Part shown: positions 1 to 35,156 of the stretch, piece after piece | How the letters are laid out: every line of letters begins with the position of its first letter | Position numbering within the stretch: position 1 is the stretch's first letter | Source of the DNA: Blastocatellia bacterium | Lineage (GTDB): Bacteria; Acidobacteriota; Blastocatellia; Pyrinomonadales; Pyrinomonadaceae | Length of the DNA: 35,156 nt | Reading direction: 5' to 3' | NCBI GenBank assembly: GCA_013697915.1 | Contig: JACCVY010000213.1 | Location: 1 to 35,156 of the forward strand | Made by a program: the position numbers and the translations under genes | Notes under the pieces: model-generated | What the model saw: the letters and a program-made list of their open reading frames with translations, nothing else | Told to the model about the DNA's origin: nothing | Database searches by the model: none

Positions 1-279
1 AACGAAGCTTCGGAACTCTGGCGGCAGGATGCAACGCTCGAACAGTCTACGGCGACGCTAAAAACGTTGCGCACCAAACTAGGGCAGGTTGAAAATCGAA
101 TGCTTCAATCCGCGACCGAACAACAGAATTCGGGTGGACCATTGAAGGGTCGCGCTTACATTGTCAACTATCAAACAAAATTCCAGAATGGTGAGGGCAT
201 GGAATCCTTCACATTGGTCGAGCGCGATGGCCATTGGTTGCTGGCGCGATACTTTGTGAATTCAACGGCGCTAAAATAG
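1..279 (+). CDS. DUF4019-like protein, C-terminal fragment
   Basis: The reading frame is open from the first base of the window and ends at TAG 277-279, so only the last 92 residues are present and the start lies outside. The order of elements matches my memory of DUF4019: a Trp-containing helix, a segment ending LGQVENR, a Gly/Pro loop, a strand like YIVNYQTKF, then ESFTLVERDGHW and a closing strand. In that family the C-terminal half is a small alpha+beta fold of unknown biochemical role, often secreted. There is no catalytic motif. An imperfect inverted repeat begins at its stop codon and purB follows on the same strand. The family call rests on pattern recall alone. Confidence 0.55.
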   Translation, partial: NEASELWRQDATLEQSTATLKTLRTKLGQVENRMLQSATEQQNSGGPLKGRAYIVNYQTKFQNGEGMESFTLVERDGHWLLARYFVNSTALK

Positions 280-335
280 GTCTCGGGTATCAGGTGTCAG
301 GTGCTGGTTTGCCTGACACCCCTACACCCAAGACC
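279..335. repeat. Imperfect inverted repeat between DUF4019-like gene and purB
   Basis: The 23-24 nt arms (279-301 and about 312-335) pair with few mismatches. The core GGTGTCAGG (293-301) / CCTGACACC (312-320) is perfect around a 10-nt loop. The repeat starts on the last base of the upstream stop codon and ends 12 nt before the purB ATG. It could act as a transcript-end hairpin or a processing site, but no T-tract follows, so a classical terminator is not supported. Its GT-rich wording resembles a dispersed genomic repeat. Confidence 0.6.
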
Positions 336-347
336 CGACACTCGAAA

Positions 348-1646
348 ATGATCGATCGCTACACACTGCCGGAAATGGGCGCGCTCTGGAGCGAGCAGAG
401 CAAATTTCAGAAATGGCTCGACGTGGAGATTGCTGTCTGTGAAGTGCATGCCGAGATGGGGACCATTCCGCGTGACGCTGTCGAACAAATCAAAGCGCGC
501 GCAAAGTTTTCTGTTGAGCGCATAAACGAGATTGAGAAAACAACTAACCACGACGTCATCGCCTTCACCACTAATCTTGCCGAAAACATTGGTGACGCTG
601 CGCGCTTTGTTCACTATGGCCTGACTTCGTCCGACGTTGTCGATACCGCCAACGCTCTGTTGCTCAGGGACGCCTGCGATTTTCTTCTTAAGAAAATTGA
701 GTCTCTTCTTGAAGTGCTCAAGCAGCGCGCGTTTGAATTTAAGAAGACTCCGCAGATTGGCCGCACGCACGGCATTCACGCCGAGCCCACTTCGTTTGGG
801 CTGACCTTCGCCCTTTGGTATGACGAGATGCGCCGCAATCGCGAACGTTTGCGGCGCGCCCGCGAAACTGTGGCGTTTGGAAAAATTAGCGGCGCGGTTG
901 GCGCTTTTGCACTGCTCGATCCGCAGGTTGAGGAAAAAGTTTGCGCTCGACTCGGACTCAAACCTGCTCCCGTCTCAACCCAGATCATTCAGCGCGATCG
1001 CTATGCGGAATACCTGACGACTCTCGGGATCATTGCTTCTTCGCTCGACAAGTTCGCGCTCAATGTTCGTCACTGGCAACGGACCGAAGTACGCGAGGCG
1101 CAGGAAAAATTTACCGTCGGGCAAAAAGGCTCGAGCGCGATGCCGCACAAGCGCAATCCGATTATTTCTGAACGCATCTGCGGCATGGCACGCATTGTCC
1201 GCGCCAACGCGATCGTTGGTTTGGAAAACGTTGCCCTCTGGCACGAACGCGACATCTCGCATTCGTCCGCCGAACGCGTGGTGCTGCCGGATTCGAGCAT
1301 TGCGCTCGACTACATGCTCCATAAGACGATTGCCTTGATTGACGGCCTGGTGGTACATCGCGAGCGCATGCTCGAAAATATTCAAGCAACGCGCGGACTC
1401 GTGTTTAGTGGACAACTGTTGCTGGCGCTGACCCAGAAAGGCGTGGCGCGCGAAACCGCTTACGAGTGGGTGCAGAGAAATGCGATGAAGGTTTGGGACG
1501 AGAACAAAAACTTTCGCGAGCTACTCGGTAATGATGCGGATATTTCGGTCCAGCTTTCGGCAGGCGAAATTGATGGAGTGTTCAACCTCGATACTTATCT
1601 GAGAAACGTCGATACGATCTTCGAAAGAGTGTTCGGCGAGAAATAA
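348..1646 (+). CDS. purB: Adenylosuccinate lyase
   Basis: A 432-residue cytosolic enzyme of the fumarase/aspartase superfamily. It cleaves SAICAR to AICAR plus fumarate, and adenylosuccinate to AMP plus fumarate, in purine synthesis. The superfamily signature GSSAMPHKRNP is at residues 261-271; its first Ser is the likely catalytic base. TSSDVVDTA, QIGRTHGIHAEPTSFG and the HERDISHSSAERV segment are the other conserved substrate-binding regions. The length is typical. The frame is open upstream to 234, but the ATG at 348 begins the family-typical MIDRYTLPEM, and the longer form would run through the inverted repeat, so 348 is preferred. No strong ribosome-binding site is visible. Other pur genes follow at 2.5 and 7 kb. 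Confidence 0.97.
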   Translation: MIDRYTLPEMGALWSEQSKFQKWLDVEIAVCEVHAEMGTIPRDAVEQIKARAKFSVERINEIEKTTNHDVIAFTTNLAENIGDAARFVHYGLTSSDVVDTANALLLRDACDFLLKKIESLLEVLKQRAFEFKKTPQIGRTHGIHAEPTSFGLTFALWYDEMRRNRERLRRARETVAFGKISGAVGAFALLDPQVEEKVCARLGLKPAPVSTQIIQRDRYAEYLTTLGIIASSLDKFALNVRHWQRTEVREAQEKFTVGQKGSSAMPHKRNPIISERICGMARIVRANAIVGLENVALWHERDISHSSAERVVLPDSSIALDYMLHKTIALIDGLVVHRERMLENIQATRGLVFSGQLLLALTQKGVARETAYEWVQRNAMKVWDENKNFRELLGNDADISVQLSAGEIDGVFNLDTYLRNVDTIFERVFGEK

Positions 1647-1650
1647 AAAA

Positions 1651-1872
1651 CCCGCGGAGCGGGTGAGAGCATAAAGCCTGGGGTGGAGCGAAGCGGAACC
1701 CCAGGTTAACGTCGGGTAAGAAGACCGAGCGCGCGGAGCGTGCGATAGCGCAAAGGCTAGATTTGCACACCGCTGTTGCCCGCTTCGTGGGTTCTTGCCC
1801 ATATGCCAACGATCCAGGGGTTTCGCTTCGCTCCACCCCAGGCTTTATGCTGACGCCGCGCTTCGCGGGCTG
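1651..1872. repeat. Dispersed long-hairpin repeat, family A, copy 1
   Basis: A perfect 27-nt inverted repeat (1669-1695 / 1824-1850) with an outer GC-rich pair (cccgcggagcggg at 1651 and a matching end near 1868). Related elements with near-identical termini lie at 9248-9509 and 24660-24887. The inner part carries a small hairpin, gcgcggagcgtgcgatagcgc (1731-1751 region), shared with copy 3 and absent from copy 2. It starts 4 nt after the purB stop and ends before the convergent DUF4870 gene, so it could fold as a strong bidirectional transcript end. It encodes no plausible protein. Confidence 0.85.
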
Positions 1873-1907
1873 AAAAACTGTTCATTGCCTTAATCAGATT
1901 CCTGAGT

Positions 1908-2384
1908 TTATTTGTCCACAATCTTTTCAGCCATGTTGCCGATGATTGGCAATTTAAACTTCTGGCCCTGGTAGGCTTTGACCGCAGCGAAGATCAGACC
2001 AACCAGAAAGACCATCGCCAACACCCAAAACAAAAGCCAGATGAGCCAGATAAATAGACCAACGATTGCGCCCAGGCCGCCGCTGCCGGCAGCAGACGCG
2101 GCGGCCGCGCCAAAGGTAAAGACCACCGTCAATATCGTAGCTATGATCGCCAGCACCATCATGATGACGGAATTCGCAATACCAAAGAGAATCGACTGCA
2201 TCGCGTGGAAGCGCACGAACTTGTTCTCTTTCTCGATGAAAAAGAAAATTAGTCCCACGATCCAAATGTAGGAGATTGCCGCCGCCACTTTTGGATCCAG
2301 GCCCGTGCCGGTTTTGGAAGGGTCTGGGGGCGGCGCGCCGGGCGCGCTGCCATAGTTCTGTTGTCCGGGGGGCGGGTTTTGCAT
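1908..2384 (-). CDS. DUF4870 (Tic20-like) membrane protein
   Basis: 158 residues. A Pro/Gly-rich cytosolic head (1-30) is followed by a first hydrophobic segment (about 33-50, ISYIWIVGLIFFFIEKENKFVRFHAMQS), then long hydrophobic stretches at about 62-95 and 105-135 and a short basic tail. The EKENKFVRFHA(M)QS turn is the recognisable signature of DUF4870, a small inner-membrane family of unknown function distantly related to Tic20. The ATG at 2384 is preceded on its strand by AGGAG with 8-nt spacing. It is transcribed towards purB and divergently from purS across 127 bp, so it is probably an independent unit with no known link to purines. Confidence 0.85.
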   Translation of the reverse strand: MQNPPPGQQNYGSAPGAPPPDPSKTGTGLDPKVAAAISYIWIVGLIFFFIEKENKFVRFHAMQSILFGIANSVIMMVLAIIATILTVVFTFGAAAASAAGSGGLGAIVGLFIWLIWLLFWVLAMVFLVGLIFAAVKAYQGQKFKLPIIGNMAEKIVDK

Positions 2385-2414
2385 ATCGAGTTCTCCTGAT
2401 TGGAAATGTTTCGG

Positions 2415-2442
2415 TTGAATTAAGTCGCGCGAAATATATGCT
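2415..2442 (+). promoter_or_regulatory. Possible sigma70-type promoter for purS-purQ
   Basis: TTGAAT (2415-2420) and TATGCT (2437-2442) are separated by 16 bp, about 70 nt upstream of the purS ATG, inside the divergent gap between purS and the DUF4870 gene. This fits a housekeeping promoter by eye only. No PurR-like operator or purine riboswitch was seen. Confidence 0.3.
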
Positions 2443-2511
2443 ATCCACTACACATGAAGCAATGTTATGTCTTAGTATGAACCGGAAATTCGCGATACAG
2501 TCTCGATCAAT

Positions 2512-2754
2512 ATGAAAGCCAAAGTCTACGTCAGCCTGAAACCGGGCATTTTGGATCCACAGGGTAAGGCGATACAGCATTCGGTTGAACTGCTGGGCTT
2601 TGGCGGCATCGCCGACGTGCGTCAGGGTAAGTATTTCGAGATCGCCCTGGACGATTCCGACGAGCAGCAGGCGCGCGAATCAGTCGCCCGCATAGCGCGC
2701 GAAGTTCTGTCCAACCCGATCATCGAAGATTACCGCGTGGAGATCGAGGAGTGA
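2512..2754 (+). CDS. purS: Phosphoribosylformylglycinamidine synthase, PurS subunit
   Basis: 80 residues, the usual size for PurS, the small structural subunit that bridges PurL and PurQ in FGAM synthase of organisms with split PurL. The N-terminal strand [17 protein letters not shown], the helix start [11 protein letters not shown], and the [10 protein letters not shown] strand are characteristic. The stop TGA (2752-2754) overlaps the GTG start of purQ (2751-2753), indicating translational coupling and stoichiometric production. No clear Shine-Dalgarno precedes its ATG. The partner purL is not adjacent but 4.2 kb downstream, with redox genes between. Confidence 0.97.
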
Positions 2755-3449
2755 AATTCGGCATCATCGTCTTTCCCGGGTCAAACTGCGATCACGACGC
2801 GTACCACGTGATCTCAAAACAAGTGGGCCAACCCGTTGACTTCATCTGGCACCGCGAAACAAATCTAAGTTCCTACGACGCAGTAATCATTCCCGGCGGC
2901 TTTTCCTATGGCGACTATTTGCGCGCCGGCGCCCTGGCCCGCTTCTCGCCAGTGATGGAGTCGGTAAAAAAGTTTGCCGCTTCGGGAAGATTTGTGCTGG
3001 GCATCTGCAACGGTTTTCAGATTCTTTGCGAAGCGGGTCTTTTGCCTGGCGCATTGATCCGCAACCGCGATCTCCATTTTATTTGTGAACATATTTATGT
3101 GCGCGTCGAAACTTCCGATACGCCATACACGAATGAAGTGCAAGCGGGATCTGTGCGGCGCATTCCCATCGCTCATGCAGAAGGAAACTATGTCTGTGAT
3201 GATGAGACTCTGGACGCGCTGCGCCGCAACGATCGCATCGTGTTTCGTTACTGTGATCGCCAGGGCAACGTCACCGCGGTAGCGAATCCAAACGGCTCGC
3301 GCGACAACATTGCCGGCATCTGCAACGCGGGACGCAATGTGCTGGGCCTGATGCCGCATCCTGAACGCGCCTGTGAAGATTTGCTCGGCTCGAGTGATGG
3401 GCGTGATATTTTTCGTTCGCTGGCAGCCACGTTGGCGCTGGCAGCTTGA
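2751..3449 (+). CDS. purQ: FGAM synthase, glutaminase subunit PurQ
   Basis: 232 residues, a class I glutamine amidotransferase. It hydrolyses glutamine and passes ammonia to PurL for conversion of FGAR to FGAM. The nucleophile is Cys86 in [10 protein letters not shown]; the His203 and Glu205 partners are in MPHPERA. The N-terminal FPGSNCDHD and the oxyanion strand [15 protein letters not shown] are typical. The GTG start at 2751 overlaps the purS stop, with GGAG eight bases upstream. It is complete, with all triad residues, so it is expected to be active. It is followed by a lipoprotein gene with its own ribosome-binding site. Confidence 0.98.
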
Positions 3450-3495
3450 TGGCCTCGCGAATTCTGCTTACAAAAAACGCATGGAGAAACTCAAA

Positions 3496-3960
3496 ATGAG
3501 AAAACATCCAGCCTGGTTGGCCGCCGGTCTCTTACTCTTTGCCGTGCTGGCCTGCAACCTCGGCAACAAAAACAAGAACAGCAATAGCAACAATGCGAAC
3601 ACAGAAACTGAAGCCCGGTCAGGATCAGTCATCAAGGACATGTATATGGCCAAAGACGACGGTAATGGCCAGCCGGGCGATCACACCAGCACGTTTGCGC
3701 CGGGCGACCACACCATTCACTCCGTAGCCACTTTGAAGGAGTCCAAGGCGGGAACGGAAATGAAGTTCTCCTGGTGGATAGTCGATGCGGACGGCACGCA
3801 AAACAAGAAGATTAAAGACATTGACTACAGCACGAAGACGCTGGAAAACGTTATTCATGGTCACCTGACCCTGCCCCAGGATTGGCCCAAGGGAAAATAC
3901 AAGGTCGAGGTCTACGTTAACGGCAATCTCGATAAGACAGTGAATTATACGGTCCAGTGA
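3496..3960 (+). CDS. Small lipoprotein of unknown function
   Basis: 154 residues from ATG 3496, chosen because GGAG lies 9 nt upstream (3483-3486); an earlier ATG at 3481 is less well placed. It has a lipoprotein signal: two basic residues, a hydrophobic core, then lipobox V17-L18-A19-C20, so it should be lipid-anchored in the periplasm or outer membrane. A low-complexity Asn/Lys/Ser linker (about 22-40) leads to a globular region of about 110 residues rich in beta-strand patterns, including two GDHT repeats (around 60-75) and the ending KYKVEVYVNGNLDKTVNYTV, which resembles an Ig-like or C2-like sandwich. No catalytic motif is seen. It sits between purQ and the thiol oxidase genes. Confidence 0.8.
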   Translation: MRKHPAWLAAGLLLFAVLACNLGNKNKNSNSNNANTETEARSGSVIKDMYMAKDDGNGQPGDHTSTFAPGDHTIHSVATLKESKAGTEMKFSWWIVDADGTQNKKIKDIDYSTKTLENVIHGHLTLPQDWPKGKYKVEVYVNGNLDKTVNYTVQ

Positions 3961-4045
3961 CAGGAACGCTTTAAGTAGGACAAGCATCCTTGTCTGTTTC
4001 TTAACCGCGAAATTGGATCACAACAATTATCTTTCGGAAGCAAAA

Positions 4046-4750
4046 ATGAAACGTGCCCTTCCTTTTTTGATTATCGGAACTGTGCTTGTCATCGCGGTGG
4101 TGGCGGCGTTGTATCTGAAGCGCTCGGCGAGTGCTCCAGTTGCGCCGCCGGCGCCCGCTCGCGAATCACCGGCAGCAAGCAATGGAACTACGAAAAGCAA
4201 CGAAAATGCCGCTGCTGACATGGGAGCCAATCCGCCGCACACTCATGGCCCGGCAGATGCGCCGGTTACGCTTGAAGAGTTTGGCGACTTTGAGTGTCCG
4301 CCGTGCGGCCTGCTTCACCCCATCCTGCAAACGATGGAAAAGGAATTCAGCGGGCGCATTCGCATAGTCTTCCGCGAGTTTCCGCTCGTGCCGACGCACG
4401 TGCATGCGCTCGCCGCGGCGCGCTCGGCGGAAGCGGCGGGGTTACAGGGAAAGTTTTGGGAGATGCATGATTTGCTTTACGAGAATCAAAAGACCTGGCA
4501 TGACGCGTTCGATGCGCGTCCGATCTTTGAAGATTACGCAACCAGGATCGGATTGAACATGGAACAATTCAGGCGCGATAGCTCGGGCGAGATCGTCGCG
4601 CAGCGTATTTTTCTCGATGGCAAACGCGGCCACGCGATGGGAGTGAATGGGACACCAACAGTTTTCATGAATGGCCGCGAACTGCCGTTTGAATCGCTGG
4701 CGGTCGACAAGCTGCGCGCGCTGATCCAAGCGCAACTTAACGCGAAGTGA
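4046..4750 (+). CDS. DsbA-family thiol:disulfide oxidoreductase, membrane-anchored
   Basis: 234 residues. An N-terminal hydrophobic segment (about 4-24) acts as an anchor or uncleaved signal. A Pro/Ala-rich linker (25-65) then leads to a DSBA/thioredoxin_4 domain. The active site is C84-P-P-C87 in DFECPPCGLL. The cis-Pro loop is GVNGTPTVFMNG near the C-terminus, and the inserted helical domain (WEMHDLLYENQKTW region) is typical of DsbA. It should oxidise cysteines of exported proteins. The next gene encodes a VKOR protein, the usual electron acceptor for such DsbA partners. The start is set at ATG 4046, preceded by GGAAG; ATG 4013 in frame would add 11 polar residues before the anchor. Confidence 0.9.
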   Translation: MKRALPFLIIGTVLVIAVVAALYLKRSASAPVAPPAPARESPAASNGTTKSNENAAADMGANPPHTHGPADAPVTLEEFGDFECPPCGLLHPILQTMEKEFSGRIRIVFREFPLVPTHVHALAAARSAEAAGLQGKFWEMHDLLYENQKTWHDAFDARPIFEDYATRIGLNMEQFRRDSSGEIVAQRIFLDGKRGHAMGVNGTPTVFMNGRELPFESLAVDKLRALIQAQLNAK

Positions 4751-4775
4751 TCTGACTTGGCACCAGGTAATCGCC

Positions 4776-4934
4776 TGGCAGTGAGGTTTGTACCAGCGCA
4801 GTGAGGTCAGTACCGCCTGCGGTAGCGGGTGGGTTCTTAGCCACAATCACAGTTCTCAATTCCAAGCGATAGTGTGGCAGTGAGGTTTGTACCAGCGCAG
4901 TGAGGTCAGTACCGCCTGCGGTAGCGGGTGGGTT
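4776..4934. repeat. Two identical 60-nt direct repeats, 99-nt period
   Basis: Positions 4776-4835 and 4875-4934 are identical over 60 nt, beginning tggcagtgaggtttgtac and ending gtagcgggtgggtt, with 39 nt of unrelated sequence between. On the minus strand they translate to NPPATAGGTDLTALVQTSLP, a spurious peptide I associate with acidobacterial genomes. They fill the gap between the DsbA-like and VKOR genes. The second copy covers a potential GTG at 4928 that would otherwise be the longest VKOR start. Confidence 0.9.
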
Positions 4935-4981
4935 ATCTTCTTTACGCGTCACCATCCAGCAGTCGTACTCAATCAATCTTT

Positions 4982-5434
4982 GTGAGCAACCCGCCCGATA
5001 CTTCTCAACCAATTCAGACGCGACGCCGCACACTGCCTTACGCTTTCGCCGCGCTCGTTTCCCTCGTCGGTCTTGCCGATGCCATCTATCTCACCATCGA
5101 GCATTTGTCAGGCCGCAGCGTGCGCTGCACGATCGTTAGCGGTTGTTCGGAAGTGTTGAGCAGTGAGTATGCGACGGTGCGCGGCATCCCGCTGGCAATG
5201 GTGGGTGCCGCGGCTTACTTCACAGTTTTTAGCCTCGCGGTCCTTGCAGCTTACAGTTACAAATGGGCCGCCAAATTGTTGATGGTGGTTGTGGGTCTCA
5301 TGTTCATCACCACCATCTGGCTGCTTTATCTCCAGGCATCCGTCATCAGACACTTCTGCCAGTTCTGCCTCTTGTCCGCGCTTGTCACTTTTGTTTTGAC
5401 AGTTCTGATTGTGATCTCACTTCGCAAACGCTAG
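4982..5434 (+). CDS. Vitamin K epoxide reductase (VKOR) family protein
   Basis: 150 residues from GTG 4982, an integral membrane enzyme that reoxidises DsbA-type proteins and passes electrons to quinone. There are four hydrophobic helices (about 20-40, 70-92, 97-117, 128-147). The loop cysteines C49 and C55 (VRCTIVSGC) and the CXXC pair C126-Q-F-C129 at the start of the last helix form the expected redox relay; SEVLSSEYATVRGIPLAMVG is the conserved post-loop region. The frame is open to a GTG at 4928, but that lies in a repeat copy, so 4982 is preferred although its ribosome-binding site is weak. It is a stand-alone VKOR, not fused to thioredoxin; the upstream DsbA-like gene is the likely partner. 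Confidence 0.92.
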   Translation: MSNPPDTSQPIQTRRRTLPYAFAALVSLVGLADAIYLTIEHLSGRSVRCTIVSGCSEVLSSEYATVRGIPLAMVGAAAYFTVFSLAVLAAYSYKWAAKLLMVVVGLMFITTIWLLYLQASVIRHFCQFCLLSALVTFVLTVLIVISLRKR

Positions 5435-5441
5435 CCTCCTT

Positions 5442-5572
5442 GGAGTGCGCCGGCCCGGCGGCGCTTTGGCCACCCCCCCTCATGCTGTTTCAAACTCTCT
5501 TATTGAATCGCGCCCTCAGGGACGCAGCGCCAGGCCATCACGGACCAAAGCGCCGCCAGGCCGGCGCACTCC
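5442..5572. repeat. Inverted repeat with 28-nt GC-rich arms
   Basis: Arms 5442-5469 and 5545-5572 match at 27 of 28 positions (left arm begins ggagtgcgccggcc) around a 75-nt spacer. It starts 7 nt after the VKOR stop and so could end the dsbA-VKOR transcript. No second copy is in the window. The frame of the next gene reads through it, but this extension is judged non-coding. Confidence 0.85.
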
Positions 5573-5717
5573 AGGGAGTTCCGCTTTATTTCGGGAGTTC
5601 CTGAGGATTGAGGCGGGCGCAAAGCTGAAGGCTCGCTGTCTTGCCACCGCTTGTTCGCGGCTGGTAATCTTTCGTTTCCGTTTCCCCTTTCATCATTTCC
5701 GACAGGAGTTTCCGATC

Positions 5718-6323
5718 ATGAAGAAACCATTTGCTTTTGCTCTCAGCCTTGCCGCCTTGTTTGTAATGGCTACCGGGTTCAGCGCGCATGCGGTGCGTCC
5801 GGACCTTCCCATGCCGCCGCCCATCGGCGCGACCGTTGATGAGTTCACTTTGCCGGATACGAACGGCAAGGACCATGCGCTCGCATCGCTTAAAGGCAAG
5901 AACGGCACGGTGCTGATCTTTATCGCGGTGCAGTGTCCTATCTCGAACGCTTACAACGAGCGCATGGAAAAGCTGGCGCAGGATTACAAAGCGCGCGGCA
6001 TTAGTGTCGTCGGCATCAATTCAAATGTTTCTGAGCCGGCAGACTCGGTAAAGGCGCACGCGTCCGCGCATAACCTGACGTTTGTGATCCTGAAAGACAA
6101 CGGCAACAAGATTGCCGACGCGCTTGGAGCGACACACACGCCGGAAGCGTATTTTCTGGATGCGAGCAACAAGCTGCTCTATCACGGCCGCATCGACAAC
6201 AACAAAGACCTTACGCAAGTGAACACCAGCGACCTGCGTTTGGCTCTTGATGCCGCGCTGGCAGGCAAACCAATCGAGAAGACCACCGCCATGGCTTTCG
6301 GCTGCAGCATCAAACGTGCTTAA
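5718..6323 (+). CDS. Secreted redoxin (AhpC/TSA-type thioredoxin fold)
   Basis: 201 residues with a Sec signal peptide (basic KK, hydrophobic core 4-20, SAHA cleavage region near 25). The thioredoxin-fold domain starts at about 33. Its single conserved active-site cysteine is C73 in VQCPISNAY, where classical peroxiredoxins have a TxxC motif and thioredoxins have CxxC. A second cysteine, C196, is in the C-terminal FGCSIKR tail, which I recall as typical of this redoxin subfamily. It probably acts in the periplasm as a thiol peroxidase or reductase; the substrate is unknown. AGGAG lies 9 nt before ATG 5718. It overlaps the next thioredoxin gene by 8 bp, indicating co-translation. Confidence 0.88.
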   Translation: MKKPFAFALSLAALFVMATGFSAHAVRPDLPMPPPIGATVDEFTLPDTNGKDHALASLKGKNGTVLIFIAVQCPISNAYNERMEKLAQDYKARGISVVGINSNVSEPADSVKAHASAHNLTFVILKDNGNKIADALGATHTPEAYFLDASNKLLYHGRIDNNKDLTQVNTSDLRLALDAALAGKPIEKTTAMAFGCSIKRA

Positions 6324-6897
6324 ACGAGAACTCGTAAAGCAAACTGTTAGTTTGCAAGCTCAAATAGTTTTGCTGGCAGCGGTGCTCTGCATTCTACTTT
6401 CGAGCGTTTCTGTTTCCGGGCAGAAGCGAAAACTGAGGATCACGAAGCCGATGCCTGTCGTGGTCGCCGTCGACGCCGCCGGGTTGCAAGCGCTGCTAAA
6501 GCGCGGCGATGCAAAGTCGGCAAAACCGCTGCTGGCTAACTATTGGGCCACCTGGTGCGAACCCTGCCGCGATGAATTCCCCGACCTGGTAAAAGTTGAT
6601 GCGGACTATCGTCCGAAAGGGCTGGATTTCATCGCGGTAACGTTGGACGATTTAGCCGACATCAAGACGGGTGTACCCAAATTTCTGCGCAAGATGCACG
6701 CCCAGATGCCCGCTTACCTGCTGAACCTTTCTGATCCCGAGCCGGCCATAAAGATGGTCGATTCAAACTGGGGCGGCGCGTTGCCGGCAACTTTTCTTTA
6801 CAACGCGAAAGGCGAAGTGGTTTACAAAAGTCTGGGACGAATTAAGGTTGACGAACTGCGCGCCGCGATAGAAAAGCTCGTAGGCAGTAAGCAGTAG
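6316..6897 (+). CDS. TlpA-like thioredoxin-domain protein
   Basis: 193 residues if it starts at GTG 6316, which overlaps the preceding stop (6321-6323); a TTG near 6349 is an alternative. One hydrophobic segment (about 16-34) is a signal or anchor, so the domain faces the periplasm. The active site is W80-C81-E-P-C84-R in YWATWCEPCRDEFPDL, matching the TlpA/ResA family that keeps cytochrome c or other exported thiols reduced. The cis-Pro loop is LPATFLYN. The last five codons (VGSKQ and stop) lie inside a GCAGTAGGCAG repeat, so the native C-terminus may have been replaced. It is the fourth thiol-redox gene in a row. Confidence 0.88.
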   Translation: MLKRELVKQTVSLQAQIVLLAAVLCILLSSVSVSGQKRKLRITKPMPVVVAVDAAGLQALLKRGDAKSAKPLLANYWATWCEPCRDEFPDLVKVDADYRPKGLDFIAVTLDDLADIKTGVPKFLRKMHAQMPAYLLNLSDPEPAIKMVDSNWGGALPATFLYNAKGEVVYKSLGRIKVDELRAAIEKLVGSKQ

Positions 6898-6949
6898 GCA
6901 GTAGGCAGACCGCATCTGCTGCCTTCTGCCTTCTGCCCTCTGCCTACTA
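6880..6949. repeat. GTAGGCAG-type hairpin repeat between tlpA-like gene and purL
   Basis: Tandem gcagtaggcag units (6880-6908) pair with ctgccttctgcc units (6917-6946) to form an imperfect hairpin, followed by ATTTTT just before the purL ATG at 6955. It can serve as a rho-independent-like terminator for the redox genes. If purL is read through, the hairpin occupies its whole leader, and no Shine-Dalgarno is visible. A short related piece (cagtaggcagtagttag) is at 29169-29185. Confidence 0.75.
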
Positions 6950-6954
6950 TTTTT

Positions 6955-9234
6955 ATGGAACAAATCACGCCCGAAGTAATCGCCGCTCATAATCTCACCA
7001 CCGAAGAGTTTGATCGCATCAAGTCGCTGCTGGGGCGCGAGCCAACGTTTGTTGAGCTGGGCATCTTCTCGGTAATGTGGTCGGAACATTGTTCCTACAA
7101 ATCTTCGCGAATACATTTAAAGCGGTTGCCAACCACTGGCGAGCGCATCGTTGTGCCGCCTGGTGAGAATGCGGGCGTAGTCGATGTTGGCGACGACTGG
7201 TGCGTAGCTTTTAAAATCGAATCCCACAATCATCCGTCATTCATTGAACCGTTTCAGGGCGCGGCCACGGGCGTCGGCGGCATTTTGCGCGACGTGTTTA
7301 CCATGGGCGCGCGGCCAATTGCCTCGATGAACAGTTTGCGTTTCGGATCGTTGGACCATCCACAGCATGGGCGGCGAAATCGTTCGTTGCTCGCCGGAGT
7401 TGTCGGCGGCATTGCGCATTATGGAAATGCGTTCGGCGTTGCTACGGTCGGCGGCGAAGTTGCATTCGATGACGCCTACTCGCTCAATCCGCTGGTGAAT
7501 GCGTTCGCGCTGGGAATACTGAAAAGGAATCAAATCTTTTTTGGTAAGGCGACGGGTGTCGGCAATCCGATTCTTTATGTCGGCGCCAAGACCGGACGCG
7601 ATGGGATTCACGGCGCGACCATGGCCTCGGCAGAGTTTGATGAAGAGGCATTGAAAAAACGTCCCACCGTTCAGGTTGGCGATCCGTTTTTGGAAAAGCT
7701 TTTGCTCGAAGCGTGTCTCGAGGCAATGCGCAGCGGCGCCGTCGCCGGCATTCAGGACATGGGCGCTGCGGGTTTGACTTCATCCTCGTGCGAAATGGCC
7801 TCGCGCGCGGGCACGGGCGTGGAGATCGATCTGACTTTAGTGCCGCAGCGTGAAGCGGGCATGACGGCTTACGAGATGCTGCTCTCTGAATCGCAGGAGC
7901 GCATGCTGATCGTGGCCCACGCAGGTCGCGAGCGCGAGGTCGTCGACATTTTCCGCAAGTGGGATTTGGATGCCGTCGTCATTGGCCGCGTTCGTGAAGA
8001 GTCGAGGATGCGCGTGCTCCATAACGGCGAAACCGTTGCCGACATTCCGGTGGCCGCGTTAACTGATGAAGCGCCGTTGTATGAACGGCCCATGAAAAGT
8101 CCCAAGTCTCAAGTTTCAAGTCCCAAGTTCAAAGAACAAAGTACAAAGATCAAAGTTCAGAACTATGACGATGCACTGCTAAAGTTATTAGCTTCTCCGA
8201 ACCTCGCTTCCAAACAATTCGTCTACCGTCAATACGATCACATGGTCCGCACCAACACGGCGGTGCTGCCGGGTGCCGATGCTGCGGTGTTGCGCATAAA
8301 AGAAACACGACGCGCACTGGCGATGACGCTGGATGGCAACGGCCGTTATTGCGCCGCCAATCCCCGCGAAGGCGCAAAGCTAATTGTTGCCGAAGCAGCC
8401 CGCAACGTCGTTTGTGTCGGCGCGCGACCATTGGCCATAACAAACTGTCTGAACTTCGCATCGCCGGAACGGCCTGAAGTGATGTGGTCCTTCTCGGAAG
8501 TTATTGATGGAATGGCCGAAGCTTGCCGTGCATTCAACACGCCAGTTGTTTCCGGCAACGTTTCGTTCTACAACGAAACCGAAGGCCGCGGCATTCTGCC
8601 GACACCGGTGATTGGCATGATTGGCCTGATGGAGGACGTACGTTTGGTGGTCCAACCGGGATTCAAACAACCGCATGATCTAATCGCATTGTTGGGCACG
8701 ACTGCTGACGATCTTTCCATCAGCGAGTACGCCGCCGTGATTGATGGCATGTCTACAGCGGAAATGATTGCCAACGGTGCGGTGCCGCAGATCGATCTGG
8801 AGGTTGAGCGCGCAGTGCAGAACGCATGCCTGGCAGCCGCCGAAGCGGGTTTGCTCGGTTCGGCTCACGACTGTTCTGACGGCGGTTTCGCGGTGGCGCT
8901 GGCGGAATGTTGTTTCTCTTCACTGAACCGCCCGGGGCTGGGCGCTAATATTTCTCTACGCGACGCGCTTCCTGTTACCCTCGCACTCTTTAGCGAATCA
9001 CCCTCGCGTATCATCATTAGCTTTGCCGCCGCCGCGCAAGCCGAGATCGAAAACATCGCGCAGCGCGAAAATTGTCCGCTCGTATTGATTGGTGAAGTGA
9101 GTGATGACGTGCTGCAAATAAAAGTCGGGGATGAGAAAGTCGTATCCGCCAATATTGCAGAACTGGAAAACGTCTGGCGCGGCTCGCTTCCGAAAAAACT
9201 TGAAGCTGAAGTTATGGCGGCGGGGCGGGAATAG
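6955..9234 (+). CDS. purL: FGAM synthase, large subunit PurL
   Basis: 759 residues, the small-type PurL that works with PurS and PurQ; it uses ATP and ammonia to make FGAM from FGAR. It has two tandem AIR-synthase-like halves. Landmarks are [11 protein letters not shown] (active-site His near 43), [41 protein letters not shown], the second-half ATP region [27 protein letters not shown], and [14 protein letters not shown] near the C-terminus. Residues about 381-403, in the linker between halves, are Lys/Ser/Gln-rich and are encoded by a low-complexity repeat (8098-8163) that looks like an in-frame insertion. ATG 6955 follows a hairpin with no visible Shine-Dalgarno. Confidence 0.97.
8098..8163. 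repeat. In-frame CAAGT/CAAAG low-complexity repeat inside purL
   Basis: A run of short related words (agtcccaagtctcaagtttc, then caaag variants) lies in the purL frame and encodes about 22 Lys/Ser/Gln/Val residues that break otherwise conserved PurL sequence in the inter-half linker. Base use is sharply different from flanking codons. I interpret it as a dispersed repeat inserted without disrupting the frame. Confidence 0.75.
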
Positions 9235-9247
9235 AGAATTGGTTTTG

Positions 9248-9509
9248 AGCCTGCGGAGCAGGCGTCAGCATAAAGCCTGGGGCGCAAGCCCAAGGTAACG
9301 GGCAGACGTTGGCAAGCCCGCGAAAGCAGGCGGCAGCCGATCTGTTATTCGATCCGCCGCTGTTTTTCGTATGTCTTTGTTCGCGTAATTGACTCATCGC
9401 AAGTCGATGCTTTCGCCCGTTCCACGGGCTCTCCTCCTTTTTCATTCTCGGTCCTGGGGTTCTGCTCCGCTTCACCCCAGGCTTTACGCTGGTGCCTGCT
9501 CCGCAGGCT
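9248..9509. repeat. Dispersed long-hairpin repeat, family A, copy 2
   Basis: The 35-nt termini 9248-9282 and 9475-9509 are inverted copies with about three mismatches and share the core gcataaagcctgggg with copies 1 and 3. The interior (about 190 nt) differs from the other copies and contains its own small hairpins, for example near 9323-9357. It starts 13 nt after the purL stop and ends 14 nt before the aminotransferase ATG. It therefore supplies the whole intergenic leader and probably ends the purL transcript. Confidence 0.85.
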
Positions 9510-9523
9510 GAAAACTCCCGACG

Positions 9524-10375
9524 ATGCACCCGGTAATTTATCTCAACAAAGTAATGCTGGAGGCGACCAAGGCGCGCGTAGCGCCAGTGTCGTCGGCAAT
9601 GTTGTACGGTCGCGGCGTGTTTACCACGGTTGCGATCTACAACGGCAAACCGTTTCTATGGTCACAGCATTGGGAGCGACTGAAGGACCATGCAGAGCGT
9701 CTGAACATCGACTGTGCCGGCGCAAACGAGCGCAATGTTGGTGAAGCAGTTAGAAAGCTGGTGGCTGTCAATCAGGTGAAGGATGGACGCGCGCGTGTCA
9801 TTCTGCTGGCGCGCAGCGGGCGTGACGTGTGGCGAGCACAAAAAGAAAGCACGCGCAAAACCGATCTGCTGATTATGACCAGCGAAGCCCAGAAGATTTC
9901 CCGTGCGGGTTTGTCGCTGGCTGTTTCGCCTTATCGTTCCAACACGTTTTCGCCGCTGGCCGGCATCAAGAGTTTGAATTATCTCGATCAGGTGCTTGCG
10001 TGGGAAGAAGCGCAGGCGCGCGAGTTTGATGAAGCAGTGATGCTCAACGAACGCGGCGAAATAGTTTCCGCCACCATGGCCAATATTTTCTGGGTTAAAG
10101 AAGGAACGATTCACACGCCGGCGCTGAGCACGGGCGCACTCGCCGGGGTTACGCGCGGCGCCGTCATCGAGTTGGCGGCTAAAAACTTCATCCCTTTAAT
10201 CGAAGGCGTGTACGAGTTGGCTGACCTTACGGAAGCCGAAGAAATATTTTTGACTTCCGCCAGTTACGGCGTGGCCCCTGTGACTACTTTCGACTTTCGC
10301 CAGTATTCGCTTGCCGCGGAAAGTGCCAGCTCCAGGCTTGCTGCGGGGCTCAAAAAGCTCACCTCTGAAACTTGA
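9524..10375 (+). CDS. Class IV PLP aminotransferase-like protein, altered active site
   Basis: 283 residues, fold-type IV, the family of branched-chain aminotransferase, D-amino-acid transaminase and aminodeoxychorismate lyase (PabC). Conserved elements are YGRGVFTTVAIYNG (28-41), the phosphate-binding Arg52 in HWERL, the Schiff-base lysine K149 in AGIKSLNYL, and the C-terminal EEIFLTSASYGVAPV. The glutamate that normally contacts the PLP ring nitrogen, five residues before the Asn of the NIF motif, is Ser182 here (GEIVSATMANIFW). The fold call is secure, but the substrate is not predictable. It has no visible Shine-Dalgarno; a repeat ends just upstream. A second in-frame ATG is at 9553. Confidence 0.85.
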   Translation: MHPVIYLNKVMLEATKARVAPVSSAMLYGRGVFTTVAIYNGKPFLWSQHWERLKDHAERLNIDCAGANERNVGEAVRKLVAVNQVKDGRARVILLARSGRDVWRAQKESTRKTDLLIMTSEAQKISRAGLSLAVSPYRSNTFSPLAGIKSLNYLDQVLAWEEAQAREFDEAVMLNERGEIVSATMANIFWVKEGTIHTPALSTGALAGVTRGAVIELAAKNFIPLIEGVYELADLTEAEEIFLTSASYGVAPVTTFDFRQYSLAAESASSRLAAGLKKLTSET

Positions 10376-10635
10376 CCAACCCCGGCCATTAATTACCAAA
10401 ACCAGCAAAACACCTGGGAACGGCGGTGGCGCCCTCATCACCTGCGGTAAGAAATCTTCATTGCCTAATCCTCGCCTGAGAGTTACAGTAACGCGCAACT
10501 CATGATGCGCCGGTTGCCACCACACTGCCTCGCCATTTGCCTTTCGCAGAGGCTCGTAGTTGTCCGGATCCACATAGCTAGCTGAACATCCACGAATAGG
10601 GGAAGCTCGAAGCGGTTTTCGCAGTTGAGATTCTA
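10376..10635. other. Intergenic stretch without a supported gene
   Basis: 260 bp between the aminotransferase and the radical SAM gene. Minus-strand frames here give short protein-like stretches (for example VDPDNYEPLRKANGEAVWW near 10520-10573), but the ORF continues antisense into the aminotransferase and has no good start. It may be a decayed gene piece. No hairpin or promoter stood out. Confidence 0.4.
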
Positions 10636-12219
10636 ATGCGCGAGCAATTACATACGGCTATTCCACGAACCGCAAAAGCGCGTAAGCGTGTGCTGGTAGT
10701 GAACTGCTATTTTGACGATTCGCGGCAGCCCATTCGTCGCACTACCAAGATTCCCCAGGCAGTCGGTCCGATTTATCTCGCCGGCGCTTTCGCGCGCGAG
10801 CGGTGCGATGTTCGCTGCTACACCGAACTGGCGAGCGGCCCGCTTGAAGATGAGCAGTTGCTCTCGTGGCCTGACATGCTGGTGCTTACGGGGCTGACAA
10901 ATAGTTTTGATCGCATGCTGCATCTCACCGCGTATGCGCGCAGCAAGAATCCCAAAGTCATTGTCGTTGCCGGTGGTCCATCTGTACGTTCGCTGCCGCT
11001 GCTTTCCCAAAAAGTTTTTGACTATGTTTGTCTCGGCGACATTGAAGAGCTGTGTGAAGTGGTCACGGAAGCATTCGGCCCGGAGTATGTGGCCGAGACA
11101 ATGATTCCGCGCTATGACCTCGCCTACTGGCTGGGCCGCATCGGTTACGTGGAAACGACGCGCTACTGCAACTTTCGTTGTTCGTTCTGTTCGTTGACGG
11201 CTGAAGGTCGCGGTTATCAGACCTACGATCTGGATTACATTCGCCAACAGATTTTGGCGTCAGGCAAACGCAACCGCATGTTCTTTCTCGATAACAACTT
11301 TTACGGCAGCGATCGGAATCACTTCAAAGCCAAGCTGAACTTGATTAACGAAATGCGCGCGGCGGGTCAGTTTAATCAGTGGGGCGCGTTGGTTACGAAT
11401 GACTTTTACGCGCGCGATGAGAACTTGCAGTTAATCAGAGAGGCCGGTTGCGAACTGCTCTTCAGCGGCCTGGAGTCGTTTGACAACGATTGGCTGCGCA
11501 ATTTCAATAAGTTGCAAAACACAAGAGCGCCGCAAGTCGAGATGATCAGCAAGTCGCTTAACGCGGGCGTTGTTTTTTCTTATGGCTTGATGGTGGATGT
11601 CACCACGCGCAGCCTTTCAGATCTGCGCCGCGAGCTGAATTTCATTACCGCCACGCCCGAAATCACTGTCCCTTCGTTTGTGACGTTGTCGATTCCGCTT
11701 TTGGGCACGCCTTATTTTTACGAGTGTTTGCAGAGACGCAGCATCCTGCCAAACACCAAATTGCGCGACATGGATGGAACAACAATTCTACAGCACCCGG
11801 TGGACCCGATTGATGAAGTCGTGAAGTTTGTTGATGACATCCAAAGTATGAAAGGTTTTCACGGCCGCGTGGTGAAGCATGCGGCGCGGTTTGCGAAAAT
11901 TTATCATTCAAAACTGACGAAGATGCAGATGATACTGGCGGTCGGCGCCGGGCTGCTGGTTTGCGCGCAGCCACTGACTACTTCATTTACTGGATTTGGC
12001 TGGGCAAAGAAACGACCGCGGCCGCGCACTTACATCAGCACCACCGAGCCATTGGACCACATGTACACGCCGGCCTTTCGCGTGGACTCGCGTTTCGAGA
12101 GTTACTTCCAACCGACAATGGTGACTGATGCCGAAGGAGAGCTGCATGAAGACATTCTGACGTCAGGGCTGCTGAAGAACACAAACATCGCGGAACGTAC
12201 CGTGGCGCAGGCGGTTTGA
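10636..12219 (+). CDS. Radical SAM protein with B12-binding-like N-terminal domain
   Basis: 527 residues. The N-terminal Rossmann-like region (about 17-150) resembles the cobalamin-binding domain of B12-radical SAM enzymes: VLVVNCYFDD, AVGPIYLAGAF, DMLVLTGLT, VVAGGPSVRSLP, DYVCLGDIEE. The usual DxHxxG cobalamin-ligand motif is not seen. The [4Fe-4S] motif is C178-x3-C182-x2-C185 in TTRYCNFRCSFCSL. The barrel continues to about 400 (FFLDNNFYGSDRNHF, LLFSGLESFDNDWL), and about 120 C-terminal residues contain a hydrophobic helix near 430-450. The reaction is unknown: families of this layout methylate, cyclise or modify lipids and cofactors. It runs convergently to the acyl-CoA synthetase, with a terminator hairpin between. 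Confidence 0.85.
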   Translation: MREQLHTAIPRTAKARKRVLVVNCYFDDSRQPIRRTTKIPQAVGPIYLAGAFARERCDVRCYTELASGPLEDEQLLSWPDMLVLTGLTNSFDRMLHLTAYARSKNPKVIVVAGGPSVRSLPLLSQKVFDYVCLGDIEELCEVVTEAFGPEYVAETMIPRYDLAYWLGRIGYVETTRYCNFRCSFCSLTAEGRGYQTYDLDYIRQQILASGKRNRMFFLDNNFYGSDRNHFKAKLNLINEMRAAGQFNQWGALVTNDFYARDENLQLIREAGCELLFSGLESFDNDWLRNFNKLQNTRAPQVEMISKSLNAGVVFSYGLMVDVTTRSLSDLRRELNFITATPEITVPSFVTLSIPLLGTPYFYECLQRRSILPNTKLRDMDGTTILQHPVDPIDEVVKFVDDIQSMKGFHGRVVKHAARFAKIYHSKLTKMQMILAVGAGLLVCAQPLTTSFTGFGWAKKRPRPRTYISTTEPLDHMYTPAFRVDSRFESYFQPTMVTDAEGELHEDILTSGLLKNTNIAERTVAQAV

Positions 12220-12256
12220 ATTCGCTTTGCGGCTTTACGCCCTAATAATTCCTAAA

Positions 12257-12287
12257 GAGGCTGCGACTCCGTTTGAGGCGCAGCCTC
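12257..12287. terminator. Bidirectional terminator-like hairpin
   Basis: Perfect 9-bp arms gaggctgcg (12257-12265) and cgcagcctc (12279-12287) enclose a 13-nt loop and are followed by AAATTATTT. It lies between the convergent radical SAM and acyl-CoA synthetase genes, 38 nt after the former's stop, as expected for a transcript end serving both sides. Confidence 0.65.
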
Positions 12288-12364
12288 AAATTATTTCAAA
12301 AGCACTCGGCCGAAAGGCAAAGCCATTCCGCACGGCAGGCGGCAAAGCGGCAGCCTCGCATTAC

Positions 12365-13936
12365 CTATGAAGTCGCAATCGTCCGTCGTTCCTTATCCCG
12401 TAACATGCGATGCAGAATTTTCCCCGCCGGACTCCTGGGAATTTCACTTATAAACTCTACCAAACGAATGCGCTTGTAAGGCGCAACACGATCCGCAACA
12501 AATTGGATAATCTCTTCACCAACCACCAAATTCTTTAACACCACGAAAGCTTTGGGAACCTCGCCATGTTTTTCGTCCGGACTGCCGACTACTGCCGCAT
12601 CGGCGATTGCCGGATGGGTCAACAGGACGGCTTCAAGTTCAGCAGGAGCTACCTGCCGGCCTCCGACTTTGATCAACTCCTTAATACGATCGACTACGAA
12701 AAGGCGTCCTTCCTCGTCGCAAAACCCGATGTCGCCGGTGCGCAGCCAGCCATCCGGCGTAATCATCTCGTGCGTAGCAGCAAGATTTCCGAGATAGCCT
12801 TTCATCACTTGCGGGCCGCGCACCCAAATCTCTCCTTCTTCATTCGCACCAAGTTCCGCGCCGTTGTTGTAATCAACAATCCTGCATTCAGTGTTGGGCA
12901 AACAAAAACCGACTGAGCCGGGCTTGTGGCTTTTGCGATCGGGCAAGCTAGCGTGCGACAACGGACTAACTTCGGTCATGCCATAGCCGTATCTGATCTC
13001 GCAGCCAAGACGACGCGAACAATCCTGGGCAATTTTGTCGGACAGCATCGCCGCCCCACAGTGGATCAATCGCAAGGCAGAAAGATCGTGCTGGTTCACC
13101 TGGGGTGCGCGCGATAGCGTCAGCACCAGCGGCGGCACCAGCGGCGCAACAGTGACCTTGTATTTCTCCAGCACTTGTAGAAATTGATCGAGATCGTAAC
13201 GCGGCACGGTAACGATGGTGGCGCCTTCACAGAGTCCGAGATTCGCGACAATGTGCAAGCCGTAAAGGTGATACATCGGCACCACGCAGACGAGAGTGTC
13301 GTCGCGGGAAAATGCGTCATTCGCTTCCATCAGGCGGAGCATCGCTACCAGATTGCGGTGGGTAAGCATGACGCCTTTGGGAAATCCGGTGGTGCCGCTG
13401 GAATAAGGAAGTGCAGCGAAATCTTCGTTAACGTCAATCGGCGTACTGTTCCGGAGCGGTGCTGCAGCCAGCAATGAAGCAAACGAAATCGCGTGCTCAG
13501 CCTCACCAATTACGAAAAGTTTCGTGATGCCTGCCGCTTGCGTCACCGCTTGCGCTTTTTGCATTAGCTGCGGAATGGTAAGCAAATAGCGCGCGCCCGA
13601 GTCTTTCAGTTGCCGGATTATTTCGTCATTCGTAAAAAGCGGCGGCACCATGGTCGTCGCGGCTCCCAGGCTGGCTATCGCATGAAAAGCCAGCGCGACT
13701 TCCGGCAGGTTCGGACTGTAGATCGCTAATACTTCCGCTTTCTTCACACCCTGACTGGCAAAGCCAGCCGCAAGCCGGCTAATCAAATTGGGAAGTTGGG
13801 CGTAGGTGTAGGTTCGGCCGCTTGGTCCATCGATCAGTGCCGGCTTGTCACCCAGACTGGTCGCGTTTCGCAGAACGTACTCGGTGATTGTTGAATCAGG
13901 AATGTTCACCGGCGCGTGAGGGCTTTTGAAGATCAT
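12365..13936 (-). CDS. Acyl-CoA synthetase / AMP-dependent ligase
   Basis: 523 residues of the ANL superfamily; it activates a carboxylic acid with ATP to an acyl-AMP and transfers it to CoA. The P-loop-like motif YSSGTTGFPKGVM begins at about 178. YGYGMTEVSPLSH binds the acyl-adenylate. GWLRTGDIG and DRIKELIKVGG mark the hinge, and the catalytic lysine is K506 in SPAGKILHRML. The overall pattern is closest to 4-coumarate/medium-chain acyl-CoA ligases; the substrate cannot be named. GGAG lies about 10 nt before the ATG. It follows a crotonase gene on the same strand after 59 bp, so the two probably form a short operon for acid activation and processing. Confidence 0.93.
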   Translation of the reverse strand: MIFKSPHAPVNIPDSTITEYVLRNATSLGDKPALIDGPSGRTYTYAQLPNLISRLAAGFASQGVKKAEVLAIYSPNLPEVALAFHAIASLGAATTMVPPLFTNDEIIRQLKDSGARYLLTIPQLMQKAQAVTQAAGITKLFVIGEAEHAISFASLLAAAPLRNSTPIDVNEDFAALPYSSGTTGFPKGVMLTHRNLVAMLRLMEANDAFSRDDTLVCVVPMYHLYGLHIVANLGLCEGATIVTVPRYDLDQFLQVLEKYKVTVAPLVPPLVLTLSRAPQVNQHDLSALRLIHCGAAMLSDKIAQDCSRRLGCEIRYGYGMTEVSPLSHASLPDRKSHKPGSVGFCLPNTECRIVDYNNGAELGANEEGEIWVRGPQVMKGYLGNLAATHEMITPDGWLRTGDIGFCDEEGRLFVVDRIKELIKVGGRQVAPAELEAVLLTHPAIADAAVVGSPDEKHGEVPKAFVVLKNLVVGEEIIQFVADRVAPYKRIRLVEFISEIPRSPAGKILHRMLRDKERRTIATS

Positions 13937-13995
13937 CTATGTTTTCTCCAGAGAGGTTGAGGGTGAAACTAGTGTAGGTAGAAGCGGCCGCAAAA

Positions 13996-14898
13996 TTACT
14001 TAACTCCGCCGGCGAATGGTTCGTCGCGTTCCTTTACCGCTTGCTTGAAACCTGCTTTGCTGGCGCGCTGCTGAAACGCATAACCTTCCTTAGTGTGTCG
14101 CGCGACGCCGTCGAAAATCGTGCCCAGCATTTGGGAAGCTTGAAGACCCTGGCCCAGCAACGTTTGATTGATCAAAAGCTTCATCATCACCAACTGGTTG
14201 ATCGGCAGCTTTGCTACTCGCTCAAGTAAATTCTCAAACTGCTCATCCAGCTTGTCTGCCGGCGCCGACTCTGTTGCCAGTCCCCATTCCGCCGCCTGCT
14301 TGCCGGTCAGGCAATCGCCGGTGAAGAGTAATCGTTTCGCCTTCGCAGCCCCGATCCGATAAGCCCACAACGCCGTTGTCGGCACGCCCCAGGCACGCGC
14401 CGGCGGGTAACCGATCGGGGCGGTGTCTTCGATGATTAGCAGGTCGGAACAAAGCGCCATGTCCGTGCCGCCGGCAACACAAAAGCCGTGAACTTTACAA
14501 ATGACTGGCTTGTCGCTGTAGAAAAGACTCATGAACCCGCGCACGTTACGGCTCATCATGGCGTAGTCAACCATCGGGTCCCATGTGCCTTCAGGATCGT
14601 GATTCGCAACTTGAACTTTCGGATCCATTGGCGAGCCTTTGGGCCAACCCATCAACTCCCCTTCACTCCCAAGTTTTTGTTCCGCAGTCATCACCAGATC
14701 ATAGCCACCGCAAAAACCCTTTCCATTACCCGATAACGCAATCACATGGATGGCCGGGTCGAGATTTGCGCGCTCAACGCAGGCAGCCAGCTCCGCCGGC
14801 ATTTCGAAAGTAATGCCATTGCCGCGCTCCGGCCGGTTGAGCGTGATGCGGGCAATTGCGCCGGTGACGTCGTAGGTAAGTGTCTTCAGTGTGTCCAT
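13996..14898 (-). CDS. Crotonase-fold (enoyl-CoA hydratase/isomerase family) protein
   Basis: 300 residues of the crotonase superfamily, whose members stabilise acyl-CoA enolates. The oxyanion-hole segments are present: GKGFCGGYDL (60-68) and GFCVAGGTDMALCSDL (138-153). The two acid/base glutamates of classical enoyl-CoA hydratase (E144 and E164 in rat) align with D146 and P165 (IGYPPARAWGVPTTA), so simple hydration is unlikely; isomerase, hydrolase or another activity is possible. An insert of about 40 residues (70-115) follows the first motif. It lies directly upstream of the acyl-CoA synthetase on the same strand. No strong Shine-Dalgarno precedes ATG 14898. Confidence 0.9.
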   Translation of the reverse strand: MDTLKTLTYDVTGAIARITLNRPERGNGITFEMPAELAACVERANLDPAIHVIALSGNGKGFCGGYDLVMTAEQKLGSEGELMGWPKGSPMDPKVQVANHDPEGTWDPMVDYAMMSRNVRGFMSLFYSDKPVICKVHGFCVAGGTDMALCSDLLIIEDTAPIGYPPARAWGVPTTALWAYRIGAAKAKRLLFTGDCLTGKQAAEWGLATESAPADKLDEQFENLLERVAKLPINQLVMMKLLINQTLLGQGLQASQMLGTIFDGVARHTKEGYAFQQRASKAGFKQAVKERDEPFAGGVK

Positions 14899-14950
14899 AA
14901 TCGTTTTCTGCTCAGTGGTCGATTGCCCGCGCTTTTCGCTGCTTGGCGAG

Positions 14951-15017
14951 TCCTTTGCGTTCTTTGCGGTGTTGATTTGCTATTACAACAGAAACAAACC
15001 GCAAAGGCCGCAAAGAC
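14951..15017. repeat. CTTTGCGG-type inverted repeat
   Basis: The arm near 14951-14970 (cctttgcgttctttgcggt) pairs with 14998-15017 (accgcaaaggccgcaaag) at about 16 of 18 positions, and further cgcaaag words continue to 15036. It lies between the kinase stop and the crotonase start. It is typical of a dispersed hairpin repeat and could end the kinase transcript. Confidence 0.65.
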
Positions 15018-15069
15018 TACGCAAAGAGCCGCAAAGAAACACTACAAGGAATCAAGTAACTCTTTCGCA

Positions 15070-18000
15070 CTAGAATCCGGGCACCAGCATGCGGGCCATG
15101 CGTTCAGGATTCTTTATTCGTTGCGTTGTCATCCACGCGTCGGCTTCCGCAAGCAACTGCCGGCCACGATCATCAGCCAACAGCTCGCCCAGACGCCGGC
15201 GCGAGACGGCTGCGTAAAGATGCATGTCCACTCGATCGAAACCGTCGATCGCCGCTGCGAGTAACGTCGTGGCCGCCGTGGGCTGGTTGCGTTGATGCGC
15301 AACTGCGCTTCTGACAACTTCTGCAAACGGTTTCGCCCAGGCCATGTTTTCTTTTTCGATCTTGCGAGCCAGTGTTTCGGCGAAACTCAATTTATCTCGA
15401 TCGTTGTTGCGCAATGCCGTCGCCAAAACGGCGCGAGCGCGCAGGTAGGTTGCTTCAATGCGCAGCACCTGCGTGCGCAGCAACATGGAATTCTGCAGCA
15501 AGGGCCACTGCCCCGCGATATGCTTCCAGGCAACGTCGGCGTCTCCCGTATACAGTTCGATCTGCGCCTGTGCCAGCAGCGAGCTGTAATGTTGCAAGTG
15601 AAACCCTTCGTGCGGCCAGGCTTTCAGCGCCTCAATTACTTCCGCTCTGGCTTTGTCGGGATCGTCAGCCGCGAGCCAAATTGAATTCATGCGCGTGCGC
15701 AGGTCGGTAGCCGCGAAAACGTTTCCCTGTTCGAGTGCAGCAGAAAGCAGCGAAGGCACGCGCCGCGAAACCTCGGCCAATTCGCCAAGATATAAAAGTG
15801 CGCTCAACATGAACCGGTTCGCCATCGTCAGTTCCCAGGTCACGCCGGTGCATCGATCACGTAAGACTTCCGCGGCGCGCTCGCAAAGTTCAGCCGCCAG
15901 TTTCCACTCGCCCACCAAATAGGCGCTGACGCCGCGAGCCCAGATTGATAGTCCAATCGCATGCGGGTGTCCCACCCTTTGAGACAGTGCTTCAGCTTGC
16001 TGCGCGATTTGCAGAGCCCGTTCTTTCGACCTGCCGCCTGCCGACACGCTTTGCGCCACTTCAAAAGACATCGCGCGCGCAATGCGATAAGGTTCGCCGG
16101 CCTTTAACGCCAACAACAAGTGACGACTTTGAAAGTCCGCTCCGCGAATCAAATCAACTGCACCCAGCCCGGCGGCCACCGCCCAGCACGTATCGATGCG
16201 CACCAGATCCGCTTCCGGAATTTGACTCGCATCGCGCTCAGTAAAGTTCAGTCCCCGCAACTTAATCTGCAACCGTTTCAACAACAGCGAAAACAGCGCG
16301 CGCCTTGGGCCTGCCGGCAAGGTAAACCCGACCGCCGCCAGCACCGACCTAATCAGTTCCAGGCCTTCTTTGATGTGCCCGCCCATCAGCAACTGCTGCG
16401 CAGCGCGTCGCCGGAAATCAAGACTATGGGCCGCGGAACTTAGCTGGGCCACCTCGAGATAAGCTTCCGCCGCCTCAGCGGGCCGGCCGGCATTTGCCAG
16501 CGATTCGGCAAGTCCACGTTTAAGATCGACAAGTTCAGCGCCACGCGCGGGCGCCAGTTCCAGAGCGCGCCGGTAAAAGCCGGCGGCGCGATCAAAAGCG
16601 AGTGCGCTCGCCGCTTTGCGGGCAGCAACGGCAGCATGCGTGGCGGCGCGGACGCGTTCGCCGGCGCCAAGGTAGTGCTCGAACAACGCTTCCGGATCGT
16701 CAATGCCGCGCACTTCGATGGCATGGGCCAGGCGTTTGTGAATCTGTGTGACTTTGGTTGGCGATAACTGCGAGGCAAGCGTTTCGCGAATGCGATCATG
16801 ATACAACTCGAGCGTGTGCCCGTTACCGGCGCGAATAAACTGAGCTGCCCTAAGCGAGCCGATCAATTGCAACTCGTCACCGGAAAGTTCCGCCGCTTGA
16901 TAGACAACTTCAGGATTGATAGGCCGGCCGGCGATAGCGAGGGCGTCAACAAACGCGCGCGCGTCTTTTGGCAAGTGGCTCAGTCGCGCATCCAGCATCA
17001 TCGCCAAAGTGATACCGCTGGTGGCTGTTTGATCGCTGGTCAAGGCATAGCGCGCAAGCTGCTCCAACAAGAATGGATTGCCGCGCGCTTCGCCCAACAT
17101 CGCATCGACAAATTGGGCCAAAGCCGCCGCCCCCGGACCCAACAGGTGGTCCAACATTTCGTACGACTCCGACTTTGACAAAGCCCCAACATAAACTTCG
17201 CGGCAGTTATCCGTGCCGGTTTTCTCCAACAACGTTTTCAAAAACGGCTTGGCTTCCAGGTCTTCGGTGCGAAAGCTCGACAGCAGCATTAGCGGTGGTG
17301 AGTCAGGCGGGCGCAGCAAGTCTTCAAGCAGCGTGCTGCTGTCCGCGTCGGACCATTGCAAGTCATCGATATAAAGGACCAGCGGCTGGCGATCGGAAAT
17401 GCGCGCCAGCAGTTCGCGCAAAGCGGCAAAGGCCTTCCGTCGCAAAGTGAAAGGATCGGGCATGTCGTGCTCGCGTTGCGGCGCATTGAAAACCGCATCC
17501 ACTTGCAGCATCACCGGAAACAGCCTTGCCAGGGCCAGCACCTCGCGCGGCATCAACGCCTCTGCTTTAACGTCGGGCAGCGATAGCAAATATTTCGTTA
17601 AGCTGTCTACCACGCCATCAAGCGCTTTGTAAGGGACCGACTCGCGCTGGTAACAACGTCCTTCGAGAACAACAACCTCAGATTCATGCGTGCGCAACTC
17701 ATCGAGAAAATGACGCGCCAACGCTGTCTTGCCCATGCCTGAGCTGCCGTGCAAATAAACCGTAACTGTTTGATTGCGGCGCGTGAATGCAAAGGCTTCG
17801 TTGAGTTGTCGCAATTGTCGCACGCGACCAACGAACGCGGCTGCCTGCGCATTGGACGGGGCCGGCGCAGACATGATCGGGCGTTGCAATGGACCCGTCT
17901 TGCCGTGACCGAGTATGCGCAGGACTTCGCCGCCCTCGGGCCGATCTTCCGGCTTGCGTCGCAACAGGCGCATACAAAGATCGTTTAAGTCCGGAGGCAC

Positions 18001-18885
18001 ACTGCTGACGAGGTCGCTGGGCGCGGGCGGATCGAAGTTTTGCTTATTCATCATCACTTCGAAAAACTTTCCGGAAAACGGTAACCGCCCGGTCAGCGCC
18101 TGATACAACATAACGCCGATGCTGTACCAATCGCTGGCTCGCGAAATCGGCAGTTGCGCGCCCTGCTCGGGCGACATGTAATCAGGAGTGCCCGCCAGCG
18201 TCACGCTGTCGTGGAGTTCTTTGCCTTCTACCTGCGCAACCAAGCCAAAATCAAGAATCACTACCCGGCCTTCGTTTGTTACCAGCACGTTCGAAGGTTT
18301 AATGTCGCGATGAAGTTTTCCTGTTTCATGCAGGCCATGCAGACCTTCGGCAAGTTGGCGCAAGGCGACAGTCAAGCGACCGAGATCGAGTTTCGATTTC
18401 TCCAGCAAAGAATCGCCGCGCCGCTCGTTTGAGTCTTCACCAGAGCCTGAAAGGCTGATGGTATCCAACTGGCGTGTCTCTGCTTCGTAATCCGCAAGTA
18501 GTTCCGGAGGGGAACCCTCTTGCGTGCCTTTGAGCAGCGTCGGCGTCTTTGAGGATTGTTTGCGCCGCGACTGATAACCGGGGCGAACGTATTCCAGAAA
18601 GTTGACACCCTTGACCAGTTCCATGGTGAAGAACCAGTACTGCCCCTCCACCATGAACTCGTAAAGTGCTACCAGGTTGGGATGCGAGACATCTGCAAGC
18701 GAGCGAAACTCGTTTTTAAAACGCGAGATGTGCGAAGCCTCGGCCCGGGTGAGTGTTTTCAGCGCCACCAGTTTGTCAGTCTCGCGATCGTGCGCTTCAT
18801 AGACCACGCCCATGCCGCCAGAGCCAAGACGGCGGCGGATGCGAAAACGTTCGGTGCCAAGAAAGTCGTGTGAGCTTTGGCTCAT
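15070..18885 (-). CDS. Ser/Thr protein kinase fused to AAA-type ATPase and TPR-like region
   Basis: 1271 residues, apparently cytosolic. The Hanks-type kinase domain (about 13-326) has glycine loop G21SGGMG, K43, the catalytic loop H192-R-D194-IKPSN, DFG at 212-214 and GTPDYMSPEQ activation/P+1 segments, so it should be active. A polar insert of about 65 residues (104-168) splits the hinge from helix E. An AAA_16/STAND-like ATPase follows: FVGR at 351, Walker A GSSGMGKT (380-387), Walker B LVLYIDDLQW (D507-D508). The last 550 or so residues are helical, Ala/Leu-rich TPR-like repeats for partner binding. The layout resembles PknK-type regulators but no DNA-binding domain is seen. It is divergent from the GDT1 gene across 226 bp. 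Confidence 0.93.
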   Translation of the reverse strand: MSQSSHDFLGTERFRIRRRLGSGGMGVVYEAHDRETDKLVALKTLTRAEASHISRFKNEFRSLADVSHPNLVALYEFMVEGQYWFFTMELVKGVNFLEYVRPGYQSRRKQSSKTPTLLKGTQEGSPPELLADYEAETRQLDTISLSGSGEDSNERRGDSLLEKSKLDLGRLTVALRQLAEGLHGLHETGKLHRDIKPSNVLVTNEGRVVILDFGLVAQVEGKELHDSVTLAGTPDYMSPEQGAQLPISRASDWYSIGVMLYQALTGRLPFSGKFFEVMMNKQNFDPPAPSDLVSSVPPDLNDLCMRLLRRKPEDRPEGGEVLRILGHGKTGPLQRPIMSAPAPSNAQAAAFVGRVRQLRQLNEAFAFTRRNQTVTVYLHGSSGMGKTALARHFLDELRTHESEVVVLEGRCYQRESVPYKALDGVVDSLTKYLLSLPDVKAEALMPREVLALARLFPVMLQVDAVFNAPQREHDMPDPFTLRRKAFAALRELLARISDRQPLVLYIDDLQWSDADSSTLLEDLLRPPDSPPLMLLSSFRTEDLEAKPFLKTLLEKTGTDNCREVYVGALSKSESYEMLDHLLGPGAAALAQFVDAMLGEARGNPFLLEQLARYALTSDQTATSGITLAMMLDARLSHLPKDARAFVDALAIAGRPINPEVVYQAAELSGDELQLIGSLRAAQFIRAGNGHTLELYHDRIRETLASQLSPTKVTQIHKRLAHAIEVRGIDDPEALFEHYLGAGERVRAATHAAVAARKAASALAFDRAAGFYRRALELAPARGAELVDLKRGLAESLANAGRPAEAAEAYLEVAQLSSAAHSLDFRRRAAQQLLMGGHIKEGLELIRSVLAAVGFTLPAGPRRALFSLLLKRLQIKLRGLNFTERDASQIPEADLVRIDTCWAVAAGLGAVDLIRGADFQSRHLLLALKAGEPYRIARAMSFEVAQSVSAGGRSKERALQIAQQAEALSQRVGHPHAIGLSIWARGVSAYLVGEWKLAAELCERAAEVLRDRCTGVTWELTMANRFMLSALLYLGELAEVSRRVPSLLSAALEQGNVFAATDLRTRMNSIWLAADDPDKARAEVIEALKAWPHEGFHLQHYSSLLAQAQIELYTGDADVAWKHIAGQWPLLQNSMLLRTQVLRIEATYLRARAVLATALRNNDRDKLSFAETLARKIEKENMAWAKPFAEVVRSAVAHQRNQPTAATTLLAAAIDGFDRVDMHLYAAVSRRRLGELLADDRGRQLLAEADAWMTTQRIKNPERMARMLVPGF

Positions 18886-18953
18886 TTATTCTGAAGCGAA
18901 ACCACCCGAGAAGGTAAGTTAGTATAGATTAGTCTATGGCATAAAGGGATAGA

Positions 18954-18984
18954 CATTATGAGTGGTGCTCCACCACATTATGAG
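18954..18984. promoter_or_regulatory. Small palindrome flanked by 9-nt direct repeats
   Basis: gtggtg-ctc-caccac (18962-18976) is a perfect 6-bp inverted repeat bracketed by two copies of cattatgag (18954-18962 and 18976-18984). It lies in the divergent gap between the kinase and GDT1 genes. It could be an operator for either gene or a structured RNA element; no known regulator motif is recognised. Confidence 0.35.
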
Positions 18985-19101
18985 AACATTCGAATCGAGG
19001 TTCTGAGACACGATTTACAAGCTGGACAGGATTTGAATGAAATGAGTAAACCAACCGTTTTAAATCCGGTTAATTGTGTAAATCCTGTCGGGTTGATTTA
19101 G
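18958..19101 (+). CDS. Possible 47-residue leader ORF before the GDT1 gene
   Basis: ATG 18958 opens a 47-codon frame beginning MSGAPPHYENIRIEVLRHD. Its TAG (19099-19101) overlaps the AGGAGG Shine-Dalgarno of the GDT1 gene, an arrangement that would couple translation. Against it: there is no ribosome-binding site of its own, the start lies in a palindrome, and from about codon 17 onward it is encoded by a degenerate inverted repeat (19007-19089). It is probably not a conserved protein. Confidence 0.2.
   Translation: MSGAPPHYENIRIEVLRHDLQAGQDLNEMSKPTVLNPVNCVNPVGLI
19007..19089. repeat. Degenerate ACAGGATTT-type inverted repeat
   Basis: The left arm (about 19007-19034, with gacacgattt and ggacaggattt words) pairs imperfectly with the right arm (19062-19089, aaatccggtt ... 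aaatcctgtc). It resembles a widespread bacterial ACAGGATTTACAGGAT hairpin repeat that has accumulated mutations. It forms the 5' leader of the GDT1 gene, ending 12 nt before its Shine-Dalgarno. Confidence 0.6.
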
Positions 19102-19111
19102 GAGGCATCAA

Positions 19112-19384
19112 ATGGACTGGCGCGTCTTTCTGACAACTTTTGGCGTGATCTTTCTCGCCGAAATGGGCGACAAAACTCAACTCGCGGCGATGACGATGGC
19201 CGCGCAAACAAAAAGACCATGGGCGGTTTTCATCGCCGCAGCACTGGCGCTGACTGCGGTCTCAGCGATTGGCGTAGTTGTCGGCAGCGTCGTTGGCGAT
19301 TACATTCCGCTTATCTGGGTCAAGCGCGTCGCGGCCATTGCTTTCATCGTTATTGGTGTGTTGATTCTCCTGAATAAATTTTAG
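19112..19384 (+). CDS. Half-size GDT1/TMEM165 (UPF0016) cation transporter, probable Mn2+ exporter
   Basis: 90 residues with three hydrophobic segments (about 3-22, 36-58, 69-88). The family hallmark E-x-G-D-K-T is present in FLAEMGDKTQLAAM (residues 16-21), where the acidic residues bind the cation. UPF0016/GDT1 proteins normally have two such repeats in about 190-220 residues; one-repeat forms are known in bacteria and are thought to work as dimers or hetero-pairs. Members export Mn2+ (some Ca2+). A strong AGGAGG lies 7 nt before the ATG. No second half lies beside it; the next gene is another metal-transporter type. No yybP-ykoY Mn2+ riboswitch was recognised upstream. Confidence 0.9.
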   Translation: MDWRVFLTTFGVIFLAEMGDKTQLAAMTMAAQTKRPWAVFIAAALALTAVSAIGVVVGSVVGDYIPLIWVKRVAAIAFIVIGVLILLNKF

Positions 19385-19436
19385 AGATAGAAAGCGTAGT
19401 CCGGAATTCCGGTGTTAGCCGGGTCGATGGCGAGAA

Positions 19437-19577
19437 AGAGCGGGGGCAAGCCCGCCTTCCCAACCTTGAGCTGATTAGAGTTGAGTCGTGATCAGCGCCC
19501 GAAAAGGCTTTCAACGTAAAACGATCGCGCAAGTCAAAAGAGTCTCCAGGTCGGGAAGGCGGGCTTGCCCCCGCTCT
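19437..19577. repeat. Dispersed inverted repeat, family B, copy 1
   Basis: The 30-nt arms 19437-19466 and 19548-19577 match at 29 of 30 positions (core gcgggggcaagcccgccttcc) around an 81-nt spacer. A related element lies at 30664-30753. It sits after the GDT1 stop and can fold into a long hairpin. Confidence 0.85.
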
Positions 19578-19672
19578 TGAAGAGGCGACACATTTTTCGT
19601 GCAAAGCTATTCGTTCACCCGCAACGCTGTCTTTTGTTTACCTGGTCGCTACCGCTCCCGGTTCCGGATTCG

Positions 19673-19702
19673 TTGACCGACAATGTTCTACTCGAATATT
19701 TT
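19673..19702 (+). promoter_or_regulatory. Possible promoter of the VIT-family gene
   Basis: TTGACC (19673-19678) and TATTTT (19697-19702) are 18 bp apart, 67 nt before the transporter ATG and downstream of the family B hairpin. This suggests separate transcription from the GDT1 gene. The rest of the 385-bp gap shows nothing else. Confidence 0.35.
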
Positions 19703-19769
19703 TGCAGATATCGCTTAAACGAATTAGAGTCTCTCTGTTTCCTTTATCCTTGAGCGCTGGAGACAATTA

Positions 19770-20465
19770 ATGCCGCAAACTCCGCATACCGAGCGCCACT
19801 TCACCGCCAGTGATGTTGTGCGCGACATCGTGATAGGCATGTCTGACGGATTGACGGTGCCGTTTGCATTGGCCGCCGGCTTAACGGGCGCCATCGCCAA
19901 TACAAACATCATCGTCACTGCCGGACTTGCAGAAATCGCCGCCGGATCAATAGCGATGGGTCTGGGTGGTTACCTGGCAGCGAAGAGTGATGCGGAACAC
20001 TACGCCAAGGAACGCGAACGCGAAAAGCGTGAAGTCGCCGAGATCCCGCACGAAGAAATGAAAGAAGTCGCCGAGGTGTTTGAAGAGTACGGCTTGACCA
20101 GCGAACAAACTCGACCGCTGGTCGAAGCGTTGCGCAAGCAGCCACAAAAGTGGATCGATTTCATGATGCGCTTTGAACTGGGTTTGGAAAAGCCCGATCC
20201 GAAACGCGCGCTGACCAGCGCCTTGACGATTGGCGGCGCTTACGCCGTGGGCGGATTTGTACCGCTCGCACCTTACATCGCCTTAACGAGCGCCTCCACG
20301 GCGTTGCTGTTTTCCATCGCGGTCACACTCCTGGCGCTGCTGGTTTTCGGCTTTATCAAGGGCCGGTTCACTGGAATGCGACCGCTGAGAAGTGCCCTGC
20401 AGACAGCGTTCATTGGCAGCATGGCTGCCGGCGCAGCTTTCCTGATCGCCCGCGCTATCGCCTGA
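19770..20465 (+). CDS. VIT1/CCC1-family Fe2+/Mn2+ transporter
   Basis: 231 residues. The N-terminal DVVRDIVIGMSDGLTVPFALAAGL (15-38) is the signature of the first helix of the VIT1/CCC1 family, followed by IAAGSIAMGLGGYLAAKSDAEHY. A charged, Glu/Arg-rich cytosolic loop (about 75-145) corresponds to the metal-binding domain of plant VIT1. Three C-terminal helices follow (about 150-170, 173-197, 208-229). The family moves Fe2+ or Mn2+ out of the cytosol in exchange for protons. GGAG sits 8 nt before ATG 19770. With the upstream GDT1 homologue it makes a pair of cytosolic divalent-metal exporters; there is no ferritin-like fusion. Confidence 0.93.
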   Translation: MPQTPHTERHFTASDVVRDIVIGMSDGLTVPFALAAGLTGAIANTNIIVTAGLAEIAAGSIAMGLGGYLAAKSDAEHYAKEREREKREVAEIPHEEMKEVAEVFEEYGLTSEQTRPLVEALRKQPQKWIDFMMRFELGLEKPDPKRALTSALTIGGAYAVGGFVPLAPYIALTSASTALLFSIAVTLLALLVFGFIKGRFTGMRPLRSALQTAFIGSMAAGAAFLIARAIA

Positions 20466-20611
20466 GCGATCTAACCGCAGTATCTTGTTTGCTTCTGTAT
20501 CGACTTCCCTAATCGCGAAAAGTGAGATAATTTCGACGCAGTTTCCTTGCCCGGCGTGGTGTAACTGACCCAGTTTGAATCTAAGATCACTGCATACGAG
20601 AGCGTGTGACC

Positions 20612-23350
20612 ATGAGCACAGCGATAGAAGAAGCTTCCAAACCTACCAGGCAAAAAACTCATAAGTGGGTTTACCTTTTCGAGGAAGGCAGCGGCGACGA
20701 CAAATCGCTGCTCGGCGGCAAAGGCGCGGGCTTGTGCGAGATGACGCACGCCGGTTTGCCGGTGCCGCCGGGATTGGTTGTGAGCACCGAAGCCTGCAAC
20801 GCCTTTTTTGAAAACGACAAGAACTTTCCTGAAGGCATGTGGGAACAGGTAAAGGAAGGTCTACAAAAGATCGAAGAGAAAGTCGGAAAGAAATTCGGCG
20901 ATCCGCAAAATCCCTTGCTGGTTTCAGTTCGCTCCGGCGCCGCGTTCTCAATGCCCGGCATGATGGACACTGTTCTGAACCTCGGGCTTAACGAACAAAC
21001 TGTTCAGGGTCTGGCCGCGCAAACCGGCGACCTGCGTTTTGCGCTTGATGCCTACCGGCGCTTCGCTTCTCTGTTTGGCGAAATCGTTATGGGCGTGGCC
21101 CATGAAAAGTTTGAACGGGTGATGGATCGTTACAAGGCACAGACGAGCGGCGGCCGTGACACTGATTTAAAGCCAAAGCATCTGCGCGACATCATTGCGG
21201 CTGAGAAGCAGATCATTCTGGCCGAGCAGCATGCCATTCCTGAAGATCCTTACGAACAACTGCGCGTCGCCATCGCGGCGGTCTTCAATTCCTGGATGGG
21301 CCGCCGCGCGATTGATTATCGCCGCATAAATCGCATTCCCGATTCACTTGGCACCGCGGTAAATGTGCAGGGAATGGTTTTTGGAAACATGGGCCAGGAC
21401 AGCGGCACCGGCGTCGCCTTCACACGCAACCCCTCAACCGGCAAGAAGGAACTCTACGGCGAATATCTATTGAATGCGCAAGGCGAAGACGTAGTCGCCG
21501 GCATTCGCACACCCAATCCCATCAGCCAACTGAAAAAGGAGCTGCCGAAAGTTTACGAAGAGTTTGCCGCTATCACCGGCCTGCTGGAAAAGCATTATCG
21601 CGACATGCAGGACTGTGAATTCACAATTGAGCGCGGCAAGCTTTGGATGCTGCAAACGCGCACCGGAAAACGCAGCGGCGCAGCGTCAGTACGCATCGCA
21701 GTCGAAATGGTCGGCGAAAAGTTGATTGATCGCGCAACTGCCGTCCAGCGTGTTTCGCCGGAACAACTCGATCAGTTGTTGCATCCGACAGTTGATCCGA
21801 AAACCAAGGCGACTGTATTGGCTACCGGACTGCCGGCAAGTCCGGGCGCTGCGCAGGGCCAGGTTGTTTTCAGTCCTGACGAAGCCGAAGAGTTAGCCCG
21901 CGAGAACGCCAAAGTAATTCTGGTGCGACAGGAAACGAGTCCTGACGATTTTCACGGCATGGTTGCCGCGCAGGCGATCGTCACCGCCCGCGGCGGCATG
22001 ACCAGTCACGCGGCGGTGGTGGCGCGCGGCATGGGCAAACCGTGCGTGAGCGGCGCGAATGCTCTCGACATTGATTACAGCCAACAGCAGTTTTCTGTTA
22101 ACGGCACCGTGATCACAAAAGGAGAATGGATTACTGTCGACGGTTCAACCGGCCGCGTGTTTCTGGGCCAGGTGCCGACCATGCAGCCAACGCTCGGCCC
22201 CGAGTTTCACGAGCTGATGGCTTGGGCCGATAAGTTTCGCCGCTTGCGCGTGCGCGCCAACGCCGACACGCCGCGCGACGCAAAAGTGGCGCGACAGTTT
22301 GGCGCCGAAGGCATCGGGCTCTGTCGCACCGAGCATATGTTTTTTGGCGACCAGCGACTGGCGGCTATGCGCGAAATGATTTTGTCGGAAGGCGTCGGCG
22401 CGCGCGAAAAGGCGCTTGAAAAATTATTGCCGCTGCAACGCGGCGATTTTGTCGGCATCTTTCGCGAGATGGTTGGCCTGCCGGTAACGATTCGCCTGCT
22501 CGATCCGCCGTTACATGAGTTTCTTCCAAATGCCGAGGAACTGCTGGGCGAACTCAGCGAATTGAAGATGGCCGTGCGTTTGGCAACTACCCTGGGCGAC
22601 ATGGACAACCTGCTCGACGAGATTGACGAAAAGCGCCGCGTGCTAAAGCAAGTAAATCGCATTCGCGAAGCTAACCCGATGCTGGGATTTCGCGGCTGTC
22701 GCCTCGGTCTGGTGTTTCCGGAGGTGACGCGCATGCAATGTCGCGCGATTTTTGAGGCCGCCTGTCTGGTGCAGGGCGAGAAGAAAAAGACGGAGTTGGA
22801 AATCATGGTGCCTTTGGTTTCACTCAGCGAAGAGCTGCATCAGCAACGCGAAGTCATCGACGAAGTGGCGCGCCAGGTTATGGGCGAGTATGGGATGACG
22901 ATTGAATATCTCGTCGGCACCATGATCGAACTGCCGCGCGCCGCGTTAATGGCCCATGACATCGCGGCGCACGCCGACTTCTTTTCGTTTGGCACAAACG
23001 ATCTGACGCAAACAACTTTTGGCTTGAGCCGCGACGACTCGGCGCGCTTTCTGCCGAATTATGTAGAGCGCAAGATTCTGCCTGAGGATCCGTTTCAAGT
23101 GCTGGATCGTGATGGCGTGGGCCAACTGGTCCGTTTGGGAACCGAGCGCGGGCGTAGCGTCAAACCCGATCTTAAGGTTGGGATTTGCGGCGAGCATGGC
23201 GGCGATCCGAGCTCTATCGCTTTCTGCAATGAGATTGGTTTGAACTATGTAAGCTGCTCGCCGTTCCGCGTTCCGGTGGCGCGCCTTGCTGCGGCCCAGG
23301 CGTCGCTGGCGGCAAAGGCGCAAGCAGCGACAAGTAAAACAGACGCGTGA
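20612..23350 (+). CDS. ppdK: Pyruvate, phosphate dikinase
   Basis: 912 residues, full length. It interconverts pyruvate + ATP + Pi and phosphoenolpyruvate + AMP + PPi in the cytosol, linking glycolysis and gluconeogenesis. The N-terminal ATP-grasp domain has FEEGSGDDKSLLGGKGAGL (about 23-41) and SVRSGAAFSMPGMMDTVLNLG. The swivelling phosphohistidine is H466 in TARGGMTSHAAVVARGMGKPCV. The C-terminal PEP/pyruvate barrel has GIGLCRTEHMFF, SFGTNDLTQTTFG and the catalytic C859 in GICGEHGGDPSSI. An in-frame GTG at 20606 is an alternative start, but the ATG is preferred. No regulatory-protein gene (RP/DUF299) is adjacent. It is monocistronic, with a repeat region downstream. Confidence 0.97.
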   Translation: MSTAIEEASKPTRQKTHKWVYLFEEGSGDDKSLLGGKGAGLCEMTHAGLPVPPGLVVSTEACNAFFENDKNFPEGMWEQVKEGLQKIEEKVGKKFGDPQNPLLVSVRSGAAFSMPGMMDTVLNLGLNEQTVQGLAAQTGDLRFALDAYRRFASLFGEIVMGVAHEKFERVMDRYKAQTSGGRDTDLKPKHLRDIIAAEKQIILAEQHAIPEDPYEQLRVAIAAVFNSWMGRRAIDYRRINRIPDSLGTAVNVQGMVFGNMGQDSGTGVAFTRNPSTGKKELYGEYLLNAQGEDVVAGIRTPNPISQLKKELPKVYEEFAAITGLLEKHYRDMQDCEFTIERGKLWMLQTRTGKRSGAASVRIAVEMVGEKLIDRATAVQRVSPEQLDQLLHPTVDPKTKATVLATGLPASPGAAQGQVVFSPDEAEELARENAKVILVRQETSPDDFHGMVAAQAIVTARGGMTSHAAVVARGMGKPCVSGANALDIDYSQQQFSVNGTVITKGEWITVDGSTGRVFLGQVPTMQPTLGPEFHELMAWADKFRRLRVRANADTPRDAKVARQFGAEGIGLCRTEHMFFGDQRLAAMREMILSEGVGAREKALEKLLPLQRGDFVGIFREMVGLPVTIRLLDPPLHEFLPNAEELLGELSELKMAVRLATTLGDMDNLLDEIDEKRRVLKQVNRIREANPMLGFRGCRLGLVFPEVTRMQCRAIFEAACLVQGEKKKTELEIMVPLVSLSEELHQQREVIDEVARQVMGEYGMTIEYLVGTMIELPRAALMAHDIAAHADFFSFGTNDLTQTTFGLSRDDSARFLPNYVERKILPEDPFQVLDRDGVGQLVRLGTERGRSVKPDLKVGICGEHGGDPSSIAFCNEIGLNYVSCSPFRVPVARLAAAQASLAAKAQAATSKTDA

Positions 23351-23394
23351 TTGTGCAGGGTGAACCGAACTTACAAGTGCAGCAGCTTGAATTG

Positions 23395-23590
23395 GTTTTC
23401 GCTCCGGAGGAGAGATGTTTATAGCGAAGGGCGCACGCCCAAGGATCTTCGCTCCGTTAGGAGCGAAACCCGGTAACGGAACCACTTGCCGACGCAGGAG
23501 AAAACAATTGCGCTCCTACGTAGCTTCGGAGTAAAGAAAGGACCTACCACCAGGCTATAAACATCTCGCCCCTGTAGGGCGAAGCAACAA
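23395..23590. repeat. TTTATAG-type inverted repeat with nested hairpin
   Basis: gagatgtttatagc (23412-23425) and gctataaacatctc (23554-23567) form a perfect 14-bp inverted repeat with GC-rich flanks containing gctccggagg and cctgtagggc. Inside, ttcgctcc/ggagcgaa (23448-23455 / 23460-23467) makes a tight 4-nt-loop hairpin. It lies between ppdK and the peroxiredoxin gene and probably terminates ppdK. The remaining 80 bp before the peroxiredoxin gene are AT-rich and may hold its promoter. Confidence 0.75.
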
Positions 23591-23672
23591 ACAATGTTCT
23601 ATTGCACTTCAAACTTGAATTTGCGAATCATAACAGCCAGACAAGAGTGTCTATCTAACTAAAGGAGTCATG

Positions 23673-24209
23673 ATGAAGAAGTACATTTTTCTTTTCGCAT
23701 TGTTAGCTGTCACTGCCATCGCAGTGAAACCTTTCACTTCGCCGGCGGATGTGCCGGCTGTGGGCACTGCTGCGCCGACTTTCAAACTCGTAACCAACGA
23801 AGGCAAAACGGCTGATCTGGCAAAGTTTCGCGGCAAATGGGTGGTGCTCTATTTCTACCCCAAGGATTTCACCAGCGGCTGCACGCTCGAAGCCCACAAC
23901 TTTCAACGCGATCTCGCGAAATACAAGGCGATGCATGCCGTAATTTTGGGCGTGAGTGTTGACACTGCCGAGTCGCACAAGAGTTTCTGCGCCAAGGAAG
24001 GGCTCAACTTCAAACTTCTTTCGGACACGGATGCGAGCGTTTCTGCGAAGTACGGATCAGTAATGGAATACAACGGGATGAAGCTTTCGGCGCGCAACAC
24101 CTTCATCATCGACCCGCATGGAAAGATCGCCAAAGTATTCGTTAAGGTCAGCCCAGCCGGCCACAGCGATGAAGTACTGGCCGCACTAGCCGAATTGCGG
24201 AAGTCGTAG
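23673..24209 (+). CDS. Secreted peroxiredoxin, PrxQ/BCP type
   Basis: 178 residues from ATG 23673 (AAAGGAG is 5 nt upstream; the ATG at 23670 is too close). The signal peptide (KK, hydrophobic 4-17) sends it to the periplasm, whereas classical BCP is cytosolic. The AhpC/TSA domain starts at about 28. The peroxidatic Cys70 is in FYPKDFTSGCTLEAHNF. There is no Cys five residues later as in E. coli BCP; instead C106 (SHKSFCAKEGLNF) lies 36 residues on, the spacing of PrxQ enzymes whose resolving cysteine is in helix 3. It would reduce H2O2 or organic hydroperoxides, perhaps recharged by the thioredoxin-like proteins near 4-7 kb. Confidence 0.92.
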   Translation: MKKYIFLFALLAVTAIAVKPFTSPADVPAVGTAAPTFKLVTNEGKTADLAKFRGKWVVLYFYPKDFTSGCTLEAHNFQRDLAKYKAMHAVILGVSVDTAESHKSFCAKEGLNFKLLSDTDASVSAKYGSVMEYNGMKLSARNTFIIDPHGKIAKVFVKVSPAGHSDEVLAALAELRKS

Positions 24210-24224
24210 CCTCTAATTTCAGCA

Positions 24225-24647
24225 TCAAGGTTTTTCTTCATTAACCCACGCGCGCAGGCGCTGGCGAATGTCGTCGCGGGCAACCCGAAACGCCTGCAAT
24301 TGCGCTTCGTCATCACCCCAGACTGACACCGGATCCGCAATGCTCCAGTGAATGCGTTTTGTCCTGGCGGGAAAGGCGGGACAGACTTCATTCGCATGAT
24401 CGCAAACGGTGATGACGTAATCGATATCCTGATCCGCAAACTCCTCGACCGATTTTGATCGCTGTCCCGAAATATCAATGCCGAGTTCGCGCATTGCTTC
24501 AATTGCCAGTGGTCGCACGTAGCTTGGATAAATGCCGGCGCTCAGGACTTCGAAATGGTCGCCGGCATCATGACGCAGCAACCCTTCCGCCATTTGGCTG
24601 CGCGCGGCATTGCCGGTACAAATTATTAGGACGCGCTTCTTGTTCAT
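24225..24647 (-). CDS. arsC: Thioredoxin-dependent arsenate reductase (ArsC, LMW-PTP fold)
   Basis: 140 residues from ATG 24647. The phosphatase-like loop is C10-T-G-N-A-A-R16-S, followed by QMAEG. C82 and C89 (VITVCDHANEVCP) match the numbering of the redox triad of S. aureus pI258 ArsC (C10/C82/C89). The general acid is D105 in ADP. It should reduce arsenate to arsenite through a disulfide cascade resolved by thioredoxin. The loop has Ala where the Staphylococcus enzyme has C15. No arsB, acr3 or arsR is near, so the cell would need an unlinked arsenite exporter. It is convergent with the peroxiredoxin gene, 15 bp apart. No Shine-Dalgarno is seen. Confidence 0.9.
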   Translation of the reverse strand: MNKKRVLIICTGNAARSQMAEGLLRHDAGDHFEVLSAGIYPSYVRPLAIEAMRELGIDISGQRSKSVEEFADQDIDYVITVCDHANEVCPAFPARTKRIHWSIADPVSVWGDDEAQLQAFRVARDDIRQRLRAWVNEEKP

Positions 24648-24659
24648 ATTGTTCAAACC

Positions 24660-24887
24660 CGCGTAGCAGGTAATAGCATAAAGCCTGGGGTGGAGCGAAG
24701 CGGAACCCCAGGGGTGACGAAGCTACGAACAACCAAGCGCACGAAGCGTGCGATAGCGCGCAAAACAGTTTCGTGACTTTGATGACTGGCTGTCGCCCGC
24801 TTCGCGGGCTGGCTTGTAACTTCCGACCAGACCTGGGGTTCCGCCGCGCTCCACCCCAGGCTTTATGCTTCCGCCCGAAGCGGGCTC
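24660..24887. repeat. Dispersed long-hairpin repeat, family A, copy 3
   Basis: The 37-nt arms 24676-24712 and 24832-24868 match at 35 of 37 positions and share the core gcataaagcctggggtgg with copies 1 and 2. An inner hairpin, gcacgaagcgtgcgatagcgc (24739 region), is shared with copy 1. It lies upstream of arsC and of the BNR-protein gene. The following 24888-25023 shows no clear feature. Confidence 0.87.
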
Positions 24888-25023
24888 GATGCTCTCTGCA
24901 AACTGTTCAGTATTGTTGCCTCTGTGTTATTTTGTCGCTTTCCAACCTGGCAGAAATAAACCAAAGCATTTCCGAAGACGTAAGTTGCGGTTCTCTAAAG
25001 CTATCTCAATCTTAAACCAGTAA

Positions 25024-25039
25024 CGTGTCTTGTGACACG
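25024..25039. promoter_or_regulatory. Short perfect hairpin before the BNR-protein gene
   Basis: cgtgtc-ttgt-gacacg is a 6-bp stem with a 4-nt loop ending 15 nt upstream of ATG 25055, just before the AAGGA ribosome-binding region. It could influence initiation or be an operator; the evidence is structural only. Confidence 0.3.
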
Positions 25040-25054
25040 CTGAAAAGGATCCCG

Positions 25055-28000
25055 ATGACGATGATTCGAATTGCCAACACCACCCAACGCCTAATCGTGC
25101 TCGCGTTATTCATCATGCTTGCGGCTTCGTTCTCGCCGGCGCAGGAAAAAAGCAACAAGCTCGACGAGACTTTTCTCAAGAACCTCCAGTTTCGTTCCAT
25201 TGGCCCGGCAATCATGGGCGGACGCATCGACGATATCGCCGTAGTCGAAAGCAATCCGAGCGTTTACTACGTGGGCGCCGCAACCGGCGGCGTTTGGAAA
25301 ACGGTTAACAACGGCACGACGTTCGAGCCGATTTTCGACACGCAACCAAACACGTCAATCGGCGACATCGCGATTGCCCCGTCTGACCCAAACATCATTT
25401 GGGTTGGCACGGGCGAGCCAAACAACCGGCAAAGCTCATCCTGGGGCGATGGTGTTTATCGATCACTGGACGGTGGCAAGACATGGGCGAACATGGGCCT
25501 GCGCGACACGAAACACATTGGCCGCGTCGTGATCGATTCACGCGATCCGAACCTTGTCTATGTTGCCGCGTTGGGCCACTTGTGGGGGCCAAACAAAGAG
25601 CGCGGCGTTTTCAAAACTACTGACGGCGGCAAAACCTGGACGAATGTTTTGTTCATCAATGAAGATACGGGCGTTATCGATCTGGCAATGGATCCGCAGA
25701 GTCCAATGACTCTTTACGCGGCGGCCTATCAACGCCGGCGCACGCCCTGGGGATTTAATGGTGGCGGACCGGGGAGCGCACTCTATCGAACAATTGATGG
25801 CGGCGCGAATTGGACCAAGCTGACCAAAGGTCTGCCCGAAGGCACTACCGGACGCATTGGGCTGGATGTTTATCGCGGCAATCCAAACACGGTTTACGCA
25901 ATCATCGAAAACACGAAGGGCGGCGTCTTTCGTTCAGACGATCGCGGCGACAACTGGCGCAAGCAGAGCGAACTCGATTCACGGCCAATGTACTACAGCC
26001 AGATCCGCATCGATCCGAACAACGATCAGCGTCTCTGGCAACTCGCCGCCAATATGTACAATTCGGACGATGGCGGCAAAACGTGGGTGTCGAACATCGT
26101 GCAGCGCATTCACGGTGACTTTCATGCAATGTGGATCGATCCCGCCAATTCGAGTCACGTGATTACCGGTTCGGACGGCGGCTTGCATGCCTCTTATGAT
26201 CGCGGCCGGACCTGGGACTTTATCAACACGATTCCGCTGGGCCAGTTTTATGAAGTCTCAATGGACAATCAAAAACCGTTTTGGGTTTATGGCGGACTAC
26301 AGGACAACGGCAGTTGGTCAGGTCCAAGCGGCACGTTGAATCAGGAAGGTATCACCAATGATGATTGGTTTCGCACCGGCGGCGGCGACGGTTTCTATTC
26401 AGTTGTCGACCCGACCGATCCGAGCATCGTCTATGTCGAATCGCAAAATGGATTTGTTTCACGCCTGGAACTGAAAACTGGCGAGCGCAAATCGATCAAG
26501 CCCGAGTCGCGGCCCGGCGAAAAGCGTTATCGTTTCGACTGGAATTCGCCCCTCGTCATCTCGCCGTATAACAACCGCACCATCTATTTCGCCGGCAATC
26601 GGGTTTTCAAATCCACTGATCGCGGTAACACCTGGACCTGGAGCGATGATCTGACAAAAGACCGGGACCGCGAGAAGCTGCCGATCATGAGCGCGCTGCC
26701 CGACAAGACCATGCTGTCGCGGCACGATGGTGTCGAGACTTTTGGGCAGATTGTGACCTTCGCGGAATCGCCGATCAAAGAAGGACTGCTTTACGCCGGC
26801 ACCGACGATGGCAATCTGCAAATCTCCCGCGATGGCAACCGCACCTGGAAAAATATCACCGCGAACGTTCCCGGTGTTCCCAAAAACACTTATGTCAGCC
26901 GCATCGTTCCCTCGCGTTACGCGGAGGGCACGGTGTACCTGACGTTGGATGGCCATCGCGCTGACGATTACAGCACCTACGTTTTTGTTTCAAATGATTA
27001 CGGTGAATCCTGGAAAAGTATTAAGTCCAACCTGCCCGCTGGTGTTACCGCACGCGTGATTCGCGAGCACCCGCGCAACCAGAACCTTTTATTTTTGGGC
27101 ACTGAGTTTGGCGCTTATGTTTCGTTTGATCGCGGTGCGCGTTGGACTCGTTTGCAGGGAAACTTCCCGCTGGTGCGCGTTGATGATATTCAAATTCATC
27201 CACGCGATAACGCTATGGTGTTAGCTACGCACGGGCGCTCAATTTGGGTCCTCGACGATCTCAGCCCGCTCGAGCGCGCCGCCGACAGCATTCTCGCTTC
27301 GGAAATTCATCTGTTCGACGTGGCGCCGGCTACGCACTTTCGTCTTTACAACCGCAAAGGCAACACCGGGCACAAGTGGTTTACGGCACCCAATCCGCCT
27401 TACGGCGCAGTGATCAACTATTACTTGAAAGACAAACCGAAAGACGATGTGAAGATCACGATCACCAATAGCGCCGGTGCAGTCCTGCGCGATTTGAAAG
27501 GACCAAAAGAAGCCGGGCTGAGCCGCGTCGTTTGGGATCTGCGACTGAATTCACCCGCGCCTCCACCCGAAGGCGCGGAACCAGGCGGCGGCGGTGGATT
27601 TTTTGGCCAGTCGCGCGGTCCACGCGTGCAGCCCGGCAGCTACACGATCAAGATTGTCGCGGGCGACAAGACGGCGAGCGGAAATGTGACGGTTCAGGAG
27701 GACCCGCGCATACAAATTGTAGAGGCCGACCGCGGCAAGTTGGCTGAGGCAATCACGCGAGTTTACGCGCTGCAAAAATCTGCCGACGCAGCGCGCAAAA
27801 CCATGCGCAGCCTGAACACACAGATCACAGCGCTGAAAACTTCCTTGAAAGACAATCCGGAAGTTTCGAAACAAACCAACGACTCGATACAGAAGTTAGC
27901 GGACCAGTTGGGTCAGATCCAAAAGAAATTATTTGCCCCTCCGGACACCGGCGGCGCTGGCCCACCGCTGCCCGACGAGCCGCGGCCACTTCTAGGTCAG

Positions 28001-28213
28001 ATAAACAGCGTTGCCGGCGACCTCGACAGTTACACTGGCGCTCCGACTGCCGATGAAATGGTGCACATCGACGATCTGGCTAAGCAGCTAAACGATTTGA
28101 TTGCGGAACTGAATAAATTCATTGAGACGGACGTGGCGAATTTGAACAAACAACTGCGCGAAGGCGGATTGCAATTCCTGAATCCCGGCAAGCGCCTTGA
28201 ACCTCCACAGTAA
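25055..28213 (+). CDS. Large secreted BNR/Asp-box (sortilin/VPS10-like) beta-propeller protein
   Basis: 1052 residues with an N-terminal signal (hydrophobic core about 13-26, ending in SPAQ). Ten Asp-box-like motifs (S/T-x-D-x-G-x-T-W), such as SLDGGKTW, TTDGGKTW, SYDRGRTW and STDRGNTW, are spread over about 110-720 and imply one or two beta-propellers like sortilin or GH74-type proteins. The region around 760-880 is beta-rich and ends in a Pro/Gly-rich linker. Residues about 890-1035 are helical with coiled-coil character. Genes of this type are often annotated glycosyl hydrolase, but no catalytic acids can be assigned and a binding or scaffold role is equally possible. AGGA is 5 nt before the ATG. 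Confidence 0.88.
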   Translation: MTMIRIANTTQRLIVLALFIMLAASFSPAQEKSNKLDETFLKNLQFRSIGPAIMGGRIDDIAVVESNPSVYYVGAATGGVWKTVNNGTTFEPIFDTQPNTSIGDIAIAPSDPNIIWVGTGEPNNRQSSSWGDGVYRSLDGGKTWANMGLRDTKHIGRVVIDSRDPNLVYVAALGHLWGPNKERGVFKTTDGGKTWTNVLFINEDTGVIDLAMDPQSPMTLYAAAYQRRRTPWGFNGGGPGSALYRTIDGGANWTKLTKGLPEGTTGRIGLDVYRGNPNTVYAIIENTKGGVFRSDDRGDNWRKQSELDSRPMYYSQIRIDPNNDQRLWQLAANMYNSDDGGKTWVSNIVQRIHGDFHAMWIDPANSSHVITGSDGGLHASYDRGRTWDFINTIPLGQFYEVSMDNQKPFWVYGGLQDNGSWSGPSGTLNQEGITNDDWFRTGGGDGFYSVVDPTDPSIVYVESQNGFVSRLELKTGERKSIKPESRPGEKRYRFDWNSPLVISPYNNRTIYFAGNRVFKSTDRGNTWTWSDDLTKDRDREKLPIMSALPDKTMLSRHDGVETFGQIVTFAESPIKEGLLYAGTDDGNLQISRDGNRTWKNITANVPGVPKNTYVSRIVPSRYAEGTVYLTLDGHRADDYSTYVFVSNDYGESWKSIKSNLPAGVTARVIREHPRNQNLLFLGTEFGAYVSFDRGARWTRLQGNFPLVRVDDIQIHPRDNAMVLATHGRSIWVLDDLSPLERAADSILASEIHLFDVAPATHFRLYNRKGNTGHKWFTAPNPPYGAVINYYLKDKPKDDVKITITNSAGAVLRDLKGPKEAGLSRVVWDLRLNSPAPPPEGAEPGGGGGFFGQSRGPRVQPGSYTIKIVAGDKTASGNVTVQEDPRIQIVEADRGKLAEAITRVYALQKSADAARKTMRSLNTQITALKTSLKDNPEVSKQTNDSIQKLADQLGQIQKKLFAPPDTGGAGPPLPDEPRPLLGQINSVAGDLDSYTGAPTADEMVHIDDLAKQLNDLIAELNKFIETDVANLNKQLREGGLQFLNPGKRLEPPQ

Positions 28214-28229
28214 GGAGAATGTTCGCATT

Positions 28230-28903
28230 ATGGCAACTAGATCGGAATCGTTGACACGCATTCCCTGGCGGCGTTCTAAGTATCTGCTGTTCGCCTTCAT
28301 AGGAGTGATGATGGTCTATGTCGTTCAGCACAATGAACGCTTTTGATCGATCGCGCAGATCCGGTGTGGGATCACTACCAGTCCTTCAAGTGGTGGCTGT
28401 TGCCACACGGTTTGGCGGGGGCCTGCGCGCTCGTGCTTGTACCGATGCAATTCTCTGACCGGCTCCGGCGGCGCTTTCCCAAGATGCATCGCGTTGTCGG
28501 TCGCATCTACGTCGCGAGTGTCTTCTTCGTTGTCGGTCCAATCGGAACTTACATACAGTATTACCAGGAGCGCATGGGCGCTCCACGCTCCTTCACGATT
28601 GCCGCGGCTGTCGATGCCATCTTGTTGATGTCGACCGCGGCCATTGGCCTGGCTTTCATCCTCAAGGGCAAGGTCCATCAGCACCGCCAATGGATGACCC
28701 GCAGTTACGCCGTTGCTCTGGTGTTCTTCGAAGTGCGCCTGATCTCCGGCGTGTTTGGACTGGATGACAAAGGCCTTGCCGTCGCCGAGCTTGTCGTGTG
28801 GGTTTGCGTCGCCTCCGCTATTCCCTTAGCCGATATGGTGCTTCAGATTCAGGAATCGTTTCGTTCACGCTCCAGCGCTGTGAGGCACCAGGGGACCGCG
28901 TGA
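28230..28903 (+). pseudogene. DUF2306 membrane protein, frameshifted
   Basis: Two frames together encode one DUF2306 protein. Frame one (28230-28346) starts at ATG after AGGAG and gives 38 residues with the first helix, ending VVQHNERF then TGA. Frame two resumes at the overlapping TTG (28343) with LIDRADPVWDHY and runs 186 residues to 28903. The junction is CGC TTTT GATC: adding one T to the run of four restores HNERF-LIDRADPVW without gap, as expected for the family. Frame two carries the core KWWLLPHGLAGACALVLVPMQF, LRRRFPKMHRVVGRIY and HRQWMTRSYAVALVFFEVR, with four more helices. It could be a true null allele, slippage-corrected, stop-start coupled, or a homopolymer sequencing error. Confidence 0.85.
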
Positions 28904-28945
28904 ATCCGTCTCGCTCTGAGCACCTGGCGCGAGTTCTTGAACTAA

Positions 28946-29173
28946 GGTTTACCAGTTTCGAGTTTTCTCGAGAGCGTCGATAATGTTGCTAAACCCCGAG
29001 TCAGCGAGCAAACCCTTGGTAGCTATCAATGGCTGCTCCATCGAGTGATCGCCAAGCTCGGTAAGACGCGGCTGTCACAACTGCGCGCGGAAGATATTCA
29101 GAAGTACTATGGACTCGCTGTTGCTCTTCCGGTTTCTATGATCGAAATACTCCAACAGTCAACGGGACAGTAG
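28946..29173 (+). pseudogene. Remnant of a tyrosine integrase (N-terminal core-binding domain)
   Basis: A frame without a clear start codon, open from 28946 to TAG 29171-29173. Its middle (about 29000-29115) reads VSEQTLGSYQWLLHRVI, then AKLGKTRLSQLRAEDIQKYY, the pattern of the SAM-like core-binding domain of phage/ICE tyrosine recombinases (T-x2-x-Y, LG-x2-L-x2-L-x3-I). The catalytic domain (R...HxxR...Y) is absent and the following sequence degenerates into a gcagtag repeat word. No attachment site or other mobile gene is present, so this is the scar of a lost element next to the broken DUF2306 gene. Confidence 0.55.
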
Positions 29174-29213
29174 GCAGTAGTTAGTGAGCATAAAAATCCA
29201 AAGATCAAATGCC

Positions 29214-30614
29214 TTACGCAGCTTTTTGAGGCCTTGTCTTTAATACTCGCCGGCCATTGTATTTGTTTAGTCCTATCTTCTGCAGCGCGCTTGGGATTTC
29301 CGCGTTACGCATGAACCAGTGCCACACATTTCCCGTCCGCGAGTTGTCAGCGCTTAATAGAATTATCCCCGCGTTGATGCCAATCACGTCCCGGTCAACC
29401 CAACCCGTGTTTGGGTTGAACGCGTCGATGAATCCATACCTCCCGTAAATCCGGTCACCATACTTAGCGCGCATCGCACGCAGAGCGGCGACTGATATTT
29501 CCGGAGTGAACATCAGTGAACCGCCGGCGGCGGAAGGTACTACAGTGCCGTCAATTGCCGGATCGCGCGGCGGCCCGCCCCAGGCGAGATAACCCTTAGC
29601 ACTATCTGAAGCCGTGATGCCCCACATGTTAGGTCCAAATGCGGGAAACTCGTGCGAGAGGTTTATACAGAAAGCACGATGCGCGAGCGTGGCTTCTATT
29701 GAGTTCTCAAAATAATCGATCCCGTCCCCGCGGCTTTCGCGCCGGTTGCGATAGTCGATCCAGGCGTGCGCGTATTGATGCATAAAAAGCGGCACGCCAA
29801 CGGTTGTGAAATATGCGTGACCTTCATAGCGATAACGATCGCGCCACAGAGCGTACCAGGATGCGGGCGAAATCGGATGCGTGGGAGATCCAATTGCCAA
29901 CAAATAGAGAATGGTGTCTTCGCTAAAGGTGTCCCAGCGAGGCTTGAGAAAACCAGTCTCCGGTTTCCAGCCGTGTGACAAGAGCAGCGGGTGCCCGTTC
30001 AGCATCCAGTGAAAATCGACTCGTTCGTAAATCTTGGTTGCCAGCTTTCGTATTTCCGGATCATCACGGAAGTACTGGCGCGCAGTCAGCACGCCGGCCA
30101 GCAGCAACGCAGTATCGATGGATGAGACTTCGCTATTCCAGCGGCGTTCCCCGGTTTTCGTATCAAGCCAATGATAGAACCAACCGTGTTTCTCGAAAGC
30201 GCGGTCCGCAAAAAATCGTAAGGTACTAAGTGTGCGTTCACGCGCCTGATCCTTAGTGACCCAACCGTGTTCCGCAGCAATGCAAAGCGCAGTCAAGCCA
30301 AAGCCAGTCGCCGCGATGCTCGCAACGTTGCGATGATTCTCATCCAGATCTGAGCCATCCATGCGCGCGCGGTCCGGTACCAGACCTGTTTGCGGATCGG
30401 CCTGCTCCCAAAAATAGTTGAAGGAACGGTGCTGAAGGTCTGCAAGGAATTGCTCGTTTTCGCGTGAGAATCCTTCGACAGTTTGCCGGCGCTGAAGGGC
30501 GAATGTTGTCGAGAGGGAAGGCGGTGTGATTACCGAAGTGAAGGAGCACAGCAGGAACAGGACCGCGAGAATGTGGCGCAAACAAGAGAATAGCTGACCT
30601 CTAACTGAGTTCAT
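29214..30614 (-). CDS. Secreted PF10091 'glycoamylase' family protein, GH144-like
   Basis: 466 residues with an N-terminal signal (hydrophobic about 13-30). The (alpha/alpha)6-barrel hallmarks of PF10091 are in order: LQHRSFNYFWEQADPQTGLVPDR (60-82), ASIAATGFGLTAL (98-110), GWFYHWLDTKTGERRWNSEVSSIDTALLLAGVL (144-176), SEDTILYLLAIGSPTHPI (231-248) and GGSLMFTPE later. The characterised GH144 members of this fold are endo-beta-1,2-glucanases; most others are uncharacterised and 'glucoamylase' is a historical label. It follows a GH3 beta-glucosidase and a TonB-dependent receptor on the same strand, supporting a glucan-degrading role. Which glucan is inference. AGGT lies about 10 nt before the ATG. 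Confidence 0.88.
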   Translation of the reverse strand: MNSVRGQLFSCLRHILAVLFLLCSFTSVITPPSLSTTFALQRRQTVEGFSRENEQFLADLQHRSFNYFWEQADPQTGLVPDRARMDGSDLDENHRNVASIAATGFGLTALCIAAEHGWVTKDQARERTLSTLRFFADRAFEKHGWFYHWLDTKTGERRWNSEVSSIDTALLLAGVLTARQYFRDDPEIRKLATKIYERVDFHWMLNGHPLLLSHGWKPETGFLKPRWDTFSEDTILYLLAIGSPTHPISPASWYALWRDRYRYEGHAYFTTVGVPLFMHQYAHAWIDYRNRRESRGDGIDYFENSIEATLAHRAFCINLSHEFPAFGPNMWGITASDSAKGYLAWGGPPRDPAIDGTVVPSAAGGSLMFTPEISVAALRAMRAKYGDRIYGRYGFIDAFNPNTGWVDRDVIGINAGIILLSADNSRTGNVWHWFMRNAEIPSALQKIGLNKYNGRRVLKTRPQKAA

Positions 30615-30663
30615 TTTCTATGCTACCTAATGGCGAGACACACAAATACAATTCTAGTCAGCA

Positions 30664-30753
30664 AGTCTCACAGGTTGGGAAGGGTGGTTTACCCCCGCTC
30701 AGTCGGTGCCTCAATCTGGGCGGGGGCAAGCCCACCTTCCCGACCATGAGACT
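30664..30753. repeat. Dispersed inverted repeat, family B, copy 2
   Basis: agtctca (30664-30670) / tgagact (30747-30753) bracket imperfect 26-nt arms (30673-30698 and 30720-30745, about 21 of 26 matching) that share gcgggggcaagccc with copy 1 at 19437-19577. It lies between the GH3 and PF10091 genes, so it could attenuate or process a shared transcript. Confidence 0.8.
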
Positions 30754-30803
30754 TTCTTTCTTGAATCTGCTCTGGGTGTCTGTGCCTCTTTGGGCATAGT
30801 CCC

Positions 30804-33026
30804 TTACTGATTCTCAATCGTAAACGTTGCCTCGAGCAGTTCCTCAGAGTTTGGGCCAACCATCACTTTGAACTCTCCCGACTCAACCGCAAAGCGCATT
30901 TCTCGATTCCAGAAACCAAGTTGCTCCGCTTCAAGGGTAAAGTCCACACGTTTCTTCTCGCCGGCTGCCAGCGTGATTCGTTGAAACCCTTTCAGCTCTT
31001 TCACGGGCCGCGTCATGCTCGCGGCCACGTCGTGAATGTAGAGTTGGACCACTTCATCGCCCGCGCGCCGGCCTACGTTCTCGACGTCAACACTGACCAT
31101 TAATTTTCCTGCCGACGAAATACGTGGGGCGCTTAGTTGCAAGTTGGAAATCTTAAATTGCGTGTAGCTTAGCCCGTAACCGAAAGGGAATAGCGGCGTC
31201 CAGGGAACATCGAGATACTTCGAGGTGTATCGGTTGTTGGCTTCAGGGGGCCGGCCGGTGTTCATATGATTGTAGTAGATAGGCACCTGGCCCACGGTTC
31301 GCGGCCACGTGACCGGTAGTTTGCCACTCGGATTCACATCTCCAAACAGCACGTCGGCGATTGCATTGCCTGCTTCCGTGCCGCCCATCCACGCCTCGAG
31401 AACTGCCGGTGTGTTTTCAACTATCCATCCCACCGTCAACGGACGGCCATTGATCAATACCACAATCGTGGGTTTGCCGGTCGCGTGCACGGCCTTAACC
31501 AGATCCATCTGGCGGCCGGTAAGATCGAGTGAGCTTTTCGAAGCGGCTTCACCGACCATCTCCGCGGATTCGCCGACGAAGACGATGGCTACGTCACTAT
31601 CACGCGCGATAGCCACTGCTTCGGCAAAGCCTTCGGTTGAATCGCCCTGCGTGTCGCAGCCTTTCGCGTAGCTGACTTTCGTTGCCGGCGAGACCTTCGC
31701 CCTGATTCCCGTGAGTGGAGTGACTGTGTCCTCTGGTTTGCCGTCGCCGCTCCACCAGCCAAGCGGCGAACGATGGTCATCTGCCAACGGCCCGATAACG
31801 GCAATGGAGTGGAGGGCCTTACTCAGCGGCAAGGCTGCGCGCTCGTTCTTCAATAGGACCATGGAACGATCGGCGATGGCGCGCGCGGCGGCACGATTGG
31901 AGGCAGTAAGAAGCGAACTACTTTCACGTGCTTCGTCAGTATATGGATGTTCAAACAATCCCAGCCTGAATTTGATCCGCAGGATACGACGCACGGCTTC
32001 GTCGATTGTCGCCTGCGATATCTTTCCTTCTTTCAGCAGTTCCGGGCCACGCTGATTAAAGAGCCGACTGACCATTTCCATATCAACGCCGGCGTTTAGT
32101 GCCAGCCGGGCCGCGTCCGGGTCGTCTGCAGCCAGGCCATGGTTGATTAGTTCTTTCACTGAGGTGTAGTCGCTAACCACGAAGCCATCAAACTTCCATT
32201 CGCCGCGCAAGACCTTTGTCAGCGTGAAAGGATTGGCTGATGTCGGCACGCCGTTGAGATCGTTGAAGGCGCTCATTACGGTGCCAACGCCCGCATCAAC
32301 TGCTGCTTTGAATGGGGGAAAGTATATTTCGCGCAATGTGTTTTCCGACATGTCGGTGGTGTTGTAATCACGTCCCCCTTCAGTTGCCCCATAGGCAACC
32401 CAGTGTTTAGCGCACGCGAGTATCTTGTCCGGCGCACTATAATCAGTTCCCTGAAATCCACGCACGCGTGCGCGCGCAAAGGCGGCACCGAGGAACGGAT
32501 CTTCGCCGGCGCCTTCCGTGATTCGACCCCAGCGCGGGTCGCGCGCGATATCGAGCATGGGCGCGAATGTCCAGCGCACGCCGGAATTGCGGGCCTCCTG
32601 CGCGGCGATGCTGGTCGAACGTTGGGCTGACGCCGGATCCCAACTGCTGGCTTCAGCCAAGGGAATCGGAAAGATGGTGCGGTAACCGTGAATTACATCG
32701 AAGCCGAACAAGACGGGAATCTTCAGGCGAGATTCATCCATTGCCACATGCTGCAGCTGGTTGGTATTTTTCGCGCCGCGAACGTTCAGGGTTGAGCCAA
32801 GCAGACCTTCGCGAATCAGATCCGGGTGCTCAGGACGAAAGGTGCCATTGCCTTCGCCATCGAGTTGCTGAAGTTGGCCGAGTTTCTCCGCGAGAGTCAT
32901 GCGCGCGAGCAACGCACCAATCCTTTTCTCGGTCTCACTTTGCGAGGACGTTGCCACCCGGGGCGATAGGGTTGCAGCCAGGACCACGAAGATCATTAAC
33001 AGCCAAGTAAACTTCACAGACCTCAT
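30804..33026 (-). CDS. GH3 beta-glucosidase, secreted
   Basis: 740 residues of the BglX type with a signal peptide (hydrophobic about 7-21). The GH3 N-terminal barrel covers about 35-370: FGFDVIHGYRTIFPIPLAEA, RWTFAPMLDIARDPRWGR, ACAKHWVAYG (K207-H208), and the nucleophile D286 in GFVVSDYTSVKEL. The alpha/beta sandwich (about 390-600) supplies the acid/base; a C-terminal fibronectin III-like domain follows (KISNLQLSAPRIS to the end). It releases glucose from non-reducing ends of beta-gluco-oligosaccharides in the periplasm. GGAG is 9 nt before the ATG. It sits between a TonB receptor gene and a PF10091 glucanase gene, all on one strand, so it would finish the oligosaccharides produced. Linkage preference is not visible. 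Confidence 0.95.
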   Translation of the reverse strand: MRSVKFTWLLMIFVVLAATLSPRVATSSQSETEKRIGALLARMTLAEKLGQLQQLDGEGNGTFRPEHPDLIREGLLGSTLNVRGAKNTNQLQHVAMDESRLKIPVLFGFDVIHGYRTIFPIPLAEASSWDPASAQRSTSIAAQEARNSGVRWTFAPMLDIARDPRWGRITEGAGEDPFLGAAFARARVRGFQGTDYSAPDKILACAKHWVAYGATEGGRDYNTTDMSENTLREIYFPPFKAAVDAGVGTVMSAFNDLNGVPTSANPFTLTKVLRGEWKFDGFVVSDYTSVKELINHGLAADDPDAARLALNAGVDMEMVSRLFNQRGPELLKEGKISQATIDEAVRRILRIKFRLGLFEHPYTDEARESSSLLTASNRAAARAIADRSMVLLKNERAALPLSKALHSIAVIGPLADDHRSPLGWWSGDGKPEDTVTPLTGIRAKVSPATKVSYAKGCDTQGDSTEGFAEAVAIARDSDVAIVFVGESAEMVGEAASKSSLDLTGRQMDLVKAVHATGKPTIVVLINGRPLTVGWIVENTPAVLEAWMGGTEAGNAIADVLFGDVNPSGKLPVTWPRTVGQVPIYYNHMNTGRPPEANNRYTSKYLDVPWTPLFPFGYGLSYTQFKISNLQLSAPRISSAGKLMVSVDVENVGRRAGDEVVQLYIHDVAASMTRPVKELKGFQRITLAAGEKKRVDFTLEAEQLGFWNREMRFAVESGEFKVMVGPNSEELLEATFTIENQ

Positions 33027-33242
33027 CTAGTGTTTCTCCGGCACTGAAAAAGCATAGTGAAAGGTTACGGGATTACTGTCCCAATTTGAAAGTTTATCTC
33101 TGCGAAGACCGCTTGAGCCTGTGACCAGAATAGCGGTTAGCCAATAACGCAGAAAGTCAAAAACTTAAGTGCTGCCAAAACCCATGAAACCGTTCCATTC
33201 AAGTTCCACTCGCACTGTCCCCTGACGAATATCAGAAACGCG

Positions 33243-33273
33243 AATGGATGGACCACCGGGTGGCCCATCCATT
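33243..33273. terminator. Hairpin after the TonB receptor gene
   Basis: aatggatgg / ccatccatt (33243-33251 / 33265-33273) with a nested ccacc-g-ggtgg gives a nearly perfect 15-bp stem with one mismatch and a one-base loop (steric constraints would open it slightly). It starts 22 nt beyond the receptor stop on the minus strand. A TTT follows but no full T-tract, so it is terminator-like rather than canonical. The rest of the 268-bp gap before the GH3 gene has no clear feature. Confidence 0.55.
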
Positions 33274-33294
33274 TGCTCGAACCTTCGCGCCGGA

Positions 33295-35156
33295 CTAGAA
33301 ACTGAACCGAAATTGAAATTCGGTGACGCGCCCAGCGAGAGCGCTTAGAGCGCGGCCAAAGTCTCCCCGGTTAGTAAAATCGGTGTTGGCTCGTCCGCCC
33401 GTTTGAAAGGGAGGAAGGTTAAGAATGTTGAAGACGTTGAAGAAGTTGGCCCTGACTTCCAGGTTTGCCGCTTCACCGAGATGCAGAAAACTCGGGAGCC
33501 CCGTCTGCTTAACGATACTGAGATCGACTGAGCGATAGTTTGGTCCGCGGAACGAGTTGCGCCCGACGCCCGCCGGCCCTCGCAACAGTGTGGTCACACA
33601 GTGTATTGGGAAATCGCTGCAATCATCGATCACGCCAAAAGCGGTGCGTCCGCCATTTGGGAAAATCCCGTTAATGAAGTCCTGGTTATTGGGATTTGAA
33701 ATCGCGCCGCCAAAGTATTGGGTCGGAAAGTCGTTGCCCTTGCCATCACCATTGGCATCGTTGGCTGCGTCCCCGGGACGATCAAAGAAGCAGCAGCCCT
33801 GCTGAGGCGTCCAGGGGAAGCCGGAGTGGAGATCAAGAATGCCATTGATTTGGAAACCGCCAAAAGCCTTGCCCACAAAATCTGTGCGATGACGGAAGAG
33901 CGGGATGTCCCACAGCCCCGAAAGAATAAAGTTGTGACGAATATCGAAATCCGACGGCCCACGATCGAGTCGCTGGTCGCTTGGATCCGTCTGCTGCGCT
34001 CCCCGTCCGAATGAGCTGGTGTCAATACTCTTGCTCCAGCGGTAAACGCCTTCCATTTGAAAGCCGCTCGAGTATCGGCGTGTCGCGCGCAAGATCATCG
34101 CGTTGTAGCTAGAATTTACGTCGGGTAACGGGAAAAAGATGCGATCAAAGTTTGGATTGCCAGTCAGGCGCGGCGTGATTTTGGTCCCATTTGCCAGCGC
34201 CTCCTGCACCTCGTCCTTTTGATTGACACAACCGACGCAGTTAAACGAATCGCCTGGATAGTAACGGTTGAGATCGACGGTGCGGATCAGCTTACGGCCC
34301 ATACTCCCCTGATATCCGACCGACGTGATAATTTTGTGTGGCAGCTGGTACTGAACATCCAACGAATAGCTATAAACGTAGGAGTTCGGCAAATCCCTGG
34401 GCGCGCCGTTGATCTCAATAGGAATGTCACGCCGAATGAAACCGCCGGGCAGCGTTACCGGACCGCCCGGATTGAGTAGCCCGCCCGTCTGTGGATCGAT
34501 CCCACCGCGCAGGGCCGCGTTGGGCGGATATGACAATGGCGCGCCGGCCGTGCCGAAAGCATAGAGAATCTGGCCCGTCCCATCCGGATCGGTTGGAGTG
34601 CCACAACATAGTCCCACCCCTGCTGCTGAAAACGGCGTATTGAAACGCGCGTTGTTGAAGAGATTTGTGAAGAGGCGATCGTAGAAGATGCCGAACCCGG
34701 CGCGCACGACCAACTTGTCCTCGCCAAAGAGATTCTTCAGCATCCCGTCATCGAAACGCGGACTCCAGGCGATACCAACTCGCGGTGCGAAGTTGTTGAA
34801 GTCGCTATCGTAAAGTTTCCTGACCGGAACAACGCGACCATCAATCACGCCATTCGGACCAAGTTGGTAGTTAGTCAGTCGTCCCTGAGTTTCCGTGAGC
34901 GGCGATTGGTATTCCCATCGCATTCCCAGGTTGATCGTCAGATTCGGTCTGAACTTCCAGTCATCCTGCACAAAGAAACCGAATGAATTGGTGCGGAAGT
35001 AGCGCTGGCTGTCGGGCGGACCACCGGTCAACGGATCAATATCCTGTGTGTTTTCAAAGAAGGGCGCGTCGTTGGCCAAAGAGAGTATGTTGTCGAAGGA
35101 GAACTCAGGCCGTGAGCGTATGCGCCGGTTACTGTTGTCCTGCTCGCGGCGGACTT
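33295..35156 (-). CDS. TonB-dependent receptor, Oar-like, C-terminal part
   Basis: The frame is open to the window edge, so the N-terminus (signal, carboxypeptidase-regulatory-like domain, plug) is missing; about 620 residues are visible. It is an outer-membrane beta-barrel with many amphipathic strands, for example SFGFFVQDDWKFRPNLTINLGMRWEY early on, the YSYSLDVQYQLPHKIITSVGYQGS strand pair, RPSDFDIRHNFILSGLWDIP-like turn sequence, and a C-terminal strand ending in FRFSF, the outer-membrane insertion signal. It matches the Oar-like/CarboxypepD_reg receptors expanded in Acidobacteriota. A Cys pair (CVGCVNQ) and a CC in a loop could form extracellular disulfides. Position upstream of GH3 and PF10091 genes suggests oligosaccharide import. 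Confidence 0.92.
   Translation of the reverse strand, partial: VRREQDNSNRRIRSRPEFSFDNILSLANDAPFFENTQDIDPLTGGPPDSQRYFRTNSFGFFVQDDWKFRPNLTINLGMRWEYQSPLTETQGRLTNYQLGPNGVIDGRVVPVRKLYDSDFNNFAPRVGIAWSPRFDDGMLKNLFGEDKLVVRAGFGIFYDRLFTNLFNNARFNTPFSAAGVGLCCGTPTDPDGTGQILYAFGTAGAPLSYPPNAALRGGIDPQTGGLLNPGGPVTLPGGFIRRDIPIEINGAPRDLPNSYVYSYSLDVQYQLPHKIITSVGYQGSMGRKLIRTVDLNRYYPGDSFNCVGCVNQKDEVQEALANGTKITPRLTGNPNFDRIFFPLPDVNSSYNAMILRATRRYSSGFQMEGVYRWSKSIDTSSFGRGAQQTDPSDQRLDRGPSDFDIRHNFILSGLWDIPLFRHRTDFVGKAFGGFQINGILDLHSGFPWTPQQGCCFFDRPGDAANDANGDGKGNDFPTQYFGGAISNPNNQDFINGIFPNGGRTAFGVIDDCSDFPIHCVTTLLRGPAGVGRNSFRGPNYRSVDLSIVKQTGLPSFLHLGEAANLEVRANFFNVFNILNLPPFQTGGRANTDFTNRGDFGRALSALAGRVTEFQFRFSF

Follow-up and report, generated by a model that had tools for sequence, protein, structure and literature searches.

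To our knowledge, protonation of the pyridoxal phosphate (PLP) ring by a carboxylate is regarded as near-universal among fold-type IV enzymes; PLP enzymes of other folds operate with Ser or Arg at the ring nitrogen (N1). In the fold-type IV case, an excerpt of PMC12429042 describes an N1 glutamate that stabilises the protonated ring and is paired with a second-shell Arg and Asn. In the aminodeoxychorismate lyase (ADCL) PabC the N1 contact in four solved structures is Glu, or Asp in T. thermophilus, according to the relevant part of PMC3174152, in which the reaction is described as passing through an external aldimine, removal of the C4 proton and departure of pyruvate. For Rv0812 (M. tuberculosis), BsDAAT and PaADCL, the core residues quoted in an extract of PMC8105722 are K149/K145/K140, E182/E177/E173 and R50/R50/R46, and the same extract assigns both ADCL and D-amino-acid transaminase (DAAT) chemistry to the single class IV site of Rv0812. 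The engineered D-AAT mutant E177K is reported to be impaired in coenzyme anchoring and catalysis (as cited in PMC12723384).

The window, that is the whole stretch of 35,156 nucleotides analysed here, belongs to an assembly (G000) that is 97.4% complete. It carries a class IV gene in which we examined the following positions:

9524–10375, + strand: PabC-lineage class IV (fold-type IV PLP) protein of 283 aa, recognised by Aminotran_4 (PF01063), with TIGR03461 as best NCBIfam model
9626–9628, + strand: Thr35, at the place of Thr28/Thr29 in E. coli/P. aeruginosa PabC, for which a catalytic role has been proposed; replaced by Ile in genome G086
9677–9679, + strand: Arg52, phosphate-binding arginine (R50/R46 equivalent), kept
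9935–9937, + strand: Arg138, putative second-shell arginine bracing the N1 glutamate, assigned by aligned position
9968–9970, + strand: Lys149 (codon AAG), Schiff-base lysine by alignment; Arg in six congeners
9986–9988, + strand: Asp155 (Lys149+6), candidate compensating acid from residue counts, unproven
10067–10069, + strand: Ser182 (TCC), where the alignment places the glutamate that contacts PLP N1

Aminotran_4 is the sole Pfam domain of this ORF (8.3e-51, 173 bits), so the protein has the fold-type IV PLP domain expected of a PabC. The top NCBIfam model, TIGR03461 (pabC), gave 164.4 bits and was missed at its cut-off of 176.85, as were all other equivalogs, among them those for PabC (PRK06092, 158.3 versus 260; PRK07650, 156.8 versus 308). 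Transaminase models were far from their cut-offs (TIGR01121, 110.1 versus 277.45; TIGR01122, 127.9 versus 245.55; PRK08320, 156.7 versus 363). The AlphaFold model had a mean pLDDT of 33.

With E. coli (1et0) and P. aeruginosa (2y4r) PabC the window protein has in common the fold, Lys149 (in the context AGIKSLNYL), Arg52, Thr35 at the proposed catalytic threonine, and His49. The hallmarks F33-T34-T35, H49, R52, G208 and R211 are all retained. Tyr28 stands at the place of Rv0812 Arg26, as in Y22-type lyases, and relatives of the gene adjoin pabB, a further likeness to PabC. At the core sites of Rv0812, BsDAAT and PaADCL the protein carries K149, S182 and R52. Numbering of Rv0812 matches directly (K149, position 182, Tyr153), but Rv0812 has Glu182 and Arg26 where the window protein has Ser182 and Tyr28. 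In the HMMER alignment with E. coli PabC the stretch is gap-free and places the E. coli glutamate at Ser182, which lies in VSATMANIFW, 5 residues ahead of Asn187. The residue at N1 is thus neither the Glu or Asp of solved PabC nor the glutamate of D-amino-acid and branched-chain transaminases, and no PabB was found in the window genome. D-AAT E177K is a laboratory change at the residue equivalent to Ser182, whereas the change seen here is natural. The window protein descends from PabC and would work like it; since the N1 acid is absent and the equivalog cut-offs are missed, we do not claim confirmed membership among aminodeoxychorismate lyases, and its lyase activity is putative.

The N1 position across Blastocatellia

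Orthologues were searched in 162 genomes of the class (E up to 1e-25) and were present in 108, which were aligned with one row per genome. Position 182 was Ser in 77, Gly in 19, Ala in 5, Cys in 3 and Glu in 4. The N1 glutamate is therefore missing from 104/108 in-class orthologues, replaced by a small residue in every case. The Glu rows were L048, L075 and L076 from family f3 and L067 from f8; none of the 96 Pyrinomonadaceae rows retained Glu. The earlier note had inferred from the window alone that Ser182 replaces the PLP-ring glutamate while Lys149 is intact, and had named Glu-keeping homologues as the sign of an isolated mutation. Alignment bore out both residues, and the close homologues proved to be Glu-less. 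An isolated mutation, or a sequencing or assembly error, is ruled out by the 104 Glu-less orthologues and by Ser182 being encoded by differing codons in different genomes.

Outside the class, Glu occupied the N1 place in 20/20 relatives (20 fetched of 27 matching genomes in a 396-genome phylum sample), and also in pabB-linked class IV genes of Azospirillum (two records) and Bacillus (one). It is likewise retained in a fused PabBC found in congeners. The PabC domain of this fusion, a presumed ADCL, is of the Aminotran_4 type like the window protein and about 21–27% identical to it over the aligned part, but has Glu at N1 and an HKTT-type lysine in 8/8 cases, in contrast to Ser at N1 in the window. 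A quick-search tree of 125 rows, with SH-aLRT support only, requires no fewer than three switches between having and lacking Glu, and 21 when the individual residues are told apart. In Pyrinomonadaceae and in a second family, f9, Ser, Gly, Ala or Cys has taken the place of the ring-nitrogen carboxylate. A limited literature search found, among the matches listed, no loss or change of the N1 glutamate.

The Arg138 place was Arg in 4/4 Glu-bearing in-class rows and in 63/104 Glu-less rows, a frequent loss that is expected if the Glu partner is gone. Among candidate compensating acids, residue 155 stood out most: it was acidic in 94% of the 104 Glu-less rows, in 0/4 Glu-bearing in-class rows and in 15% of the 20 outside rows. 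It was not accepted as compensation, since E. coli PabC has an acid there together with its N1 Glu and some Glu-less rows have none. An acid at residue 155 goes partly with Glu loss, and no acid clearly stands in for Glu. The Arg37 place was Arg in 19/20 outside rows and Ala in 80/104 Glu-less rows; by the alignment, substrate binding has probably changed too.

These positions bear on whether the protein might instead transaminate D-amino acids or branched-chain amino acids, with its cofactor in an altered state. The fold is identical, and the site of Rv0812 combines ADCL and DAAT chemistry (PMC8105722, in part). However, the N1 Glu, Arg37 and the Rv0812 Arg26-type residue (Tyr28 here) are all lost, scores are far under the transaminase cut-offs, and six congeners have Arg at position 149, which makes this reading highly improbable. 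Aminodeoxychorismate lyase chemistry, rather than transamination, is the better reading, in line with one suggestion of the earlier note.

Locus history and 4-aminobenzoate supply

The gene lies between two neighbours on the same strand:

6955–9234, + strand: purL, the ancestral upstream neighbour, from profile match and mapping onto relatives' loci
10636–12219, + strand: B12-binding radical SAM protein, the downstream neighbour, from profile matches

A pathway shared with the radical SAM protein, as the earlier note had proposed, could be imagined from the 260-base distance, the common strand and the recurrence of the pair in G086 (L034/L251). That genome is the only one among six others with enough downstream sequence; the radical SAM gene was not beside the orthologue in the remaining five, namely G100 (91% identical), G092, G044, G090 and G093. 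The partnership was rejected, and we regard a shared pathway as hardly credible. The earlier interpretation thus stood for the Glu replacement, Lys149 and lyase chemistry and fell for the radical SAM partner; it did not contain the purL-pabB-pabC history, the missing PabB or the loss of Lys149 in congeners, described below.

Mapping of the loci gave the old gene order thioredoxin-like, TlpA-like, purL, pabB, pabC. Upstream of the thioredoxin-like gene, at 4737–5033 on the − strand of the window, a spurious ORF contains the peptide NPPATAGGTDLTALVQTSLP repeatedly, which suggests that a DNA repeat lies there. In eight Pyrinomonadaceae genomes (G021, G023, G025, G028, G038, G039, G040, G041) pabB is upstream of a Glu-less gene, and in two outgroups (G131, G154) of a Glu-bearing one; the PabB of G023, G028 and G154, the three scanned, passed the TIGR00553 cut-off. 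This places the gene in the PabC (aminodeoxychorismate lyase) lineage: an ancestral cluster of Blastocatellia (Acidobacteriota) consisted of purL, pabB and pabC, and the window gene is its pabC member. Within the window's genus most loci have purL a short way upstream of the class IV gene (another gene intervenes in G100), and no pabB remains between the two; in the window this slot, between 9234 and 9524, is empty. The simplest order is that Glu loss preceded pabB loss, and relatives have a Glu-less protein alongside an ordinary pabB. In five f9 loci (L043, L049, L051, L061, L068), inspected by eye, the PabC-lineage gene follows a small 4HBT thioesterase-like protein and has a CoA-binding-like protein downstream.

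PabB absence was judged by PF00425 counts. G000 has a single chorismate-binding protein, with 485 bits for TrpE (under that model's cut-off) versus 299 for PabB. This TrpE-type protein has PIAGT, which we take to be the TrpE-type motif, where PabB has PIKGT, presumably the PabB motif; in genomes outside the NCBIfam scan, TrpE and PabB were told apart by E-value or by these motifs alone. By PF00425 count and model scores, PabB was not found in the window's assembly, and DHPS is present. The same genome has a CADD-family gene, split across two contig ends (C150 and C110) that have 127 identical bases in common. CADD-type genes are also found in G100 and G092, and the G100 orthologue matches CT610 (1rcw) at 6e-51 with Tyr27 and Lys152 matched, residues that CT610 spends in making 4-aminobenzoate (pABA), as stated in part of PMC11965152. 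CADD-type 4-aminobenzoate synthases were seen at L225–L229, L255 and L256, in Pyrinomonadaceae genomes without PabB including the window's. The PabB-less state together with a CADD-type synthase makes the class IV gene look uncoupled from folate in G000.

The fused PabBC is present in eight genomes (G044, G088, G091, G093, G095, G096, G097, G099), at loci L180, L183, L184, L185, L186, L188, L190 and L192, with complete-looking frames of 573–612 aa. In G086 and G090, no PabB, fused PabBC or CADD-type gene was found; DHPS is present, as fragments in G086. The stand-alone class IV gene occurs in all genomes of this comparison of CADD, fused and neither, except G088. Among 69 high-quality Pyrinomonadaceae genomes, 16 were counted as PabB-less, of which 14 had one protein scoring as TrpE and two had no such protein; G004, G024, G064 and G066, whose single match is PabB-like in score or fragmentary, were left unclassified. 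Of these 16, ten retain the gene, in each case without Glu, and the other six, all members of genus g29, have no copy, so the gene is dispensable in some settings. In f9, PabB is missing in 5/7 genomes and the gene is kept in 7/7. These losses are inferred from MAGs, and assembly gaps may hide PabB.

Other relatives retain PabB. In eleven PabB-bearing genomes of genera other than the window's (G057, G060, G068, G072, G077, G081, G082, G083, G019, G020, G041), and likewise in G039 and G028, the class IV genes are this gene and one of IlvE size; in G045 the PabC-lineage gene is the sole one, and G059 has two further genes of IlvE size. No match to a fused PabBC was found in these PabB-bearing genomes, which, judged by gene content, would have no other dedicated PabC. 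IlvE-type enzymes may nevertheless serve as lyases there, which counts against the main reading below.

The window protein could also still be a dedicated aminodeoxychorismate lyase that tolerates Ser182 and is fed by TrpE or by an unassembled PabB. Lys149, Thr35 and Arg52 are intact, TrpE is homologous to PabB, and in f9 (genomes 92–100% complete) the gene is retained alongside a single protein scoring as TrpE in 5/7 cases. Yet the TrpE-type protein has PIAGT where PabB has PIKGT (the motif meaning being assumed, as above), the window genome has a CADD-type synthase, and congeners keep the gene with Arg149, one of them also with Ile35. We consider it rather unlikely.

The reading we find reasonably probable is that of an ancestral pabC that lost the N1 Glu, acts as a lyase where pabB remains and has taken a PabB-independent role in the window's lineage. 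In genomes that still have pabB, the protein without Glu would probably be a working aminodeoxychorismate lyase: the substrate's C4 amino group would form an aldimine with PLP, a base would take the C4 proton, and pyruvate would leave as the ring becomes aromatic. As this lyase reaction has no 1,3-prototropic shift, a weaker electron sink than in transamination may suffice. In the window's lineage, PabB would be gone, with 4-aminobenzoate probably supplied by the self-sacrificing CADD-type synthase. The window protein, its phosphate-binding residues intact, would most likely have been retained to bind PLP in a role independent of PabB, either as a low-demand lyase or as a ligand-binding or regulatory protein. 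We infer both this present role and lyase activity without Glu from comparison of genes and genomes; the persistence of Glu-less orthologues where no PabB was found could also mean that this form has had another function all along.

Lys149 and selection on the gene

In sister lineages the Schiff-base lysine itself has turned into Arg. Lys149 is replaced by Arg in 6/108 in-class orthologues, corresponding to 6/15 rows of genera g1 and g22 (L005 in G086, L007 in G091, L008 in G094, L010 in G090, L011 in G096, L012 in G095). At least two changes were counted on the tree, and the Arg codon is AGG in G086 and AGA in the other five. In G086, moreover, Ile replaces the putatively catalytic Thr35.

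Selection was estimated by pairwise Nei-Gojobori dN/dS. The ratio was 0.098 (95% 0.055–0.150) between G000 and G100 and 0.097–0.160 in the K149R clade, with upper bounds below 0.25 and open frames; the closest pair, G091-G094, gave 0.183, and some pabB-linked or g23 pairs 0.17–0.27. The PabC-lineage gene is under purifying selection. These low ratios indicate that it is not drifting freely, although as a lyase it seems superfluous, or unable to act, in several of the genomes concerned.

Such values argue against a decaying relic of folate synthesis left after PabB replacement, as the 0.097–0.160 range comes from pairs now PabB-less or with the fused form. Moreover, Lys149 aside, only three cells of the six Arg149 rows are changed across the columns that the Glu-less family conserves. 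The missing PabB, the loss of Lys149 in six congeners and of Thr35 in G086, and the absence of a copy from the six PabB-less g29 genomes fit decay, which we nonetheless hold to be quite unlikely. A further, tentative possibility, which we hold less likely than not, is that the PabC fold of the window's genus has moved off Schiff-base PLP chemistry and that the protein, kept beside purL, binds PLP or another ligand in a regulatory role or in a different catalysis. Such a shift, after Glu loss and uncoupling from PabB, would make the lysine dispensable in at least two lineages with the remaining pocket still selected.

Taken together, these results describe three pABA routes in one bacterial family: pabB-pabC, fused PabBC and CADD-type. 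The K149R lineages form a natural gradation between a presumed lyase and a protein lacking the Schiff base, and the natural class-wide Ser/Gly/Ala/Cys group, set beside its Glu-bearing pabB-linked relatives, provides a test of which reactions need the N1 acid.

What the first reader, a model, noticed from the sequence alone, without database searches (positions are those of the whole stretch)
29214..35156. Possible beta-1,2-glucan (sophoro-glucan) utilisation locus
A TonB-dependent receptor, a GH3 beta-glucosidase and a PF10091 protein are co-directional. Characterised PF10091/GH144 enzymes are endo-beta-1,2-glucanases, and in Bacteroidetes they are found near GH3 enzymes acting on sophoro-oligosaccharides. 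Here the importer is an Oar-like receptor instead of a SusCD pair, which would be a different architecture for the same task.
Basis: partly seen in the sequence, partly recalled or inferred. Interest (0 to 1): 0.65.

Follow-up and report, generated by a model that had tools for sequence, protein, structure and literature searches.

The report
SusD-less beta-1,2-glucan utilisation locus
A soil acidobacterium carries a conserved gene set (an outer-membrane importer, a beta-1,2-glucan-cutting enzyme, a beta-glucosidase and a nearby sugar ABC transporter) that most likely lets it feed on the rare beta-1,2-glucans other bacteria make; it is a new arrangement of a known kind of pathway, and none of its enzymes has been assayed.

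Summary
On the minus strand the contig carries the C-terminal 619 codons of an Oar-like TonB-dependent receptor, a BglX-type GH3 and a PF10091 protein. The window is a whole contig. Its end shares an exact 127-base overlap with contig C133, which supplies the receptor's N-terminal half and, divergently, a XylF/XylG/GguB-type monosaccharide ABC transporter. The PF10091 protein's nearest characterised relative is XcSGL, a GH144 endo-beta-1,2-glucanase (43% identity). All four mapped active-site residues are kept (E232, D167, F277, Y342), and the model superposes best on GH144 structures (Z 49-51). It lies in an unassayed clade sister to the characterised GH144 enzymes. The core is conserved: GH3 is adjacent in 33 of 37 Blastocatellia loci (fused to the glucanase in five), with this receptor type in 30. 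[quoted passage not shown] SusD is almost absent from these genomes, so the SusD-less layout is normal for the lineage. In about ten relatives alpha-glucan genes lie next door, which leaves some doubt about the receptor's ligand. Best reading: uptake and breakdown of beta-1,2-glucan to glucose. New variant of a known kind; activity untested.

The parts
29214..30614 (-). GH144-type endo-beta-1,2-glucanase (PF10091), 466 aa; general acid E232, general-base position D167, clan residues F277 and Y342; N-terminus looks like an export signal
   Evidence: Pfam, PDB sequence search, residue mapping, model and fold search, tree. Export signal judged by eye only.
30804..33026 (-). GH3 beta-glucosidase, BglX type, 740 aa; nucleophile D286, acid/base E493, +1-subsite R592 and Y600
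   Evidence: Pfam and NCBIfam, PDB sequence search, residue mapping against JMB19063 and Lin1840 literature
33295..35154 (-). C-terminal 619 codons of an Oar-like TonB-dependent receptor; the N-terminal half is on contig C133 (joined open frame 1267 codons)
   Evidence: Pfam, own-genome search, exact 127-base overlap of C133 and C29, joined frame

Best explanation
This is a beta-1,2-glucan utilisation locus of a Pyrinomonadaceae/Blastocatellia bacterium. Inferred working: the Oar-like TonB-dependent receptor takes linear or cyclic beta-1,2-glucan, or its oligosaccharides, across the outer membrane. The exported GH144-type enzyme (E232 general acid, D167 at the general-base position) cuts it endolytically to sophoro-oligosaccharides. 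The exported GH3 releases glucose from these. The divergently encoded XylF/XylG/GguB-type ABC transporter carries the monosaccharide into the cytoplasm. Shown here: gene content, family and fold, retained catalytic residues, conserved linkage, and GH3-glucanase fusion in relatives. Inferred: substrate, direction of import, cell location, inverting mechanism, and the sugar carried by the ABC transporter.
For: Nearest characterised relative is XcSGL, specific for beta-1,2-glucan (PMC12102758), 42.9% identity. Catalytic and clan residues kept, with published XcSGL and CpSGL numbering reproduced. Model Z 49-51 to GH144. GH3 keeps the +1 Arg/Tyr that bind sophorose in Lin1840. GH3 adjacent in 33 of 37 loci, receptor in 30, ABC transporter in 11, GH3-glucanase fusion in five genomes. 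[quoted passage not shown]
Against: No member of this clade has been assayed, and it is sister to, not nested in, the characterised GH144 enzymes. 32 of 89 positions invariant in four solved GH144 proteins differ here, including CpSGL D400 to N414. In ten relatives GH13/GH77/MFS or related alpha-glucan genes lie beside the block. The GH3 subsite does not separate sophorose from laminaribiose. The ABC transporter parts score below every curated cut-off.
Confidence: 0.75

Rival explanations
1. A mixed or alpha-glucan locus: the receptor imports maltodextrin or a branched alpha/beta-glucan, and the GH144-type and GH3 enzymes only remove beta-linkages in it or serve a side role.
For: In ten of 37 relatives genes of an alpha-glucan set (GH13 amylases, GH77, MFS, SDR, one GH15) lie beside the block.
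Against: That set is absent in most loci and in this window; where order could be read it is on the strand opposite the glucanase, so a separate unit. GH3 and the receptor stay with the glucanase without it, and GH3 is fused to the glucanase in five genomes.
Confidence: 0.12
2. Recycling or trimming of the bacterium's own periplasmic beta-1,2-glucan: the enzymes act on self-made cyclic glucan, and the receptor only recovers what leaks out.
For: The genome encodes a 2952-aa synthase-like protein with GH189 and GH94 parts; in Terriglobia the homologue adjoins such a synthase gene.
Against: In Blastocatellia the synthase gene is elsewhere, and the block carries a dedicated receptor and often an importer, which fits feeding better than recycling.
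Confidence: 0.08
3. The clade has changed substrate: a GH144 fold working on another beta-glucan or glucoside, with the same catalytic acids.
For: Sister clade outside all assayed GH144; the GH144 stretch IDQGP reads INAGI here; clan Group 4 shows that members without detected activity exist (PMC12102758).
Against: General acid, general-base position and the -3 stacking tyrosine are kept; Group 4 lacks the acidic base residue, this clade has it. The assayed neighbour families act on beta-1,2-glucan.
Confidence: 0.05

Closest known systems
XcSGL (XCC2207, PDB 8xul), GH144 endo-beta-1,2-glucanase of Xanthomonas campestris
   Same: Same fold, same catalytic and clan residues including Asp at the general-base position and the E-x-S-S-x-D motif; 42.9% identity
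   Different: Separate sister clade; lacks the 8xul C-terminal extension; the active-site stretch IDQGP reads INAGI
CpSGL (Chitinophaga pinensis, PDB 5gzh/5gzk), GH144 founder
   Same: Same fold and general acid; F268 and Y330 equivalents kept
   Different: 31% identity; Asp instead of Glu142 at the base position; CpSGL D135 and D139 not kept
Ignavibacterium album beta-1,2-glucan cluster (IALB_1177-1187, PMC8861115)
   Same: GH144 enzymes with a proposed TonB-dependent transporter and an ABC importer
   Different: Has GH94 and the GH35 transferase; here a GH3 does the last step, no GH94 in the block, and the ABC transporter is of the monosaccharide type
Bacteroides SusCD-type beta-1,2-glucan cluster (BT_3567 GH3 with GH144; from PMC8861115 and own knowledge)
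   Same: GH144 and BglX-like GH3 (5xxl is among the closest structures) with a TonB-dependent receptor
   Different: No SusD; receptor is PF25183/Oar-like with a CarboxypepD_reg domain, not SusC
Listeria innocua Lin1839-Lin1840 cluster (PMC4757417)
   Same: GH3 with the Arg/Tyr +1 subsite that binds sophorose
   Different: Phosphorolytic GH94 pathway, Gram-positive, no endo-glucanase or outer-membrane receptor in that pair

Membership tests
GH144 (clan GH-S) | Sequence similarity within the span of the family | tested here: met
   42.9% to XcSGL, 31.0% to CpSGL, against 30.4% between those two; GH194, GH189 far lower
GH144 (clan GH-S) | Nests among characterised GH144 enzymes in a tree | tested here: inconclusive
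   Sister clade, 95/99 against 99/94; rooted by long GH189 branches, GH194 absent from the tree
GH144 (clan GH-S) | General acid Glu, clan Phe and Tyr (XcSGL E239, F286, Y367) | tested here: met
   E232, F277, Y342
GH144 (clan GH-S) | Acidic residue at the general-base position (CpSGL E142) | tested here: met
   D167, Asp in all 41 homologues aligned
GH144 (clan GH-S) | (alpha/alpha)6 barrel closest to GH144 structures | tested here: met
   Z 49-51 at 1.9-2.4 A over 387-397 residues
GH144 (clan GH-S) | Hydrolysis of beta-1,2-glucan with inversion | not testable with these tools
   Needs an assay
GH3 BglX-type beta-glucosidase acting on sophoro-oligosaccharides | BglX family score above cut-off | tested here: met
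   833 against 666 bits
GH3 BglX-type beta-glucosidase acting on sophoro-oligosaccharides | Nucleophile, acid/base and +1 Arg/aromatic pair of Lin1840/JMB19063 | tested here: met
   D286, E493, R592, Y600, same in all orthologues that cover them
GH3 BglX-type beta-glucosidase acting on sophoro-oligosaccharides | Preference for sophoro-oligosaccharides | not testable with these tools
   The subsite also fits laminaribiose
SusCD-type polysaccharide utilisation locus | SusD-like lipoprotein beside the receptor | tested here: not met
   No SusD_RagB match in this genome, 1 of 39 relatives; other SusD families were not searched
SusD-less TonB-dependent carbohydrate uptake locus | Receptor encoded with glycosidases, conserved across genomes | tested here: met
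   Receptor in 30, GH3 in 33 of 37 loci; ABC transporter seen in 11
SusD-less TonB-dependent carbohydrate uptake locus | The receptor transports the glycan | not testable with these tools
   Needs a deletion or binding test

The most novel reading that the evidence does not exclude
A whole acidobacterial guild forages on cyclic beta-1,2-glucans of neighbouring bacteria such as rhizobia: an Oar-like TonB-dependent receptor imports the intact ring and feeds a new sister family of GH144, which in one lineage is fused to its beta-glucosidase as a single-chain polymer-to-glucose enzyme.
Probability: 0.25. Interest if true: 0.65.

Novelty: new variant of a known kind. Interest (0 to 1): 0.42.

Why it matters
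Beta-1,2-glucans are symbiosis, virulence and osmotic factors, and few of their consumers are known. This locus points to a testable consumer group (Blastocatellia, common among soil MAGs), an untested sister clade of GH144 spread over Acidobacteriota and reaching Elusimicrobiota, a natural GH3-glucanase fusion that could serve as a single-chain tool, and a candidate outer-membrane receptor for a beta-1,2-glucan, for which the Ignavibacterium study (PMC8861115) noted no biochemical evidence among close homologues.

Tried and rejected
Starch reading from the Pfam name Glycoamylase: rejected for the enzyme, since its relatives by sequence and fold are beta-1,2-glucanases and true glucoamylases come far below (Z about 20). 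Clan Group 4: rejected because D167 is present. GH192, GH194, GH162, GH189: much lower scores and Z. A GH194 reference for the tree could not be obtained; a query with the second PF10091 protein of L053 did not bring PgSGL3 near the top. Literature on GH144 or SusD-less loci in Acidobacteriota gave nothing direct. Promoter and terminator scans found no more than shuffles; Rfam found nothing. The two other GH144-type genes of the genome (C34, C132) have neither GH3 nor receptor beside them in a plain ORF listing, so they are not partners of this locus. The exporter-like ABC protein beside the synthase-like genes of Terriglobia is not specifically ChvA-like.

Full report
What is there. The window is the whole of contig C29 of a 4.5-Mb genome in 271 contigs. 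Named relatives are Pyrinomonadaceae/Blastocatellia MAGs. On the minus strand, in transcription order, lie the C-terminal 619 codons of a PF25183 TonB-dependent receptor (33295-35154), a 740-aa GH3 (30804-33026) and a 466-aa PF10091 protein (29214-30614).

What lies beyond 35156. A search of the genome with a full-length relative of the receptor (from L051) found its N-terminal half at the end of contig C133. C133 and the reverse complement of the window share an exact 127-base overlap, as expected of two contigs cut at one point of an assembly graph. Joined, they give one open frame of 1267 codons. Upstream and divergent on C133 are three genes whose best NCBIfam models are xylose or multiple-monosaccharide ABC transporter parts, each below the curated cut-off: substrate-binding 379 against 504 bits, ATPase 692 against 699, permease 333 against 450. 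The class is clear; the exact sugar is not.

The PF10091 protein. The nearest solved relative is XcSGL (8xul, XCC2207), E 1.3e-76, then the Bacteroides and Chitinophaga GH144 proteins; GH194 PgSGL3 scores 51 bits and GH189 17.5 bits. The 2025 study that created GH192-194 reports XcSGL as a GH144 enzyme specific for beta-1,2-glucan, defines the clan by XcSGL E239, F286 and Y367, and names the residue matching CpSGL E142 as the likely general base (PMC12102758). In my alignment these positions are E232, F277, Y342 and D167. With one constant offset per protein the published XcSGL and CpSGL numbers all come out right, which supports the alignment. AlphaFold2 gave a model of mean pLDDT 83.5. It matches GH144 structures with Z 49-51, GH189 45, GH194 37, GH192 35 and GH162 30, and the next fold at 21.

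Family position. A maximum-likelihood tree puts the window protein in a clade of 37 sequences (95/99), sister to a clade holding XcSGL, CpSGL, two Bacteroides structures and two paralogues from this same genome (99/94). The root depends on long GH189 branches, and GH194 was missing. By identity the protein is closer to XcSGL (42.9%) than XcSGL is to CpSGL (30.4%). I therefore call it a GH144-type enzyme in an unassayed sister subfamily. 32 of 89 positions invariant in four solved GH144 proteins differ, among them the residue matching CpSGL D400, whose mutant keeps sufficient activity and which is N414 here. A substrate shift is not excluded.

The GH3. It is a BglX-type enzyme (833 bits against 666). 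Its nearest structures include JMB19063, the 5xxl enzyme, periplasmic beta-glucosidases of the 6r5 series and Lin1840. The +1 subsite of Lin1840, with Arg572 and Tyr583, gives activity on sophorose and laminaribiose and disfavours cellobiose (PMC4757417). The window protein has R592 and Y600 there and the catalytic pair D286 and E493; all orthologues that cover these positions agree. It is the only such GH3 found in the genome.

Conserved linkage. I tallied by hand 37 Blastocatellia loci with the window-type glucanase, one per genome, from the neighbourhood tables. GH3 is adjacent or fused in 33; of the other four, L046 is cut by a contig end. A receptor of this type is present in 30, and six of the other seven lie near contig ends. 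The ABC transporter is seen in 11. In five genomes (G023, G156, G195, G323, G329) GH3 and glucanase are one reading frame of 1168-1202 aa, and in four of these (L082, L119, L121, L122) ABC transporter genes follow on the same strand. Fusion and shared order across genera and families are strong evidence of a shared pathway. A TPR-protein gene on the opposite strand often sits between receptor and GH3 in relatives; it is missing here.

Link to beta-1,2-glucan beyond homology. [quoted passage not shown] L047, L050, L134, L137) with an exporter-like ABC protein. That ABC protein is not specifically ChvA-like. An Omnitrophota locus (L053) has a GH94 closest to the synthase's GH94 domain, as in the Ignavibacterium album cluster (PMC8861115).

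Doubts. In ten relatives alpha-glucan genes (GH13, GH77, MFS and others, with a GH15 in one) lie beside the block, on the strand opposite the glucanase in the fully readable cases. They are absent in most loci and in this window, so I read them as neighbours, but the receptor's ligand could still be broader. Both enzymes look exported, judged by eye from their N-termini; no signal-peptide program was available. Whether they sit in the periplasm or outside the cell is inferred.

Architecture and novelty. SusD_RagB (PF07980) has no match in this genome and was found in 1 of 39 relatives, while PF25183 receptors are numerous (38 match segments). A SusD-less locus is therefore normal for the lineage. 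A TonB-dependent transporter with GH144 and an ABC importer was already proposed for I. album. The new points are the Oar-type receptor, the sister clade, the GH3-glucanase fusion and the breadth of conservation. I rate it a new variant of a known kind.

Noticed in passing
30660-30760, between GH3 and the glucanase: A palindromic element folding far better than shuffles (z -7.2); its 23-nt arm occurs 90 times in the genome at up to 3 mismatches (18 exact), often as inverted pairs, against 0 for the reversed control. The genome has 13 Y1-transposase (PF01797) matches, one about 350 bases from a copy on C147: a REP/RAYT-like system.
   Followed up: partly
33240-33276: An 18-nt inverted repeat with 1 nt between the arms just after the receptor's stop codon, without an obvious T tract; possible terminator or processing site.
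   Followed up: no
[quoted passage not shown]
   Followed up: partly
L007 5717-7018 and L008 8681-10042 (contigs C34, C132): Two further GH144-type genes, closer to XcSGL than the window protein is, lying alone without GH3 or receptor beside them.
   Followed up: partly
L082, L119, L120, L121, L122: GH3 and glucanase fused in one reading frame of 1168-1179 or 1202 aa in five genomes of two genera.
   Followed up: yes
L041 5396-6886, L051 5622-7088 and equivalents: A TPR-repeat protein encoded on the opposite strand between receptor and GH3 in many relatives, absent here; role unknown.
   Followed up: no
L133 (G170): A Terriglobia locus with GH3, a 722-aa second GH144-like protein, a window-type homologue and a TonB-dependent receptor together.
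   Followed up: no
15070-18885 (-): A 1271-aa protein with a serine/threonine kinase domain followed by an AAA ATPase domain.
   Followed up: no
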